The translations under genes and the position numbers were made by a program. From Anaerolinea thermophila (GTDB lineage: Bacteria > Chloroflexota > Anaerolineae > Anaerolineales > Anaerolineaceae): a stretch of 64,000 nt of DNA. The notes beneath the pieces were generated by a model, which did not search any database, was not told the DNA's origin, and worked only from the letters and a program-made list of their open reading frames with translations. This document shows, piece by piece, positions 1 to 64,000 of the stretch. The DNA is taken from positions 314,509-378,508 of the forward strand of contig NZ_DYHZ01000003.1 in assembly GCF_020723905.1 (NCBI RefSeq), written 5' to 3'. The number at the start of each line of letters is the position of its first letter. Within the stretch, counting starts at the first letter, position 1.

Positions 1-84
1 AAGGTGGGGGTATCCGTCGGGGTGGCGGTGAAGGTTGGAGTGAAGGTGGGGGTATTCGTCGGGGTGGCGGTGAAGGTTGGAGTA
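1..84 (-). repeat. 42-bp tandem repeat coding a Thr-Pro linker
   Basis: Two adjacent 42-base copies (1-42 and 43-84) differ at only a couple of positions. Read on the minus strand they encode a 14-residue unit of alternating Thr, Pro, Phe, Ala and Asp (pattern TPTFTATPTDTPTF). The array continues off the window, so its copy number is unknown. Such linkers usually space domains of secreted proteins and vary in length by slippage. Confidence 0.9.
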
Positions 85-998
85 GGCGAAGGGGTTGCAA
101 CACTACCACAAGATTCAATAGTGGTAGATAGGGATACAGTTCTGGAGCCCTCTGGTTGATAAACCCACGTGAGACTAAGCGTATGCGCTCCAAAAGAAGA
201 AGTGGTAACCAGCACTGTCTCGAAAGCATTAATTATGCCGCTTCCTGTAATGGTTCCGTCCAATACCCATGTAAATACCTGATTGTCAATCAAATTATTG
301 TTATTGGTAACGTACCAGTTAATGCCGTTATCAGTGCAAACGTAACTCAATCTCAAGTAGGTTTTACAGGGTTGGGTTGTTGGAGAACTGGTAGAGAATT
401 CCCCATCCACATATAGCGAAACCGAGTTTGCGCTGCTTGAGGTAATAAACTGAGCAAAGGAATTGGCTCCAACCGATCCTGTGCCGGTTTCACCCAAGTC
501 TGTCACCCAGGTGAAATTCACTGAGAAAGCATTGGGATTGAACACCTGCCATAACTGGGTGGTGTCTTCTACATATCCACAAATTGGGGACAGATTCAGA
601 ACTGGAGCGGCTTGAATCACCGGCGGGACAAACAGGGTAACTCTCGGCTGGAATGTAGATTGAGATACTGGCAGGGATGTAGCCTGAGGGATAGCCGTTG
701 CCAGTTGGACTTCCGTTGGGTTTGGAACACTGCTAAATGGTGAGGGGGATGGTTGGGTTTGCTCTCGAGAAGGAATACGAATGGGAGGAACTTCTAAAGG
801 GGTTAACGTCTCATCACCATCGTCACCTGTTTGTTCGGTAGGAAGTTCGATGATATTCCCTGAAAATTTTCCAGCAGGACCTGTATCTGATGCCAGAACA
901 GGTTGACTGAGGATGCTGAGAAACATCCCGACGAGTAATAACAAAATTCCTGATGTATTAAACATCCGCCCAATGGATTGTCTTTTTGATTGGCTCAT
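1..998 (-). CDS. Thr/Pro-rich exported surface protein (partial)
   Basis: The frame stays open from an ATG at 998 to the window edge, so the C-terminus is missing (332 codons seen). The start follows a GGAAGGA ribosome site about 10 bases upstream. The first ~38 residues form a signal peptide: basic SKRQ, a hydrophobic Leu/Gly-rich core, then a VLA-S cleavage-like site. A low-complexity Pro/Ser/Thr stretch follows, then a globular Asn/Thr/Ser-rich region of roughly 180 residues with beta-strand-like alternation (two Cys pairs possible), then a Thr-Pro repeat linker at the window edge. This looks like a cell-surface or extracellular protein whose functional domain may lie off the window. Its transcript carries a structured leader (1016-1094). 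Family not recognised. Confidence 0.8.
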   Translation of the reverse strand, partial: MSQSKRQSIGRMFNTSGILLLLVGMFLSILSQPVLASDTGPAGKFSGNIIELPTEQTGDDGDETLTPLEVPPIRIPSREQTQPSPSPFSSVPNPTEVQLATAIPQATSLPVSQSTFQPRVTLFVPPVIQAAPVLNLSPICGYVEDTTQLWQVFNPNAFSVNFTWVTDLGETGTGSVGANSFAQFITSSSANSVSLYVDGEFSTSSPTTQPCKTYLRLSYVCTDNGINWYVTNNNNLIDNQVFTWVLDGTITGSGIINAFETVLVTTSSFGAHTLSLTWVYQPEGSRTVSLSTTIESCGSVATPSPTPTFTATPTNTPTFTPTFTATPTDTPT

Positions 999-1015
999 TG
1001 CCTGTGTCCTTCCAT

Positions 1016-1094
1016 AAAAAAACCGACCTGCTTTGATCAGGCCGGTTTCGCTACTGGCTCCCTGTATATTCCGCTCTGGTAAGAGCAAGCGACC
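1016..1094 (-). promoter_or_regulatory. structured leader with terminator-like hairpin (copy 1)
   Basis: Read on the minus strand, GGTCGCT (1094-1088) can pair with AGCGA plus CC of a conserved AGCGAAACCGGCC block, enclosing a GCTCT/AGAGC hairpin. The same ACCGGCCTG block can instead pair with CAGGTCGGT to make a hairpin running into seven or eight T residues, 10-20 bases before the ribosome site of the exported protein. The two pairings exclude each other, which is the logic of a transcription attenuator or riboswitch. A near copy lies at 2026-2100. I could not match it to a riboswitch class I know; ligand unknown. Confidence 0.6.
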
Positions 1095-1148
1095 AATTTT
1101 AAAATATACAGATCAAGGCTTCCTATAATAATGATAATTTCTATCCTA

Positions 1149-1177
1149 ATCGTATCGTAAAAAACCAAAATAGTCAA
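1149..1177 (-). promoter_or_regulatory. promoter of the exported protein
   Basis: On the minus strand TTGACT (1177-1172), a 17-base spacer and TACGAT (1154-1149) form a sigma-70-type promoter. The predicted start near 1142 gives a leader of about 140 bases that contains the whole structured element. Confidence 0.6.
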
Positions 1178-1230
1178 CTGCTTCCAAAGCGAAAACTGCT
1201 TCAAACAGGTAACCGCAATGGAGTTGATAT

Positions 1231-1992
1231 TTACCGGGTGATCATGAGTTTGTATCCCAGACGATCAATATTTTGAATCAGTTCGGAAGATTGGACAACG
1301 CTACCTAGTTTTTGCCGGAGCAGGTAGATCAGGTATTTAATCCGGTTTCGAACCTGAGGCGAGTCCTTACCCCAGACTTCTTCGGCAATGGTTTTGTAAT
1401 GAACAACCTCTGGTGCGTGTTTTGCCAGGCATGCCAGAATGGCAAACTCCTTGCCGGTAAGTTGGATGTGTTTTTGCTGGTAAATCACTTCCTGCGTGGT
1501 GAAGTTAATGATTAAACCTTCATGGGGGAAGACTAACCGATCGGATTGTTTGGCAGGGCGGGCACGACGAAGTACAGCCTGAACACGGGCTACCACTTCG
1601 GCATTTACAAAGGGTTTGGTAATGTAGTCATCCATTCCAATACGGAGAGCCCTGACCACGTCTTCTTTGTTATGGATTGCAGAAATAACAATAACAGGAA
1701 CATCGGTTGCTTCACGTAAGTATTGATACGTCTGCCAGCCATCCATTTCTGGCATCATTAAATCCAACAGGATGAGGTCTGGATGAATATCCATGCACTT
1801 TTGAATGGCTTCATATCCATTGACCGCACTTAAGACATTATAGCCTGCCATTCGCAAAATTTGCTTGAGCAGGAAAACCGTGTCTGGCTCGTCTTCAACC
1901 ACCAGAATAGTCTGTCGGGAGGCTTTGGTGATCTCGTCGAGGTCAATCCCTGGTTGTGTTTGGTCCAGTGGTAATGTAACTGGTTCATTCAT
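1231..1992 (-). CDS. PhoB/OmpR-type response regulator
   Basis: A 253-residue two-domain regulator. The receiver domain (about 28-145) has the acidic pair E33-D34, phospho-acceptor D77 in LLDLMMPEMDG, a Ser at the switch position and K127 in the TKPF motif. The C-terminal winged helix (about 155-252) has the LTGKEF and RNRIKYLI motifs of DNA-binding OmpR-family proteins. I chose the ATG at 1992 because a GGGGAG site lies about 13 bases upstream; an in-frame TTG at 2028 would lie inside the leader hairpin. No histidine kinase is adjacent, so it is an orphan regulator here. Its leader carries the same element as the neighbouring exported protein, suggesting shared control. Confidence 0.88.
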   Translation of the reverse strand: MNEPVTLPLDQTQPGIDLDEITKASRQTILVVEDEPDTVFLLKQILRMAGYNVLSAVNGYEAIQKCMDIHPDLILLDLMMPEMDGWQTYQYLREATDVPVIVISAIHNKEDVVRALRIGMDDYITKPFVNAEVVARVQAVLRRARPAKQSDRLVFPHEGLIINFTTQEVIYQQKHIQLTGKEFAILACLAKHAPEVVHYKTIAEEVWGKDSPQVRNRIKYLIYLLRQKLGSVVQSSELIQNIDRLGYKLMITR

Positions 1993-2025
1993 AGGCTCTT
2001 TTCCACTCCCCTTTTTAGAATTGAA

Positions 2026-2100
2026 CAAACCGGCATCCCCGGCCGGTTTCGCTATTGACTCCCCACAGAACTTCTCTGCCTCTCTGACAGATGAGCGACC
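2026..2100 (-). promoter_or_regulatory. structured leader (copy 2)
   Basis: On the minus strand this shares with copy 1 the 5' GGTCGCT strand, the block GGGAGnCAnTAGCGAAACCGGCC and a 3' GCCGGTTT strand able to form the alternative hairpin. The internal hairpins differ in sequence (CTGTC/GGCAG and CAGA/TCTG) but keep a stem-loop at the same place. No T-run follows the 3' hairpin, so control, if any, may be at translation or transcript stability rather than termination. It lies 34 bases before the ATG of the response regulator. Confidence 0.55.
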
Positions 2101-2163
2101 ACACTCATCCTGTGGATTAACGTCGCCTCGGAAAGTTTGTTGTTATGATACTGTGATGATTAT

Positions 2164-2192
2164 ATTGTTACCAATTCCAATTAAAAAGTCAA
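2164..2192 (-). promoter_or_regulatory. possible promoter of the response regulator
   Basis: On the minus strand TTGACT (2192-2187) is followed after 17 bases by AACAAT (2169-2164), a weak -10. A better TATAAT lies at 2164-2159 but at a 22-base spacing. The stretch 1993-2368 between the divergent genes holds this, leader copy 2 and the promoter at 2296; nothing else was seen there. Confidence 0.35.
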
Positions 2193-2295
2193 TAGATTTC
2201 TATTAATCGATTGTGATGAAACAGGTTATAAGCAGTAAATTTCAATGCTTCTTTATAGCCTTAAGTTTGTTTTCCTCCATAATGAAAACAAACCA

Positions 2296-2323
2296 TTGAC
2301 TTTTATTTTAAGAGGGCTAAAAT
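2296..2323 (+). promoter_or_regulatory. promoter of the isochorismatase-family gene
   Basis: TTGACT (2296-2301), a 16-base spacer and TAAAAT (2318-2323) precede the gene at 2369, which also has an AAGGAGG ribosome site. Confidence 0.5.
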
Positions 2324-2368
2324 CATATCAGGTTTAGTGTAAAAAATACACCAAATAAGGAGGTCTCT

Positions 2369-3079
2369 ATGACCATTCAAACTGTTCCCGCTCAGATTGT
2401 GGAGTGGCATGCTTATCTGGATGAATGGCTGGCACAATTGCCCGTTTTGCACGCCCGGGATGTATTTGAAAATTCTCAGCAATGCGCAATTGTGTCGGTC
2501 GATGTCATCAATGGATTCTGCGCGTTTGGTCCACTTGCCAGTCCTCGTGTAGCGCGAATTGTGAAACCTATTGTTTCACTGTTTCAAAAAGCCTGGGATC
2601 TGGGAGTACGCCATATTGTCCTTACTCAAGATACCCATGAACCGGATGCTGTTGAATTTGCCCAATGGCCTCCCCATTGTGTTCGCGGTACGGCGGAAGC
2701 GGAGCCAGTGGATGAATTCAAGACATTACCATTTTTCCCTCACATGGTTCAGATTCCCAAAAATTCAATTCATTCAGGTTTAAATACTCCCTTGAATGAC
2801 TGGATACAGGCTCATCCTGAAGTAGATACATTTGTCGTGGTTGGCGATTGCACCGATCTATGTACGTATCAATTAGCCATGCATCTCCGTTTGGATGCTA
2901 ATGCCCGTCAATTGAATCGCAGAGTGATTGTGCCAGTGGATTGTGTGGATACATATGATTTACCGGTTGACGTGGCTCGATCGCAAGGACTGATGGCACA
3001 TCCAGGCGATGTTTTTCATGTCATGTTCCTCTACCACATGGCGCTGAATGGAATTGAGGTTATCCAAAAAATCGACTGA
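2369..3079 (+). CDS. isochorismatase-family cysteine hydrolase, nicotinamidase-like
   Basis: A 236-residue protein of the isochorismatase/nicotinamidase fold. The catalytic triad expected for the family is visible as D45 (in VDVINGF), K131 (in IPKNS) and C165 (in DCTDLC). The D88-x-H90 and WPPHC motifs match the metal site of PncA-type nicotinamidases, which convert nicotinamide to nicotinate in NAD salvage. The N-terminal ~35 residues are longer than in compact PncA. It has a strong AAGGAGG site, its own promoter and a terminator, so it is monocistronic. Nicotinamidase is the favoured assignment, but other amidases of this fold cannot be excluded. Confidence 0.8.
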   Translation: MTIQTVPAQIVEWHAYLDEWLAQLPVLHARDVFENSQQCAIVSVDVINGFCAFGPLASPRVARIVKPIVSLFQKAWDLGVRHIVLTQDTHEPDAVEFAQWPPHCVRGTAEAEPVDEFKTLPFFPHMVQIPKNSIHSGLNTPLNDWIQAHPEVDTFVVVGDCTDLCTYQLAMHLRLDANARQLNRRVIVPVDCVDTYDLPVDVARSQGLMAHPGDVFHVMFLYHMALNGIEVIQKID

Positions 3080-3104
3080 TCTCCCTGGGTATTCCTGATT
3101 GGGA

Positions 3105-3130
3105 TGGCGGAGTATTCCTCCGCCTTTTTT
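3105..3130 (+). terminator. rho-independent terminator
   Basis: A GGCGGAG...CTCCGCC hairpin followed by TTTTTT, 26 bases after the isochorismatase-family stop codon. Confidence 0.85.
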
Positions 3131-3223
3131 GTTGCAGGAATATTACAACCTTTTAGAAACTGCTAAAACATGTTTTCATTATGCAAATTAAGTTTAGAAT
3201 TATTACTAGAAAGTAGTTTTGCG

Positions 3224-4030
3224 ATGGACATCGAGAAAATTTCTTTGGAAATCCGTTCACTCTTAGTAGAAGACAACCTCGTGAACCAGCGAGTTGCCAT
3301 GATGATGTTGCAAAAAATTGGTCTCCATCCTGACCTTGTTGGAGAAGGTTATCAGGCTTTAAGGTTGGTTAAAGAAAAAGCCCTGATTGAAAAGAACCCA
3401 TACACGATCATTTTTCTGGATATATTTTTGCCGGATATTGATGGACTGGAAATCTCTCGATTGATTCGTGCCGAACTTCCAGTGAAGGATCAACCCTTCA
3501 TTGTTGCTCTGACTGCAGATGAATCCCCTGAGAACCGGCAGCGGTATCTTGAGGGGGGAATGGATGCAATTCTCATTAAGCCTTTGAAAATGCCAGAGTT
3601 GCTGGAGGTCTTGAAGGTTTTTCAGGGCAAGAGGCTTATGAAGCAAGGAGTGGAAGGTACCGACTGGCGGAACAGCCATGAAGTTCTCAATAAATCCACT
3701 TTCCTCAAATGGCAGGAGATGCTGGGCGGTAAAGAGAATTTCCGTAATGTAGTGAATATTTATATCCGAGACGCTTGTTTTTTATTAGAAGGGATAGAAA
3801 AAGGTGCGGTGGAAGAAAACTGGAAACTGGTCCATCGAAATGCCCACACCCTGAAATCTACCAGTGCTAATCTCGGGGCCCTGGGATTGGCTTCAGTTTT
3901 GGAAGAATTGGAACTGGTTGCTTACGAGAACTTGACCGGCGATTTCTCCCGTCCGGTTGCAGAGTTAATTCATCAGGCAAGGGACTGGCTGAACAAGGTG
4001 CTTGAAGAACTGCAGGATTACGTTCGATAA
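3224..4030 (+). CDS. receiver-Hpt phosphorelay protein
   Basis: The N-terminal receiver domain (about 9-135) opens with LLVEDNLVNQ, as in receiver domains of hybrid kinases, and has D66 (FLDIFLPDIDG), T97 and K119. A histidine phosphotransfer domain follows (about 160-265) with H208 in AHTLKSTSANLGA, the classical Hpt motif. No DNA-binding or kinase domain is present, so it looks like a phosphorelay shuttle, detached from its hybrid kinase. The start is uncertain: ATG 3224 fits the conserved domain edge, while an upstream ATG at 3170 would add 18 poorly conserved residues; neither has a strong ribosome site. A terminator follows. Confidence 0.85.
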   Translation: MDIEKISLEIRSLLVEDNLVNQRVAMMMLQKIGLHPDLVGEGYQALRLVKEKALIEKNPYTIIFLDIFLPDIDGLEISRLIRAELPVKDQPFIVALTADESPENRQRYLEGGMDAILIKPLKMPELLEVLKVFQGKRLMKQGVEGTDWRNSHEVLNKSTFLKWQEMLGGKENFRNVVNIYIRDACFLLEGIEKGAVEENWKLVHRNAHTLKSTSANLGALGLASVLEELELVAYENLTGDFSRPVAELIHQARDWLNKVLEELQDYVR

Positions 4031-4041
4031 TCCGACAAACG

Positions 4042-4070
4042 GGCGTGGGAATTTTCCCCGCTTTTTTGTT
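4042..4070 (+). terminator. rho-independent terminator
   Basis: A GCGTGGG...CCCCGC hairpin followed by TTTTTTG, between the receiver-Hpt gene and the permease. Confidence 0.8.
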
Positions 4071-4118
4071 TTATCTGTAAAATTGAACCTGTTCTCAATT
4101 TATCCCAGGAGGGTAACT

Positions 4119-5774
4119 GTGGCAGATCAATCCCAAGCCGCCCTTGTCCAGTCCGAGACAAAAAAACTCAAACGAGAATTAACGTTACTCCCCTTGTTCG
4201 GTTTGTTATATTTTACAGTTTGTGGAGGCGCCTTTGGCATTGAACCCTTGATTGGTTATTCCGGTCCCGGGTTGGCTTTGTTATTGATTGCCATAACCCC
4301 ATTTATTTTCAGTTTACCCAATGTTTTGATGGTTCGAGAATTGAATAGTATGATGCCAGTGGAAGGCGGATATTATCACTGGGTTAAGCAAGCCTTTGGC
4401 CCTTTTGCTGGTTTTCTTGCTGGCTGGAATAACTGGGTGGTATCCTGGTTAGATGTTGCCATTTATCCAGTCCTGGCGGTGACCTATCTTTCGTATTTTA
4501 TTCCTGCCCTTGATACGGGAACCATGGTGGGAGGTTTTTTTGTTTCCGGTCCTGTGACCCGCTGGTTGATAGCAGCGATAATCATATGGGCAATCAGTTA
4601 TCTGCAAATCCGTGGAGCGCGTCTGGCGGGTTTGTTTACGAACTGGCTGGGAATTTTTGTATTGGCGCCCCTTGGGTTGCTTTCCGTTTTAGGAATCTTT
4701 CAATGGATTCGCTCTGGATATACTGCCTCGTTGCCGTTCCTGCCCGAAGGAGAAAATCTTATTGGAGCATTCAGCACAGGGCTTTTCGTGGTGATGTGGA
4801 ATTTTATGGGTTGGGAACTGCCGGCTGTGGCTGGGGATGAGATTGTCAATCCTCGTAAAACCTATCCCCGAGCCATGGCGCTGACCCTCGCGGCTACCAT
4901 CCTGACTTATACGCTGCCGGTTGTTGCGGGGTTATTTGGTGGCGCGGGAGCAGATGGCCGCTGGCAGGTTTGGGGAATAGAAGCAGAAAACCGTGAGGTT
5001 GGCATCATCAGCAACTTTGTGGATGAGGAAGTTCTCTCAAATGCTTTTGACCAAACCGCGAAGGCAAAAGGGGTCTCAGTTGCAGACGTCAGTTTGTATG
5101 ACATCAATGTCCCGCCAGTGATGGCGATTCGCGACCAACTGGTAAGTTGGGGAGTGGATCCCACCAGCCTTTCCGGTTGGGAATTTCCCCAAATTGGCGA
5201 CGCAGTTGGAAGATTGGTGGGTGGGGAGCCACTCGCTCGCACGATGGGAACACTCCTGACAGTTGCAGCGATTTTGAGCATGATTGGGTTGTTCGTGGGG
5301 AATAGTTTGGGCGGAAGCCGCATTCCGTTTGCTCTGGCAGCGGATGGCATGTTTCCGACTTTCCTGCTTAAAGTCCATCCACGCTTTGGTACGCCGTGGA
5401 TTTCAATTATTCTGGTAGGGATTATCTTCACAGTTTTTTCCTGGCAGGCATTCTCTTTCCTGGTGGTTGCCGATGTGTTTTTACAGACGCTGGTAATTCT
5501 GGCGGAATTTGCTGCATTATGGAAACTGCGTATTACCAAACCACATTTTCCCAGGCAGGCCGTTCCCGGTGGAATTTCAGGGTTAATTCTGATAACGCTT
5601 GGACCGGTTTCCATCATTGTTTTGGCGATCGTCAGCCAGTATCTTGAGGAAGGGTTTGCCTCTATTGGATGGGCTCTGGCATTTATGGCAATAGGCGCGC
5701 TGATATATTTTCCCATGCGCCACTTCGTTAAACCTGGCATTCCCGACGTAAATCCTTATCAGGCGAGTGATTGA
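4119..5774 (+). CDS. APC-superfamily amino acid permease
   Basis: A 551-residue polytopic membrane protein. After a hydrophilic N-terminus, the segment with LLYFTVCGGAFGIEPL matches the first helix of APC amino acid transporters, followed by ~11 further hydrophobic segments; the SRIPFALAADGMFP motif is typical of the family. I chose the GTG at 4119 because AGGAGGG sits 5 bases upstream; a longer frame from 4002 would overlap the previous gene and its terminator. A hydrophilic insert of roughly 75 residues (about 305-380) interrupts the usual loop after helix 7. Substrate unknown. It is monocistronic, bounded by terminators on both sides. Confidence 0.87.
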   Translation: MADQSQAALVQSETKKLKRELTLLPLFGLLYFTVCGGAFGIEPLIGYSGPGLALLLIAITPFIFSLPNVLMVRELNSMMPVEGGYYHWVKQAFGPFAGFLAGWNNWVVSWLDVAIYPVLAVTYLSYFIPALDTGTMVGGFFVSGPVTRWLIAAIIIWAISYLQIRGARLAGLFTNWLGIFVLAPLGLLSVLGIFQWIRSGYTASLPFLPEGENLIGAFSTGLFVVMWNFMGWELPAVAGDEIVNPRKTYPRAMALTLAATILTYTLPVVAGLFGGAGADGRWQVWGIEAENREVGIISNFVDEEVLSNAFDQTAKAKGVSVADVSLYDINVPPVMAIRDQLVSWGVDPTSLSGWEFPQIGDAVGRLVGGEPLARTMGTLLTVAAILSMIGLFVGNSLGGSRIPFALAADGMFPTFLLKVHPRFGTPWISIILVGIIFTVFSWQAFSFLVVADVFLQTLVILAEFAALWKLRITKPHFPRQAVPGGISGLILITLGPVSIIVLAIVSQYLEEGFASIGWALAFMAIGALIYFPMRHFVKPGIPDVNPYQASD

Positions 5775-5792
5775 GTTTGCTGAAGGCAAACA

Positions 5793-5832
5793 AGAGGAGG
5801 ATTAAGGCATCTGACGCAATCCTCCTCTTTTA
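5793..5832 (+). terminator. rho-independent terminator
   Basis: A long perfect stem AGAGGAGGATT...AATCCTCCTCT followed by TTTT, after the permease. Confidence 0.8.
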
Positions 5833-5854
5833 TCTGTAAGTGACCTGTTTTGTC

Positions 5855-6469
5855 TTAAGCGGTATGGCGAAGAATGAACTCCATGATCTTCCACAACATC
5901 CATCCAGTAAAGACCGTAACCAGACAGGCAAACCCCATCCAGAAACTGATCCGCTGAAATAGATTAAACAAGGTTACCCCAGCAGCCAACCCTTCCTGAG
6001 GAGATACTAGCAGCCAGAGCGTGGATAACGTTTGGAGAATTTCAACCCCGAAATACAGGATTGGCACAAAGAGAAGGATGTGGTTCATTCTCGCCGCTAA
6101 AAGGCGCATCCCAAAAAAGTAAGTAATCCCTAAACTGCTCCAAATGCCCAAAATCATTGCTGGAGTCAATCGGATTAAGGATAAAAAGCCATGCAGAATT
6201 CCCATGGAGTTAGGAAGGTTCTGACGAAAACTCCTGACTTCTTCTGTTGTCAGTGCGCCAATTGGGCTTTGCAGAAAATGGGATGTGCCTCCCAAATCCA
6301 AAAGTCCCTGATGACGATGAAGTTGAAAATATCCCCATGCCAATCCTTGCCAACCGAAGAAAAAAAGTAAGAATAAAATACCGAATCTTCTTAGAGAATT
6401 CGGATTTGACTGGTGTTTAACCCATGAAAACCACCCGTTGTACCAGAAGGACAAATTAACCTTGCCCAT
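5855..6469 (-). CDS. predicted membrane protein, last gene of the pentose operon
   Basis: A 204-residue protein with about four hydrophobic segments (near 29-48, 95-115, 130-155 and 175-198) and a basic N-terminus. No family motif was recognised. It overlaps the end of araD by 14 bases, so it is probably translationally coupled and expressed with the pentose genes. There is no recognisable transporter motif, so a transport role should not be assumed. It ends opposite the terminator of the convergent permease. Confidence 0.7.
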   Translation of the reverse strand: MGKVNLSFWYNGWFSWVKHQSNPNSLRRFGILFLLFFFGWQGLAWGYFQLHRHQGLLDLGGTSHFLQSPIGALTTEEVRSFRQNLPNSMGILHGFLSLIRLTPAMILGIWSSLGITYFFGMRLLAARMNHILLFVPILYFGVEILQTLSTLWLLVSPQEGLAAGVTLFNLFQRISFWMGFACLVTVFTGWMLWKIMEFILRHTA

Positions 6470-7103
6470 ACGCTTGAGTGTATCGCTGATGAAGTGCTTG
6501 AACTACATCATCTGGAATTGGGATGGGATTGCCTAACTGCATGGCAAGCCACACGGTTTTGGCAATATCTTCGATCATCACTGCGGCTTTTACAGCAGAT
6601 ACACCATCTTTTCCAACGGTGAACACTCCATGATTCTGAAGAAGGCAACCAGGAGAGGAACCGATAGCGTCAATCACTAACTTTCCGATTTCTTCCCCGC
6701 CAATCAATCCCAGACCTGCACAGGGAATTATCCCTCCAAACTCATCGGCTTGCGCTGTAAGATACACAGGAATGGCTTTACCTACTGCCGCAAAAGCCGT
6801 TGCATAAGGGGAGTGGGTGTGGACAATGCCATTCACATCCTTGCGGTGGCGGTAAATGTACAGATGGCTGAAAGTGTCTGATGAAGGTTTCAATGTGCCT
6901 TCCAGAACCTTTCCCTGAAGATCCAGAAGAATAAAGTCTTCTGGGCGGAGATCTTCGTAAAAAACTCCGGATGGTTTGATTAACACCCATCCTGTCGAGG
7001 GATCTCGGATGCTTACATTTCCACTGGTCCATGTGACCAGCCCGTTTTTAGGCAGTTGCAGGTGTAGTTGCAATAATTCTTCGCGTAATTGTTGTAACAA
7101 CAT
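6456..7103 (-). CDS. araD: L-ribulose-5-phosphate 4-epimerase
   Basis: A 215-residue class II aldolase-fold enzyme. The zinc ligands known from E. coli AraD are at D76, H95 and H97 (in VHTHSPYA), with a third His at H158 (in QNHGVF). SGNVSIRD near 27-34 and the KPSG loop near 43-46 fit the phosphate-binding elements. It interconverts L-ribulose 5-phosphate and D-xylulose 5-phosphate, feeding the pentose phosphate pathway. It lies 27 bases after the ribulokinase gene in the same operon. Related aldolases (fuculose-phosphate aldolase) share the fold, but the adjacent AraB makes the epimerase role most likely. Confidence 0.88.
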   Translation of the reverse strand: MLLQQLREELLQLHLQLPKNGLVTWTSGNVSIRDPSTGWVLIKPSGVFYEDLRPEDFILLDLQGKVLEGTLKPSSDTFSHLYIYRHRKDVNGIVHTHSPYATAFAAVGKAIPVYLTAQADEFGGIIPCAGLGLIGGEEIGKLVIDAIGSSPGCLLQNHGVFTVGKDGVSAVKAAVMIEDIAKTVWLAMQLGNPIPIPDDVVQALHQRYTQAYGQG

Positions 7104-7130
7104 AGAAAATTCCTCAGGCAGACGATTAGA

Positions 7131-8807
7131 TCAAGAAATTCCCTTAATGGTGGCTTTCAGAGTTTTCAATCGTTTCATTACATCGTTTGCACCCCGCCCA
7201 AAATAATCATGAAGGGATAGGTATTCTGCATACAATAAATCGTAAATACGTTGATGTTCCGGATTGGGATGATACACTTCCTCACGGAGATGCGCCATGT
7301 GTTTTGCGGCTTCATAAATGTCATCATACCCCCCTGCAGATTTTCCAGCCGCCACCGCGCCAAACATGGCTGAGCCCAGCGCCGGGGTCTGATGTGCTGC
7401 CGCAACCCGAATTTCTCGCCCGGTAACATCCGCGTAGATTTGCATGAGCAATTTGTTGCGGTCTGGTAAACCACCGGTAGCAATTAATTCGTTTACGGGA
7501 ACGCCATGATTGGCAAAGGTTTCAATGATGATTCGGGTTCCATAGGCTGTTGCTTCAATTAAGGCGCGATAAATTTCCTCCGGTTTGGTTAAGAGGGTCA
7601 TCCCCAGCATCATTCCGGTCAAATCTACATCCACCAGCACGGAACGGTTTCCATTCCACCAGTCCAGGGCAAGCAATCCGCTTTCTCCGGGGTTCAATTG
7701 AGCGGCTTTTTCTTCGAGCAAGGCATGAATATCAATCCCTCTTTGGCGGGCTTCCAGCTGGTAATGTTCTGGCACACAGTGCTCGACAAACCAGCCAAAG
7801 TGATCGCCCACACAGGACTGCCCTGCCTCATAACCAAAAAATCCCGGGATAATCCCATCTTCCACATATCCGCAAATTCCTGGGACAAAGTGTTCTTCGC
7901 GACAAAGCACCATGTGACAGATTGAAGTGCCCATGATCATGACCATTTTTCCTTCATCCGTTACGGTAGAGGCAGGTACAGATACATGGGCATCTACGTT
8001 GGCAACGGCTACAGCAGTGCCGGGCATTAATCCAGTCCACTGAGCGGCTTTCTCGGTTAAATAACCTGCACACTTGCCAATCGGAACAATATCACGGCTC
8101 ATTTTTTCGTCAATAATGTTTTCCATGCGGGGATCAAGAGCGCGGAAGAATTCTTTGGGAGGGAAGCCTTCTTTTTTCGACCAAATGGCTTTATACCCGG
8201 CAGTGCAAGAGTTGCGGGTTTCTTTTCCTGTGAGTTGCCAGACGACCCAGTCGGCTGCTTCGATAAACCGTTCTGCCGCATGATAGATTTCCGGATCTTC
8301 GTTCAGAATTTGCCAGACTTTTGGGAAGAACCATTCCGAACTGATTTTTCCGCCGTATCGATTCAGGAAAGTGTATCCCAGATGAGCGGCAATTTCATTC
8401 AAACGATTGGCTTCGGGTTGTGCGGCATGATGTTTCCAGAGTTTGACCCAGGCATGAGGACGGTTGCGGTACTCTGGTAGAAAACAAAGCGGGGTGCCGT
8501 CTTTCAGGGTCGGTAGCATTGTGCATGCAGTAAAATCAATGCCAATTCCAATAACATCAGCAGGGTCAACTCCACTTTGTTGTAGAACGGCAGGAATAGC
8601 CTGTTGGAAGACTCGCAAGTAATCCTCAGGGTCTTGAAGAGCCCAATCCGGTTCCAGGGGAATATTGGATTCGGGAAGTTTTTCATCAATCACGCCATTT
8701 GCATAGGTATAAACCGCAGTGGCAATTTCTCCCCCATTGGTGACATCCACAAGCACAGCACGACCTGATTCAGTACCAAAATCTACCCCAATAGCATATC
8801 TGGTCAT
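7131..8807 (-). CDS. araB: ribulokinase
   Basis: A 558-residue FGGY-family sugar kinase, the usual length for AraB. The N-terminal ATPase motif [16 protein letters not shown] (about 6-21), the DFTACTMLP segment near 91 and the C-terminal [11 protein letters not shown] motif match ribulokinases; other FGGY kinases lack the DFTxC signature. It phosphorylates L-ribulose. It sits between the M24-like gene (12 bases upstream) and araD, forming the core of a pentose pathway. The start follows a GGGAGGG site. No frameshift or missing motif was seen. Confidence 0.92.
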
Positions 8808-8819
8808 TTTTTCCCTCCC

Positions 8820-9908
8820 CTACATCTCCAGAATTGATGGCCGGCGAATCACTGTTCCAGCAACCTCAATCTCGATGGAGGGCCAGCCGGAGATCTCTGT
8901 AAGAACCTCGAAGCCATCTTCTTTAACCAGAATCGTATCCTCGCTCTTTGTACCGGTAATTGAGGGATTCCATGCATAGGTTTGTCCCGCTACTACTCGT
9001 TCCTGACTTTGGGGAGTGGCGATAAATTCTCTGGGTTCATAACCAGCCGGTCCGCCCTGGTGATGCAGTTTCCATTCTTCAGGGTATCCGGCTGTAGCAT
9101 ATGCCAGTGTGATGTCTGAAAAGACGTCTCCCAAGGTCCTTCCAACCCGGGTGGCAGTCAGTGCTACTGCATCTACATAAGCCGTGGCGTGGGCTTTCCG
9201 TTGGATCTCATCAGGGAGTTTCCCAAAATAGATCAGACGAGTGAGGGAAACAACTAATCCGTACTTGCGTCCACACAGCACCAGCATGGCATACTGGTTT
9301 AAGGGTTTTGAGGTCGCAGGGGGATGCCGATAGCGGAATACACGCTCATCGGTGGCAATTAAGCGAACAATGGGTTCAACACCCCGGCTCAGGCAGGCTT
9401 TGGCAAGCAACGCAGAAATTTCATACTCACTCATTCCCGGACGAACCGCATAAATTGCTTCTGCCATGGCTTGAGCGCTAAGGTTGGAGAGTTCACGGAA
9501 GCGGTTTTGCTCTTCTGGCAAAAGGACTGAGCGCAGGCGGGCAATTTCAACCGATAAATCTACCAGATTGGGCATGGGATAATCACATCCCAGACGTTGT
9601 CCTTTTGAGAGGATATTCAGCGGAGATTCGGATGAATACCAGTCCTGAGCAATGACTTTCCAGCCCTGTTGTTCTACCTGCTCCTCCTGAAGGAAACGGG
9701 GGGCTTCAATGGTATTGGTAAGCAAATAAGCATTTTCCTGAGTAATCAATAGTGAGGCTTCTCCAAAAGAAGAAGCCGTATTGATTACAGAGCTGAGGCC
9801 ACTGGTGAGCCATGAGAAAGAACTGGCTTTACGGAGCAGAACACCATCCAGCCCGTACTGGAGAAGTAGGGCACGAAGATTGCTTAACTTCAATGTTATT
9901 TCGTCCAT
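8820..9908 (-). CDS. M24 (creatinase/aminopeptidase P fold) protein, probably not a metallopeptidase
   Basis: A 362-residue protein with a creatinase-like N-domain (about 1-140) and a pita-bread C-domain. M24 peptidases bind two metals through Asp, Asp, His, Glu, Glu. Aligned by eye, the DxG element reads LCGRKYG, the SDITR element reads VSLTR, and the EPG element reads WNPS; only the His of HHQGGPAGY and the Glu of KSEDTILV remain. The metal site is therefore largely lost. The ATG at 9908 has an AGGAGA site; the upstream start at 9947 would overlap the isomerase gene. It lies mid-operon between the isomerase and the kinase, suggesting a sugar-related or regulatory role. The alignment is manual. 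Confidence 0.8.
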   Translation of the reverse strand: MDEITLKLSNLRALLLQYGLDGVLLRKASSFSWLTSGLSSVINTASSFGEASLLITQENAYLLTNTIEAPRFLQEEQVEQQGWKVIAQDWYSSESPLNILSKGQRLGCDYPMPNLVDLSVEIARLRSVLLPEEQNRFRELSNLSAQAMAEAIYAVRPGMSEYEISALLAKACLSRGVEPIVRLIATDERVFRYRHPPATSKPLNQYAMLVLCGRKYGLVVSLTRLIYFGKLPDEIQRKAHATAYVDAVALTATRVGRTLGDVFSDITLAYATAGYPEEWKLHHQGGPAGYEPREFIATPQSQERVVAGQTYAWNPSITGTKSEDTILVKEDGFEVLTEISGWPSIEIEVAGTVIRRPSILEM

Positions 9909-9922
9909 TGCCGTCTCCTGTT

Positions 9923-11353
9923 TTAGTGGTGATAATATACCTGCCATCCAAGATATTTTGTGAAGGCTTCATAGACCGCATCCGCAACCAGAGAGGGATT
10001 GATGGCGACGTGGTGTTCAAAACCATTTTCACAAATATAAGCCAGCAAACGCTGGAAATTGGGCACATGTACGACGCCATAACCGCCGAAGGTCTTTAAA
10101 GTGTCTTCGGTCAGATGTCCTTCTCCGAGGTATGCCAGTATGCGTCCATTTAAATCATCCGTAGAGACTCGGCAATAGGTAAATGGAACGGCTTTAAGAC
10201 GTCCTACTACAGTTCCGTAGGTGTTTTCACGTCCAACCGAGCCGGCAATGATGGCTTGATAATCCATTTGCGGTGCAGCCTCTTGCGAGGCTGAGGCTTC
10301 CAAGAATAAATCTTTAGGCAGGTTGGAACAATGGAAAATCACACCTTTGTCAGGATCATCGCCGTAATTGTTGTTCCAGTCCACAATTGCAGATGGTTTC
10401 CCTGAGGCTAAAGCCAGTGCCAGCATGCCAACCGCTCCGGCAATGTCGGTTTCACATGCTGAGGGGATTAAGGTATTGCTCATCATGGACATCAATGTGC
10501 ATGGTACCACCCCATAAAACTCTTCCATGGAAGTCCAGCATTGGAGAGCAGAAGCAACCAGACGATTCTCAGCCATCCAATCCTCAATGACTACCCCCAG
10601 TTTTGCCATGCGTGTCAGGGCTTCACCCGGAGTGTTCTTTGTTGGAACATAAGACTGGATTTGTTCTAATTTCGCTTTCACTTTAGGATCGTCTGTCTGC
10701 AATCGTGTGGCGCGCCCAAAAATTTCTGAGAGGTCAATGGTCTCGACGCTGATGCCTGTGCGTTCCAGTAATTTTTCACTGTAGCGGACTGTGTTGAATG
10801 CGGCTGGTCTTGCTCCGATGGCCCCAAAGCGAGCATTACGCAACCCTCTTACCACCCGACACACAGAAGCAAACCGTCTTAAGTCAACCCGGAAACTTTC
10901 ACTTTCCGGATCGACAGTGTGCATGCTGGTGAGGGTAAAAGGAATACCATACTGTGTCAGATTGTTGCACACTGACATCTTTCCGCAAAACGAATCGCGG
11001 CGATCGGCAATCGTCATCCGGGTAATATCATCGGGAAAGGCGTGTACAAGAACGGGAACATTCAGCCCTGCCCATCGCAAGGTGTTGGCAATGGCTTTTT
11101 CTTCTCCGAAATTTGGCAATGTCACCAGAATGCCATCAATTTCGTCTCGATGGGCTTTGAAGAGATCAGCACATTTCTGGGCATCATCCAGAGTGACTAT
11201 TGAGCCCGCTTTAGTTTCGTTTTCATCGGTGATGATCGCGCGAATTCCTTCTTCTTCAAGTACTTTGAGAATTACTTTTCGTCCACTTACACAGAGGTGA
11301 TCTGGAAAGAATCCTCGATTGCCAACAATTACTCCCAACGTCACGGGTTTCAT
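9923..11353 (-). CDS. FucI/AraA-like sugar isomerase, probable pentose isomerase
   Basis: A 476-residue protein resembling the L-fucose isomerase-like family (COG2407 type): a Rossmann-like N-terminus with VGNRGFFP, and conserved blocks around CWTSMEEFYG, MSNTLIPSACETDI and DWNNNYGDDPDKG, the last two carrying the Glu and Asp expected to bind the metal. It is not recognisably the classical AraA. Placed with AraB and AraD it most likely makes L-ribulose from L-arabinose; D-arabinose or L-fucose substrates are alternatives. ATG 11353 has GGAGGA 9 bases upstream and was preferred to the in-frame ATG at 11368, which would overlap that site. Confidence 0.8.
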   Translation of the reverse strand: MKPVTLGVIVGNRGFFPDHLCVSGRKVILKVLEEEGIRAIITDENETKAGSIVTLDDAQKCADLFKAHRDEIDGILVTLPNFGEEKAIANTLRWAGLNVPVLVHAFPDDITRMTIADRRDSFCGKMSVCNNLTQYGIPFTLTSMHTVDPESESFRVDLRRFASVCRVVRGLRNARFGAIGARPAAFNTVRYSEKLLERTGISVETIDLSEIFGRATRLQTDDPKVKAKLEQIQSYVPTKNTPGEALTRMAKLGVVIEDWMAENRLVASALQCWTSMEEFYGVVPCTLMSMMSNTLIPSACETDIAGAVGMLALALASGKPSAIVDWNNNYGDDPDKGVIFHCSNLPKDLFLEASASQEAAPQMDYQAIIAGSVGRENTYGTVVGRLKAVPFTYCRVSTDDLNGRILAYLGEGHLTEDTLKTFGGYGVVHVPNFQRLLAYICENGFEHHVAINPSLVADAVYEAFTKYLGWQVYYHH

Positions 11354-11375
11354 AGCAAAATCCTCCATTATTTGA

Positions 11376-12416
11376 TTATCTTTTTTGTGAAGACTCCCGA
11401 ACGATTAACTCGGGTTGAAGCCAGATGGTTTCAGATGAAGGGGTAAAATGATCTTCCTTGCACAGCCGGTGATGAAGCATTTTGACGGCTTGGGCGCCCA
11501 GTTCAGTTAAAGGCTGCCTCATTGTGGTCAATGGGGGATCAAAAAATGCTGCTTCTGGAATGTCGTCAAATCCTACAATGGCAACATCTTCGGGAATGCG
11601 AATCCCCAAATGGCGGGCAGCTTTCAGCGCTCCTAATGCCATCTGGTCATTACAAACAAAAACTCCATCCAGATCGGGGTTGTTTTTTATCAACGCAGTA
11701 AACCCGGCTTCTCCGCTGGCGGGTTCCCAATCTCCCACAACCTTAAGTCTCTGGAGATGTTCTTCATTCACCTTACCCGATTCAAGACAGGCAGTTTTCC
11801 ATCCCGCTTCCCGTTGCTGAGATTCCCACCACACTTCGGGCCCGGTGATAATCCCAATCTTTCTGCAACCTCTTGAAAGAAGGTGGAGAGTTGCCAATTT
11901 TCCACCATTAAAGTTGTCCACCGCCGCAACATGAAATCCCGGACGCGGATTCATGTTCATGAAAACAACTGGCACATCGATTTGTTCAAGATCTTGTAAC
12001 AATTCTTCGCGGTGCGAACCAATCTCTGGTACTGCCCAAACGATTCCATCCACCTTACGCATGAGTAGATTGGCAAGCAATTGTCTTCCGCTGTTTAATT
12101 CTGCCTGGCGGACCAGACTCAGGAGGATGGAATAACCCAATTCATTGGCTTGTTTTTCCACACCGGTTAACGCACGGGATGGACCATAGTAGCCTAAACC
12201 ATATCCTACGACTCCAATGGTGTGAGTTTTTCCTTGAATCAGACTTCTGGCAATGTAATTAGGGGAATATCCCAATGTCTCCATAATTTGTTGAACCCGT
12301 CTGCGGGTTTCATCAGAAACATCGGGATGGTGATTAATCACCCGCGACACTGTTTGGGCAGATACCCCCGCTGCTCTGGCTACATCACGGATTGTTACAT
12401 GCTTTTTTGTACTCAT
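11376..12416 (-). CDS. LacI-family transcriptional regulator
   Basis: A 346-residue LacI/GalR regulator. The N-terminal HTH (about 7-30) reads VTIRDVARAAGVSAQTVSRVIN, followed by the hinge helix around SPNYIARSL. The effector domain (about 62-330) is a periplasmic-binding-protein fold with the DNFNGG and FDDIPEA motifs of sugar-responsive members. It is the first gene of the pentose operon, 22 bases before the isomerase, and a LacI-type operator sits between its promoter and its start codon. It probably represses its own operon until a pentose or pentose derivative binds. Confidence 0.93.
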   Translation of the reverse strand: MSTKKHVTIRDVARAAGVSAQTVSRVINHHPDVSDETRRRVQQIMETLGYSPNYIARSLIQGKTHTIGVVGYGLGYYGPSRALTGVEKQANELGYSILLSLVRQAELNSGRQLLANLLMRKVDGIVWAVPEIGSHREELLQDLEQIDVPVVFMNMNPRPGFHVAAVDNFNGGKLATLHLLSRGCRKIGIITGPEVWWESQQREAGWKTACLESGKVNEEHLQRLKVVGDWEPASGEAGFTALIKNNPDLDGVFVCNDQMALGALKAARHLGIRIPEDVAIVGFDDIPEAAFFDPPLTTMRQPLTELGAQAVKMLHHRLCKEDHFTPSSETIWLQPELIVRESSQKR

Positions 12417-12418
12417 TT

Positions 12419-12434
12419 CCGTTACCGTTCACGG
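12419..12434. promoter_or_regulatory. candidate LacI-family operator
   Basis: The 16-base CCGTTACCGTTCACGG is an imperfect palindrome (12 of 16 positions symmetric) with the central CG typical of LacI-family sites. It lies 3-18 bases before the regulator start codon and just downstream of the predicted transcription start, where a bound repressor would block the whole pentose operon. Confidence 0.55.
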
Positions 12435-12446
12435 GATTTTGTTATT

Positions 12447-12475
12447 ATAGTAGCATGTCTGAATAAGCAAGTCAA
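12447..12475 (-). promoter_or_regulatory. promoter of the pentose operon
   Basis: On the minus strand TTGACT (12475-12470), 17 bases, then TACTAT (12452-12447); a TATAAT also overlaps this -10. The transcription start would be near 12440, just upstream of the candidate operator. Confidence 0.6.
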
Positions 12476-12637
12476 TAAAAATGGGTGCGCATTTTGAGCG
12501 GAGAGGGGTAACCCTCACTTCCCTGCTCACTTCCCTGGATGAAATTCTTATAGATTGTGGAAAGAGTGGATTTATAATTTGAAAGAAGGAAATCCTTTTG
12601 CAATTTGAGGCATTCAATTGAGCCTTAAAAACAAAAG

Positions 12638-12711
12638 TGGGCGGAACAGGACTCGAACCTGCGACCCCATCCTTGTAAGGGATGTGCTCTAACCGACTGA
12701 GCTATCCGCCC
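12638..12711 (-). tRNA. tRNA-Val (anticodon TAC)
   Basis: A full cloverleaf reads on the minus strand: acceptor GGGCGGA/TCCGCCC, D-stem GCTC/GAGC, anticodon stem CATCC/GGATG with loop CTTACAA, T-stem around TTCGAGT, discriminator A. The 3' CCA is not encoded, so it would be added by the nucleotidyltransferase encoded at 54169-55701. Confidence 0.97.
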
Positions 12712-12776
12712 GTGCCAGCAAATTATACATGATTTTTTAAAAATTGGGTGCATTACTCAAAAAGGGAGAAAAATTA

Positions 12777-13544
12777 ATGAGGTTTCTTCGATTTTCATTC
12801 AGCGGCGAAGCCCCACGAATGGGGTGGTTGTATCAGGATCGGGTGGGAGTGGTTGAAGGTTCTCTGTTTGGCGAGTTTCGCCGTATGGAAGCCATGTTCC
12901 CTCTGGAAAGAGTGCGTTTGATGGCGCCTCTCCAACCGGGGAAAATCATTGCTGTAGGGAGAAATTACGTTGAGCATGCCAGAGAACGTGGCGCTGAAGT
13001 TCCAGAAGTTCCTTTGATTTTTCTCAAACCACCCAGCAGTGTGATTGGTCCTGGAGAACCGATCCTGTTGCCGCCCCAGTCTCAGCGAGTCGATCATGAG
13101 GCTGAACTGGCTGTGATCATTGGACAAAGGGGGCGCTGGATTGCTCCTGAACAAGCCATGGAATTTGTCTTTGGTTATACCTGCGCTAATGATGTCACTG
13201 CCCGCGATTTACAGCAAAAAGATGGTCAGTGGACCCGGGCAAAAGGATTTGATACATTTTGTCCGCTGGGACCATGGATTGAAACCGAATTGGATCCCTC
13301 TGATGTGTTGATTCAATGTAAAGTAAACGGAGAGGCCCGACAGGTAGGCTCCACAAAAGAAATGGTTTTCTCTATTCCGCAATTAATTGCCTATATTTCT
13401 TCTGTGATGACCCTGGAACCGGGCGATGTTATCTTAACGGGCACCCCGGCAGGCATTGGCCCCCTGAATGCCGGCGATTTGGTGGAGATTGACATTGAGG
13501 GTATTGGAACTCTTTCCAATCCGGTCAGGAATTCTGGACAGTAA
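12777..13544 (+). CDS. fumarylacetoacetate hydrolase-family protein
   Basis: A 255-residue FAH-fold enzyme. The catalytic region has the signature blocks [12 protein letters not shown], a [11 protein letters not shown] segment whose Glu residues bind the divalent metal, [13 protein letters not shown] and GTPAGIGPL. Enzymes of this size act on acylpyruvates, oxaloacetate, 2-hydroxyhepta-dienedioate or similar C-C bonds; the exact substrate cannot be read from the sequence. ATG 12777 has a GGGAG site 8 bases upstream; an in-frame TTG at 12744 lies too close to the tRNA promoter region. It converges on the sortase-like gene with only 8 bases between stops. Confidence 0.88.
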
Positions 13545-13552
13545 TTCAGGAA

Positions 13553-14257
13553 TTACCGGGCAAGGATGGCTTTTTCCAGCAAATTGAGCGGGCTGGCTGA
13601 ATATTCTGGGAGTGAGTAAATTGAAAGATCGGATTCAGAAACCGGGGAGGCTACAATGAAGAGCCTGCCCCACGAATCGGTTTGCCCGCGGGCAATACAG
13701 GTTTGCAGGATGAGTGTACCGGGCTGGGCGTAAATTTCCTGAAACAGTTCAGAAGCCGAGAGGACTCTTTCGGGATGGTCAAGATCCCGAAAATTGCTGG
13801 TTGGGCTGTTCGGTTCAAGGGCTTGAAACCGATGAATTTTTTCAACCTGATACCATTGAATGCTTCCATTTTTATAAAATCCCAGAATATTTCCTGCAGT
13901 TAAGAGGGAGAAGTTTTTTCCTGCAAGGGTATTATGCGCAAGCAAACCAATACTCCCGCGCTGTTCAGCCAGAGAAAAGGAAGTAAGTACACCTGGCTGA
14001 GAAGAAACATAAGCGGGGTTGTTTTCCGGTTGGGAAATTACAGGAAAAGCAAACAGATTGGGAGCAAACAGCCCTGCCAAATATTGATGAGAATCGATCT
14101 TTTCCTGAAGGGTTTGAAAGTCAGTCAGATATTCTTCATCCCTGGTTTCAAATGGTTCCATTCCTGTAACAGGTATGGCGAGAAAATGCCCGGAAAGGTT
14201 ATTTATCAGGGCGAAGAAGAACACAGTAACCAACCAGAGAAAATTTTTTAGTAACAT
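13553..14257 (-). CDS. sortase-like transpeptidase
   Basis: A 234-residue protein with an N-terminal hydrophobic anchor (about 3-28). The sortase triad appears as H108 (GLLAHNTLAG), C187 (LILQTCIA) and R198 (WGRLFIV), in the expected order and spacing near the end of the domain. Sortases cleave a sorting signal and attach proteins to the envelope or to each other. The His motif lacks the usual Gly-His and the Cys motif is LQTC rather than TLxTC, so it is a divergent member. No substrate with a clear sorting signal is adjacent. There is no good ribosome site before the ATG. Confidence 0.7.
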   Translation of the reverse strand: MLLKNFLWLVTVFFFALINNLSGHFLAIPVTGMEPFETRDEEYLTDFQTLQEKIDSHQYLAGLFAPNLFAFPVISQPENNPAYVSSQPGVLTSFSLAEQRGSIGLLAHNTLAGKNFSLLTAGNILGFYKNGSIQWYQVEKIHRFQALEPNSPTSNFRDLDHPERVLSASELFQEIYAQPGTLILQTCIARGQTDSWGRLFIVASPVSESDLSIYSLPEYSASPLNLLEKAILAR

Positions 14258-14395
14258 TGTCTATTTTTTAAGTAATATAAATATCAATTACAGATAATAT
14301 TTTAGTATGTAATCATGAAGAAAGAAATTATTTTGGGATAGATGTAAGGCCGTTGTAAACTGATGAAGGAAGACGCCGAAAGCGTAAATTGATTA

Positions 14396-14404
14396 TGGTA
14401 TAAT
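14396..14404 (+). promoter_or_regulatory. extended -10 promoter of the yebC operon
   Basis: TGG-TATAAT forms an extended -10 (TGnTATAAT) with no good -35. It gives a 5' leader of about 45 bases before yebC. Confidence 0.5.
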
Positions 14405-14453
14405 GAGAATCCCTGGGAAAATTCCCAATGTTCTTGAATGAGGAGAATCAGGT

Positions 14454-15212
14454 ATGTCTGGCCATTCAAAATGGGCAACGATTAAGAGAAAAAAAGGTGC
14501 GATGGATGCAAAACGAGGTCAGTTATTTACCCGACTGACCCGTGAAATCGTGATGGCAGCACGGGAAGGCGGAGGCGATCCTGAAACCAACTTCCGTTTA
14601 CGTCTGGCAGTGGAGAAAGCCCGTTCGCAAAACATGCCAAAAGAAAATATCGAGCGCGCAATCAAACGGGGAACGGGGGAATCAAAAGAAGGCAATGTTT
14701 TTGAGCAAGTTTTCTATGAAGGGTATGCTCCTCATGGCGTGGCTCTGATGATTGAATGCTACACCGAAAATCGTAACCGGACTGTTGCGGAAGTTCGCCA
14801 TGTATTAAGCCGGGCGGGTGGCAACCTTGGTGAAGCGGGATCGGTATCCTGGCAATTCAAACGCATGGCCTATTTTGCCCTTTCTGCGTCAAAGATTGAT
14901 TTTGATAAAGTATTTGAAGTTGCTGTTGAGAATGGTGCTGAGGATGTGACGCAGGATGGCGATACCATTGAGGTGCTTGCGCCGGTAGAAAACTTTAAAG
15001 TGCTCAGCGATGCATTCCGCAACGCCAAGATGGAACTGGAAGAGGCTGAACTTCGCATGATACCTACTAACGAAGTGGAATTAGGTGTGGAAGAAACGCT
15101 TCAGGTTCTGCGAACCATTGACGCGATTGAGGAACTGGATGACGTTCAAAACGTTTATCACACCATGAAAATTTCGGAAGCCGCACTGGCAGCACTGGAG
15201 AACGAAGCCTGA
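14454..15212 (+). CDS. yebC: YebC/PmpR-family protein
   Basis: A 252-residue protein with the invariant N-terminus SGHSKWATIKRKK and the downstream blocks DPETNFRLRLA and ENRNRTVAEVRH, full length for the family. YebC proteins are cytoplasmic and have been described as transcription regulators and, more recently, as ribosome-associated factors that relieve stalling on proline stretches. The gene starts with GAGGAG at good spacing and heads a run with ruvC, a tRNA/rRNA methyltransferase and ruvA; the yebC-ruvC-ruvA linkage is common in bacteria. Confidence 0.97.
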   Translation: MSGHSKWATIKRKKGAMDAKRGQLFTRLTREIVMAAREGGGDPETNFRLRLAVEKARSQNMPKENIERAIKRGTGESKEGNVFEQVFYEGYAPHGVALMIECYTENRNRTVAEVRHVLSRAGGNLGEAGSVSWQFKRMAYFALSASKIDFDKVFEVAVENGAEDVTQDGDTIEVLAPVENFKVLSDAFRNAKMELEEAELRMIPTNEVELGVEETLQVLRTIDAIEELDDVQNVYHTMKISEAALAALENEA

Positions 15213-15218
15213 TGCCCT

Positions 15219-15722
15219 ATGCTGGTCTTGGGAGTGGATCCGGGAACGGCAACGACAGGGTATGGCTTGGTGCGGGAGTCCCAGGATGGTACCCTTTGTC
15301 TGGTTGATTTTGGGGTGATTGATACGCCCGCAGGTCTGGAAGACGAAAAACGCCTGTTGCTTCTGTATCAACGTTTAAACGAGTTAATTCTTCTCCACAC
15401 TCCGGATGCCGGGGCTGTGGAGAAGTTGTTTTTTCGTCGGAATGTGACCACGGCAATTAGCGTAGGACAGGCAAGAGGCGTTGTTTTGCTTGCGCTGGCT
15501 CAACAAGGGATTCCGGTTTGGGAATATACCCCTATGGAAGTGAAACAGTCTGTCAGTGGGTATGGTAATGCAGAAAAACGACAAGTTCAAATTATGGTTC
15601 AAACGTTATTGGGGCTTCAAGAGTATCCCAAACCCGATGATGCGGCTGATGCGCTGGCAGTGGCGATTTGTCATATCCATCATTATCGCTGGAAATTGTA
15701 TGAGAAAGGCGCTGCGTCATGA
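15219..15722 (+). CDS. ruvC: Holliday junction resolvase RuvC
   Basis: A 167-residue RNase H-fold nuclease. The first catalytic Asp is in VLGVDPGTATTGYG (residue 7), the Glu in AVEKLFF near 68, and the C-terminal acidic pair in KPDDAADALAVA near 140-148. It cuts Holliday junctions brought by RuvAB. It begins 6 bases after yebC and overlaps the methyltransferase by 4 bases, so it is part of one transcription unit. ruvB is not in this window. Confidence 0.96.
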   Translation: MLVLGVDPGTATTGYGLVRESQDGTLCLVDFGVIDTPAGLEDEKRLLLLYQRLNELILLHTPDAGAVEKLFFRRNVTTAISVGQARGVVLLALAQQGIPVWEYTPMEVKQSVSGYGNAEKRQVQIMVQTLLGLQEYPKPDDAADALAVAICHIHHYRWKLYEKGAAS

Positions 15723-16534
15723 TTACCAGTCCGGCGAATGAACAGGTGAAGCGAATCCGCCGTTTGCAGGAACGGAAGGAAAGAGAAAAGACGGGCTTGT
15801 TTTTTGTTGAGGGCATCCGTATTGTTGCTGAGGCGGTTGATAGGCAAGAATCCTTTGAATCGGTGATTGTTTCTCCTGAACGGTTGCAAAGCGAGTATGC
15901 CTGGAAACTGGTAGAAAAACTCCGGCGTCAGGGAGTTTCGATTTTAGAAGTAAGTTCGCTGGTTTTCGAAAGAATTTCCCAGAAAGAAGGTCCCCAGGGA
16001 ATTGCGGCAGTTGTTCATCAACGCTGGTTGCCCCTAGATTCGGTAGTGGTCGAAGAGGGCAAAACCTGGGTGGCGCTGGACTCAGTAGCGGACCCGGGAA
16101 ATTTAGGCACAATTTTAAGGACGCTGGATGCAACTGGAGGAGCAGGGGTTATATTACTGGATCAATCTACAGATCCTTATGATCCTTCCTGTGTGCGTGC
16201 CAGTATGGGGGCGCTTTTTGATCTTCATCTTGTTCGTGCATCTTTTAATCAGTTCCGCAATTGGATGAAACAACATTCAGATGTTGCGCTCATCGGTACC
16301 TCTGGAACGGCACACCAGGATTATCACGATTTTGTTTATCCCACCCGAATGATTTTACTGATGGGAAGTGAGCGTTTAGGGTTGCAGCCCCATCATGTAG
16401 AATTATGTGATGAAATGGTGCGGATTCCCATGGTAGGAAAAAGCGATTCCCTGAACCTGGCAGTTGCTACCGCAGTGGTTTTATATGAAATTTTCAATCA
16501 ACGACGGCAGAATTTTTCAGGAGCAGTTCCGTGA
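15719..16534 (+). CDS. TrmH/SpoU-family RNA 2'-O-methyltransferase
   Basis: A 271-residue SPOUT methyltransferase. The N-terminal substrate-binding part includes the FVEGIRIVAEA block; the catalytic part has the three knot motifs: ALDSVADPGNLGTILRT (motif 1), LLMGSERLGL (motif 2) and IPMVGKSDSLNLAVATAVVLYE (motif 3). Members methylate rRNA or tRNA ribose using S-adenosylmethionine; which base is modified cannot be told here. It overlaps ruvC by 4 bases and ruvA by 4 bases, indicating translational coupling. Confidence 0.93.
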   Translation: MITSPANEQVKRIRRLQERKEREKTGLFFVEGIRIVAEAVDRQESFESVIVSPERLQSEYAWKLVEKLRRQGVSILEVSSLVFERISQKEGPQGIAAVVHQRWLPLDSVVVEEGKTWVALDSVADPGNLGTILRTLDATGGAGVILLDQSTDPYDPSCVRASMGALFDLHLVRASFNQFRNWMKQHSDVALIGTSGTAHQDYHDFVYPTRMILLMGSERLGLQPHHVELCDEMVRIPMVGKSDSLNLAVATAVVLYEIFNQRRQNFSGAVP

Positions 16535-17106
16535 TTGCTTATGTGGAAGGAAGGATTCTTGATCTCGGTGAATCCTATCTGGTGATTCAGGTGGGATCAG
16601 TAGGGTTGCAAATCTTTGTGCCATCTCCCTTAAGAGCCAGGTCTCGAGCAGGCGAGAATGTTGTTTTGTTCACTTACTTAATTGTGCGAGAAGATTTACT
16701 GGCTCTATATGGATTTGAGTCCCCGGTAGAACGGGATATTTTTGGATTGCTTCTGGGGGTAAACGGTATTGGTCCACGCCTGGCGCTTAATATTCTTTCG
16801 GTGCTCTCGGTAGATGCCATTCGAAGGGCGATACTCAGTGAACAACCGGAAGTATTAAGCCGGGTACCTGGGGTTGGAAAGAAAAATGCCCAGAAAATTA
16901 TCCTGTCTTTACAGGGTAAGGTTACGGGAGAAGGACTGGAAGGCGTTCATCCCATAGCGGAAGTGGATCAAGAGGTGCTGGAAGCACTGACTTCGTTAGG
17001 CTACAGTGTCGTCGAAGCCCAAACCGCAGTGCAATCCATTCCCAGGGATGCACCAATGGAACTGGAGGAACGATTAAAACTCGCACTGCGTTATTTTTCT
17101 CCCTGA
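16531..17106 (+). CDS. ruvA: Holliday junction branch migration subunit RuvA
   Basis: A 191-residue protein with the OB-fold N-domain (about 1-63, including LYGFESPVERDIFGLLLGVNGIGP at its end), the two helix-hairpin-helix motifs (GVNGIGP and VPGVGKK) and a C-terminal RuvB-binding domain (about 143-190). It starts with GTG inside the stop of the preceding gene (GTGA overlap). RuvA clamps the Holliday junction and loads RuvB. Confidence 0.95.
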   Translation: MIAYVEGRILDLGESYLVIQVGSVGLQIFVPSPLRARSRAGENVVLFTYLIVREDLLALYGFESPVERDIFGLLLGVNGIGPRLALNILSVLSVDAIRRAILSEQPEVLSRVPGVGKKNAQKIILSLQGKVTGEGLEGVHPIAEVDQEVLEALTSLGYSVVEAQTAVQSIPRDAPMELEERLKLALRYFSP

Positions 17107-17132
17107 AGGTTGTTTTACCAAATTGCTTAAAC

Positions 17133-17161
17133 TGGACATTTGCAGACCTTTCAGGTAAGAT
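17133..17161 (+). promoter_or_regulatory. promoter of the F1 ATP synthase operon
   Basis: TGGACA (17133-17138), 17 bases, TAAGAT (17156-17161). The predicted start near 17168 gives a leader of about 37 bases ending in a GGAGG ribosome site before atpA. Confidence 0.55.
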
Positions 17162-17204
17162 TATTTCATCCTTTCAATGAATGATTTGAAGTATTGGAGG
17201 CTCC

Positions 17205-18872
17205 ATGACCGATCTGATTAAACAGTTGACGATTGATTTGCAATCCAAAATTGAGACGTTTAAGCCAGAATTGGAAATTCGGGATATTGGGACGGTCATC
17301 GAAGCAGGAGATGGAATTGCCCGGGCGCAAGGGCTTGCTTCTGTCCGTTCTCAGGAGTTAGTAGAATTTTCTAACGGGGTCATGGGCATCGCCTTTAACC
17401 TGGAACATGATGCGGTTGGCATCATTATTCTGGGAGATTATCGCTCGATTAAAGAAGGAATGACGGTTTACAGTACCGGGCGAATTGCTTCAGTGCCGGT
17501 TGGAAATGGTTTGATAGGTCGTGTAGTCAATGCGCTTGGAGAGCCGATTGATGGTAAAGGACCTTTGCAATTCAGCGGTTATCGTCCGATTGAACGCATT
17601 GCACCTGGAGTAGTAGCCCGTCAGGACGTAGATACACCTGTCCAAACCGGAATAAAGGCTATTGATGCTATGATTCCGATTGGGCGAGGTCAGCGGGAAT
17701 TGATTATTGGTGATCGCCAGACGGGAAAGACTGCCATTGCTATTGATACGATCATCAATCAAAAGGGCAAGGATCTCATCTGTATTTATGTCGCCATTGG
17801 GCAAAAGAAAGCCGCAATTGCTCGTCTGATTGCCACCCTGGAACGCTATGGCGCCATGGATCACACGGTGGTGGTGGTAGCCTCCGCGGATGAACCCGCC
17901 GCTATGCAGTATATTGCTCCTTATGCGGGATGTGCAATTGGCGAGGAATTCATGGAGAGCGGCAAAGATGCGCTAATTGTCTATGACGATCTCTCGAAAC
18001 ATGCATGGGCTTATCGCCAGGTCTCACTCCTCTTACGGCGTCCACCGGGCCGTGAAGCCTATCCAGGTGATGTGTTTTACCTCCATTCTCGTTTGCTTGA
18101 GCGGGCATGTCGGTTAGCCACAGAATATGTCATTGTCCCGGCAGCATTTGAGGGTAATGAAGCTCAAGCCTCGGATGCGGTAGATGGAAAGGTTTATGGT
18201 GGCCCGCTTTCACGCCATGATGCTGAAAACGCCCTTAAGCAAATGCAAAATCCTGAAGCCTATAAGGTGGTAAAACGGGCTGGAAGTGGAGGTTCCCTGA
18301 CTGCACTACCCATCATTGAAACCTTACTGGGTGATGTTTCTGCTTACGTACCTACCAATGTCATTTCGATTACTGATGGGCAAATTTATCTGGAAAACGA
18401 TTTATTCAATGCTGGTATTCGCCCTGCGATCAATGTAGGTATTTCGGTGTCTCGTGTGGGTGGCTCTGCTCAAACGAAGGCAATACGCCAGGTTGCAGGT
18501 CGCCTGCGCCTGGATATGGCAGCGTTTCGGGCTCTGGCGGCATTTGCGCAGTTAGGATCCAGCCTCGATAAAGCCACCCAGAATCAGTTGAACCGTGGGC
18601 AGCACTTGCAGGAAATCCTGAAGCAACCTCAGTATGAACCGGTTTCCCTTGAACATCAGGTCATTGTCCTTTATGCAGGGACAAATGGCTATGCGGATCA
18701 GGTGCCCCTGGATCGAATGCGCGCCTGGGAGCAGGATTTACTGCGCTTTATGGATACCGGCTATCCGGAGATTGGGCGAAAAATCGCGGAAGAGAAACGA
18801 ATCAGCGATGAAACCGAACGGCAACTGAAAGAAGCGCTGGAAGCCTTTGCTCGTTCCTGGGTTAGTGCCTGA
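17205..18872 (+). CDS. atpA: F1 ATP synthase alpha subunit
   Basis: A 555-residue alpha subunit, longer than the usual ~505-515, mainly through a long C-terminal region. Walker A is [13 protein letters not shown] and the [11 protein letters not shown] signature is intact. With the other F1 subunits it forms the catalytic hexamer on the cytoplasmic face of the membrane. The neighbour upstream is ruvA; the delta subunit and F0 genes usually found immediately before atpA are absent, so the operon is split. It has its own promoter. Confidence 0.97.
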
Positions 18873-18885
18873 AAGGGGTTGAAGT

Positions 18886-19788
18886 ATGGCTTCTACAAGA
18901 GAAATGAGGCTGCGAATACGCAGTGTCAAGAACCTTTCCCAGGTGACCAAGGCTCTTGAGACGGTCAGTGCCAGCCGTGTGCGGAAAGCCATTCAAGCAC
19001 ATAACTCCAGCAAGCCCTACGCAGAAAAAGCCTGGAAAGTGCTCGTGCACCTGGCGCGTCAACCAGGTCACAATGCTCTTCATCCTCTTCTGGCAGATCG
19101 CCCTACGGTTAAAAAGGCACTTGTCATTTTGGTCACCAGCGATCGTGGATTGGCTGGATCTTATAACGCCAATATATTCCGACATGCTTTGCATGAGTTT
19201 AATCAAAAACCTTACCCGGTTGATTTTGTGGCAGTCGGCAAAAAAGGGAGAGACTTGCTGTTACGGCGCAGAAAAAATGTCATTGCAGAGTTTAGCGATT
19301 TACCCTCTCCACCTTTATACAAAGAGGTAGCGCCTATAACCAGTCTGGTCATTGAAGATTTTGAAAAAGGTATTTATGACGAGGTGTACATTTGTTACAC
19401 CCAGTTCATAAACATGATGCGTTACGAACCGGTTACAAGAAGATTGCTTCCCCTGAAAATCCTCTACAAGGATGAGATACCCAATCCGAATGTGTTGGAT
19501 GCCACCCATCGCACTCATTCGGTTTTCACCTTTGAGCCGGATGAAGGGGAAGTCTTGAACAATATTGTGCCCCATTTTACGGGAATTCAAATTTTTCAGG
19601 CGATTTTGTCCGCACAAACCAGTGAACATGCAGCGCGTATGATTGCCATGCGCAATGCAACGGAGAGCGCGCAAGATTTGATCCAGTCTCTTCAACTGGA
19701 ATATAACAAACTACGTCAAACTCTTATCACCAATGAAATGTTAGATATTGCAGGCGGGGCAAATGCCCTTGCCCAGGAAAACGAATAA
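18886..19788 (+). CDS. atpG: F1 ATP synthase gamma subunit
   Basis: A 300-residue gamma subunit. The N-terminal coiled-coil helix (ending near 60), the TSDRGLAGSYNANIFR block near 84-100 and the conserved C-terminal helix with ARMIAMRNATESAQDLI are present. It is the rotating shaft inside the alpha-beta hexamer. It lies 13 bases after atpA and 15 before atpD. Confidence 0.96.
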   Translation: MASTREMRLRIRSVKNLSQVTKALETVSASRVRKAIQAHNSSKPYAEKAWKVLVHLARQPGHNALHPLLADRPTVKKALVILVTSDRGLAGSYNANIFRHALHEFNQKPYPVDFVAVGKKGRDLLLRRRKNVIAEFSDLPSPPLYKEVAPITSLVIEDFEKGIYDEVYICYTQFINMMRYEPVTRRLLPLKILYKDEIPNPNVLDATHRTHSVFTFEPDEGEVLNNIVPHFTGIQIFQAILSAQTSEHAARMIAMRNATESAQDLIQSLQLEYNKLRQTLITNEMLDIAGGANALAQENE

Positions 19789-21204
<1,416 letters not shown>

Positions 21205-21213
21205 GAGAGAATT

Positions 21214-21630
21214 ATGCCAATCCGCTGTGAAATCGTTTCGCAGGATCGGGTTGTATTTTCAGAAGACGTGGATATGGTTATCCTTCCGGGGGGAGGTGGG
21301 CAGATGGGCATTCTGCCTAACCATTCCCCCGTATTAACGACCCTGCAATATGGTATTGTTCATGTCAAAAAGAACGGGGAAGAGCATTATTTTACTGTAG
21401 CGGGGGGCTTTGCTGAAGTACAGCCAGATCAGGTAACCATTCTTGCTGATGCGGCTGAAAACGTAGAAGAAATTAATCTTCAGCGGGCAGAAGAAGCGCG
21501 GCGGAGGGCGGAAAATTTACTTAAACAAGGCGTTCCTCAAGACACCGATGAGTACCTGAATATCCAGGCTGCCTTACGTCGTTCCAACTTGCGCATTGAA
21601 GCGGTGCGCAGATACCGCCGTCATCACTAA
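21214..21630 (+). CDS. atpC: F1 ATP synthase epsilon subunit
   Basis: A 138-residue epsilon subunit: N-terminal beta-barrel (about 1-85, with GQMGILPNHSPVLT) and a C-terminal helical hairpin rich in Glu and Arg (about 88-135), the part that can inhibit ATP hydrolysis. It closes the F1 cluster, 9 bases after atpD, and is followed 21 bases later by an MreB-like gene. Confidence 0.95.
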   Translation: MPIRCEIVSQDRVVFSEDVDMVILPGGGGQMGILPNHSPVLTTLQYGIVHVKKNGEEHYFTVAGGFAEVQPDQVTILADAAENVEEINLQRAEEARRRAENLLKQGVPQDTDEYLNIQAALRRSNLRIEAVRRYRRHH

Positions 21631-21651
21631 ACATCCAGTCAGGGGAATGTC

Positions 21652-22656
21652 ATGGCATTATTCACGCGTGAATTGGGCATTGATTTGGGGACAACGAACA
21701 CTATCATTGTCGAAGGTAATCAAATTTTAATCAATGAGCCCACGGTAGTTGCTGTGGTGGTAGCCGAACAGAAAATGGTAGAGTCTGGCAGAGCAGCCCG
21801 GGACATGTATGGCAGGGTCTCCGATGCCATTGAAGTGGTTTGGCCTCTTCAGCACGGCGTAATCGCCGAGTATGAAAAAACCGAAAAATTCCTGAAATTT
21901 CTGGTGCGAAAAGTCTCCGGTCCCATGCAGTTGTTTCCCCCGCGAATCATGCTCACTGTACCTTATGGGGTGACGAGCGTGGAAAGCCGTGCTGTTCATG
22001 AAGCGGGACTTGGGGCAGGGCGAGAAGTTTATCTTATCCCGCAACCCATTGCTGCCGCTTTAGGTGTGGATTTACCCATTGGTACGCCTTCAGGGAATAT
22101 GGTTTTATCCATTGGAGGTGGTACTATTCAGGCAGCAGTTCTGGCAATGTACGATATAGTGCGTGGAGAAACTTTACGCACAGGCGGGATTCGCATGGAT
22201 GAAGCCATTATCGCATATGTGCGCAAAAAGTATGGGGTGTTGATTGGCCAGCCTACTGCTGAACAGTTGAAGATTCGCCTTGGCGCGGCGATTCCACAAG
22301 AGCAACAGCAAACGATGGAAGTGCAGGGGCAGGATCAGGTCAGTGGGCTTCCCAAACCCGTTTCCCTTACCACTGATGATATTGTGGAAGCCTTACAAGA
22401 GCCCTTACAGGAAGTAGTGGGTTGTGCCAGGCGAGTATTAGAGAAAACGCCACCTGAATTGATTGCAGATATCATTGACCGAGGAGTAGCGTTGTGCGGG
22501 GGTGGAGCGCTTCTCAAGGGGATTGATCGATATTTGACAAAAGCCCTGGGTATCCCAGCCTACCTGGTGGATAATCCTACTACCTGCACCGCAGAAGGTG
22601 CAGCGCGGGCATTTTCGATGCGCGAAGCGCTTTCGCGGAGCCTTTTACAAACCTGA
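21652..22656 (+). CDS. MreB/Mbl-like actin-fold protein with altered active site
   Basis: A 334-residue actin-fold protein. The first phosphate motif is intact (GIDLGTTNT, residues 9-17), as is the adenosine-motif region CGGGALLKG. Two normally invariant positions differ: the catalytic Glu of the EEPxAAAxG motif is Gln131, and the Asp of the VVDIGGGTT motif is Ser153 (LSIGGGT). The DGVIADY segment reads HGVIAEY. MreB normally polymerises under the membrane and directs cell-wall synthesis; these changes suggest weak or absent ATP hydrolysis. It shares the atp transcript direction and spacing, with no mreC or mreD nearby. Confidence 0.87.
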   Translation: MALFTRELGIDLGTTNTIIVEGNQILINEPTVVAVVVAEQKMVESGRAARDMYGRVSDAIEVVWPLQHGVIAEYEKTEKFLKFLVRKVSGPMQLFPPRIMLTVPYGVTSVESRAVHEAGLGAGREVYLIPQPIAAALGVDLPIGTPSGNMVLSIGGGTIQAAVLAMYDIVRGETLRTGGIRMDEAIIAYVRKKYGVLIGQPTAEQLKIRLGAAIPQEQQQTMEVQGQDQVSGLPKPVSLTTDDIVEALQEPLQEVVGCARRVLEKTPPELIADIIDRGVALCGGGALLKGIDRYLTKALGIPAYLVDNPTTCTAEGAARAFSMREALSRSLLQT

Positions 22657-22678
22657 AATTTCTGGCTTAAGCAAGCAA

Positions 22679-22706
22679 CAGGGCTGGCGAGACTGTGCCA
22701 GCCCTG
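22679..22706. terminator. hairpin between convergent genes
   Basis: A 10-base-pair perfect stem CAGGGCTGGC/GCCAGCCCTG with an 8-base loop between the MreB-like gene and rex. There is no T-run on either side, so it may act as a weak bidirectional terminator or 3' end stabiliser. Confidence 0.5.
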
Positions 22707-22712
22707 GATGGT

Positions 22713-23333
22713 TTAATCCAGATAATAAGTCATTCTTTGTAAGTGAATAATTGGGTCTATATATTGCACATGGACATCATCAGGGACAGTCAATGTAATG
22801 GGGGCATAGTTCAAAATGGCTTTGACGCCAGCCTGAATGAGTTGATTGGTTACGCTTTGGGCAACTTGAGCCGGTACGGTTAGCATGGCGATTTTAATTT
22901 GGTGGGTTTGAATCGTTTCAATCATCATTGAAGTGTGCAGCACCGGAATCTCATTAATCACCTGTCCAACTTTTTGTGGGTCAGAGTCGAAAATCAGTGC
23001 TACTCGAAAGCCATGATCAATGAACCCTTGATAATATGCGATGGCTTTTCCTAAATTACCTGCGCCGATCAAAGCCATGTCCCAAATCCGATCGACTTTT
23101 AGAATTTGTTGTAGTTTATGAACAAGAAATGGAACAGAGTAACCTTTGCCTTGTTTGCCAAATTCTCCATATTGAGAAAGGTCTTTTCGAATTTGGGCTG
23201 CTGAAATGCCAATTTTTTCGCCCAATTCTTTTGAAGAGGTGACGGTGCAACCTTGTTGAAGCATATGCTCAAGGGCTTGCAAGTAACGTGGCAGGCGCCC
23301 AATCACAATATCAGGAATGGTTTTCTCGTTCAT
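22713..23333 (-). CDS. rex: redox-sensing repressor Rex
   Basis: A 206-residue Rex protein. The N-terminal winged helix (about 6-80) has SSKELGEKIGISAAQIRKDLSQYGEFG, the core family signature (here split around KDLSQYGEFGKQGKGY), and the Rossmann domain has GAGNLGKAI near 93. Rex senses the NADH/NAD+ ratio and represses fermentation and respiration genes when NADH is low. ATG 23333 has an AGAGGTG ribosome site; a GTG two codons upstream is possible. A good Rex operator sits 50-67 bases upstream, so it is probably autoregulated. Confidence 0.95.
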   Translation of the reverse strand: MNEKTIPDIVIGRLPRYLQALEHMLQQGCTVTSSKELGEKIGISAAQIRKDLSQYGEFGKQGKGYSVPFLVHKLQQILKVDRIWDMALIGAGNLGKAIAYYQGFIDHGFRVALIFDSDPQKVGQVINEIPVLHTSMMIETIQTHQIKIAMLTVPAQVAQSVTNQLIQAGVKAILNYAPITLTVPDDVHVQYIDPIIHLQRMTYYLD

Positions 23334-23382
23334 GAACACCTCTACAGGGAATTTATTCCCATTTTACTCTAATTAACAAAGG

Positions 23383-23400
23383 TTGTGTAAATTATCACAT
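23383..23400. promoter_or_regulatory. candidate Rex operator
   Basis: TTGTGTAAATTATCACAT closely matches the Rex consensus TTGTGAANNNNTTCACAA: the TTGTG and CACA arms are in register with an AT-rich centre. On the rex strand it overlaps the -35 region belonging to a TAAAAT -10 (23366-23361), placing it to repress rex. Confidence 0.75.
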
Positions 23401-23408
23401 CCTGAAAG

Positions 23409-23445
23409 TAAAAAAAACAGGTTACCTGTCTTCCAAGCAACCTGT
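23409..23445 (-). terminator. rho-independent terminator
   Basis: On the minus strand an ACAGGTT...AACCTGT hairpin runs into eight T residues, 20 bases after the membrane protease gene and upstream of rex, insulating the two. Confidence 0.85.
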
Positions 23446-23467
23446 CTGTAACTCATTGACTGATTTT

Positions 23468-24166
23468 TTATTCCCTCTGTCTTCCTGAAAGCAAGAACAC
23501 GTAGTATAACACCGTCGAGATGGCTTGAACGGCTGCCGCTACATAGGTCAATGCTGCAGCATCCAGCACCTTATTGACACCTTCCATTTCTCCATAATAG
23601 ACCAACCCGCCATCGGCTAAAACGGCTTTTGCTCTCCGACTTGCATCGAATTCAACCGGAAGGGTGATCAAGGCGAACACTGCTGTCGCCGCAAATAATC
23701 CCAGCCCAATCCATGCAACTGTAGTTCCCATGAAGAAGAAACCCAGCATGAAGATAATCGGACCAAGCCAGGAGCCAATCTGTACCGTTGGAACGATTGC
23801 CGAACGGATTTGGAGAGGGAAATACCCCTCATGGTGTTGAATAGCGTGTCCCGCTTCATGTGCGGCAATTCCGGCGGCGGCAATGCTGTTGCTGTGGTAA
23901 ACCTCAGGACTGAGTCGAAGAACACGCGCCACAGGGTCATAGTGGTCGCTTAAGAAGCCGTCAACGGCTTCTACACGAACATTCGACAACCCATTCATGT
24001 TTAGAATGCGTCGTGCAATCTCTGCTCCAGTCATACCGGAAGCGTTCCGTTTTTTGGAGTACTCATTAAATGCTGACTGTACTTTGAATTGAGCCCAGAA
24101 CCCCAATAGTAAGGCTGGTAAACTGAAAAGCAGGTAGATAAGGTACCCACCACCAAAAGCGATCAT
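23468..24166 (-). CDS. membrane zinc metallopeptidase, YugP family
   Basis: A 232-residue protein with the HEAGH zinc-binding motif at residues 103-107 in AAHEAGHAIQHHEGY and a downstream Glu near FDASRRA (about 173). Hydrophobic segments lie near 4-26, 120-165 and at the C-terminus, so it is an integral membrane protease of the type called YugP/DUF2268-like neutral zinc protease. The substrate is unknown; family members are poorly characterised. It has a GGGAGG ribosome site and its own terminator. Confidence 0.88.
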   Translation of the reverse strand: MIAFGGGYLIYLLFSLPALLLGFWAQFKVQSAFNEYSKKRNASGMTGAEIARRILNMNGLSNVRVEAVDGFLSDHYDPVARVLRLSPEVYHSNSIAAAGIAAHEAGHAIQHHEGYFPLQIRSAIVPTVQIGSWLGPIIFMLGFFFMGTTVAWIGLGLFAATAVFALITLPVEFDASRRAKAVLADGGLVYYGEMEGVNKVLDAAALTYVAAAVQAISTVLYYVFLLSGRQRE

Positions 24167-24298
24167 AAATTAACCTCCCAATTTATTTCGAGACTGGTTT
24201 TGTCTTGATAGATAAGATAACAAATATTTATAAGAGGGGGATTAGAACGGTATCAAGAAAGTGTAAAAACTTTAGAGGATTTTGATTAAAAAAAGAGG

Positions 24299-24370
24299 CG
24301 CGCCTGCCGAGACTCGAACTCGGGCTTCCACCTCCGGAGGGTGACGTGATATCCACTTCACTACAGGCGC
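24299..24370 (-). tRNA. tRNA-Arg (anticodon CCG)
   Basis: On the minus strand: acceptor GCGCCTG/CAGGCGC, D-stem GTGA/TCAC, anticodon stem TCACC/GGTGG with loop CTCCGGA, T-stem CCGAG/CTCGG around TTCGAGT, discriminator G. The 3' CCA is not encoded. Confidence 0.96.
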
Positions 24371-24456
24371 TGACGCTCCAAATTATACACTGCCTTTTTA
24401 AGGATGGCAAGTTCATGGATTTTCAGATTCTTATTTTGCTTTTTGCCTGGAATGGA

Positions 24457-25323
24457 TTATAGCGGCAAGATGAAAACCGGATACTGTTCACCTGTTAACC
24501 GAAACCCACAATGTTGGTATACATGTAAAGAGGTGGTATTGGTGCTTTGTGTATTCAGGGTCACATTTTTTAGTCCCTTTTGAACAATAAAATGATGAAG
24601 TAAACTGCGCACCATTTGTGAACCTAATCCACGGTTTTGCATTTCTGGAAGGACTGCCAGACGCGCCAGGTGGGCTTTGTATTCACTTTCTGTGCTCATC
24701 TGGTAAGCGACAATTTTCCCTTCTATTTCCAGGACGGTCTTATAAGTGGATTTCTGAAATGCGTAATACAGATCTGTCTGGCTTAATTGCCACAAAGGTT
24801 CAAAAGCGGCGTTATCTACCGCTGTAACCGCAGGCAAGTCTTCAAGTTGCATCTCTCGGTGAATTGCATAAGATTCGCGAGAAGGTTCATAAACCACAAA
24901 ATTATGATCATATATCATCATCACCACATCCTGATAATGGATAAACCTCAAATCATGGAGGATGTGGGCGAACCATTCACTGAGTCCCAAAGAGGCTAAA
25001 AACGGTACATGGCTGTTTTCGTGGTGCCATTCCAGGTTTTTTCCCAGCAGTTCAGTCATGATGCGGGTAGGAGAAGTAAAAAGATCAGCGGCAAAGATGC
25101 GGATCCATGCCGCCATGGGAGGGTCAGCCGGAGTGGCGAGTAGCCCAATCAATTGATCATCTTTTTCTGCGAGCCAGAAGGGTTGCCATCCCACCCAATC
25201 CAGTGGGTTTCTCCAGTCAAGGTGCTGGTGGAGATAGATGGTTTTTTTTAGAAATGCCTGTAAATGTGGTTTATCCTGAAGGGCTACGGGGCGAAGTTGA
25301 TGCTGAGATTGGAACAAATTCAC
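24457..25323 (-). CDS. GNAT-family N-acetyltransferase
   Basis: A 288-residue protein. The C-terminal half (about 150-285) is a GNAT domain with the acetyl-CoA-binding loop RLAVLPEMQNRGLGSQMV and the terminal motif SLHVYQHCGFRLTG. The N-terminal half is a degenerate second GNAT-like domain, giving the two-domain layout seen in some protein or small-molecule acetyltransferases. Substrate unknown. It overlaps the TPR gene by 4 bases and is the last gene of a long leftward block that ends near tRNA-Arg. Confidence 0.85.
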   Translation of the reverse strand: MNLFQSQHQLRPVALQDKPHLQAFLKKTIYLHQHLDWRNPLDWVGWQPFWLAEKDDQLIGLLATPADPPMAAWIRIFAADLFTSPTRIMTELLGKNLEWHHENSHVPFLASLGLSEWFAHILHDLRFIHYQDVVMMIYDHNFVVYEPSRESYAIHREMQLEDLPAVTAVDNAAFEPLWQLSQTDLYYAFQKSTYKTVLEIEGKIVAYQMSTESEYKAHLARLAVLPEMQNRGLGSQMVRSLLHHFIVQKGLKNVTLNTQSTNTTSLHVYQHCGFRLTGEQYPVFILPL

Positions 25324-25868
25324 TTTTTCCCTATCATCTTGAAAGGTAAATCAAGGAGCCTTTTGAGCAAACGTTCCTTCAACGTAAGTTGCTTTTGTTC
25401 TTCGAGGGCGGCATCCATACTTGCCAGGGCTTCAAGTTGCCGGTTGGTTCGAATCTGTAAAGAAGATATGGCTTTGAGCGTTACTGCGCGCATCTCAGAG
25501 TGATTGATTTGTTTAAACAAAGCAGCAGCGCGTTGATAATGGTGCAGGGCTTCTTCAAGTCGATTCAACCCTTCCAGTGCCGCTGCGTAATTCGCTATGG
25601 CAATCCCTTCTCGTTCAATATCACCCACTTGATGGAAAATTTGCTCTGTGCCTTCACAGGCTTTGAGGGCGCCCTGAGCATCACCGGCTTGTAGGAGGGC
25701 TACACTCTGATTGTTCGCCATCTCAGCAGACAAAACCATGTCACCGCTTTCTCCGTAGGCTTTTGCGGCTCTTTCAAACTGTGCCGCCGCTTCAAGATAT
25801 TTCCCTGCGCGGTACAGTTGTTGTCCGGTTTTAGCGAGTTGATCAGGTGTATTTTGCTTTTCCATCAA
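25320..25868 (-). CDS. tetratricopeptide-repeat protein
   Basis: A 182-residue soluble protein built of about four TPR units (roughly residues 10-155). Repeats such as GKYLEAAAQFERAAKAYGES and RLEEALHHYQRAAALFKQ have the W/L-G-Y-A-F-A-P pattern in degenerate form. It has no signal peptide and probably acts as a protein-interaction scaffold. It overlaps the genes on either side by 4 bases, so the three-gene set (double-HTH, TPR, GNAT) is translationally coupled. Confidence 0.85.
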   Translation of the reverse strand: MMEKQNTPDQLAKTGQQLYRAGKYLEAAAQFERAAKAYGESGDMVLSAEMANNQSVALLQAGDAQGALKACEGTEQIFHQVGDIEREGIAIANYAAALEGLNRLEEALHHYQRAAALFKQINHSEMRAVTLKAISSLQIRTNRQLEALASMDAALEEQKQLTLKERLLKRLLDLPFKMIGKK

Positions 25869-26539
25869 TAGGTAATCTCCAGAAGACTTTCAGCAATCAA
25901 GCGTAGCTTGTTCGCATCCAGCGCAGATAATCGCATTGCCAGTTCCAGATAAGGGCGGTTTACGGGTTGCACAATAAATTGCTGCATTTCCTCCGGAAGT
26001 TTTTCAAATTGTTCTACCCATTGTCGCTGGATACGCCGTTTAGCAATCGGACCTTTTTCATCCAAAAATTGACTGATGGGAACATCCAATACTTCCGCCA
26101 GAGTTTCCAGTTCTGGCAAAGGAATTTCCCGGTTTCCGTTTTCATATGAAAACAATAATTCTTCCTCAATCCCTGTTTTTTCGGCTAACTGGCTGGTGGA
26201 AATTCCCTTTTCCTGTCTGGCAAGACGTAAACTTGCTGCAATAATTCGATTGCGCAATTTTAGAACTGTGTGGATGTTTTGCGGAACTTCCGCTTGCCTT
26301 TCTGCCGAAATGGGTTTATTGTCCCAGAAAACATCAACAGGAATATTCAGATATAAGGAGAGCAATTCAACCTGAGGAAGCGTTGGAGAAGCCTCTCCGC
26401 GTTCAAATTGAGAATATTGTTCTGGCGAAATTTCCAGAATACGGGCGCATTCTTCCAGCGAGCGGCATGACACTCGCCGGCTATCATAAAGAATTGCACC
26501 CAATTTCTTTCGACGAATCAGGATGAGCCGATTTTCCAT
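25865..26539 (-). CDS. protein with two XRE-type helix-turn-helix domains
   Basis: A 224-residue protein with two Cro/C1-type HTH domains in tandem. The first (about 22-72) has RSLEECARILEISPEQYSQFERG; the second (about 102-160) has ISTSQLAEKTGIEEELLFSYENG, closer to consensus. A C-terminal helical tail of about 60 residues follows. Tandem HTH in one chain suggests DNA binding without a classical dimer, or one domain used for protein contact. It is coupled to the TPR gene. A direct role in the neighbouring CpaF or two-component genes is inference only. Confidence 0.88.
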   Translation of the reverse strand: MENRLILIRRKKLGAILYDSRRVSCRSLEECARILEISPEQYSQFERGEASPTLPQVELLSLYLNIPVDVFWDNKPISAERQAEVPQNIHTVLKLRNRIIAASLRLARQEKGISTSQLAEKTGIEEELLFSYENGNREIPLPELETLAEVLDVPISQFLDEKGPIAKRRIQRQWVEQFEKLPEEMQQFIVQPVNRPYLELAMRLSALDANKLRLIAESLLEITY

Positions 26540-26560
26540 TTGCTCTCCTTTGAGCGAATT

Positions 26561-27877
26561 TTATCTGCGCCGACCCCCGCCAAGGATATCTGCCAGGTTA
26601 GCGCCAAACACTTCAGGACCAAGTTTGAATCCTGCTGCTTCAAGCCGCGGGGTAAAGAGAGGTCGAATGCCTGTGGGCTTCAATTCTCCCAAGACTTTCC
26701 CATCTGCTGAAATACCGGTTTGCTCAAACTTAAAAATATCGGTCATGACAATGGTATCACCTTCCATTCCCGCAACTTCAGTAATAGAGACCACTTTTCG
26801 GGTTCCGTCCTTAAGACGGGATACCTGAATGATCAGGTCAATGGCAGAGGCAATTTGTTCACGAATTACTCTAACGGGCAATTCCATCCCCGACATCAAA
26901 CACATTGTTTCAAGACGGGAAAGCGCATCGCGAGGAGTGTTTGCATGGAGTGTAGTCAATGAACCATCGTGTCCAGTATTCATTGCCTGTAACATATCCA
27001 GCGCTTCACCGCCGCGGCATTCTCCAACAATAATCCGATCAGGGCGCATTCTCAGGGCATTACGCACCAGATCACGAATGGTGACGGCGTTTTTACCCTC
27101 AGAGTTTGGTGGTTTTGTTTCCAGTCGCACCACGTGTTCCTGTTGGAGTTTCAATTCTGCGGCGTCTTCAATGGTAACAATGCGTTCATCTTCTGGAATG
27201 AAACCAGACAGAATGTTCAGCAGGGTGGTTTTTCCAGAACCGGTTCCGCCAGAGATGATGATGTTTAATCGGGCAATGACACATGCCCGAATAAAGTTTG
27301 CCATGTTCTCCGTGATGGACCCGTAATTGATAAGCTGTTGGATGGTGAGTTTGTCTTTTTGAAACTTGCGAATTGTGATTGTAGGACCGTCAATAGCACA
27401 AGGCGGAATCACAGCATTTACACGAGAACCATCCGGGAGGCGGGCGTCTACGGTGGGACTGTCTGCATCAATGCGACGCCCTAACGGTAGAACTATCTTC
27501 TCGATAAGCCGAATGACTGCCGCATCATTTTCAAAAGTGATATTTGTCTTTTGCAGTTTCCCTTTGCGTTCTATATAGACCAATTTAGGACCATTTACCA
27601 TGATTTCAGAGATTTCCGGGTCATCCAGAAGAGGTTGTAATGGACCAAACCCGAGTAAATCATCCAGAATATCATGAAATAATTGATCTCGAACGCTGTT
27701 AGGAAGTTGAAGCCGGGTCGTCTGGTAGGCTTGCATTAAAAGTTGACCAACTACTTTCCGGCGGTCTTCACCGGAAGGAGGTGGGTTGGATTCAAGTTCC
27801 CGAGAAACAACATTAATAAGATAATCTTTCAGTTTGGCAAGATCGGCTTGACGTGGTGATGCGCCTGGATTATTCAT
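26561..27877 (-). CDS. cpaF: CpaF/TadA-type secretion ATPase
   Basis: A 438-residue type II/IV secretion ATPase. It has an N-terminal helical region, the [15 protein letters not shown] block, Walker [15 protein letters not shown] (near 214), the Asp box, Walker [23 protein letters not shown] and the conserved His segments. CpaF drives assembly of tight-adherence (Flp) pili. The membrane partners TadB and TadC, prepilin and peptidase genes that normally follow are absent; the next genes are HTH, TPR and GNAT. It follows a response regulator and a small protein in what looks like one operon. Confidence 0.93.
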
Positions 27878-27888
27878 GGATTCTTCCT

Positions 27889-28176
27889 CTAAGCACTTTG
27901 TATCTCCTCATCTGGGATGATCCAGATGACGTGTTCTTTATTCAGAGTGAGGAAATTGCTTTTATACAACAAATTCCCCTGAGGGTCGAGAACGTTTGCT
28001 TCCGTTATCGCGATGAATTGAATGGAAGCATTCAACTCGTCAATAATCCGTTCGCTTGGACGTACATGGAGGGTACCGCGAATGGTATGCTGAGTGGTTT
28101 GCACAATAACCGGTACAGGTTTCTTAGAAATGACCTGTGTAAAAATTTTACCCTTTTCGTCGTATTGTGTCACCAT
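27889..28176 (-). CDS. small conserved-looking protein between regulator and CpaF
   Basis: A 95-residue soluble protein with no recognised motif. The middle (about 22-55) alternates like beta strands around VIVQTTQHTIRGTLHV, and the C-terminal part reads LYKSNFLTLNKEHVIWIIPD. It starts 2 bases after the response regulator stop and ends 11 bases before cpaF, so it is surely co-transcribed. It may be a small beta-barrel adaptor; that is speculation. Confidence 0.75.
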   Translation of the reverse strand: MVTQYDEKGKIFTQVISKKPVPVIVQTTQHTIRGTLHVRPSERIIDELNASIQFIAITEANVLDPQGNLLYKSNFLTLNKEHVIWIIPDEEIQSA

Positions 28177-28178
28177 GT

Positions 28179-28898
28179 TTATTTTCCTGTTTCAGAAGAT
28201 TCTTTTTCAATAGGGGGCATGAGATATCCAAGCCCAGAACGTGTCACAATGTGGATGGGGTTGTGAGGGTTATCCTCAAGTTTTTGCCGCAATCGAGCAA
28301 TACTTACCCATAAAATTTCCTTATCGTCTTTATATTGTGCTCCCCAGACAGCAGTAAGCAAATCCTCTGGTGAAAGCACCCTACCCATGTTATGAGCAAA
28401 CTGGATGAGCAGGCGGTATTCTGTAGCCGATAGAAAAACAGGTTTCTCATCTTTCCAGACTTCTGCTCTGGCAAAGTCAATTTTCAAATTGCCATGGATG
28501 AAATACCGGTTTTGGGTCACAGAGTCAGCGGTTTGAGCACGTCTGAGAACTGCTCGAACCCGCGCAATCAACTCTGTTGCAGAAAAGGGCTTTACCACAT
28601 AATCATCAGCGCCCACATTTAAGCCCTTCACGCGATCTTGTTCTTCTCCCTTGGCAGTGAGCATGATAATGGGAACGCTTGAAAATTGTCGGATTCGCTC
28701 GCAGGTCGAAAATCCATCCAGATGGGGCATCATGACATCCAGGATGACCAGATCGGGTTGGCGAGAAGATATAAATTCCAGGGCTTCTTCCCCGTTACTT
28801 GCCGTACTCACCAGATATCCAGCAGCTTCGAGGTTCACCCTGAGCAAATGCTGATATCTTGGCTCATCATCTACCACCAGAATATGAGGCGCTGCCAT
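28179..28898 (-). CDS. OmpR-type response regulator
   Basis: A 239-residue regulator: receiver domain (about 4-120) with the acidic pair in VVDDEPRY, the phospho-acceptor Asp in VILDVMMPHLDG near 53 and Lys in VVKPF; winged helix (about 140-228) with LSATEYRLLIQF and the VSIARLRQKLEDNP motif. ATG 28898 has GGAGG 7-8 bases upstream; longer readings run into the kinase gene. It is 2 bases downstream of the GAF histidine kinase, its likely partner. Confidence 0.93.
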   Translation of the reverse strand: MAAPHILVVDDEPRYQHLLRVNLEAAGYLVSTASNGEEALEFISSRQPDLVILDVMMPHLDGFSTCERIRQFSSVPIIMLTAKGEEQDRVKGLNVGADDYVVKPFSATELIARVRAVLRRAQTADSVTQNRYFIHGNLKIDFARAEVWKDEKPVFLSATEYRLLIQFAHNMGRVLSPEDLLTAVWGAQYKDDKEILWVSIARLRQKLEDNPHNPIHIVTRSGLGYLMPPIEKESSETGK

Positions 28899-28900
28899 TT

Positions 28901-30145
28901 TTAGACCTCCTCCGAAAGTTCGCCAAAATCCCCGTCTTTCGGTTGATAAATGGGCAATCGAATGATAAAGGTGGTCCCTTTTCCCGGGATGGAGTGCACC
29001 TGAATGTTCCCGTGGTGTGCCTGGATGATCTTTTTGCAAATAAATAACCCTAAGCCTGTACCGTGAACGTTAGGCGAAGTATCCGGATTCCTGAAAAAGC
29101 GCTCAAAGACATAAGGCAGGTAACGTTGCGGTATTCCAGGTCCGTGATCTTCTATGGTGAGAATTGCCTCTCCATCCTGTTCTTTTATTTTAACCCAAAC
29201 ATCTGACCCGGGAGCATATTTGATTGCGTTATTAAACAGGTTTTCCAATACCTGATTAATCCTTTTGGGGTCGGCTTCAATGGAAGGAAAATGGGGTTCC
29301 GTCTCAACATGTGCTGTAAATGAGGGGTGATGCATTTTGAGATGTTCAATGGTGGAGCGAACCAGAGAATCCAGCCGTACCGGTTGAAATACCATTTTCA
29401 GCGTTCCGCTTTGAAGGCGCGCAGAATCCAGAAGGTTTTCGATTAACTCTTGCAACCGATCCGTTTCCTGATCAATAATTCTTAAGAACTCTTGTTGAGT
29501 TTGCGCGTCCCACTCAGTATCTGACCGAAGTAATGTCGTGGTGTACCCTTTAATGAAACCCAATGGCGTTCGCAATTCATGGGTAATCGTTGAAATAAAA
29601 TCTTCTTGAACCCGATTTTCTTTGCTCTGGGTCTCCAAAATGTCATAGGCTTTTTGGAGGTTCTGGCGTTCTACCAGTAAACTGATCTGCTGGGCTATAA
29701 ATTGAGCAAGTTGAATGTAAGACTGGTTAAACGGTGGTCCCCCAAAACGGATCAGGACCAGTACTCCCAGTGTACGTTCTCCTGCCTGAAGTGGTATACC
29801 CAAAATATAAGGGCTCGCCAGACGATTGTCTCTGGACAGGGTGTCGGGTTCTACAATCTTGATTTCGGGCTGATCCATAATTTGATTGGCGATATTTTCA
29901 CCCCATGCGATATCCGCCTCTGCTGAGCGTCCTCTCCCAACTGCTCTTGCAAACATTACATCCAGGGTATGATGAAATGGATCTGCCAGATATACCGCAA
30001 GGTTATCGAAGATGAAAATGGATCGTAGAAGGGGGACAATCTGGTCTAATGCCGAATTCCAGTCTGTGCTTTGAGTGACAATTCGACTGATTTCGTATAG
30101 ATGACGTATTTCAACCGCTTGTGTGGTTGGATCCGGTGTGCCCAT
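28901..30145 (-). CDS. GAF-domain sensor histidine kinase
   Basis: A 414-residue soluble kinase with no membrane segment. A GAF domain (about 10-160) is followed by a short coiled coil, the dimerisation domain with the phospho-accepting His in TITHELRTPLGFIKGY (near 190), and an ATPase domain with N-box NLFNNAIKYAP, G1 box DHGPGIP and G2 box GTGLGLFICKKI. It likely senses a cytoplasmic ligand and phosphorylates the response regulator encoded 2 bases downstream. It is separated from the second kinase upstream by 37 bases. Confidence 0.93.
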   Translation of the reverse strand: MGTPDPTTQAVEIRHLYEISRIVTQSTDWNSALDQIVPLLRSIFIFDNLAVYLADPFHHTLDVMFARAVGRGRSAEADIAWGENIANQIMDQPEIKIVEPDTLSRDNRLASPYILGIPLQAGERTLGVLVLIRFGGPPFNQSYIQLAQFIAQQISLLVERQNLQKAYDILETQSKENRVQEDFISTITHELRTPLGFIKGYTTTLLRSDTEWDAQTQQEFLRIIDQETDRLQELIENLLDSARLQSGTLKMVFQPVRLDSLVRSTIEHLKMHHPSFTAHVETEPHFPSIEADPKRINQVLENLFNNAIKYAPGSDVWVKIKEQDGEAILTIEDHGPGIPQRYLPYVFERFFRNPDTSPNVHGTGLGLFICKKIIQAHHGNIQVHSIPGKGTTFIIRLPIYQPKDGDFGELSEEV

Positions 30146-30182
30146 TTCTAAATAAACTCCCCACTAAAGTTCTTACTCATTC

Positions 30183-31202
30183 TTATGCAGAGACTATTCT
30201 CAAAGCAAATGAAAATGTACTCCCCTTATTTTCTTCAGAATGGACATGAATGACCGAACCGTGTGCTTCGATGATTCGGCGTGCCAGGGCAAGCCCTAAC
30301 CCGGTTCCGCCTGCTTTTCGAGTGGAACTTCCATCTAATTGTACAAAAGGCTCAAAGATTTGTTCGATACGATTGGCAGGAATGCCGATGCCGGTATCAG
30401 ACACCTGAATTTTCAAGAAACCTTCATCTCGCTCAGTAGAAAGAGAGATCGTTCCCAGAGGAGGGGTGAACTTGATGGCATTATCGATCAGTTGCATTAA
30501 CACCCAGGAAACTTTTTCTTGATCAGCGGCAATCATTAAGGCATTGTCTGGTGGATCAAGATGAAATTGAACCTGCCGTTCAATTGCTTTATGAGAATTC
30601 CGCTGATAAACCGAGGAAAGTAATTCAAAGGCGTTGACAGGACGGATATTCAGATAAATTTGATTCTTTTCACTCACTGAGAAGAGAATCAGATCCTCAA
30701 TCAATTGCGCTAATCGTTCTGAGGAACGTTGAATTACCTCAAGAGCAGCCCGTTGTTGGGAGTTTAAGGGACCCAAATCGCCAGCAAGAAGTAAATCCAG
30801 GTAACCGGTTAAGTGGGTGAGTGGAGTTCGTAATTCGTGAGAGATATTTGCAACCAGGTTGGATTTTAGTTCATTTAAAGAGTGGAGTTGTTCGAGGGCT
30901 TTTTCTAATTCAGCCGTACGTTCCTTGACCCGTTGTTCCAGTTTTTGATTGGCTTCTTGTAAAGCATTCTGGTATTGAAGGATTTGTTCCGCAATTGCGC
31001 GGTCTAAATTTTCCTGGGTGATAAACCCTTTTTGAACGAGAATTTTCCCTAAAAGTGGCGATTTTTCCTGCCGATTCCTGAGCCTTTCTTGTTCCTGAAG
31101 TGCCAGCGTCAATTGTTCATGGGTAATCAAACCTTTTTCGACCAGATAATCACCCATTTTAGGAACCAGCAATTCAAGGGAAAGCGGCGAGGTGTTTTTC
31201 AT
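30183..31202 (-). CDS. histidine kinase with tandem MshEN-like N-terminal motifs
   Basis: A 339-residue soluble kinase. Residues 15-38 and 50-73 are two copies of the pattern (M/L)G-x2-LV-x2-G-x-IT-x3-L-x2-A(L/I)-x2-Q, which matches the c-di-GMP-binding MshEN motif of GspE/PilB-type ATPases. The spacer of about 11 residues is longer than the usual 5. A coiled coil follows (about 74-112), then the H-box with His122 (SHELRTPL), and an ATPase domain with DNAIKF, DTGIGIP and GTGLGLALARRI. It likely responds to c-di-GMP and is co-oriented with a second kinase, a regulator and cpaF. Confidence 0.9.
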   Translation of the reverse strand: MKNTSPLSLELLVPKMGDYLVEKGLITHEQLTLALQEQERLRNRQEKSPLLGKILVQKGFITQENLDRAIAEQILQYQNALQEANQKLEQRVKERTAELEKALEQLHSLNELKSNLVANISHELRTPLTHLTGYLDLLLAGDLGPLNSQQRAALEVIQRSSERLAQLIEDLILFSVSEKNQIYLNIRPVNAFELLSSVYQRNSHKAIERQVQFHLDPPDNALMIAADQEKVSWVLMQLIDNAIKFTPPLGTISLSTERDEGFLKIQVSDTGIGIPANRIEQIFEPFVQLDGSSTRKAGGTGLGLALARRIIEAHGSVIHVHSEENKGSTFSFALRIVSA

Positions 31203-31205
31203 GAT

Positions 31206-32789
31206 TTAACTCCACCATACCCATTCTCCCCCCACCATAGTGGCTACTGGAAGGAGTGAAGGCAGTTTATCGGGAGGAATTTCCAACGGAGACTCAGGAA
31301 GAACAATTAGATCTGCCAGGAAGCCTTTCTCCAGTTTTCCCAGTTCTTGTTCTCGAACCGCAGCGTAAGCAGGGGATATGGTAAATCCGGCAAGCGCATC
31401 TTGTACGGAAATCCGTTGCTCTGGATGCCAGCCCTCAATTCCAGGAAACCCGTTTAATTTTCGGCGGGTAACTGCGGCGTAAACTCCCAGCCATGGATTG
31501 GGACTCTCAACCGGAGCATCGGATCCAAATACCAGTTTTGCCCCGTAATCCTGAAGCGATTTATAGGCATATGAAGTCTGGCTTCTTGTTCCCCAGTAAA
31601 TATCCGCCATTTCCATATCCGAAATAGCGTGTACAGGCTGAACCGAAGCCAGAATCTGGTGTCTGTCAAATAGTGGAAAATCTTCTATATTAAGGCACTG
31701 CACGTGCTCAATTCGATGCCGCAAGGGGAGGATTTTTTGTTCTTTCTCGAATGCCCTAACCTGTGCCAATCCAAGCAAAACTTCATGATTGGCACGGTCT
31801 CCAATGGCATGGATCGCAAGACTGAGCCCATGTTGGACGGCTTCCCTCCCGTATTCAACAACATCTTCATGATCCAGGAAGAGGATGCCTGTGTTTTGGG
31901 GTTCGTTTTCGTAGGGTTGAAACATTGCTGCAGTATGGGGGCCCAGTGCACCATCTGCAAATAACTTCACCGAACCAATTCTCAGGTAGGATGAACCAAA
32001 CCCACTGCGTAACCCCAGCCGGATCGCATCGGGAAGGTTTTCTAGCGGAATGCTTTTCAGTACCCGTATTTTGAGGGTGTTTGACTGGTCAAGGATTTGA
32101 AGAGCAGAAAAACAACGGGACTGGTCAAAATCATGTACACCGGTAATGCCCATTTTCCATAAATTTTTCTGGGCTTCCTGAATGGCTTCGGCAACTTCCT
32201 GTGGAGTTGGGGCAGGCAGAACACGTTCTACCAGTTGCATGGCAGATTCAAACAAGATGCCAGTTGGCCTTCCCTGTGGATCGCGTTGAATTTTTCCTCC
32301 GGGTGGGTCGGAAGTGGTTTTATCTATACCGGCGAGTACCAGGGCTTGTGAATTTGCCCAGGCAGCATGCAAAGACTTAGCAGTCAGATAAACTGGATTT
32401 TGAGGACTGACGGCATCCAGTAAAGTATTATTTCCGAAGCCTTCGCTCCATAGATTTTGATTCCACCCATGTCCCCGTACCCATTTTCCGGGCGGTGTCT
32501 TTTCTATCCTTGCCTTTACCCGTTGAAGACATTCCTGTAGCGTTTGGGTTTCACAATCTACCCGTTGAAGCGAGAGTGCATACTGTTCTAAATGAAGATG
32601 CGCGTCCGTCAACCCTGGGAAAATGCAGGCTCCCTGCATGTCCTCACAAAGTGCTGTTTTCCCGTATAGCAAAAGTAAATCCTCGTCCGAACCAACAGCA
32701 AGAACACGATCATCTTGAATGGCAATGGCTGTGCCGGCTTTGACATAGGGTGAGGAATATACCTGCGCATGGTACAGAACGCGAATCAT
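31206..32789 (-). CDS. amidohydrolase family 3 (YtcJ-like)
   Basis: A 527-residue metal-dependent amidohydrolase. The first metal motif is DAHLHLE (near 62-68); a conserved HAIGDRAN block, the RIEHVQ segment and the FGSDAPVESPNPW motif complete the family signature. Such enzymes hydrolyse N-acyl or cyclic amide bonds; the substrate is unknown and the family is often over-annotated. It has no signal peptide. It overlaps parB by 4 bases, an unusual partnership that more likely reflects operon packing than a chromosome role. Confidence 0.9.
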   Translation of the reverse strand: MIRVLYHAQVYSSPYVKAGTAIAIQDDRVLAVGSDEDLLLLYGKTALCEDMQGACIFPGLTDAHLHLEQYALSLQRVDCETQTLQECLQRVKARIEKTPPGKWVRGHGWNQNLWSEGFGNNTLLDAVSPQNPVYLTAKSLHAAWANSQALVLAGIDKTTSDPPGGKIQRDPQGRPTGILFESAMQLVERVLPAPTPQEVAEAIQEAQKNLWKMGITGVHDFDQSRCFSALQILDQSNTLKIRVLKSIPLENLPDAIRLGLRSGFGSSYLRIGSVKLFADGALGPHTAAMFQPYENEPQNTGILFLDHEDVVEYGREAVQHGLSLAIHAIGDRANHEVLLGLAQVRAFEKEQKILPLRHRIEHVQCLNIEDFPLFDRHQILASVQPVHAISDMEMADIYWGTRSQTSYAYKSLQDYGAKLVFGSDAPVESPNPWLGVYAAVTRRKLNGFPGIEGWHPEQRISVQDALAGFTISPAYAAVREQELGKLEKGFLADLIVLPESPLEIPPDKLPSLLPVATMVGGEWVWWS

Positions 32790-33640
32790 GGATGCCCCAG
32801 GAATTGATTTAATAAATGATCAAATTCTTCTTCTGAATAGTAGTAGATTACAATCGAGCCGCCTTTTTGTCCATGGCGAATGGAGACCTTTGTGCCAAAG
32901 CGTGTGCGAAGTTGTTCTTCATATTCCTGAATTTCTGGAGATGGACCGCGCTTGTGCTGTTTTAGTGGGCGTTCACCAGACATCTTGCGCACCAATTCTT
33001 CCGTTTGGCGTACTGTTAATCCTTGCTCGCGAATAACTTTCAGGACTGTGTTTTGTGCGGTTTCGGTGTGTAATCCAAGTAACGCCCGGGCATGCCCTTC
33101 GCTTATTTCTCCATTTTGCAAGGCTTTTTTGGCTTCCTCAGAAAGGTTAAGAAGCCGCAAAGTATTGCTCACTGCCTCGCGGCTTTTTCCTACCCGGATA
33201 GCAATATCTTCATGCCTCAAGCCGAATTCTTCCACCAACTGTTGATAGGCTTCTGCTGTTTCAAGAGGTGAAAGGTCTTCTCTCTGCAGGTTTTCAATCA
33301 GGGCCAGTTCAAGGCGTTCTTGTTCACTCACCGGGCGGATGATGGCGGGTATCATTTCTAACCCGGCCAGTTTAGCGGCTCGCAAACGTCTTTCTCCCGC
33401 CACAAGGTAATACTCATCCTTTCCGGGTTCTGTGGTGACCAGAACCGGCTGTAATACACCATGCTCTCGAATCGATTCAGCCAGTTCTTGTAAATTGGCT
33501 TCGTTTATTTCCGTGCGTGGTTGACGAGGGTTCGGTTTGATTTGATCAACAGGCAGGGAAATCACCCCGCTTTCATTCTGGGAAGATTCTCCGGGGATTA
33601 ATGCGCCTAAACCTTTTCCCAAGCCACCTTTGCGTGCCAT
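32786..33640 (-). CDS. parB: ParB/Spo0J chromosome-partitioning protein
   Basis: A 284-residue ParB. The N-terminal GLGKGLGAL start, the CTPase box with VAGERRLRAAKLAG, LIENLQREDLSPLETAEAYQ and the HTH region around IAIRVGKSREAVSNTLRLL are all present, with a C-terminal dimerisation domain. It loads on parS and, with ParA, moves and organises the origin region. ATG 33640 has AAGGTG nearby; an in-frame GTG two codons upstream is also possible. I saw no copy of the 16-base parS consensus in the window. Confidence 0.95.
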   Translation of the reverse strand: MARKGGLGKGLGALIPGESSQNESGVISLPVDQIKPNPRQPRTEINEANLQELAESIREHGVLQPVLVTTEPGKDEYYLVAGERRLRAAKLAGLEMIPAIIRPVSEQERLELALIENLQREDLSPLETAEAYQQLVEEFGLRHEDIAIRVGKSREAVSNTLRLLNLSEEAKKALQNGEISEGHARALLGLHTETAQNTVLKVIREQGLTVRQTEELVRKMSGERPLKQHKRGPSPEIQEYEEQLRTRFGTKVSIRHGQKGGSIVIYYYSEEEFDHLLNQFLGHP

Positions 33641-33651
33641 GATCACCTTTC

Positions 33652-34440
33652 TTATGTCAGTTCAGGAATGTGAATGCCATCTAAAGCCAGTAACTCTTTG
33701 GCAAGAGATTGATAGGCTTGTGCCGCATGAGACTCTGGTGCATATACAGAAATGGGTTTCCCGAACGAGGGCGCTTCTGCCAGACGCACACTTCGGGGAA
33801 TGATTGTTTGAAAAACTTTATCAGGAAAGTATTTTCTTACCTCTGCAACAACATCGGTAGCCAGTCGTGTGCGCCCATCAAACATGGTCAGGATGACACC
33901 GCGAATTTGCAAATCAGGGAACAAAGAATTTTTAACTCTGTGGATGGTCTGGGTGAGTTGTCCCAATCCTTCCAGAGCAAGGTATTCACATTGCACAGGG
34001 ATCAACACCCCGTGAGATGCGGCTACCAACCCATTTATGGTCAACAGACCAAGGGAGGGAGGGCAATCAATCAGAATGTAATCATATCGATCCACTGCGG
34101 GAGCAAGCACCTCTTTCAGCCGGTGTTCCCGAGCGGGGATATCTACCAGTTCCACCTCTGCGCCGGCTAACGCTGGAGACGAGGGCAACAGCGAAATTTT
34201 ATAACGAGGGTTATGCAGAATGTGTGGGGTGATGGGCATCTTTCCAATCAATACTTCATATGTGCCCCCACGAATACTGTTTTTATCCACGCCCAGAGAA
34301 GAGGTGGCATTGGCTTGAGGGTCAAGGTCTATCAGAAGGACACGCTGTCCATAATATCCCAGATAGGCTCCAAGGTTAATGGCAGAGGTGGTTTTTCCCA
34401 CTCCGCCTTTCTGATTGACCAGTGTGTAAATTCTCGCCAT
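33652..34440 (-). CDS. parA: ParA/Soj chromosome-partitioning ATPase
   Basis: A 262-residue deviant Walker ATPase: NQKGGVGKTTSAINLG (Walker A with signature Lys, near 9-24), LLIDLDPQANATSS and IDCPPSLGLLT are conserved. It forms the gradient that pulls ParB-parS complexes. It lies 11 bases before parB and 11 after the PfkB kinase gene. No gid or jag gene, the usual origin-proximal neighbours, is adjacent, so the location relative to the origin cannot be told. Confidence 0.96.
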   Translation of the reverse strand: MARIYTLVNQKGGVGKTTSAINLGAYLGYYGQRVLLIDLDPQANATSSLGVDKNSIRGGTYEVLIGKMPITPHILHNPRYKISLLPSSPALAGAEVELVDIPAREHRLKEVLAPAVDRYDYILIDCPPSLGLLTINGLVAASHGVLIPVQCEYLALEGLGQLTQTIHRVKNSLFPDLQIRGVILTMFDGRTRLATDVVAEVRKYFPDKVFQTIIPRSVRLAEAPSFGKPISVYAPESHAAQAYQSLAKELLALDGIHIPELT

Positions 34441-34451
34441 AACCCTCTACC

Positions 34452-35300
34452 TTAAACAATTTCTGTGAGACAGAGTTGAATTTCCTGAGCAGTTGGAATG
34501 CCATCCAATCCCGGCCTTGTCACACTGTAAGCCGCCAGTTGAGTGGCGAATCGACCTGCTTCCCAGGGATCCCTGGTGGTATAAAGGCGGATAAAGAAAG
34601 CCGCGGCAAAAATGTCCCCTGCACCGGTAGGATCAATTTCTTTCATCTTGGGCGGGGTAAACCGTCTTACATCGCCGTTCCAGTAAATTCGCGCCCCTTG
34701 AGCACCTTCTGTAACAGCCAGAATTCGGATGTGAGAAGCAAATTCTTCAATGTATGATTCATCCCCACGGACATCTTCTATGCTGAGCACCGCTGCGGTG
34801 GCTTGCTCCAGAACATAGCCTGCTTCAAGCCAATCAGTGAACTGAACATTTCCGTTTTTGTCCCATGCTCTGAGCCATCCCTGTGGAGTCAGGCCAATGA
34901 GAGCGTTAGGAAATGCTCTCACCAGACCTGGATCCACTTCATTGGCTACTGGACCAAGATGCACAATGGGTGCAGAACGCCAGGTCTCGGGAATTAATGA
35001 AAGCCCCAGCCCTGGTGCTCTTTGATGAATTTTCTGAATGCGACCTTGAGGGGTTTGAATGTTTTCAAATGTGGTGGTTTCTGGGGAGTTCAACCCGACT
35101 ACCGTGTATTGAGATAACCGGGGAACGTCAAAGCAAGAATCACAGGCCGTGACCACACCTACTCTTAACCCCAGGGCTCTTGCGGTGAGTCCTGAATAAG
35201 TGGCAGTTCCACCAACTCGCGGACCTTCTGGAGTAAGATCTCGAGTGACATGGCCAATCAGTAAATAATCAATTGGTTCTATGGAGGGTAAGGATAACAT
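34452..35300 (-). CDS. PfkB-family carbohydrate/nucleoside kinase
   Basis: A 282-residue ribokinase-fold enzyme. The N-terminal GGTATYSGLTARALG block and the C-terminal anion hole DPTGAGDIFAAAFF (catalytic Asp in GAGD, near 220) are typical. The chain is shorter than classical ribokinases and lacks a clear substrate signature, so it could act on a sugar, inositol or nucleoside. A TATAAT lies 6 bases before the ATG, so its mRNA may be leaderless. It precedes parAB but need not be functionally tied to them. Confidence 0.87.
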   Translation of the reverse strand: MLSLPSIEPIDYLLIGHVTRDLTPEGPRVGGTATYSGLTARALGLRVGVVTACDSCFDVPRLSQYTVVGLNSPETTTFENIQTPQGRIQKIHQRAPGLGLSLIPETWRSAPIVHLGPVANEVDPGLVRAFPNALIGLTPQGWLRAWDKNGNVQFTDWLEAGYVLEQATAAVLSIEDVRGDESYIEEFASHIRILAVTEGAQGARIYWNGDVRRFTPPKMKEIDPTGAGDIFAAAFFIRLYTTRDPWEAGRFATQLAAYSVTRPGLDGIPTAQEIQLCLTEIV

Positions 35301-35306
35301 ATAAAA

Positions 35307-35312
35307 ATTATA
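35307..35312 (-). promoter_or_regulatory. -10 box for a leaderless pfkB-family transcript
   Basis: On the minus strand TATAAT (35312-35307) ends 6 bases before the ATG at 35300, so transcription would begin at or next to the start codon. It lies inside the end of the zinc-ribbon gene. No ribosome site precedes the ATG. Confidence 0.5.
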
Positions 35313-35859
35313 CTTGATCTGGATCTTCGGGAGAGGAAACAGACTCGGTTGAGGATTTTATCTCTGTTTCCATGACGAGGTTTCTCATTGCATCGTCAAT
35401 GGAGAGGGTTTCTCGACGCATACCTGGGGCAGGTGTCCCACAGTAAGGACATAAATTCCATGACAGTTCAATGGCTTTCCCACACTGGTGGCAGGTTTTC
35501 TTTAAACGGGTATAGCATGCCGGGCATACAACCCAGTCTTCTTTCACTTTTCTCCCACATCCGGGACACAAAAGGCTTTCCTCAATGGTCTGTAACAGCG
35601 CTTCTTCTTCAAGTGATTGCTGGAATTCCTCTTCCAGTGTTCTTGGAGGACGCAGAATGAAGTAAATTAACATCCCCGGAAGGAATAGAATTGCTACAAC
35701 CAGTACAGCCAGGATATGGACCAGCGTATCCCGGGTTCGTCGTCGAATATCCCTGAAAACCCAGAAAATCAGACTCAGCCAGAGGGCAGCGAGGAATGCG
35801 GCAGTGAACCCTACTGAAATTAAGAGAAAATTCGATAGAAACGTTGGGTCAACAGTCAT
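35308..35859 (-). CDS. membrane protein with double zinc ribbon
   Basis: A 183-residue protein. Two hydrophobic helices (about 8-33 and 45-70) form a hairpin anchor; a cytoplasmic tail follows with an acidic linker and two zinc ribbons: CPGCGRK...CPACYTR (about 98-118) and CHQCGKA...CPYCGTP (about 123-145). The layout resembles other uncharacterised double-zinc-ribbon membrane proteins of Chloroflexota. Function unknown. It heads the leftward block, with an extended -10 promoter at 35876-35884 and an AAGGAG ribosome site. Confidence 0.85.
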   Translation of the reverse strand: MTVDPTFLSNFLLISVGFTAAFLAALWLSLIFWVFRDIRRRTRDTLVHILAVLVVAILFLPGMLIYFILRPPRTLEEEFQQSLEEEALLQTIEESLLCPGCGRKVKEDWVVCPACYTRLKKTCHQCGKAIELSWNLCPYCGTPAPGMRRETLSIDDAMRNLVMETEIKSSTESVSSPEDPDQV

Positions 35860-35875
35860 GATTTGCTCCTTGGAA

Positions 35876-35884
35876 ATTATAGCA
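35876..35884 (-). promoter_or_regulatory. extended -10 promoter of the zinc-ribbon gene
   Basis: On the minus strand TGC-TATAAT (35884-35876) is an extended -10, about 17 bases before the ATG and its AAGGAG site. It is back-to-back with the radC promoter. Confidence 0.5.
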
Positions 35885-35916
35885 TGGTTACCTGAAGGGG
35901 TTTAACAGAATTTGGC

Positions 35917-35922
35917 TATACT
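35917..35922 (+). promoter_or_regulatory. -10 box for a leaderless radC transcript
   Basis: TATACT ends 6 bases before the radC ATG; there is no ribosome site between, so the transcript is predicted to be leaderless. Confidence 0.45.
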
Positions 35923-35928
35923 TAACGT

Positions 35929-36636
35929 ATGGCTGTAAAAGAAAATAACCATGCCTATCGAATTCGAGATATTGAGGAGACGGATCGTCCGCGAGAACGC
36001 CTGGCAGAGTTGGGATCGCAGGCTCTGAGCAATGCGGAATTACTGGCTATATTATTGCGTGTAGGCATGCAAGGAGAAAATGCAGTTCAGTTGGGGCAGC
36101 GAATTCTTAAAACTCTGGGGGGCTTGCATGGGTTGCATCGCGCTTCTTTTGCGGAATTGAGTTCCATTAAAGGAGTGGGGATCGCCAAAGCTGCTCAACT
36201 TAAGGCAGCCATCGAACTGGGGCGGCGACTTGCCATGATGGAACCGCAGGAACGCGCCAGTATCACCTCCCCAGCTGATGCAGCGGAACTGGTGCGTTAT
36301 GAGATGAGTGCACTTCTTCAGGAGCATTTAAGGGTTATTTTGCTGGATACCCGGAATCGTGTCATTAAAATCGAACAACTGTATATTGGATCATTAAATG
36401 CTTCCACAGTGCGCGTAGCAGAAATTTTTCGTCTGGCAATTCAGGCATCGGCTGCCTCACTGATTCTGGTTCATAACCATCCAAGCGGTGATCCTTCCCC
36501 AAGCCCTGAAGACATCAATTTAACCCGTACCGTCATTCAGGCAGGGAAGATGTTAGATATCGGGGTGCTGGATCATATCATTATTGGACAAAATCGCTGG
36601 GTAAGTCTTAAAGAGCGCGGTCTAGATTTCTCCTAA
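35929..36636 (+). CDS. radC: RadC family (JAB/MPN+) protein
   Basis: A 235-residue protein. The N-terminal part (about 10-90) has a helix-hairpin-helix (SSIKGVGIAKAAQLKAA), and the C-terminal half is a JAMM domain with the metalloprotease-type motif LVHNHPSGDPSPSPEDI. Despite its name, a repair role is unproved; the family is often linked to mobile elements. It is followed 22 bases later by the NERD-domain helicase gene, possibly in one transcript. The start codon has no ribosome site but a -10 box 6 bases upstream. Confidence 0.93.
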   Translation: MAVKENNHAYRIRDIEETDRPRERLAELGSQALSNAELLAILLRVGMQGENAVQLGQRILKTLGGLHGLHRASFAELSSIKGVGIAKAAQLKAAIELGRRLAMMEPQERASITSPADAAELVRYEMSALLQEHLRVILLDTRNRVIKIEQLYIGSLNASTVRVAEIFRLAIQASAASLILVHNHPSGDPSPSPEDINLTRTVIQAGKMLDIGVLDHIIIGQNRWVSLKERGLDFS

Positions 36637-36658
36637 ATTTTCTTGTTGAGGTGTACAT

Positions 36659-38731
36659 ATGGCAGAAGTGGTAGGAAATCTCAGAGAACACGCGACAGAG
36701 GGGGAGAAGAGAACTTTGAGGTTTCTCAGGCAAAATTTACCCAAGGAATTTACTATTTATGTGGAACCGCAGGTTTTCTCCACCCGGGATATCCGATACC
36801 CCGATTTTATTGTGGTCAGTAATTATGGATATGTCGTTCTGGAAGTGAAGGATTGGATTCAAGTGGAAAAAGCCGATCCTCATCATGTTTCAATTCGGAC
36901 AAGAGAGGGAAAAACCAGAGAAGAAAAAAACCCGGTCACTATTGCCCGTGAGTATGGGTTTGAATTAGAGAAAGAAATTTCAAAGAAACAGAGCAGCGTT
37001 GTTGGATTTTCTCAAGGATGGAAAATTCCGTGGAGTTATGCGGCAGTTTTACCGAATCTTCCACAATCAGTCATTACTCAACTCTGGAGAGTCTGGGGCG
37101 AAGGATTTGTTTGGGGGGAGAACGACTTAAGAATACCGGACTTGCTCCTCAACCGGATGAAAAATATCTTCCCTGCTTTTCGATTGCAAAAGGGAGGCTT
37201 ATCCAGGGAACAATTAAATTTGATCCGGGCAACTATATTTCCTATCGTTGAAATATCCCGACCAGAAGGCACAATTATTCTGGATCCAGCACAGGAAAGC
37301 ATCATTACCGAACCGGTGCAATTGGAGAAACCTCAACTAACAAAAGCGCAGGAGAAAGAAGCGCGCCTTCAGAGCCTGTTTGAGGAAGTCCAATTGGAGG
37401 GAGATCAGCAGGAAGAAGAACTTCCTCCTGAAGGGGCTAATCTGGTTAAAAATATCTCGATTCGACTGTTACGCGGGTTTGCAGGTAGTGGCAAGACCCT
37501 GGTTTTGATTCAACGTGCTCGCTATCTTTCAAAACTTTATCCTGATTGGAAAATTGCGGTCGTTACCTACAATAAACTTTTACAACAATGGCTGGAAAGT
37601 GAATTGGATGGTACAGGTGTTAAAGTTAAAACTTTTCATGGTTTGTGCTATTCTTTGCTGCCCTGGGCACTCCAGGTAGAAGACGATCAAAAGGAATCCT
37701 TACTGGATAAATGGCTGGATAAAGCACGAGAAGATTACCCGATAGTGGAAATGATTGGAAAAAATGCGATAAAACAGGAATTGAACTGGATTCGAGAAAT
37801 GGGGATTGTTCAGGCCGAAGATTACATTCAAATCGAGAGGCATGGTGTTGGGACGAAATTACGTCTCTCAAAAGGCCATCGTGAAGGTGTATTTAATCTT
37901 CTCCAGGCCTATCGTCAGTACCTGCGTCAAAATATGCTGTGGGATTGGAATGAATTACCTTATTATGCTCTGGAGCATCTGCAATCTTCAGAGAAAAAAG
38001 AAATTCAACAGTTCAATGCCATTCTCATTGATGAAGCGCAGGATTGGGCACCGGTTTGGTTTCGGGTAATTCAACATTTTCTCCTTCCCGATCAGGGGAT
38101 TCTATTCCTTGCAGATGACCCATCCCAGAGCATTTATCGGCTTTTTTCCTGGAAAGAAAAAGGGATCAATGTGGTTGGCAGGACGCGCTGGCTACGAACA
38201 CCCTATCGAAATACATGGGAAATTTACAATGCAGCATATCAACTGATTAAAGATAATCCGGAAATTGAAAAATCATTGCAGGAGACGGGTGAGTTTATTC
38301 CACCGGAGTTAACGCCAGAAAAGATGCGTCATGGGGCAAAACCGGTGCTGAAACAGTGTGAGAACTTGAATGATGAACTCAGTTTTATCAGGAATACAAT
38401 CTTTTCCCTTACTGAACAGGACGTGCGGGAAAATCAGATTGCAGTATTGGTCCGTGCGAAGAAAGATATTGAAACCGTCAAGACTGCTCTCAAAGGAACT
38501 GATGTGATTGTAAATCCTATACATGGATTTAAAGGTTTAGAGAAACAAGCCATAATCATTCCCTTCCTTCAAAAGTTATTTACTTCTCCAAATGAAGTTG
38601 AAGATCTTCGATTGCTTTATATGGCAATGACCCGCGCTCGCTCACACCTGTATATGAGTTATTCTGGTCCCCTTCCAAGGGTAATGGATAAACTCAAGAA
38701 TGCCGGCTGGGTAGATTTTATTGGTTTTTAA
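36659..38731 (+). CDS. NERD-domain superfamily I helicase
   Basis: A 690-residue protein. An N-terminal NERD domain (about 10-120) includes YPDFIVVSNYGYVVLEVKDW with the Asp and Glu-x-Lys of the restriction-like nuclease core. A UvrD-like helicase follows: Walker A RGFAGSGKTLVL (near 272-283), Walker B LIDEAQDW (near 456), motif near NPIHGFKGLE and the C-terminal MAMTRARSHLYM. A linker of about 60 charged residues separates them. This fusion suggests DNA or RNA unwinding coupled to cleavage, perhaps in repair or defence. A GAGGTG site precedes the ATG. Confidence 0.88.
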   Translation: MAEVVGNLREHATEGEKRTLRFLRQNLPKEFTIYVEPQVFSTRDIRYPDFIVVSNYGYVVLEVKDWIQVEKADPHHVSIRTREGKTREEKNPVTIAREYGFELEKEISKKQSSVVGFSQGWKIPWSYAAVLPNLPQSVITQLWRVWGEGFVWGENDLRIPDLLLNRMKNIFPAFRLQKGGLSREQLNLIRATIFPIVEISRPEGTIILDPAQESIITEPVQLEKPQLTKAQEKEARLQSLFEEVQLEGDQQEEELPPEGANLVKNISIRLLRGFAGSGKTLVLIQRARYLSKLYPDWKIAVVTYNKLLQQWLESELDGTGVKVKTFHGLCYSLLPWALQVEDDQKESLLDKWLDKAREDYPIVEMIGKNAIKQELNWIREMGIVQAEDYIQIERHGVGTKLRLSKGHREGVFNLLQAYRQYLRQNMLWDWNELPYYALEHLQSSEKKEIQQFNAILIDEAQDWAPVWFRVIQHFLLPDQGILFLADDPSQSIYRLFSWKEKGINVVGRTRWLRTPYRNTWEIYNAAYQLIKDNPEIEKSLQETGEFIPPELTPEKMRHGAKPVLKQCENLNDELSFIRNTIFSLTEQDVRENQIAVLVRAKKDIETVKTALKGTDVIVNPIHGFKGLEKQAIIIPFLQKLFTSPNEVEDLRLLYMAMTRARSHLYMSYSGPLPRVMDKLKNAGWVDFIGF

Positions 38732-38750
38732 TGCAACTGTTGGACAATCT

Positions 38751-38779
38751 TTGACAAGATTGGCAACTTACCTTAAAAT
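38751..38779 (+). promoter_or_regulatory. promoter of the EF-G paralogue
   Basis: A consensus TTGACA (38751-38756), exactly 17 bases, then TAAAAT (38774-38779). This is one of the best sigma-70 promoters in the window, consistent with high expression; the leader is about 35 bases. Confidence 0.75.
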
Positions 38780-38820
38780 AAGCCGTCGGGCAATCATACG
38801 AAAGTGAAGGGCTACGATTC

Positions 38821-40884
38821 ATGAAAGAGTATAAAACTGAGGCTATTCGAAACATCGCATTGGTATCTCACAGCAGTGCAGGAAAGACCATGCTTTCTGA
38901 GGCTTTCCTGCATGTTACGGGTGCGACTACCCGTTTAGGTAGAATTGAGGATGGAACGACCGTTTCCGATTTCGAAGAGGAAGAAATTCGTCGTGGGATT
39001 TCTTTAAGCACCTCGGTGATTCCGGTCGAATATAAAGATGTAAAAATCAATGTGTTGGATACACCGGGTTACCTCGATTTTGTCGGCGAGGTCATTTCTG
39101 CCTTGCGTGTGGCAGATGGTGCTATTGCGCTGGTTGACTCGGTTGCCGGAGTGGAGGTAGGAACCGAAATCACCTGGCAGTATCTGGATAAATTCAACCT
39201 TCCCCGCTTTGTCCTGATCAACAAAATGGATCGCGACAATGCCAATTTCAAGAAGGCGCTTGCTTCCATTCAGGAGTTCTCTTCAGTGCGCCTGATTCCA
39301 GTGCAATTACCCTGGGGAGAAAAGCAAGCCTTTCAGGGGGTGATTGACCTCCTGACCATGAAAGCCTACAAAGGCGATGGCAAAACGGTGGTGGAAATTC
39401 CTGCAGAGTACCGCTCCGAAGCAGAAGAAGCGCGCACTGCCTTGATTGAAGCAGCAGCCGAAGGTGAAGATGCCCTGCTAGAAAAATATCTCGAAACCGG
39501 TGAGTTAAGCCCGGAGGAAATTATCCGTGGGTTGAAAGCCGTTGTGCGCAATGTCAGTTTTGCACCTGTGTTTGTTGCGGCTGGCGCGGCAGAAATCGGT
39601 ATCATTCCGTTGCTGGATGCCATTGTGAATCTGATGCCCTCTCCGGCAGAAATTCCTGCGCCTGTGGCTCAGGGTAAGGATGGAGAGGAAAAACTGCCCG
39701 CCTCGGATGCTGGCCCTCTGGCTGTCTATGTCTGGAAGACCACAGCGGATCCCTTTGTGGGTAAATTAACGTATTTCCGCGTGTATTCTGGAGTAGTTAA
39801 CTCCGATACTCGTGTTTGGAATCAGACCAAAGGCGTTGAAGAGCGCTTTGGCACGGTTGCAGTGATGCGAGGGAAAGAAACCTTCCCGATGAAAGTTATT
39901 CATGCGGGTGATTTGGGAGTCGTGCCGAAACTGGCAGAAACCTCCACTGGAAACACCCTGTGCGACAAAGCACATCCGCTGGTATTGCCTGAACCTGAGT
40001 ATCCCGGTGCTCTCTATCAGGTGGCAATCAGCCCAAAGACACAAGCCGACTCGACCAAGATTTCACCGACTCTGACCCGCCTTTGTGAAGAGGACAAGAC
40101 TTTGTCCTGGCACATGGAACCTGCTACCGGACAAACCATCCTGCAGGGAATGGGCGAGCAACACATTGATGTAGCTCTGCGCCGGGCAGAGACCAAGTTC
40201 CAGGTCAATTTGATTGCCAGTGAACCTCGTATTCCTTACCGTGAAGCCATTACCAGAAAAGGTCAGGCAATGTACCGTCACAAGAAACAGACGGGCGGCG
40301 CTGGGCAGTTCGGTGAAGTACACCTGCGCATTGAACCACTGGCTGAAGGTGACTTTGAATTTGTCAATGACGTCTTTGGTGGAGCCATTTCGTCTTCGTA
40401 CATGCCTGCCATTGAGAAAGGCATCCGCAATGTTATGGCAGAAGGCATTCTGGCTGGATACCCGATCAGCGGTGTCAAAGTGTCTGTTTATGACGGAAAA
40501 GAACATCCGGTTGACTCCAAGCCAATTGCCTTTGAAATTGCTGGACGTGAAGCCTTCAAACTGGCTTTCATGGATGCCGGTCCGGTTTTGAATGAGCCCA
40601 TTATGGATGTGGAAATTATTGTGCCTGAAGCCAATATGGGCGATGTGTTGGGAGACTTGAATACCCGTCGGGCTCGGGTACAGGGAATGAATTCAGAACG
40701 TGGTCATTCCATTGTGAAAGCCTTTGTTCCTCTGTCAGAAATGCTTCGCTATACTACCCAGTTGCGTTCAATGACGGGGGGACGTGGTTTCTTCCGCATG
40801 AAGTTTGATCATTACGAGATGGTGCCGCCTCATATTGCGCAGGAAATCATAGCCCGTGCACAAAAAGAGAAGAAGGAAGAGTAG
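38821..40884 (+). CDS. EF-G-like translational GTPase (EF-G paralogue)
   Basis: A 687-residue five-domain protein of EF-G length. The P-loop reads SHSSAGKT (residues 16-23), the switch I region RRGISLSTS, NKMD is intact, and domains III-V are recognisable (GMGEQHIDVALRR, VHLRIEPL, TGGRGFF). In the G3 motif the catalytic His of canonical EF-G (DTPGHVDF) is Tyr84 (DTPGYLDF), as in the divergent EF-G2-like paralogues. It is probably not the main translocase. No rpsL, rpsG or tuf is adjacent. It has a strong promoter and terminator. Confidence 0.9.
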   Translation: MKEYKTEAIRNIALVSHSSAGKTMLSEAFLHVTGATTRLGRIEDGTTVSDFEEEEIRRGISLSTSVIPVEYKDVKINVLDTPGYLDFVGEVISALRVADGAIALVDSVAGVEVGTEITWQYLDKFNLPRFVLINKMDRDNANFKKALASIQEFSSVRLIPVQLPWGEKQAFQGVIDLLTMKAYKGDGKTVVEIPAEYRSEAEEARTALIEAAAEGEDALLEKYLETGELSPEEIIRGLKAVVRNVSFAPVFVAAGAAEIGIIPLLDAIVNLMPSPAEIPAPVAQGKDGEEKLPASDAGPLAVYVWKTTADPFVGKLTYFRVYSGVVNSDTRVWNQTKGVEERFGTVAVMRGKETFPMKVIHAGDLGVVPKLAETSTGNTLCDKAHPLVLPEPEYPGALYQVAISPKTQADSTKISPTLTRLCEEDKTLSWHMEPATGQTILQGMGEQHIDVALRRAETKFQVNLIASEPRIPYREAITRKGQAMYRHKKQTGGAGQFGEVHLRIEPLAEGDFEFVNDVFGGAISSSYMPAIEKGIRNVMAEGILAGYPISGVKVSVYDGKEHPVDSKPIAFEIAGREAFKLAFMDAGPVLNEPIMDVEIIVPEANMGDVLGDLNTRRARVQGMNSERGHSIVKAFVPLSEMLRYTTQLRSMTGGRGFFRMKFDHYEMVPPHIAQEIIARAQKEKKEE

Positions 40885-40904
40885 TCTTTCAATAAGAGGT
40901 GAAG

Positions 40905-40939
40905 AAGCAGTCAGGTTTTGCCTGACTGCTTTTGTTTTT
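40905..40939 (+). terminator. rho-independent terminator
   Basis: An AAGCAGTCAGG...CCTGACTGCTT hairpin with loop TTTTG, followed by TTGTTTTT, 20 bases after the EF-G paralogue. Confidence 0.85.
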
Positions 40940-40985
40940 CCAGCATGGAATATAATAATAATTCACTGGAGTGGAGGGCAAAAAT

Positions 40986-41213
40986 ATGGAAAATCTCCCG
41001 CTATCTGATTTTTGGGATGCTATCCTATCCAGAAATCCACGCCTGATCCGAAACACCTTTGTTTTACTGGATGAATCGTCCAGAAAAGCAGTGATCAATC
41101 ATTTACAGAAAATGATTACTGAGAGCGGCTGGCATCCTGAACAGGTCAAATCGGCTAAAGCGGCGCTTGTAATCATTCGAGGGATTGGTACAAAAACAAG
41201 GAGGATTCCATGA
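40986..41213 (+). CDS. small protein upstream of the LOG-family gene
   Basis: A 75-residue soluble, mostly helical protein (LSDFWDAILSRNPRLIRNTF, then LDESSRKAVINHLQKM). No family recognised. ATG 40986 has GGAGGG about 9 bases upstream; the upstream in-frame ATG-like start at 40971 overlaps that site. Its stop overlaps the start of the LOG-family gene by 4 bases, so the two are translationally coupled. A TATAAT lies near 40949. Confidence 0.7.
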   Translation: MENLPLSDFWDAILSRNPRLIRNTFVLLDESSRKAVINHLQKMITESGWHPEQVKSAKAALVIIRGIGTKTRRIP

Positions 41214-41740
41214 AGGTCACTGTGTTTGGGGGCACCTTCCCAAAACCAGATACCACGCCATACGAGGAAGCAGTTCAATTGGGGAAATTACTTGCCCAGG
41301 CTGGACATACAGTCATTACCGGTGGATATATGGGGGTGATGGAAGCCGTTTCAAAGGGGGCGGCTCTGGCAGGCGGGCATGTGATTGGTGTTACCTGTGA
41401 TGAAATTGAGCGGTGGCGGAATGTTCCCAAGAATCAATGGGTGAAGGAAGAGTGGCGACGTGCAACGTTACCCGAGAGAATGGTTACTCTGATGGATGAG
41501 GCAGATGCCATTATTGTAATGCCGGGTGGGATTGGAACACTGGCAGAGACTGCCTTAATCTGGAATCGGATGCTCATTCAAGCCTCCAGCCCCAAAAAGG
41601 TGATACTGATAGGGGAAGGCTGGAAAAAAGCAATCAACGCATTATTTGAAGCATTTCCAGAATATTATCCTGACGGGCATCAGGAAATGGTACTTTTTGC
41701 CTCAACTGTTGAGGATGCTCTGAATTATCTGGCGAATTAA
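41210..41740 (+). CDS. LOG-family (lysine-decarboxylase-like fold) protein
   Basis: A 176-residue Rossmann-fold protein with the VTVFGGTFP start, the TGGYMGVMEAVSKGA block and the catalytic motif MPGGIGTLAE. The family includes cytokinin-activating phosphoribohydrolases (LOG) and nucleotide 5'-monophosphate nucleosidases; true lysine decarboxylase activity is not expected. It is coupled to the small protein before it and sits 11 bases before the MoeB-rhodanese gene. Confidence 0.87.
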   Translation: MKVTVFGGTFPKPDTTPYEEAVQLGKLLAQAGHTVITGGYMGVMEAVSKGAALAGGHVIGVTCDEIERWRNVPKNQWVKEEWRRATLPERMVTLMDEADAIIVMPGGIGTLAETALIWNRMLIQASSPKKVILIGEGWKKAINALFEAFPEYYPDGHQEMVLFASTVEDALNYLAN

Positions 41741-41751
41741 GGAGAAATCCC

Positions 41752-42894
41752 ATGCCAAAATTAACCCAGGCGGAAATTCTTCGCTATTCTCGCCATTTGG
41801 TGTTGCCAGAAGTTGGTTTAGAAGGTCAACAAAAACTCAAAGATGCCAGAGTCTTGATTGTTGGAACGGGAGGATTGGGATCGCCAATTTCTCTCTACCT
41901 GGCAGCGGCTGGAGTGGGGTGTATTGGGTTGGTTGATTACGATACAGTGGATGAAACGAATTTGCAAAGACAAATCGTTCACGGCACTTCTCGAGTAGGG
42001 ATGCCTAAAGTCGAATCGGCAAAACAACGTATCCATGAATTAAATCCATATGTACAGGTGGAAACCTATCAAACGGTTCTCCGTTCCGATAACGCCCGTT
42101 CCATTGTTGATAGATATGACATTTTGGTGGATGGTACCGATAACTTCCCTACTCGCTACCTTTTGAATGATCTGGCTGTTTTTACCCGGAAGCCATATGT
42201 GTATGGATCCATTTTCCGTTTTGAAGGACAGGTGAGCGTTTTTGATGCTCGTGTTGGACCCTGTTACCGTTGTCTGTTCCCTGAACCGCCCCCACCGGGA
42301 ATGGTGCCATCATGTGCGGAAGGGGGAGTGTTTGGTGTATTGCCGGGGATCGTAGGGACTCTGCAGGCGACCGAAGTCATTAAATTGATTCTGGGTATTG
42401 GAGAACCTCTCATTGGAAAATTACTTTTAATAGATGCGCTGGATAGTACTTTCCAAACTGTTCAGTTGAGAAAGAATCCTGCCTGTAAACTTTGTGGTGA
42501 GAATCCTCAAATTCAGACACTGGTGGATTATGAGGAATTTTGTGGGGTTCCCGCTGCAGGGCGATATATGGTTCAGGATGTTCCAGAACTGTCTCCGCGG
42601 GATGTGATGGAACGATTAGACTCTGGAGAGTCGTTTGCGTTTTTAGATGTGCGGGATCCTGTGGAATTACAGGTTTCCCGTATTCAAAGCGCTGTGGTTA
42701 TTCCTGTGGGGCATCTTCCCGCCAGGCTTCATGAACTGGATCGAAATAAAAAATGGGTGGTATTTTGTCGCACAGGTGAACGCTCTGCCCGGGCTGTAAA
42801 ACTACTTCGGTCAGCAGGTTTCCAGGCATATAACTTGAAGGGGGGTATTAACGCCTGGGCTGAACAGGTAGATCCCGGGATGTTAAGGTATTGA
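41752..42894 (+). CDS. MoeB/ThiF-type adenylyltransferase fused to rhodanese
   Basis: A 380-residue two-domain protein. The ThiF/MoeB domain (about 1-250) has the nucleotide motif GTGGLGSPISLYLAAAGVG, the catalytic Arg/Asp region and two CxxC zinc pairs (CYRC, CKLC). A C-terminal rhodanese domain (about 270-375) carries the active Cys in VFCRTGERSARAV. Such fusions adenylate and then sulfurate a ubiquitin-like carrier (MoaD or ThiS) for molybdopterin, thiamin or tRNA thiolation. No carrier gene is adjacent, so the pathway is open. Confidence 0.9.
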   Translation: MPKLTQAEILRYSRHLVLPEVGLEGQQKLKDARVLIVGTGGLGSPISLYLAAAGVGCIGLVDYDTVDETNLQRQIVHGTSRVGMPKVESAKQRIHELNPYVQVETYQTVLRSDNARSIVDRYDILVDGTDNFPTRYLLNDLAVFTRKPYVYGSIFRFEGQVSVFDARVGPCYRCLFPEPPPPGMVPSCAEGGVFGVLPGIVGTLQATEVIKLILGIGEPLIGKLLLIDALDSTFQTVQLRKNPACKLCGENPQIQTLVDYEEFCGVPAAGRYMVQDVPELSPRDVMERLDSGESFAFLDVRDPVELQVSRIQSAVVIPVGHLPARLHELDRNKKWVVFCRTGERSARAVKLLRSAGFQAYNLKGGINAWAEQVDPGMLRY

Positions 42895-42896
42895 AC

Positions 42897-43754
42897 ATGG
42901 CAGATGAAACCAAACGAACGTTGCTGGCTGTACTGGCCCATCCGGATGACGAGACTTTTGGCGTTGGGGGCACGCTAGCCTTATATGCCCGACAGGGTGT
43001 TGATGTATATCTCATTTGCGCCACTCGAGGAGAGGCTGGAGACGTAGAACAAAGTCATCTCCAGGGGTATTCTTCCATCGCGGAACGCCGTGAATCTGAG
43101 CTGCGGTGTGCGGCAAATATCCTTGGATTGAAAGGGGTTATCTTTCTCGGTTACCGCGACTCGGGAATGCCGGGGTCGGTGGATAATTCTCATCCTCAGG
43201 CTTTATGCGCTCAACCAGTTGAGGAGGTTGCCAGTAAACTTGTCTCTCTGATTCTTCAAATCAAACCTCAGGTAGTGATCACTTTCGATCCTATTGGAGG
43301 ATATCGTCATCCTGATCATATTGCCATCCATCGGGCTACTGTAAAAGCATTCGAACATCTCACCGCACTTGAACAGGAAGGGAAAGCGCAAAACCCGATA
43401 AAAAAATTGTATTTTCACACGATTCCCAGAACTTTTCTGCGCTTGATGGTTTTTCTTCTGAAACTTATTGGGAAGAATCCCCGCAGGTTTGGAAAGAACG
43501 GTGATATTGACCTCGCGTCTATTGCAGCAGAATACTTCCCAGTCCATGCTGTGGTGAATTATCGGTCAATTGCTCAGGTTCGGGAGCGTGCTGTGGCTTG
43601 TCATGCCAGTCAGGGGGGCGCTTCTCTGACTGGTGTGGGGATTTTTGGGGAACTTCGTCGCTGGCTTTTTTCGAAAGATGTGTTTATACGGGCTTTCCCG
43701 CCGGTAGAGAAAGGCACTCCCCGAGAAAAAGATCTTTTTGAAGGTCTATGGTAA
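42897..43754 (+). CDS. PIG-L/LmbE-family deacetylase
   Basis: A 285-residue protein with the zinc motif AHPDDETFGVGG (near 13-24), the catalytic segment RGEAGD and a third ligand block RHPDHIAIHRATVKAF. The family deacetylates N-acetylglucosamine conjugates, including precursors of mycothiol and bacillithiol and GPI-like lipids; the substrate here is unknown. The ATG at 42897 lies 2 bases after the previous stop; the TTG at 42891 is an alternative with overlap. Confidence 0.88.
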   Translation: MADETKRTLLAVLAHPDDETFGVGGTLALYARQGVDVYLICATRGEAGDVEQSHLQGYSSIAERRESELRCAANILGLKGVIFLGYRDSGMPGSVDNSHPQALCAQPVEEVASKLVSLILQIKPQVVITFDPIGGYRHPDHIAIHRATVKAFEHLTALEQEGKAQNPIKKLYFHTIPRTFLRLMVFLLKLIGKNPRRFGKNGDIDLASIAAEYFPVHAVVNYRSIAQVRERAVACHASQGGASLTGVGIFGELRRWLFSKDVFIRAFPPVEKGTPREKDLFEGLW

Positions 43755-43758
43755 GAAA

Positions 43759-43787
43759 CCCGCCGCACAGTGAATTTGTGCGGCGGG
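43759..43787. terminator. bidirectional hairpin between convergent genes
   Basis: An 11-base-pair perfect stem CCCGCCGCACA/TGTGCGGCGGG with a 7-base loop between the deacetylase and clpB. It has A-rich flank GAAATAA on the right and AAGAAA on the left, but no long T-run. Confidence 0.65.
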
Positions 43788-43804
43788 AAATAAGTTTCTC
43801 AGAA

Positions 43805-46390
43805 TTATGCAGTTTCTGCAGAAACAACTGGAACGAAGGCTAACCCATCCGGGACTCGTTCTACTCGAATTGTATCGCCTGGTTTGAATTCACCACTGAG
43901 CAGGTGAATTGCCAGAGGATCCTGAAGTTCGCGTTGAATAGCCCGTTTGAGCGGCCGTGCTCCAAAGTCAGGGTCATACCCAACTTCGGCGAGGTAGGCT
44001 TTGGCTTCCGGTGTGACTTCCAGATGGTAACCACGCTCTTCCAGGAGGCTGTGCAGACGCCGTAATTGAATCTCAACGATTTGTTGCAGGTGCTCGGGCC
44101 CTAACGGATGGAACACAACCACTTCGTCAATACGGTTCAGGAACTCTGGACGGAAGTGGGCTTGTAACACCCGATTGATTTGCTCCCGGGTGACCTGCGT
44201 GGTGCTGTTCAGCCATAATTCTGACCCCAGGTTGCTGGTCATGATGATGACGACATTGCGGAAATCTACCGTTCGCCCTTGACCGTCGGTCAATCGCCCA
44301 TCATCCAGCAATTGGAGCAGGACGTTGAACACTTCAGGGTGGGCTTTCTCAATCTCGTCGAACAACACCACGCTGTACGGGCGCCGTCTCACGGCTTCGG
44401 TTAATTGTCCACCTTCTTCATAGCCTACATAACCCGGTGGCGCACCAATAAGACGGGACACGGTATGCTTTTCCTGGTATTCGCTCATATCAATGCGAAT
44501 CATGGCGCGTTCGTCATCAAAGAGGAATTCTGCCAGAGCCCGCGCAAGTTCCGTTTTCCCAACACCCGTTGGTCCAAGGAAAATGAACGAACCAATTGGA
44601 CGGTTGGGATCTTGTAAGCCAGCCCGTGCTCTGCGAATTGCATTGGAAACAGCGCGCACGGCTTCATCCTGACCAACCACCCGTTGATGGAGACGATCTT
44701 CCATCTCCAGTAATTTTTTCATCTCGCCTTCCAGCAAGCGCGAGACCGGGATGCCTGTCCAACGTGACACAATTTCGGCAATTTCTTCCGCATCCACCTC
44801 TTCCTTCAACAGCGCGCCTTCTTGTTGAATCTGAGCTAACCGTTGCTCGGCTTCCCTTACTTTATTCTGTAATTCATGCAATACGCCATATCGCAAGCGA
44901 GCGGCTTCTTCCAGGTTGTTTTCTCGTTCTGCCCGTTCAATATCACGGTAAGTCTGGTCTATTTGTTCTTTCACCTGTCTCAGGTTGGCGATGGCTTCTT
45001 TCTCCAGTTTCCAGCGGGCATGCAAACTGGCGGATTTTTCCTTTAGGTTGGCGAGTTCTTGCTCCAGTTTACTCAGACGCTCCTGAGAAGCCTTATCCCT
45101 TTCTTTTTGCAGGGCTTGTCGTTCGATCTCCATCTGGAGAATCTGGCGATCAACCTCGTCAATGGCTTGAGGCTTGGAGTCAATTTCGGTTCGTAGCCGG
45201 GCCGCGGCTTCGTCAATTAAGTCAATTGCCTTATCCGGTAAGTGGCGGTCGGGTATGTACCGATGTGACAGGGTTGCAGCAGTAATGACAGCGGCATCGG
45301 TAATTCGTACGCCATGATGCACTTCATAACGAGACTTCAACCCACGTAAAATGCTGATGGTATCCTCCACTGAGGGCTCTTCCACGAGAATGGGTTGAAA
45401 GCGGCGTTCCAGGGCAGGGTCTTTTTCAATGTGTTTGCGGTATTCATCCAGCGTCGTGGCTCCAATCATATGGAGTTCGCCACGCGCCAGCATGGGCTTG
45501 AGCATATTCCCTGCATCCATTGCCCCTTCTGCTGCGCCTGCTCCTACTACGGTGTGCATTTCGTCAATGAAGAGAATAATTTCCCCTGAAGCATCGGTTA
45601 CTTCTTTCAATACCGCTTTCAGGCGTTCTTCAAACTCACCGCGATATTTTGCACCGGCAACCAGTGCACCCATATCCAGCTGGATGATGCGCTTTCGTTT
45701 CAATCCTTCCGGAACATCGCCGTTAACAATACGTTGTGCCAGTCCTTCCACAATCGCGGTTTTGCCAACACCAGGTTCACCAATGAGGGCGGGGTTGTTT
45801 TTCGTCCGACGAGAAAGGATTTGAATGGTCCTGCGAATTTCCTCATCTCGTCCGATAACCGGATCGAGTTTTCCCTGTCTTGCCATGGCAGTTAAGTCTC
45901 TGCCGAATTTTTCCAACGCCTGATATGTATCCTCGGGTGTAGGCGAGGTGACGCGTTGCGTCCCGCGAATCGAGGCTAATGCCTTCAAAATGGCATCTTT
46001 GGTCAAGCCATATTGGGAAAGACGCTTTCCCTCTGGTGAATCCGTTAACGCCAGTAAAATATGCTCAGTGGAAATGTACTCGTCCTGCATCCCTTTAGCA
46101 TATTGTTCTGCGCGGTTGAGCACCTCAACCGTAGGCTGAGCAAGCCCAATGGAAGTGCTGGACCCATAAACTTTAGGACGTTTGGCTAAATCCTGGGAAA
46201 GTTCTTCCCTCAACGCCACTGTGGAACCGGCAACACGCGTTACAATTGCAGGAACGACGCCTTCGGTTTGTTGAATTAAAGCCAGCAATAAATGCGATGG
46301 CTCAATCGCTTGATGATTGTAATCCTGTGCCAGTTGTTGACTTTTCAGGATTGCTTCCTGTGCTTTTTGGGTAAATTTATCGAGGTTCAT
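43805..46390 (-). CDS. clpB: ATP-dependent disaggregase ClpB
   Basis: An 861-residue ClpB, standard length. It has the N-domain with two Clp repeats (about 1-145), NBD1 with Walker A GEPGVGKT (near 203), the long coiled-coil M-domain (about 405-525) that marks ClpB rather than ClpA or ClpC, and NBD2 with GPTGVGKT (near 605). It rescues aggregated proteins with DnaK. It has a GGGAGGG ribosome site. No CIRCE element is seen upstream; a 12-base palindrome lies at 46427-46438. Codon use is biased toward C-ending codons, as in other highly expressed genes here. Confidence 0.97.
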
Positions 46391-46426
46391 GTTTCCCTCC
46401 CTTTCTAAAAACAGTCATACCAGTAA

Positions 46427-46438
46427 TCTCAATTGAGA
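46427..46438. promoter_or_regulatory. 12-base palindrome upstream of clpB
   Basis: TCTCAATTGAGA is a perfect palindrome 37 bases before the clpB start codon. It could be an operator, but short palindromes arise by chance and I recognise no regulator for it. The rest of 46391-46534 holds nothing else I can support. Confidence 0.25.
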
Positions 46439-46534
46439 ATAAAGGCGAAGTATCAAAAAATGATAGGAAAATTATAAACAAATGATTAAAATCTGATTGT
46501 GGCATTGTTATTGCAAAGGTGGCGTTGACTTCAT

Positions 46535-46563
46535 TTGACAATGGCTGTATAACCCATTACACT
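46535..46563 (+). promoter_or_regulatory. promoter of the FHA-protein gene
   Basis: TTGACA (46535-46540), exactly 17 bases, TACACT (46558-46563). An AAGGAGG ribosome site follows before the ATG at 46593. Confidence 0.7.
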
Positions 46564-46592
46564 ATGAAAAGAAATCAATCAAGGAGGTTTCA

Positions 46593-47255
46593 ATGCCGGC
46601 TGGTTATCAATTGATCATGCGGAGTGGGCCTCAAACGGGGGGAGTCTTTCCACTGAATAAGACAGAAATCAGTCTTGGCCGTGATTTGACCAATGATCTG
46701 GTGGTCAGTGACCCGGAAGTTTCCCGACATCATGCCCGGCTTTACTTCCAGGGAAACACTTACATACTTGAAGATCTGGGTTCAACCAATGGCACCTTTG
46801 TTAATGGTATCCGCCTGACCGGTCCTTATCCCCTGCGATCTGGAGAAACCATCTCCCTCGGCGAACGCGTGGTTTTTCTTTATGAAGCCGTAGATGAAGA
46901 TGCAACGGTTGTTACGCCTTCCTCGAGAATTCCCTCAGGGGGTGAACTGTACACCCCGGCAAATGTAACCCCCTCTGTAAATTCATTCCCAAGAGCACAA
47001 TCCTCTGTTCCCCCAAAGAGCCGATACACTGCTCCGCTGGGAAGCACTCCTGTAACGCCTGTGGAATATCCGGTTGACTCAACGGGTAGAGGAGAACCGG
47101 GAGTCTTGCAAAAAAGCAAAACCACTCGCGTCTTAGTGATCAGTCTGGGAGTGGTTTTTGTGCTTACATGCCTGTGCATTGGGGTGCTTTTGTGGAATGC
47201 TCCCAAGGAGTTCTGGTGCCTCTTTCCTGTTTGGCCCGCAGGGGCGTGTCCATGA
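46593..47255 (+). CDS. FHA-domain membrane protein
   Basis: A 220-residue protein. The FHA domain (about 20-95) has the phosphothreonine-binding residues in LGRDLTNDL, SRHHARL and GSTNGTFVNG. A Pro/Ser/Thr-rich linker (about 105-165) leads to one transmembrane helix (about 172-196), leaving a short Cys/Trp-rich tail outside. It probably docks Thr-phosphorylated proteins at the membrane; no Ser/Thr kinase is in the window. It is 30 bases before the AI-2E-family transporter. Confidence 0.85.
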   Translation: MPAGYQLIMRSGPQTGGVFPLNKTEISLGRDLTNDLVVSDPEVSRHHARLYFQGNTYILEDLGSTNGTFVNGIRLTGPYPLRSGETISLGERVVFLYEAVDEDATVVTPSSRIPSGGELYTPANVTPSVNSFPRAQSSVPPKSRYTAPLGSTPVTPVEYPVDSTGRGEPGVLQKSKTTRVLVISLGVVFVLTCLCIGVLLWNAPKEFWCLFPVWPAGACP

Positions 47256-47285
47256 TGTGGACTTTCCCCGTTGAGTAATTGATCA

Positions 47286-48584
47286 ATGAGCCGCACTGCT
47301 TTTACAGGTCCAAAATTGAGAAAAAAGAACAGGCGGTTTCGTCCTGCCCGCTACAGGGCTGCTATCAATCGTTGGGATAGCACCACCAAACTGGTGGTGA
47401 GTCTGGCGTTGTTTTCGGTTGCTGCCTGGCTTCTGGTGCGCTTTCGAAATATTGTCGGTCCGCTACTATTAGCGGTTTTGCTGGCTTATCTGCTTTACCC
47501 TGTGGTGTCTCGACTTCAAAAGGCCACCCGAATGTCCTGGCGTCTTGCAGTTGGAATCGTGTACATCTTTCTCGTGTTGCTGGTTTTGGGTGGAACAACG
47601 CTCAGTGGTTTGGCTGTAGTGGAACAATCGCAGAGTTTAATTCGATTCCTCCAGCAAACACTGAAAGATTTACCTTCCTTGCTAGTCACTTGGAGTGAAA
47701 TGCCTATTCAGGTAGGTCCTTTTCAATTGGTTCTACCCAATTTTATGGATGTAAATACCCTTACGCAATCCTTATTGGGTATTGTTCAGCCGTTACTCAG
47801 CCGGGCGGGGACCCTGGTAGGTTCTATTGCCAGTGGAGCCGTTAACTTTCTTGGGTGGGTGTTTTTCATTTTGTTAATTTCTTATTTCATTCTTGCTGAA
47901 AGTGGAGGAGCCTCTCCGGAAATTATCCGGATTAATTTGCCCGGATACAATGAAGACTTGAGAAAGTTCGGGACGTATTTGAGCGGAATCTGGAACGCAT
48001 TTCTTCGCGGACAAATTATCATTATTTTGATAACAGTACTCGTATATACAGTGCTTCTGGGAATTTTGGGGTTGCGATTCTTTATTGGACTGGCTTTATT
48101 GGCTGGGCTGGCAAGATTTGTCCCTTACGTAGGACCTGCTGTAGCATGGACCAGTTACGGATTGGTTGCCCTGTTCCAGGGCTCCAATTATTTTGGATTA
48201 CCTCCCTGGGGATATGTGATCCTGGTGGTAGGCATCGCCTGGATTACTGATATCGTTTTGGATAATCTGGTGGCAACCCGTTTGATGGGAACCGCTTTGA
48301 AGATTCACCCCGCAGCAGTGATGGTTTCTGCGTTGGTAGGAGCGAACCTCTTCGGGATCATTGGTGTGGTTCTGGCTGCGCCTGTGGTGGCTACACTGAA
48401 GTTGCTGATCAGTTACATCATATATCGCCTATCAGATCAGGAGCCCTGGGAAAGCCTTCAGGTAGCCGCCCCGGTTGTTTCTCGCCCAATCTTTTCGAGA
48501 ATCAGAAGTATAATGTACCGTGCTTTTCAAATGTTGAGGAAAGGAATAAAGAAATATGGCAAACCAATTGGAACCCAAAACTGA
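47286..48584 (+). CDS. AI-2E (PerM/TqsA) family transporter
   Basis: A 432-residue membrane protein with a basic N-terminal tail, then about eight hydrophobic segments: two near the start (43-75), the long amphipathic middle, and four near the end with the family motifs around FVPYVGPAVAW and HPAAVMVSALVGANLFGIIGVVLAAPVVATLK. Family members export autoinducer-2 or act as Na+/H+ antiporters; the substrate is not readable here. No strong ribosome site precedes the ATG. The last 29 bases overlap the next small gene. Confidence 0.85.
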   Translation: MSRTAFTGPKLRKKNRRFRPARYRAAINRWDSTTKLVVSLALFSVAAWLLVRFRNIVGPLLLAVLLAYLLYPVVSRLQKATRMSWRLAVGIVYIFLVLLVLGGTTLSGLAVVEQSQSLIRFLQQTLKDLPSLLVTWSEMPIQVGPFQLVLPNFMDVNTLTQSLLGIVQPLLSRAGTLVGSIASGAVNFLGWVFFILLISYFILAESGGASPEIIRINLPGYNEDLRKFGTYLSGIWNAFLRGQIIIILITVLVYTVLLGILGLRFFIGLALLAGLARFVPYVGPAVAWTSYGLVALFQGSNYFGLPPWGYVILVVGIAWITDIVLDNLVATRLMGTALKIHPAAVMVSALVGANLFGIIGVVLAAPVVATLKLLISYIIYRLSDQEPWESLQVAAPVVSRPIFSRIRSIMYRAFQMLRKGIKKYGKPIGTQN

Positions 48585-48741
48585 AACTATTGCTGAAACC
48601 GAAAATTATATAGCCTGGAAGGCGGATGAACCTGATGGGGAAACCACCTACCATATTGAACTGAATAACGTCACAGTTCATTTTTTTGAGGAAGAGTGGG
48701 AGGAATTTCTTCAACTGGCTAAACTCTTGGTAAAGAAATAA
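48556..48741 (+). CDS. small acidic protein
   Basis: A 61-residue soluble acidic protein whose centre reads YHIELNNVTVHFFEEEWEEF, suggesting two strands then a helix. An AGGAAAGGAA ribosome site lies 6-15 bases upstream, inside the end of the transporter gene, which it overlaps by 29 bases in another frame. No family recognised. The ribosome site and coupled position make it likely real. Confidence 0.65.
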   Translation: MANQLEPKTETIAETENYIAWKADEPDGETTYHIELNNVTVHFFEEEWEEFLQLAKLLVKK

Positions 48742-48752
48742 AGATTAACTAT

Positions 48753-49991
48753 TTATCCCCACCGCAAAATGGCTATTCCAGCCAAAAAGCGAACAATGAC
48801 AGAAAGGATCATACTTCCAAACAGACCAAAGTTGGAAGTAATCAATGGGGCAACTAAACCACAAATTAAAACTGCAAAATTAACCGCCAGGTTAAACCAG
48901 GCGAGATATGATGGGCGATCATCGGCAGGGACTTTTGTCAGTAAATAATTGACCAGTCCTCCTCCGTTGATTGCCCATCCGATTCCACTCACAATTTGAG
49001 TGATCACATAAATCCAAACCTGATAACTGAATGTAAAGAGCAGGGTTGCCAGGCTGGCGATCACCGTTCCAGCCCCTGTCAGTGTTTTAAAGCCATATTT
49101 TCGAGATAAAGATCCCACCTGAGTGGAGGTGAGAAAATAAATTATCCAGAACAAACTGGTTCCGAACCCAATGGTTTCGTCTGTCAGTTTTAATTCATTC
49201 ACCTGGTACAAGGGAAAAATTGGGTTGGGTAAAAATACAGCCACGTGAAAGAAAAACATTATCCATAACACACTGCGAAAAGGCCCTGAAAAAACATCTG
49301 GACGAACGATTTCCTTGAAAGTTGGCTTTTCCAATGGCTTTGGGGATTCTTCAATGGAAGGAGTTACCGCTTTTATGTGATAAAGATGATACGCACTGAG
49401 CATGGATCCCAGCCATCCCAGCGCAAAAACAATCATGTATCCAATTTCGAAAGGAAGTGTTTTAAGGATTTGCCCTACGAGAAAAGAAGTTGTCATCGAA
49501 GTGAGGGCTAATAAGGCATTACGGATACCAATAACCTGACCGCGCCATTCGTCAGGAATGGCTTCTGCAAGAAACGCATTTCCCATTACGGCAGCAATGG
49601 TCCCCGGAATATTCATCAAAAGGGTGATGAGGATAATAGCCCAGATTTGCGTCTGGGCAGGAAGAAGTATCGGTAAAGGAATGAATAAAGCGTAAAATAA
49701 CCGTGTGAATAATGCTGCTCGACGTAAAACCTGAAAAGTCGATTTCCCTCGAACAAGGACATTTGTTGGAAAGGTCATCAAAATATTGATCAATGCCGGA
49801 CTTGCAGTAAGAATCCCGATTTGGAAGGAAGAGGCTCCAAGACGAGAAGCATAAACTGCCAGAAAGACGATGACACTCCCATTCAACACTCCCCACCAGG
49901 CAATATCAAAGAAAAGGTGAATAAAATTTTGGCGGTGTTCAGCAGGGAATGGTTCGCTTAATCCAAGGATACGCTTCCAAGTATATGACAT
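48753..49991 (-). CDS. major facilitator superfamily transporter
   Basis: A 412-residue protein with about 12 hydrophobic segments and the MFS-type loop between helices 2 and 3 (FPTNVLVRGKS). Substrate not recognisable. Two starts are possible: ATG 50021 and ATG 49991. I favour 49991 because TATAAT ends 7 bases before it, which would place the transcription start at the codon; neither start has a ribosome site. It is divergent from the lipoprotein gene. Confidence 0.85.
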   Translation of the reverse strand: MSYTWKRILGLSEPFPAEHRQNFIHLFFDIAWWGVLNGSVIVFLAVYASRLGASSFQIGILTASPALINILMTFPTNVLVRGKSTFQVLRRAALFTRLFYALFIPLPILLPAQTQIWAIILITLLMNIPGTIAAVMGNAFLAEAIPDEWRGQVIGIRNALLALTSMTTSFLVGQILKTLPFEIGYMIVFALGWLGSMLSAYHLYHIKAVTPSIEESPKPLEKPTFKEIVRPDVFSGPFRSVLWIMFFFHVAVFLPNPIFPLYQVNELKLTDETIGFGTSLFWIIYFLTSTQVGSLSRKYGFKTLTGAGTVIASLATLLFTFSYQVWIYVITQIVSGIGWAINGGGLVNYLLTKVPADDRPSYLAWFNLAVNFAVLICGLVAPLITSNFGLFGSMILSVIVRFLAGIAILRWG

Positions 49992-49998
49992 GGGCTCA

Positions 49999-50004
49999 AT
50001 TATA
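49999..50004 (-). promoter_or_regulatory. -10 box for a leaderless MFS transcript
   Basis: On the minus strand TATAAT (50004-49999) ends 7 bases before the ATG at 49991. No good -35 was found. Confidence 0.45.
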
Positions 50005-50056
50005 TTAGAGAGCATGAGCATACAGGTAGAATTCTGCCTTAAATCTGGAATTTTGG

Positions 50057-50062
50057 TAGAAT
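50057..50062 (+). promoter_or_regulatory. -10 box of the lipoprotein gene
   Basis: TAGAAT preceded by TGG gives an extended -10 (TGnTAGAAT). It ends 6 bases before the GTG at 50069 and 9 before the ATG at 50072, with no ribosome site between. Confidence 0.4.
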
Positions 50063-50068
50063 GTCAGG

Positions 50069-51067
50069 GTGATGAGAGTTACAATCTGCATGGTTTTACT
50101 GGCAAATCTCTGGCTGGTGGGTTGTTCTTCGCCGATCTCTGATTTCTTATCAGAAGAACATGAAAAGCCAGTCAATGTACAGTCTTTTCATCAATCGGAA
50201 ACGCCGTTATTCCCGATTGATGGAGAGGAGCCGTCTCAACCGGAGCGTATTCAACTGGATCAGCAGACAAACCGACAAAAAGATCTTCATGCTTTTATGA
50301 GTTCATTCCCATGTGATCGTGCTGAAGCGGGTAGTCCCATTGATGTAAGTGTCCCCGACAATTCCCTTTTTTCACCCGGTGAGCGGTTTATAAAAATATG
50401 GAGACTCCGAAATTCAGGAAGTTGTCCATGGACTCAAGATTATGCTGTTGTCTGGTTTTCTGGCGCGCCTTTGGGAGTAAAAGTCAGGGAAGAATTGAAT
50501 ACAAATGTTCATCCTGGGGAGGAAGTTGAAATTGCGGTTGAAATGGTGGCGCCTGCGTTGCCAGGAATTTATCAAAGTAACTGGAAAATGCAGAATTCCA
50601 GAGGAGATTTTTTTGGCATTGGTCCAGAGGGACACTCTCCTTTCTGGGTGAAAATACAGGTGCTCCCTCAAGTTACCCCTACCGTTGAACCAATGTTTAC
50701 TCCTTCTCCCTCTGTACCTGAAATTCACTCTTCGGGAAATTTTGTGTTGTATACAGGAGATTTTCTGAATCTGGATAATGGGATGCAAAGTGTTGAGGAA
50801 GACATTGACTTCAGTTTGGAAAGTACGGAAGATGGTTTCTGGATTAGACCGTTGAATGGTTCACAATTGACGATTTATGGCTTTATTGCTCCTTCTTATC
50901 AGGAATGTCTTCTTTCGAACTTGACTCAGGATCCTGTGTTTATGGGAAAAGAATTGCACGGAAGCTTTCTGTGTGTAAAAACGGACGAGGGAAGAACAGG
51001 CAGTATGTTTGTATTATTGGATTTTGAACGCAGGGAATTGTCTGGAACATACATTCTTTGGGAATAA
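50069..51067 (+). CDS. lipoprotein with NBR1-like Ig domain
   Basis: A 332-residue exported lipoprotein: a short hydrophobic signal ends in the lipobox LVGC (Cys19). After a Ser/Gln-rich spacer, residues about 88-195 form a domain like the NBR1 next-to-BRCA1 Ig fold, with the characteristic WRLRNSGSCPW, LPGIYQSNWKMQ and FWVKIQV strands. A Pro/Thr linker leads to a C-terminal beta-rich domain (about 225-330). Related domains are common in exported Chloroflexota proteins; role unknown. GTG 50069 or ATG 50072 may start it. Confidence 0.85.
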   Translation: MMRVTICMVLLANLWLVGCSSPISDFLSEEHEKPVNVQSFHQSETPLFPIDGEEPSQPERIQLDQQTNRQKDLHAFMSSFPCDRAEAGSPIDVSVPDNSLFSPGERFIKIWRLRNSGSCPWTQDYAVVWFSGAPLGVKVREELNTNVHPGEEVEIAVEMVAPALPGIYQSNWKMQNSRGDFFGIGPEGHSPFWVKIQVLPQVTPTVEPMFTPSPSVPEIHSSGNFVLYTGDFLNLDNGMQSVEEDIDFSLESTEDGFWIRPLNGSQLTIYGFIAPSYQECLLSNLTQDPVFMGKELHGSFLCVKTDEGRTGSMFVLLDFERRELSGTYILWE

Positions 51068-51082
51068 CCTGGTATAAGTCTC

Positions 51083-51925
51083 ATGGGTATTCTGTATCTG
51101 GTCGCTACACCGATTGGTAATCTTGAAGACATCACGCTCCGTGCATTAAGAGTGCTTCGAGAAGTATCTCTCATCGCTGCAGAAGATACCCGACAAACCA
51201 GAAAACTTCTCAATCATTATGGGATAGAAAAACCGCTGGTAAGTTATTATGAACATAATAAACTGACCAGACTTCGCACGATATTATCTCATCTGGAAAA
51301 TGGTGATGTTGCCTTGGTCTCAGATGCGGGTACACCTGGATTGAATGATCCGGGATATGAACTGGTTAAGGCTGCCATTGAACAGGGGGTTCGGGTTTGT
51401 CCAGTTCCAGGTCCTGCTTCTCCAATAGTTGCATTAGTAGGATCTGGATTGCCAACAGATGCTTTTCTGTATCTTGGATATCTCCCTCGTAAACCCCGAG
51501 AACGTCAGGAGAAAATTGCAAGTATTCGCGATGAACCGTTTACATTGATCTTTCTTGAAACCCCGCACCGTTTATGGGATGCTTTGAAAGATCTTTTAGA
51601 TATTCTTGGAGATAGACAAGCGGTTGTTGCCAGAGAATTAACCAAAATTCACGAAGAATTTATTCGTGGGACTTTGGGAGAACTTCTTCAGCATTTCCGG
51701 CAAGTCGAACCGTTGGGGGAATTTGTTATCCTGATTTCAGGAGCAACCCGAAAGGCACAGGTGTGGAGTAAAGAACAGGTAATCGAGGTGTTTGAACAGG
51801 AATCAAGAGAAGATGTTCCTTTAAGGGATCTGGCTGAGCGCTTGGCTGCGGTTTCGGGTTGGAAGAAAAACGAGTTATATCGGTTATTCCTCGAACATAA
51901 AAAGAATCAAGGTAAAATCAGATAA
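51083..51925 (+). CDS. rsmI: 16S rRNA C1402 2'-O-methyltransferase RsmI
   Basis: A 280-residue tetrapyrrole-methylase-fold enzyme. The N-terminal YLVATPIGNLEDITLRA, AAEDTRQTRKLL and SDAGTPGLNDPG motifs are the RsmI signature. It methylates the ribose of C1402 in 16S rRNA at the decoding centre. It is the first gene of a dense rightward housekeeping operon. A TATAAG box lies 4 bases before the ATG and there is no ribosome site. Confidence 0.96.
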   Translation: MGILYLVATPIGNLEDITLRALRVLREVSLIAAEDTRQTRKLLNHYGIEKPLVSYYEHNKLTRLRTILSHLENGDVALVSDAGTPGLNDPGYELVKAAIEQGVRVCPVPGPASPIVALVGSGLPTDAFLYLGYLPRKPRERQEKIASIRDEPFTLIFLETPHRLWDALKDLLDILGDRQAVVARELTKIHEEFIRGTLGELLQHFRQVEPLGEFVILISGATRKAQVWSKEQVIEVFEQESREDVPLRDLAERLAAVSGWKKNELYRLFLEHKKNQGKIR

Positions 51926-51947
51926 TCCAATATCCCGGGAGAATTCT

Positions 51948-53003
51948 ATGAATCTGGATGATGTGGCTGGTTTCCAAAAACTCGATTCACAAAACATGAT
52001 CGCACAAATCAATGGGCTTCCAGACCAGTTGAGTTATGCCTATTCGTTGGGGAAGGACTTTACTCTTCCCCCAAAAAAAGAATATCGCCATATTTTGATT
52101 TCAGGAATGGGGGGATCAGCAATCGGAGCAGATCTGGTTGCTGCGTATGTACAGGATAAAATTTCTCTTCCCGTTGTTGTTCATCGAGATTATGAATTAC
52201 CACTATGGGTTAATGAACATACTCTTGTCATCGCTTCCAGCCATTCTGGAAATACAGAGGAAACCCTTTGGGTATTTGAACAGGCGCACCAACGCGGATG
52301 CTCAATCATTTCCATTTGTACGGGGGGAAAACTCTCCACATTAGCCAGAGATTTCGGCATGCCGCTCTGGCAGTTTGAACATCGACATGCGCCCAGAAGT
52401 GCTGTGGGGTATTCCTTTGGGTTGCTCCTGGCGTTATTTGAACGACTGGGTTTCATTTCTTCTGTTCAACAGGAAATCGAAGAGGCTGTTCATGCCATGC
52501 GCAACGTTCAGACCAGTTTAGGTGTAGATGTGCCTGTCACCCATAATCCTGCCAAGCGAATGGCAGGACAGTTGTTTGGGCGCTGGGTGGTGGTGCTGGC
52601 AGCCGATTACTTGGCGCCTGTTGCGAGACGCTGGAAAGGACAAATTAACGAACTGGCAAAGGCTTGGGCACAGTTTGAATTTTTACCGGAAGCCGATCAT
52701 AATACTCTGGCAGGATTGGAAAATCCTTCAGCCATGCTTATGAATATGATGGCTTTGTTCATTCAGGCACCTGGCATGAATATTCGGAACCAGAAACGAA
52801 TTGAATTGACCCGTGAAATGTTTATGACACAGGGCATTAACACAGATATGATTATGGCTCGCGGGGATAACAAACTTGCTCATATCTGGACATCAATCCT
52901 GTTCGGGGATTATATGGCTTACTATTTGGCGATGGCGTACGGCATGGATCCAACGCCCATCCCGATTCTGGATGCGTTCAAAATGGAGATGTCTTCTGCA
53001 TAA
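51948..53003 (+). CDS. bifunctional phosphoglucose/phosphomannose isomerase
   Basis: A 351-residue SIS-domain enzyme. The first SIS domain has ISGMGGSAIGADLV and ASSHSGNTEETLW, the sugar-phosphate binding loops; the C-terminal half has the catalytic ADHNTLAG region. The length and motifs match the bifunctional PGI/PMI family of archaea and some bacteria, which interconverts glucose-6-P, fructose-6-P and mannose-6-P. A GGGAGAA site precedes the ATG. It is 22 bases after rsmI. Confidence 0.88.
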   Translation: MNLDDVAGFQKLDSQNMIAQINGLPDQLSYAYSLGKDFTLPPKKEYRHILISGMGGSAIGADLVAAYVQDKISLPVVVHRDYELPLWVNEHTLVIASSHSGNTEETLWVFEQAHQRGCSIISICTGGKLSTLARDFGMPLWQFEHRHAPRSAVGYSFGLLLALFERLGFISSVQQEIEEAVHAMRNVQTSLGVDVPVTHNPAKRMAGQLFGRWVVVLAADYLAPVARRWKGQINELAKAWAQFEFLPEADHNTLAGLENPSAMLMNMMALFIQAPGMNIRNQKRIELTREMFMTQGINTDMIMARGDNKLAHIWTSILFGDYMAYYLAMAYGMDPTPIPILDAFKMEMSSA

Positions 53004-53015
53004 AGGGAGGGACAC

Positions 53016-53588
53016 TTGAAACACACTGCAGGCTCAATTGAGGTCATTACCGGCTCCATGTTCAGTGGTAAAACCGATGAATTGATTCGCCGATTACGTC
53101 GCGCACGGATTGCGCGACAAAAAGTTCAGGTTTTCAAGCCTGTCATTGATGACCGCTACAGTATCGAAAAAGTGACTTCCCATGCAGGGAATGAGTTTGA
53201 GGCGTTTCCTATTTCGCATTCAGAAGAAATCTGGGAAAAATTAGACCCTGAAACTTCAGTGGTTGCTATTGATGAAGCCCAGTTTTTTGATGAAGGAATT
53301 GTGAATGTAGTACAGATATTAGCCTCGAAAGGTATTCGCGTGATTGTTGCTGGTTTAGATATGGATTTTCGTGGTGAACCTTTTGGGGTGATGCCCGTCA
53401 TGATGGCAATTGCCGAGCGGGTGGATAAACTCCAGGCAATTTGCATGGTATGTGGGGAGCCAGCCAGTCGTACACAGCGCCTGGTCAATGGAAAACCCGC
53501 GAAATACTCGGACCCGGTAGTGATTGTTGGGGCGTCTGAGTTATACGAAGCGCGTTGCAGACAACATCATGAAGTACCCAGAGAGTGA
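53016..53588 (+). CDS. tdk: thymidine kinase
   Basis: A 190-residue type II thymidine kinase. Walker A is [13 protein letters not shown] (near 12-24), the Walker B-like DEAQFFD follows near 90, and the zinc site is CMVC...C-x2-H near the C-terminus. It phosphorylates thymidine in pyrimidine salvage. It starts with TTG, supported by a GGGAGGG site 5 bases upstream and by the conserved [14 protein letters not shown] start of the fold. It is 12 bases after the isomerase. Confidence 0.95.
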
Positions 53589-53596
53589 GGTGAGGA

Positions 53597-54172
53597 ATGT
53601 GGGACTACCGTGAGTTTCTTGGAGAGGTCTTAATTGACTCCGAAACTTTGCAAAAGCGCATCCTGGAATTGGGAGAACAAATCAGCCAAGACTACGAAGG
53701 AAAAAAACTTCTACTGGTTTGCATTCTTCGTGGGGGAGTCATGTTCCTTACTGATCTTATGCGTGCAATCCGGATTCCCCATGCCATAGAATTTATGGCA
53801 GTTTCTTCATACGGTGTTGGAGGAAGACATTCTTCAGGGCAGGTACGGATTACCTTTGACCTGAACACCGACATTTCCGAATGGGATGTGATTCTGGTTG
53901 AAGATATTATTGACAGCGGCCATACCCTTCACTCTGTGCTGGAACTGTTATCTATCCGACAACCAAAGAGTTTAAGCGTATGCGCCTTACTGGATAAATC
54001 AGAGAGAAGAGAAGTGGAAATTCCTTTGAAGTACGTGGGATTTGAAATTCCGAACAAATTTGTCTTTGGTTACGGATTGGATATCGACGATTTCTATCGG
54101 AATCTTCCTTTCATCGGTGTGGTGAATCTGGAAAAGTACAATTCGATGATAAGCCAACAGGAGAAAGGGTGA
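53597..54172 (+). CDS. hpt: hypoxanthine phosphoribosyltransferase
   Basis: A 191-residue phosphoribosyltransferase: the PRPP-binding loop VEDIIDSGHTLHSVLELL (near 99), the early loop LRGGVMFLTDLMRAI and the YGVGGRHSSGQV flexible loop fit HPRT. It salvages hypoxanthine and guanine to nucleotides. With tdk it makes this a salvage pair. It overlaps the CCA-enzyme gene by 4 bases. Confidence 0.95.
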   Translation: MWDYREFLGEVLIDSETLQKRILELGEQISQDYEGKKLLLVCILRGGVMFLTDLMRAIRIPHAIEFMAVSSYGVGGRHSSGQVRITFDLNTDISEWDVILVEDIIDSGHTLHSVLELLSIRQPKSLSVCALLDKSERREVEIPLKYVGFEIPNKFVFGYGLDIDDFYRNLPFIGVVNLEKYNSMISQQEKG

Positions 54173-55701
54173 ATCAGTCTTTTAATCAGGAATTGAGCCA
54201 CATTCTGAAAACGATCCTCATTGAAAGCAGAGGTACACCCATTTATCTGGTTGGGGGTTCTGTTCGGGATTGGTTCTTGGGGGTTCAATCGCATGATCTG
54301 GATTTTTGCTTGAACGATTCTCCTGTACCATTAGCGCGTCGTGTAGCCAATGCGTTACAGGCAGGGGTGTTTCTATTGGATGAAGAGCGGGAGACGATTC
54401 GTGTTGTCGTATCTCCACAGAAGGGACCGGTGACGTTTCTGGATTTTGCCCGTTTCCGAGAAAGGGATTTAGAGGAAGATTTACGCAAACGAGATCTCAC
54501 CATTAACGCCATGGCTATTCCTTTGCAGGAAGCGTTTTGTATCCCCAGTGCTTCACTGTCTGTTTTGGATCCCTGTGGTGGCTTGCAAGATCTCAAAGGA
54601 AAAGTTTTAAGAGCCTGCTCATCATCCTCTTTTGATGATGATCCTGCCAGAGTCTTACGTCTGGTCCGTTTTGCCCAGAAACTCGAATTTCGTATCGAAG
54701 ATTCTACATTTCAATTGGCACGCAGTGCCGTCCCACTTCTGGGATCCGTTTCTGCTGAACGAAAAAGGGACGAGATTTTTCAAATTTTAGAAGGCAAAAA
54801 GGTTCGCCTTGGAATTGATTTACTAGATCGTCTCAACGCTTTGTCTGTCATTTTTCCTGAACTGGATAAGTTGAAGGGGGTTCAACAATCTCCTCCCCAT
54901 GTACAGGATGTTTGGCACCATACCCTCGAAACGGTCAGCCGGCTGGAATTATTGCTTAAGGTACTTGCGGAAGACCTGTCTGAACAATCTCCCACTGGCT
55001 TGTTTGCAGCGCAAGCCTCTCTCTGGTTAGGACGGTATCGAGAACAATTCAAAGCCCATTTTAATCAGCGAATCAATCCGCTTCGTCTTTTACGTGGTTT
55101 AACCTTTTTTTCTGCCTTATATCATGATGTAGGAAAACCAGACACTGCTTTTGAAGATGAGAATGGGCGGATTCGTTTTTTCAACCATGAGGAAGCCAGC
55201 AAGAGCCTCGCTGTCTTGCGTGCCCGCTCTCTGGCGTTGAGCAACGATGAGGTTGAGCACATTCAAAAAGTAATTTCCGGTCACATGAGAATCCACTGGC
55301 TGGTTTCGGAAGAGAAAGAACCGTCGCCTCGCGCAATCTATCGGTTTTATCGAGATTTTGGTGATGCCGGGATAGATATTTGTCTGCTTTCACTGGCAGA
55401 TCTCTGGGCGACTTATTCTTATACATTGACTAGTGACCGATGGGTAAATGAATTAAAAATTTGCAAGATTCTCTTAGAAGCAAGATGGGAAAAGGAAACC
55501 GCATTGGTGACACCTCCCAAATTAGTAAATGGGGAGGATCTCATCCGGGAGTTTAACTTACAACCCGGGCCATTGATTGGTAAAATTTTACAAGCCATTC
55601 GAGAGGCTCAAGTGGAGGGATTGGTTACAGATAAGCCTTCGGCCCTCACTTTTGCCAGAGAATGGATCGCAAACTGGTCTCCTCACCAAAAGGAGGATTA
55701 G
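54169..55701 (+). CDS. CCA tRNA nucleotidyltransferase/polyA polymerase-family protein
   Basis: A 510-residue class II nucleotidyltransferase. The catalytic head has LVGGSVRDWFLG and the DLDF Asp pair, followed by RRRDLTIN-like KRDLTINAMA and the neck motif LRLVRFAQKLEF. A C-terminal HD domain carries ALYHDVGKPDT. Both tRNA genes here lack encoded CCA, so a CCA-adding enzyme is required. The HD domain, found in only part of the family, may add phosphodiesterase activity. The start is GTG, in the stop of hpt. Confidence 0.9.
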   Translation: MNQSFNQELSHILKTILIESRGTPIYLVGGSVRDWFLGVQSHDLDFCLNDSPVPLARRVANALQAGVFLLDEERETIRVVVSPQKGPVTFLDFARFRERDLEEDLRKRDLTINAMAIPLQEAFCIPSASLSVLDPCGGLQDLKGKVLRACSSSSFDDDPARVLRLVRFAQKLEFRIEDSTFQLARSAVPLLGSVSAERKRDEIFQILEGKKVRLGIDLLDRLNALSVIFPELDKLKGVQQSPPHVQDVWHHTLETVSRLELLLKVLAEDLSEQSPTGLFAAQASLWLGRYREQFKAHFNQRINPLRLLRGLTFFSALYHDVGKPDTAFEDENGRIRFFNHEEASKSLAVLRARSLALSNDEVEHIQKVISGHMRIHWLVSEEKEPSPRAIYRFYRDFGDAGIDICLLSLADLWATYSYTLTSDRWVNELKICKILLEARWEKETALVTPPKLVNGEDLIREFNLQPGPLIGKILQAIREAQVEGLVTDKPSALTFAREWIANWSPHQKED

Positions 55702-55704
55702 GAG

Positions 55705-56469
55705 ATGACGCAAGAACCAGTGTCACTGTATTATGAGGAACATGGGCAGGGAAAACCCATCATCTTAATTCACGGTTTTCCATTAGATCATTCTATCTGG
55801 AATGAGGTGGTTCAACAACTTGCTGATAAAGCACGGGTGATCACGCTTGATTTAAGAGGGTACGGTGCTTCACCTAAACCGGAAGGGGATTACTCCATGC
55901 GTACCATGGCGGATGACATCCTGACATTGATGGATCGGTTAGGCCTGGAAAAAGCCATTGTGGCAGGCCATTCGATGGGAGGATATATTACCCTTGCCTT
56001 TGCAAAAGCCTATCCTCAACGTTTGAGCGGGGTAGGACTGGTTGCCACTCAGGCGGCCGCTGATTTACCCGAACGACGACAAGCCCGTTTAATTCTGGTA
56101 GATGAGATCAAGCGTAAGGGACCTCAGGCTGTGATTCATGCCACGTTGAAAAAATATAGTCGGAATCCCGAAGTGCTCAAATATACTCAAGAACTGATGC
56201 AGAAAGCTGCTCCTCATGTTTTAATGGCTTGTTTAAGGGGAATGGCAGATCGGGAAGATATGATGGATTTTCTAAAAGAAATCTCCGTTCCAACAGTGGT
56301 TATTGCTGGAGAACAGGATGACCTTATTCCCATAGAGAGGTCACTTGAGGTAGTAGAGCGGTTACAAAGAGGATGGATGGTAGCGATTCCCAATGCCGGA
56401 CATATGCCCATGATGGAAGCCCCTCAGCGGGTAGCATCAGCGTTCATTGAACTTCTTCAACAGACCTGA
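55705..56469 (+). CDS. alpha/beta hydrolase
   Basis: A 254-residue alpha/beta-hydrolase. The oxyanion HGFPLDHSIWNEV region, nucleophile elbow GHSMGGYITL (Ser near 92), Asp in AGEQDDLIP and the catalytic His in NAGHMPMMEAPQRV give the full triad. A small cap domain lies between about 120 and 190. Substrate unknown; esterase, lactonase or peroxidase-like roles are possible. An AGGAGG site overlaps the previous stop. Confidence 0.9.
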   Translation: MTQEPVSLYYEEHGQGKPIILIHGFPLDHSIWNEVVQQLADKARVITLDLRGYGASPKPEGDYSMRTMADDILTLMDRLGLEKAIVAGHSMGGYITLAFAKAYPQRLSGVGLVATQAAADLPERRQARLILVDEIKRKGPQAVIHATLKKYSRNPEVLKYTQELMQKAAPHVLMACLRGMADREDMMDFLKEISVPTVVIAGEQDDLIPIERSLEVVERLQRGWMVAIPNAGHMPMMEAPQRVASAFIELLQQT

Positions 56470-56478
56470 GAGGTTATC

Positions 56479-56841
56479 ATGTACATGGTGATGTTTGTTC
56501 TGGATGACTCAACCTTGCTGGATGAAGTGTTGGATGCGTGGTACAACGCTGGCATTACAGGGGCGACCATCTTTGAAAGTAATGGAATTTTTCGTCAGCG
56601 GGCGAAACGGTTTAATCTACCTGTGCGTTACTCTTTGCCCCATGTCACAGCCAGGATAGAAGCCAACTACACTCTGATGGCAATTGTCCCGGATGAAGAA
56701 ACTGTTCAGGCTTGTCTGAAAGCCTCTGAAAAAGTGGTGGGTGATCTGGACCAACCATACACAGGTGTCTTTGCTTCATGGCCCCTGACCTTTGTGAAAG
56801 GGGTACGGATAGAAAAGAAATCCCCCTCTTCGGGGGAATGA
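56479..56841 (+). CDS. small protein of possible P-II-like fold
   Basis: A 120-residue soluble protein. It begins MYMVMFVLDDSTLLDEVLDAWYNAGITGATIFES, which resembles the strand-helix-strand start of P-II/DUF-type ferredoxin-like domains. No exact family was recognised. It is the last gene of the housekeeping operon, 9 bases after the hydrolase; its end contains a CCCCC-TCTT-CGGGGG hairpin that may aid termination. Confidence 0.7.
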   Translation: MYMVMFVLDDSTLLDEVLDAWYNAGITGATIFESNGIFRQRAKRFNLPVRYSLPHVTARIEANYTLMAIVPDEETVQACLKASEKVVGDLDQPYTGVFASWPLTFVKGVRIEKKSPSSGE

Positions 56842-56857
56842 ATTATTCGCAAGATTT

Positions 56858-57154
56858 CTAGGGGAAAATTTCTGTTAATAAGGGCTGATAGGTGCATTTG
56901 CATCCATTGGGGTTAGAACAGCCATCCACTGGTAGAGCAGGAACCTGATCTTTGGGGTAAGTTCCTTCTAAAGCCATGCATGTTGGACAGGCATCTGCGC
57001 TCACTGCCACATGAATAGCATAGACCCGCGGATTCTCGCGCATTTTTTTCAAGGCAATAGACGTAACAGATTCTTCCCGTAAGTCAGCCTGACAGGTAGG
57101 ACAGAACACAATTTCATCCGAAACCATGGTTTTACAACGAGAACAGGTTTGCAT
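56858..57154 (-). CDS. zinc-ribbon protein
   Basis: A 98-residue soluble protein. The N-terminal CSRC...CPTC (about 4-22) is a zinc ribbon; a second Cys cluster, CPTC near 56 and C-x7-C-x-C near 79-87, may bind another metal. No catalytic motif was recognised. It is convergent with the housekeeping operon and divergent from nothing; the next gene on the same strand is a response regulator 47 bases upstream. Confidence 0.75.
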   Translation of the reverse strand: MQTCSRCKTMVSDEIVFCPTCQADLREESVTSIALKKMRENPRVYAIHVAVSADACPTCMALEGTYPKDQVPALPVDGCSNPNGCKCTYQPLLTEIFP

Positions 57155-57201
57155 AATTTGCCTCTACTTTGGATGATTTTCCGCTATTTTACTACGGTTC
57201 T

Positions 57202-57600
57202 CTACAGGCTAAGTCCCGGCTTTGTAAGACTTTTTTTAACCATGGAAGATCTCCGGAGAAGCTTATTAATTTGTGCAGTCAGAATTGCGCTTGATACAGG
57301 TTTTGACAGGAAGCCATCCGCACCACTGTCAAGAGCCTGAGCAATGACCTTGGGGGAATCGAGGGCTGAGACAACCAGAATGGGTACCGTACTGAATTCT
57401 CTGATTTTTTTGCAAATTTCCACTCCGTTCATCTCTGGAAGGAGCAGATCTAGGATGACGATATCAGGTTGCTCGGAACGGGCTAATTCCAGTCCATCAG
57501 AGGCAGTATTGGCAACAAGCGTCTCTGCCCCTGATGGTGCCAGTAATACCGAGAGCAAATCCGTCATACCAGGGTCGTCGTCAATGATGAGGATCTTCAT
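57202..57600 (-). CDS. single-domain response regulator
   Basis: A 132-residue receiver-only protein with IIDDDPGMTD, the phospho-acceptor in IVILDLLLPEMNG (near 52) and the Lys in LSKPVSS. With no output domain it may be a phosphorelay shuttle or a protein-interaction switch. ATG 57600 has an AGGA site 8 bases upstream; an in-frame ATG at 57618 is weaker. No kinase is adjacent. Confidence 0.88.
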   Translation of the reverse strand: MKILIIDDDPGMTDLLSVLLAPSGAETLVANTASDGLELARSEQPDIVILDLLLPEMNGVEICKKIREFSTVPILVVSALDSPKVIAQALDSGADGFLSKPVSSAILTAQINKLLRRSSMVKKSLTKPGLSL

Positions 57601-57723
57601 GTGCTTTTCCTGATCCATAGTTATTTCTAGGTAAACCTATTATCAATCATATCTGAGAGTTTTTACCTTTCAATGGGTTTACAGTCTTTTGCAAAGTTGG
57701 ATAGACATCTCCGATAAAAAACT

Positions 57724-57751
57724 TTGCCAATCGATGGCTTTGTGGTAGAAT
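57724..57751 (+). promoter_or_regulatory. promoter of ppdK
   Basis: TTGCCA (57724-57729), 16 bases, then TAGAAT (57746-57751) preceded by TGG (extended -10). The leader to the ATG at 57817 is about 58 bases and includes the GGAGG ribosome site. The stretch 57601-57723 holds nothing else I can support. Confidence 0.5.
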
Positions 57752-57816
57752 TTTGTGGATTTTGGCGAAATATCCCCTGCTATGGGGTTGTTTATCTTTT
57801 CATGGAGGATTCCAAA

Positions 57817-60516
57817 ATGACGCAAAAAAAATGGGTATATGTATTCAATGAACTGGACCAGGCATCCGCTTACGTGGGAGGTTCCTGGGACGCCGTGCGA
57901 GGTTTGCTGGGTGGTAAGGGAGCAAACCTGTTCGAGATGTATCGTATCGGGTTACCTGTCCCCCCCTTCTTTACCGTAACAACTGAGGCTTGCAATGCCT
58001 ACTTGGCGGCTGGGGAAAAGTTCCCTGAAGGAATGTGGGATCAGGAACTTGAGGCTCTTCATAAGATTGAAGAAGCCAGCGGGAAGAAATTTGGCGACCC
58101 TAACAATCCTTTGCTGGTCTCCTGCCGTTCTGGTGCAAAATTTTCTATGCCCGGCATGATGGATACGGTATTGAACATTGGTTTGAACGACGAAACCGTT
58201 CAGGGCATGATCAAACTCACCAACAACCCGCGCTTTGTGTATGATTCCTATCGCCGCCTGATCATGATGTTTGGTGCAGTGGTGTTGGGTCTGCCCGATG
58301 AGGCTTTCGAAGAGCCCATGGAAGCCTTTAAGCACCAGAAAGGCGCTAAATCCGATACTGATCTGACTGCTGAAGACTTGAAAGAACTTTCTGAGATCTT
58401 CAAGAAGGTTGTTCGCGAGAACAAGGGGTTTGATTTCCCGCAGGATCCCATCGAACAATTGCGTCTTGCTACCGAAGCCGTATTCAAGTCCTGGAATGGG
58501 AAGCGCGCCATTGACTACCGCCGCGCTGAGGGTATTCCCGACAATCTTGGTACTGCCGTCAACATTGTAACCATGGTCTTTGGGAACATGGGTTGGGATT
58601 CTGGCACAGGTGTTGCCTTTACCCGCAATCCATCCACAGGTGAGCGCAAAGTCTTCGGTGAATACCTGCTGAACGCTCAGGGCGAGGATGTGGTTGCCGG
58701 TATCCGCAACACTGACCCCATTGAGAAGATGGCAGAAACCCTTCCTGAAGCCTACAATGAATTCATGAAGATCTGTGAGATTCTGGAGAAACACTACCGC
58801 GACATGCAAGATATGGAATTCACTATTGAGCGCGGTAAGTTGTGGATGCTCCAGACCCGCAATGGCAAACGCACTGCAAGAGCAGCCATTAAGATCGCAG
58901 TAGATATGGCAAACGAAGGATTGATCTCCAAAGAAGAAGCAGTCATGCGCGTTTCCACCAAACAGGTGGATGCAATGCTTCATCCGCAATTTGACGAGAA
59001 TGCTCGTAAGGCTGCCAAGAAAGAAGGACGTCTCTTTGCTACTGGCGTAAATGCTTCTCCGGGTGCGGCTGTGGGACAGGTCTTCTTTGACGCTGATACC
59101 GCCGAAAAGAAAGGCAAGGAAGAAGGCTTGCAGGTGATCATGGTTCGTCCCTTCACCAAACCGGATGACGTGCATGGTATGCTTGCAGCGAAAGGCATTC
59201 TGACCAGTGAAGGTGGTGCTACCTCCCATGCCGCTGTGGTGGCGCGTCAGTTTGGCGTCCCCTGTGTGGTTGGTGCTTCCTCCATCCGTATTGATCTGGA
59301 AAAACGCCAGATGAAGGCTGGCGATGTTGTGGTTAAGGAAGGCGATTGGATTTCGCTGGATGGTGGCACGGGTGAAGTCTTCCTGGGCAAAATGGATCTC
59401 AGTATTCCTGACCTCGAAGAGCAAAAGGATCTCCTTACCCTGCTGAATTGGGCGGATGAAATTGCCCGTCTGCAGGTTTGGGCGAATGCTGACTACCCCA
59501 AGGATGCTCGCCGCGCTCGTTCCTATGGCGCCAAAGGCATCGGGTTGTGCCGCACTGAACACATGTTCTTTGAGCCTGAGCGCCTGCCCATTGTTCAGCG
59601 CATGATTCTGGCGGAAACCATTGACGAACGCAAGAAGGCTCTGGACGAACTTCTGCCCTTCCAGCGCTCGGACTTTGAAGGTTTGTTTGAAGCCATGGAT
59701 GGATACCCCGTGATCATCCGTCTGATCGACCCGCCTCTGCATGAATTCATGCCCGACGAAGAGAAACTTTTCGAAGAGGTCATCACGATGCGGGTTAAGG
59801 GTGAGACCCAGGGGCTTGCAGAAAAAGAAAAACTGCTTGCCAGCATCCGCGCGATGCATGAAAGCAATCCCATGATGGGCCTGCGTGGCGTGCGTTTGAG
59901 CATCTACATGCCTGAAATTGTTGAAATGCAGGTTCGGGCGATTTTCGAAGCAGCGGCAAACTGCACCTTAAGGGGCGTCAAAGTTAAACCCGAAGTCATG
60001 ATCCCGTTGACCGGTACGGTAAAGGAATTGGAATGGATCCAGCCGCGCCTTGAACGCATTGCCAAACAGGTGATGAGCGAGAAAGGCGTTAACTTCCCGT
60101 ACAAGTTTGGCACCATGATTGAAATCCCGCGCGCTGCAGTAACCGCAGGTGAGATTGCTCGCCTGGCTGAGTTCTTCTCCTTCGGTACTAACGACCTGAC
60201 TCAGATGACCTTTGGCTACAGCCGTGATGACGCCGAGCGTAACTTCCTCATCAAGTATGTTGAGGAAGGTATTCTTGAGAAGAATCCCTTCCAGACGCTC
60301 GATCGCGAAGGCGTGGGACGCCTGATGCGCATGGCAGTTGAAGAAGGACGCCGCACCCGTCCTGAACTGGAAGTGGGTATCTGCGGTGAGCACGGTGGCG
60401 ATCCTGATTCTATTGAGTTCTGCCACTTGATTGGTCAGAACTACGTGAGTTGCTCACCGTTCCGTGTGCCGGTGGCTCGTCTGGCTGCTGCACAGGCGGC
60501 AATTAAAAACCGCTAA
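57817..60516 (+). CDS. ppdK: pyruvate phosphate dikinase
   Basis: A 899-residue enzyme of standard length. The nucleotide-binding part includes GGKGANLFEM and SCRSGAKFSMPGMMDTVLN; the swivelling phospho-His domain has GGATSHAAVVARQFGVPCVVG; the PEP/pyruvate domain has GLCRTEHMFF and the C-terminal CGEHGGDP with catalytic Cys. It interconverts pyruvate, ATP and Pi with PEP, AMP and PPi. ATG 57817 has GGAGG 8 bases upstream; the reading from 57724 starts inside the promoter. Codon use is strongly C-biased at third positions, as expected for high expression. No regulatory PPDK kinase gene is nearby. Confidence 0.97.
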   Translation: MTQKKWVYVFNELDQASAYVGGSWDAVRGLLGGKGANLFEMYRIGLPVPPFFTVTTEACNAYLAAGEKFPEGMWDQELEALHKIEEASGKKFGDPNNPLLVSCRSGAKFSMPGMMDTVLNIGLNDETVQGMIKLTNNPRFVYDSYRRLIMMFGAVVLGLPDEAFEEPMEAFKHQKGAKSDTDLTAEDLKELSEIFKKVVRENKGFDFPQDPIEQLRLATEAVFKSWNGKRAIDYRRAEGIPDNLGTAVNIVTMVFGNMGWDSGTGVAFTRNPSTGERKVFGEYLLNAQGEDVVAGIRNTDPIEKMAETLPEAYNEFMKICEILEKHYRDMQDMEFTIERGKLWMLQTRNGKRTARAAIKIAVDMANEGLISKEEAVMRVSTKQVDAMLHPQFDENARKAAKKEGRLFATGVNASPGAAVGQVFFDADTAEKKGKEEGLQVIMVRPFTKPDDVHGMLAAKGILTSEGGATSHAAVVARQFGVPCVVGASSIRIDLEKRQMKAGDVVVKEGDWISLDGGTGEVFLGKMDLSIPDLEEQKDLLTLLNWADEIARLQVWANADYPKDARRARSYGAKGIGLCRTEHMFFEPERLPIVQRMILAETIDERKKALDELLPFQRSDFEGLFEAMDGYPVIIRLIDPPLHEFMPDEEKLFEEVITMRVKGETQGLAEKEKLLASIRAMHESNPMMGLRGVRLSIYMPEIVEMQVRAIFEAAANCTLRGVKVKPEVMIPLTGTVKELEWIQPRLERIAKQVMSEKGVNFPYKFGTMIEIPRAAVTAGEIARLAEFFSFGTNDLTQMTFGYSRDDAERNFLIKYVEEGILEKNPFQTLDREGVGRLMRMAVEEGRRTRPELEVGICGEHGGDPDSIEFCHLIGQNYVSCSPFRVPVARLAAAQAAIKNR

Positions 60517-60540
60517 ATTTGTAAACCATCTGTAAACTTA

Positions 60541-60585
60541 AAAAGGGTCTGGAGATGCCTGTTGAGGGAGTTCTCCAGACCCTTT
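60541..60585 (+). terminator. rho-independent terminator
   Basis: A long perfect stem AAAGGGTCTGGAGA...TCTCCAGACCCTTT about 25 bases after ppdK; the T-run is short but the stem is strong. Confidence 0.75.
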
Positions 60586-60630
60586 GTACTATAATTCAGG
60601 TAGGATTATGTCGCCTTGGAGGAATGACGG

Positions 60631-62202
60631 ATGTCAAATCGGAATCCAGAACAATCATCAAGTTCTCGAGTCATCGATGGTTTTATCGTTCTTTTTCTGG
60701 CTGTTGCTTCCATAGGAATTTTCACCTCCGGCTTGTTTCCTTATGCTGCTTTATTAGGGGATTTTCCCGGCACAAACATTACGCTAGCCCTGATTGTTGC
60801 TTTAGTTTCGGGTATTTTACTGGTTTATATTTATTCCTCTATTGGAGTATTTTCTCCCCATCATGGCGCTGATTATGTATTGATGTCTCGGGTGCTTACT
60901 GGTTCTCTTGGTTTTGCGGCTTCTTTTACCATGATGGTCGGGGTGGTGATGCTGGTCAGTGGGTTTACAGGTACTCTTGCCACTGTGGCTTTTCCGATTA
61001 TTTCTAAAACTGCTGGAATTACTGCGAACGCCAGTTTCTCGGTGTTGGAAGGTTTAAATTCGCCAACTGGAGTCATCATTGTTGGTTCGATTTTAATTGT
61101 GCTGGCTTTTATTGTAAGTATTTTCCCGGTACAAATTGCTCGTAATATTCTACGTTTGGGCTTTTTTCTTACTTTACTCAGTTGGGCAGGATTGCTTTTC
61201 CAATTAGCTGCACCTATACAGTCCTTTGCTGATGGGTGGAATACCTATATGGGGTTTGGTGCTTACGATCGACAACTTTTCATTGCCCGCCAGTTGGGTT
61301 TGACAACTGGACCATTTCCCAACGCGTTTTTAACTCTGGGCTTGATCATTGCCGTCATTTTATTCGTTGGTATTGTTATACCTGTCTGGATGGCAAAAGA
61401 GGTAAAGAAGCCTCAGCAGGATTTGCTTTTAGGAAATTTGGGTGCAGTTCTGATTGCTTCTGCCCTGTTTATTGTGACCAGTCTGTTTTTACTCCGCTTG
61501 GTGCCTGTTAACTGGCTTGCCGCGCAGAGTTATATTTATCTGAGAACTAGAGAGGGATCGGAAGCAGTCTATCCATGGTTGTTTTTCTACGCCAATATTC
61601 TTAGACCTAATCCCACATTAGCGTATTTATTCCTGCTGGGGTGGTTGATTGCAACATTCAATTTACTTCTTGTTACTATCATGGCAGGATCAAGAATGCT
61701 ATTAGCCTGGTCAAAAGACAAAATTTTACCCGTTTCGTTGTCATTCAAACATCCATCACTGGATACGCCAGTAGTGGCTGTTCTCTGGATGTCGTTGCTA
61801 TTGGAACTTGGAGTGATGCTATTTGCCCTGACCCATACCTATAGTTTAGAAAGCATAAGACCGTTTTTCTTTGTTATTGCTTCTGGACAGATTATTTCCG
61901 CTGTGGCTTTAGCTGTTTATCCCCTGAAGAACGTGGATGCTTTTCAAAAGGCTTCAGGCCCGGCAGGATGGCGGATAGGAAATATTCCCCTGGTTAGCCT
62001 TGCGGGATTGATTTGGGTTGCTTATGGGGTTTATTTATTGAATTACCTTGCACTCAGCCCGAGGGGGTTTGAATTAAGACCCTTTGGCTGGATCATGGGA
62101 ACTTTTGCGGTGGGTTTTGCGCTATACTGGTTCCGGAAGAATCAATTAATGAAACAGGGAATTAATTTAGAAATGATAGTTTCTCACCCCCCTGAGGAAT
62201 AA
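60631..62202 (+). CDS. APC-superfamily amino acid permease
   Basis: A 523-residue polytopic protein with about 12 hydrophobic segments. The N-terminal region around FTSGLFPYAALLGDFPG and the YSSIGVFSPHHGADYV segment resemble the first helices of APC transporters, and an AGSRMLLAWSKDKILP motif matches the helix 8 region. It is quite divergent from the permease at 4119, so the two are not recent duplicates. Substrate unknown. A GGAGG site precedes the ATG, and a terminator follows. Confidence 0.85.
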   Translation: MSNRNPEQSSSSRVIDGFIVLFLAVASIGIFTSGLFPYAALLGDFPGTNITLALIVALVSGILLVYIYSSIGVFSPHHGADYVLMSRVLTGSLGFAASFTMMVGVVMLVSGFTGTLATVAFPIISKTAGITANASFSVLEGLNSPTGVIIVGSILIVLAFIVSIFPVQIARNILRLGFFLTLLSWAGLLFQLAAPIQSFADGWNTYMGFGAYDRQLFIARQLGLTTGPFPNAFLTLGLIIAVILFVGIVIPVWMAKEVKKPQQDLLLGNLGAVLIASALFIVTSLFLLRLVPVNWLAAQSYIYLRTREGSEAVYPWLFFYANILRPNPTLAYLFLLGWLIATFNLLLVTIMAGSRMLLAWSKDKILPVSLSFKHPSLDTPVVAVLWMSLLLELGVMLFALTHTYSLESIRPFFFVIASGQIISAVALAVYPLKNVDAFQKASGPAGWRIGNIPLVSLAGLIWVAYGVYLLNYLALSPRGFELRPFGWIMGTFAVGFALYWFRKNQLMKQGINLEMIVSHPPEE

Positions 62203-62228
62203 ATTTTTATACTTGTTCTGGATAAGGC

Positions 62229-62268
62229 AAATCACAGGGCAGGCAACTCCCTGTGATTTGTTTCTTTC
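62229..62268 (+). terminator. rho-independent terminator
   Basis: An AAATCACAGGG...CCCTGTGATTT stem followed by GTTTCTTTC. It lies inside the upstream extension of the next reading frame, which argues for the shorter start of that gene. Confidence 0.75.
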
Positions 62269-62274
62269 TGTGGA

Positions 62275-62280
62275 TATAAT
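62275..62280 (+). promoter_or_regulatory. -10 box for a leaderless transcript
   Basis: TATAAT ends 7 bases before the ATG at 62288, with no ribosome site between; preceded directly by the terminator of the upstream gene. Confidence 0.5.
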
Positions 62281-62287
62281 TCAACTC

Positions 62288-63094
62288 ATGAGAACTCATC
62301 TACATCGCATTGTCACAGGTGTCGTCATTGGAGCACTAATGGGGGGGCTATACGCCTGGTTCGGTCAAGCCATTAATGGGTTACTACTACCCGGGGTGCC
62401 CTTGAAGCCAGGGGGAGGTGATTCTCTCCTGGAATATATCTTGAAATATACTTTTTCCGGTGCATTGTTAGGAGGTGTGGCATCTTTTCCAGAGTCAAAA
62501 TGGTTAGGGACGGTTTTGGGAGGATTTTCAGGCGCATTAGGATTAACGTTGTTGGGTACCCTTTCCCTTCAGGGAGGAGAGGAACGTACCTTAGGGATGT
62601 TTATCATGTTATTTTATCTGTTTTTACCTCTGGTTGTTTTGTATCTCCCCTTTGCTTATTTGGTGAGGCTTGGAGTATCCTCGCAGATCCCTGATCAGGA
62701 TCACCCTGAACTTTGGGCACGAAGATATCTTGTCCCCTTGGGACTCCTTCTTTTAGTATTCGTGATTTCTTTATTTTCAATTTATGGACGATCTGAGCGG
62801 AAAGCCTTCCAAATTGTAAATCAACTGATTCAGCAATCTCGTGCCTCCTCCAGTGTACAAGCCTTACCAGCCTCATTTCAGTCTGTTCAGGGCTATTGGG
62901 AGAATGCTCAAGGAGAATATACCCTTTGGTTGAGTGATCGAGTTGATCTATTTATGGGCCCACAACCAGCCAATTCACCTTTGTCTCAATTCTTAATCGT
63001 AGCAAAATTCGAAAACGGTTTTCAGTTTGCCTGTATTTTTCAAGGTGAGCAAACAATTGTTCCTTATTGTACAAATTATTCTTATGAACCTTAA
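62288..63094 (+). CDS. predicted membrane protein
   Basis: A 268-residue protein with about five hydrophobic segments (near 8-28, 50-70, 73-95, 103-125 and 150-170), Gly-rich helices such as TGVVIGALMGGLY and a soluble C-terminal domain of about 90 residues. No family recognised. I chose ATG 62288 because the terminator of the permease and a -10 box lie directly upstream; a longer frame from 62213 would include both. Confidence 0.75.
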   Translation: MRTHLHRIVTGVVIGALMGGLYAWFGQAINGLLLPGVPLKPGGGDSLLEYILKYTFSGALLGGVASFPESKWLGTVLGGFSGALGLTLLGTLSLQGGEERTLGMFIMLFYLFLPLVVLYLPFAYLVRLGVSSQIPDQDHPELWARRYLVPLGLLLLVFVISLFSIYGRSERKAFQIVNQLIQQSRASSSVQALPASFQSVQGYWENAQGEYTLWLSDRVDLFMGPQPANSPLSQFLIVAKFENGFQFACIFQGEQTIVPYCTNYSYEP

Positions 63095-63135
63095 GGTTTG
63101 TTATAATTTTTTTAGAATTTTTTACCGGGTGGTTT

Positions 63136-63164
63136 TTGTCTATAAAAGATAAATCGGGTATAAT
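63136..63164 (+). promoter_or_regulatory. promoter of pdhA
   Basis: TTGTCT (63136-63141), exactly 17 bases, then TATAAT (63159-63164). The leader to the ATG at 63225 is about 54 bases and contains a GGAGG ribosome site. Confidence 0.65.
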
Positions 63165-63224
63165 TTAGCGGTTTTGTTGTTGCCTGCAAGACAATTCACC
63201 AAGACCCAATGGAGGTTTCGTTCT

Positions 63225-64000
63225 ATGGAAAAAGACGAATATTTACGCATGTATAAAGAGATGGTGATAATCCGCCGACTGGAAGAACGTTCTGCTGAAC
63301 TGTATCAACAGGGAAAAATTGGCGGATTTCTTCATCTCTATATTGGACAAGAGGCTGTCAGCACAGGGTTGATTTCAGCAAGGAAACCCCAAGACCGCGT
63401 GATTACAGCCTACCGGGACCACGGCGTTGCGATCAACTGCGGCTTATCAGCACGCGAGGTGATGGCAGAGTTGCTCGGAAAAGCCACCGGTTGTTCCAAA
63501 GGCAAAGGCGGATCAATGCATCTTGCCGATGTGACCAAAAATTTCTGGGGAGGTCATGCGATTGTAGGTGCTCATTTGCCTATTGCTACGGGGCTGGCTT
63601 TAGGAGATGCTTATACCGGGCAAAAAAATGTCACTATCTGTATGTTTGGTGATGGGGCAACGAATATTGGATATTTTCACGAAGCCTTGAACATGAGCAA
63701 AATCTGGAATTTACCTGTTCTGTGGGTGTGTGAAAATAATCAATATGGAATGGGGACAGCAGTGGAGCGAGCCTCAGCGGTTTCTGAAATTATCCAAAAA
63801 GCCCAGGCATATGGTATGCCCAGCCGGCGGGTAGATGGTATGGATGTGGTGGCAATGCGCCAGGCGGCTGAAGAGATGATTGAAGCCATTCGAGAGGGAG
63901 CAGGTCCCATGTTGATGGAAGCCATGACCTACCGTTTTCGAGGCCACTCCATGGGAGATCCAGAACGTTATCGCAAACCTGAAGAAGTTCACCGCTATCA
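63225..64000 (+). CDS. pdhA: pyruvate/branched-chain 2-oxoacid dehydrogenase E1 alpha (partial)
   Basis: The first 258 codons of an E1 alpha subunit; the rest runs off the window. Conserved blocks are GGFLHLYIGQEAVSTG, the AYRDHGVA substrate loop, KGKGGSMHLAD, the thiamin diphosphate motif GDGATNIGYFHEALN and YRFRGHSMGDPE, which carries the phosphorylation-loop-like region. With E1 beta and E2 (expected off-window) it oxidatively decarboxylates pyruvate; acetoin or branched-chain dehydrogenase E1 alpha are the alternatives. Its ATG has GGAGG about 8 bases upstream. Confidence 0.93.
   Translation, partial: MEKDEYLRMYKEMVIIRRLEERSAELYQQGKIGGFLHLYIGQEAVSTGLISARKPQDRVITAYRDHGVAINCGLSAREVMAELLGKATGCSKGKGGSMHLADVTKNFWGGHAIVGAHLPIATGLALGDAYTGQKNVTICMFGDGATNIGYFHEALNMSKIWNLPVLWVCENNQYGMGTAVERASAVSEIIQKAQAYGMPSRRVDGMDVVAMRQAAEEMIEAIREGAGPMLMEAMTYRFRGHSMGDPERYRKPEEVHRY

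Follow-up and report, generated by a model that had tools for sequence, protein, structure and literature searches.

Two leaders of the c-di-GMP-II clan with a GAA pocket before a surface-protein gene and a response regulator gene in Anaerolinea thermophila

The locus and its two leaders

The window, by which we mean the whole stretch of 64,000 nucleotides analysed here, carries two related leaders on its minus strand, each ahead of a gene of a different kind (Table 1). A 100-N gap adjoins the window to the left of the copy 1 target (L150 3169-5507). Past the gap lies a frame with Thr/Pro repeats whose end carries the sorting signal IIPVTG, then a hydrophobic stretch and Arg residues; a sortase gene (PF04203, 6.3e-26) comes next. 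On the plus strand, an isochorismatase-like hydrolase (2369-3079) and a receiver protein with a probable Hpt part (3170-4030) were recognized by eye from their translations. Two tRNA genes lie on the minus strand (12638-12711 and 24299-24370).

Table 1. Coordinates of the two leaders, their parts and their target genes in the window (pseudoknot numbering mapped by eye)
Feature	Position	Strand	Remark
Copy 1, c-di-GMP-II clan aptamer with GAA pocket (P1, P2, P3, extra hairpin, pseudoknot)	1031-1132	-	
Copy 1 pseudoknot 5′ strand GGUCGCU (G38-U44)	1088-1094	-	
Copy 1 pseudoknot 3′ strand AGCGAAACC with A68, A69 and A70	1044-1052	-	
Copy 1 intrinsic terminator, 5′ arm = aptamer 3′ strand	1014-1049	-	-17.4 kcal/mol, z -6.6
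Copy 1 target, Thr/Pro-rich protein with signal-like N terminus, off the left edge of the window	1-998	-	ATG by eye
Copy 2, c-di-GMP-II clan aptamer with GAA pocket	2032-2136	-	
Copy 2 pseudoknot 5′ strand GGUCGCU	2094-2100	-	
Copy 2 pseudoknot 3′ strand AGCGAAACC	2045-2053	-	
Copy 2 terminator-like hairpin, weak, with broken U-rich tail	2016-2049	-	-11.9 kcal/mol, z -1.4
Copy 2 target, response regulator with winged-helix output	1231-1992	-	PF00072 2.9e-30, PF00486 2e-17; ATG by eye

The original prediction had described these leaders as a duplicated, attenuator-like element that could not be placed in a riboswitch class. It had their places and strand right, and the two shared words that it named, GGTCGCT and the block GGGAGnCAnTAGCGAAACCGGCC, were found in each leader. 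Its intervals (1016-1094 and 2026-2100) are too short for whole elements and miss the 5′ strands of P1, P2 and P3. Each leader contains a 14-base word, TAGCGAAACCGGCC, that is found nowhere else in the 64 kb (plus-strand 1040 and 2041). GGTCGCT lies upstream of it in each case (1088-1094 and 2094-2100) and is also present at two further places in the window; its partner is AGCGAAACC, with which it pairs as a pseudoknot. A promoter scan, with 5 sites against 2.8 expected, was uninformative.

Searches with Rfam models assigned the leaders to a known clan. Copy 1 scored 44.9 bits against c-di-GMP-II-GAG (RF03169), above the gathering cut-off of 40, and 51.8 bits against c-di-GMP-II (RF01786), below the cut-off of 53.5. 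Copy 2 scored 34.1 bits against RF01786, also below the cut-off (both RF01786 matches were obtained at an E-value threshold), and is absent from the RF03169 matches at the gathering threshold, so that it falls short of that cut-off as well. The genus-free model (R2), a covariance model for which 24 sequences were taken from genera other than that of the host, matched copy 1 at 79.9 bits (E 2e-22) and copy 2 at 60.5 bits (E 2e-16) in the 64-kb window, with no third site there up to E 10. Because this model finds just these two sites in the window, the repeat is read as a duplicated riboswitch. The same match rules out that copy 2 is a chance likeness or a product of decay.

The original prediction had itself counted an Rfam match against novelty. 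Given the matches to RF03169 and RF01786, a new riboswitch class is therefore ruled out; the pair of riboswitch-like leaders itself stands. Judged from sequence, the riboswitch class is one known already, and the GAA pocket pair described below is a form that Rfam does not separate.

In the whole genome, RF01786 matched four sites (two in the window, one on contig C1 and one on contig C2), and the genus-free model recovered the same four copies, with its next match at E 0.38. The other two copies scored 51.6 and 45.8 bits against RF03169, above the cut-off of 40. Within a set of 61 relatives, RF01786 matched 34 genomes, 3 of them above the cut-off; in f1, the host genome's family within this set, 28 of the 37 genomes searched had a match. 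The genus-free model matched 42 of 298 genomes in a class-wide draw, those copies being mostly untyped.

Fold, pocket and sister forms

Both leaders have the architecture of the c-di-GMP-II clan (CL00127), in which P1, P2 and P3 are joined by a pseudoknot from the loop side of P3 to the strand before P1′. Two alignments were used to examine this fold. A free MAFFT alignment was made of 33 sequences, namely the four own copies and 29 from as many other genomes; in it, the 21 pairs of the named structure were paired in 96.1% of cells, and sliding the partner strand reduced pairing to 32-42%. Double changes were seen in 15 of the 21 pairs against 10.3 in shuffles, and 0 of 500 shuffles reached 15. 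The second alignment comprised 104 distinct rows (105 matches from relatives and the own genome) fitted to a model built from 33 of its sequences. Here 95.0% of cells were paired, 15 of 21 pairs were again double-changed, and 449 double-change cells were counted compared to 129 in shuffles. The 7-bp pseudoknot (GGUCGCU with AGCG-A-ACC) was paired in 99.4% of cells in these rows. Double changes were found in all four helices, and the P1 core, P2, P3 and the pseudoknot covary strongly.

Covariation across relatives had been proposed as a check of the original prediction, and the stems do covary over the 104 distinct sequences. The hint of covariation that it had seen in a stem kept despite differing sequence was borne out by P3, which has 8 pairs and covaries. 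The intervening hairpin that it had noticed is an extra stem 3′ of the pseudoknot 5′ strand, and its sequence and length vary. In P1, 26 to 32 of 33 sequences keep the inner three pairs, compared to 9 to 20 for the outer eight. Tandem GAA aptamers before one gene were observed at several loci, with three at L014 and two each at L010, L017, L106 and L122. One partial match (L146) was excluded from typing and from the counts of genes and terminators.

The leaders share with c-di-GMP-II (RF01786) the P1, P2 and P3 helices, the pseudoknot, the GAG bulge and the A69-A70-CC-G core, as well as a terminator platform and targets among surface proteins and regulators. Apart from their scores below the cut-off, they differ in three respects. 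First, pocket pair 40-68 is U-A here, not G-C. Second, the window copies insert the extra hairpin between the pseudoknot 5′ strand and P3′. Third, P1 is well conserved here only in its inner three pairs.

An excerpt of PMC7288161 lists the ligand contacts in structure 3Q3Z as A13, A14, U37, G39, U60, A61, C68, A69, A70, C71, C72, G73 and A74. Position numbers were mapped onto the leaders by eye, with A13, A14, U60, A61 and A74 left unmapped. The names GAG and GCG appear to denote positions 39, 68 and 69. In the Infernal output, the canonical consensus reads UGGGCAC and GUGCAACCG and that of RF03169 reads CGGuCGCC and GGCGAGACCG, while copies 1 and 2 read UGGUCGC and GCGAAACCG, that is, GAA. 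In both copies contact C68 has become A and its partner G40 has become U, and contacts U37, G39, A69, A70, C71, C72 and G73 are retained. Judged by these positions, the pocket is unlike both the canonical and the GAG form, a feature that the original prediction had no means to see.

The same pocket prevails among the 61 related genomes. GAA with U40-A68 was found in 102 of 104 typed copies, own copies included, and GTA with A40-U68 in the other two (L025 in G022 and L091 in G033); the canonical GCA pocket was found in none of these 104. Neither window copy has the canonical RF01786 pocket (G39, C68, A69, G40-C68). The A68 and G69 of RF03169 are not found together either, since A69 stands in both copies and in all 104 typed relatives, and the C68 and G69 that the name c-di-GMP-II-GCG implies are replaced by A68 and A69 in both. 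Compared to c-di-GMP-II-GAG, the window copies share A68 and the GGUCGC/GCGA strands, and copy 1 passes the cut-off. However, GAG copies have G69, mostly C37, and C40 or U40. Because the window copies keep A69 and U37, the GAG name does not fit them, and GAG membership is ruled out in spite of the score of copy 1. We know of no proof of the ligand of c-di-GMP-II-GAG itself.

Among 60 matches taken from other families, a set in which two aptamers appear twice (L062 and L068 overlap), there were GCA, GAA and GAG copies, one GTA copy and a few GGG copies with C40-G68, and a third set of 62 matches, 50 of them typed by script, held the same kinds. The 105- and 60-row sets were typed by alignment columns, with position 40 or 39 gapped in some rows; typing by regular expression left 8 of 105, 4 of 60 and 12 of 62 rows unassigned. 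Pair 40-68 thus occurs as G-C, U-A, A-U and C-G, all four Watson-Crick pairs, which offers a clean test of ligand choice on one scaffold. In the host's order, a genome from the phylum search (G130) carries a canonical copy (L158) beside a GAA copy (L157), a copy of another (G177, L164) looks canonical at position 40, and a third (G271, L159) has one GAA and one GTA copy. At least six GAA copies from other families or f12 have C40 or A40 facing A68 (L052, L160, L168, L176, L177, L183), so compensation at 40-68 is not universal outside the main set. Most GAG copies place C40 opposite A68, and most combine C37 with G69.

Two further observations concern these sister forms. A possible second covarying pocket pair, U37-A69 to C37-G69, was seen in GAG loci (L038, L036, L043 and others), and the GAG copy L050 has a target in common with GGG copies (C40-G68), the identity reaching 79%.

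Among the Rfam 15 matches obtained, GAA has no separate model and is filed under the c-di-GMP-II-GAG name. Most f1 GAA copies stay under the c-di-GMP-II cut-off; elsewhere some pass RF01786 (L259, L268). GAA rows may already have been noted by Weinberg et al. 2017 (PNAS), and the GAG and GCG names stand in lists of models in the portion of PMC12452182 consulted.

Target genes and switching

The other two aptamers of the genome precede genes for exopolysaccharide enzymes. The copy on C1 is upstream of a hexapeptide acetyltransferase gene (NCBIfam WcaF and WbbJ matches, below their cut-offs) and also precedes a gene that reads by eye as a glycosyltransferase. The copy on C2 is upstream of an exopolysaccharide polyprenyl glycosylphosphotransferase gene (TIGR03025, 2e-103, above the cut-off). 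The 105 matches yielded 96 distinct proteins encoded downstream, picked by script and some possibly wrong, and these were scanned; two rows (L115, L139) had no downstream ORF. These proteins included 22 response regulators with Trans_reg_C, 4 sugar transferases and 4 hexapeptide proteins. The remainder belonged to scattered families or had no match, many with signal-like N termini by eye, and some were clearly of another sort, e.g., an amino-acid kinase and a glutamate-type dehydrogenase. An IPVTG-type ending was found in 10 of 43 distinct complete non-regulator targets of at least 150 residues. Twenty target regulators are 43-71% identical to the response regulator of the window, and in 7 genomes (L150, L098, L093, L130, L027, L014, L122) separate aptamers precede a regulator gene and an adjoining surface-protein gene, the arrangement seen in the window.

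The suggestion of a regulon over unlinked functions held, with regulators, surface proteins and exopolysaccharide enzymes among the targets; it extends over four target genes in one genome and across the family. Anaerolineaceae are abundant filamentous or biofilm-forming bacteria of digesters and sediments. Among the entries listed by a literature search for c-di-GMP riboswitches together with Chloroflexi or Anaerolineae, no paper had this topic in its title or the start of its abstract. In a survey of riboswitches by phylum, the consulted part of PMC12452182 gives Chloroflexota as enriched in riboswitches overall.

A comparable regulon is known in C. difficile. According to the portion of PMC11477304 consulted, its class II targets include two adhesins (CD2831 and CD3246), the response regulators CmrR/T (CmrRST) and type IV pili, and its class II riboswitches are transcriptional ON switches save Cdi2_1, which acts on translation. 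Set beside that account, the present leaders agree in being class II switches, predicted here to be ON, before adhesins and response regulators; they differ in their exopolysaccharide genes, in phylum and pocket, and in that no pilus operon is among the four targets.

The T-run ahead of the ribosome site of copy 1, in which a terminator had been suspected, is real, and the hairpin there is stable (Table 1). Terminator folds were also found at L002 (-24.1 kcal/mol, z -7.1) and L003 (-19.2 kcal/mol, z -3.8). Counted over 103 of the 105 matches (L146 and one row failing the motif or length rule were left out), the 5′ arm of the terminator starts 0-12 bases past G65 in 74 of 103 relatives; one has a terminator further downstream, and 28, copy 2 included (terminator score 16.4, threshold 18), have none by the rule used. 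By comparison, about 1% of 515 shuffled regions showed a terminator at the aptamer 3′ strand. The alternative pairing proposed originally is borne out as one between terminator and aptamer, whose strands overlap in these 74 relatives.

These features suggest how the leaders may work. Binding of c-di-GMP, the proposed ligand, would let P1 and the pseudoknot hold the aptamer 3′ strand, with G38 G39 U40 C41 G42 C43 U44 pairing with A64 G65 C66 G67 A68 C71 C72. An ON switch is predicted because the strand held in this way would block the terminator, so that the gene would be transcribed. Without ligand, the same strand would serve as the 5′ arm of the terminator and transcription would stop. The hairpin of copy 2 may be weaker, leaky or active on translation. 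High c-di-GMP would then yield the response regulator, the surface protein with its sortase signal and, at the two other loci, exopolysaccharide enzymes, an output that would amount to a surface-attachment programme. With a probability of roughly three in four, both leaders are ON riboswitches of the c-di-GMP-II kind with a covaried GAA pocket pair, most likely acting by transcription termination; we infer the ligand, the sign and the physiology from the patterns described.

Control of translation, or mixed control, is a possible but minority reading, at least for copy 2. Here the ligand would mainly free or mask the ribosome site and the terminators would be secondary, which is compatible with the same ligand. 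The broken U-tract of the copy 2 hairpin, with its z of -1.4, points this way, as do the 28 relatives that have no terminator by the rule and the one in which it starts further downstream. Against it, overlapping terminators are found in 74 of 103 relatives compared to about 1% in shuffles, and copy 1, L002 and L003 each carry one.

Ligand of the GAA pocket

The original prediction had named a second messenger as its best guess, in agreement with c-di-GMP as proposed here. This ligand is favoured by the kinds of GAA targets, which resemble the C. difficile class II set, and also by the Halanaerobium curli loci and the subtilase shared with a class I riboswitch that are described below. The own genome has 16 GGDEF matches, and all 13 of the domains readable at the Hypr position have Asp there. 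Enzymes that make cGAMP (Hypr type) carry Ser at that position. A PilZ search of the own genome gave no match. Among the 61 genomes, GGDEF counts are higher in those with a riboswitch (medians 15 versus 5, p 6e-5). However, within the family and with genome size held fixed, the correlation is 0.07 (p 0.69), and the link to cyclase counts is therefore used weakly. One DisA-type c-di-AMP cyclase was matched in the own genome; its presence says little, because 55 of 61 relatives have a match.

Variants GAG and GCG are thought to have changed ligand specificity. For the GAA pocket, a changed specificity (e.g., for 3′,3′-cGAMP, c-di-AMP or linear pGpG) with fold and platform unchanged is unlikely. 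It draws on contact C68, listed in the excerpt of PMC7288161: no typed copy of the family retains it, and A takes its place in 102 of 104 typed relatives. It also draws on the near-universal c-di-AMP cyclase matches. Furthermore, different pockets can occur side by side in a genome, as three genomes of other Chloroflexota (G234, G258, G332) each hold GCA and GAG copies; of the copies in G234, the GCA one lies before an HD-GYP-type protein and a GAG one before an unrelated protein without a Pfam family. On the other side, pair 40-68 has changed in the family with compensation (from G40-C68 to U40-A68 or A40-U68, with C40-G68 in some GAG-like copies), U37 and A69 are retained, and the targets are c-di-GMP-like. 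In addition, Ser was read at the Hypr position in 0 of 13 own GGDEF domains, and riboswitch matches are absent from the 7 of 61 genomes that have no more than one GGDEF match, 5 of which do have DisA.

Comparisons of targets count against the c-di-GMP reading or are neutral to it, as canonical, GAG and GAA targets share almost no homologs. L181 is the GAA protein in all 16 shared pairs that link GAA with canonical targets; it is an HD-GYP-type protein with 30-36% identity to canonical targets and lies 531 bases from its own aptamer. GAA and GAG targets gave no homologs at E 1e-8. Canonical GCA copies of other Chloroflexota are upstream of HD_5 (HD-GYP-sort) proteins in 13 of 16 scanned. It was also observed that canonical copies (L072, L081, L065 and others) lie about 230-290 bases ahead of MASE9-HD-GYP type proteins.

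In a pattern scan of named genomes, the GAA copies among the matches listed came from Bellilinea, Longilinea, Leptolinea and other Anaerolineae. Outside Chloroflexota, GAA copies among the matches listed stood in records titled Dactylosporangium, Acidimicrobiales, Streptomyces, Halanaerobium and others, and 15 of the 19 loci so titled among the matches listed pass Rfam for the clan at the place of the pattern. The other four (two Hornefia, one Hyphomonas, one Verrucomicrobia) failed Rfam and were set aside, the genus-free model weakly matching three of them. In Halanaerobium saccharolyticum (L259 93-3208), a GAA aptamer is upstream of a Curlin-repeat gene, CsgF and CsgG, and a second GAA copy in Halanaerobiaceae is upstream of two Curlin-repeat genes. 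It seems improbable that GAA and GTA together form a separate specificity class, one that has replaced the canonical form in the family, recurs in these Actinobacteria and Halanaerobium records and reads a different or additional dinucleotide. If it did, the surface-attachment regulon of the group would answer to another messenger.

That the leaders are plain attenuators or bind a protein, with a riboswitch likeness by chance, is in effect refuted by the Rfam clan match, the genus-free model matches and the 104-row covariation, with its paired pseudoknot and double changes in all four helices.

Class I c-di-GMP riboswitches (RF01051), whose fold is unrelated to class II according to the portion of PMC12452182 consulted, offer a further comparison. 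RF01051 has no match in the own genome and matches in 28 of 61 relatives. Of 71 class I places, 40 were examined, 38 with a downstream ORF, and L385 was left out as too short. In Halanaerobium saccharolyticum, a class I riboswitch lies about 270 bases past CsgG, ahead of the next gene. One of these 38 targets, L394 (G034), is a subtilase 75% and 69% identical to the GTA targets in G033 and G022; judged by sequence, two c-di-GMP classes have been exchanged on a single gene here, and the exchange concerns GTA, not GAA. Beta-helix proteins stand under both kinds of aptamer in G020, and the one under GAA (L111) shares about 31% identity with the one under class I (L375).
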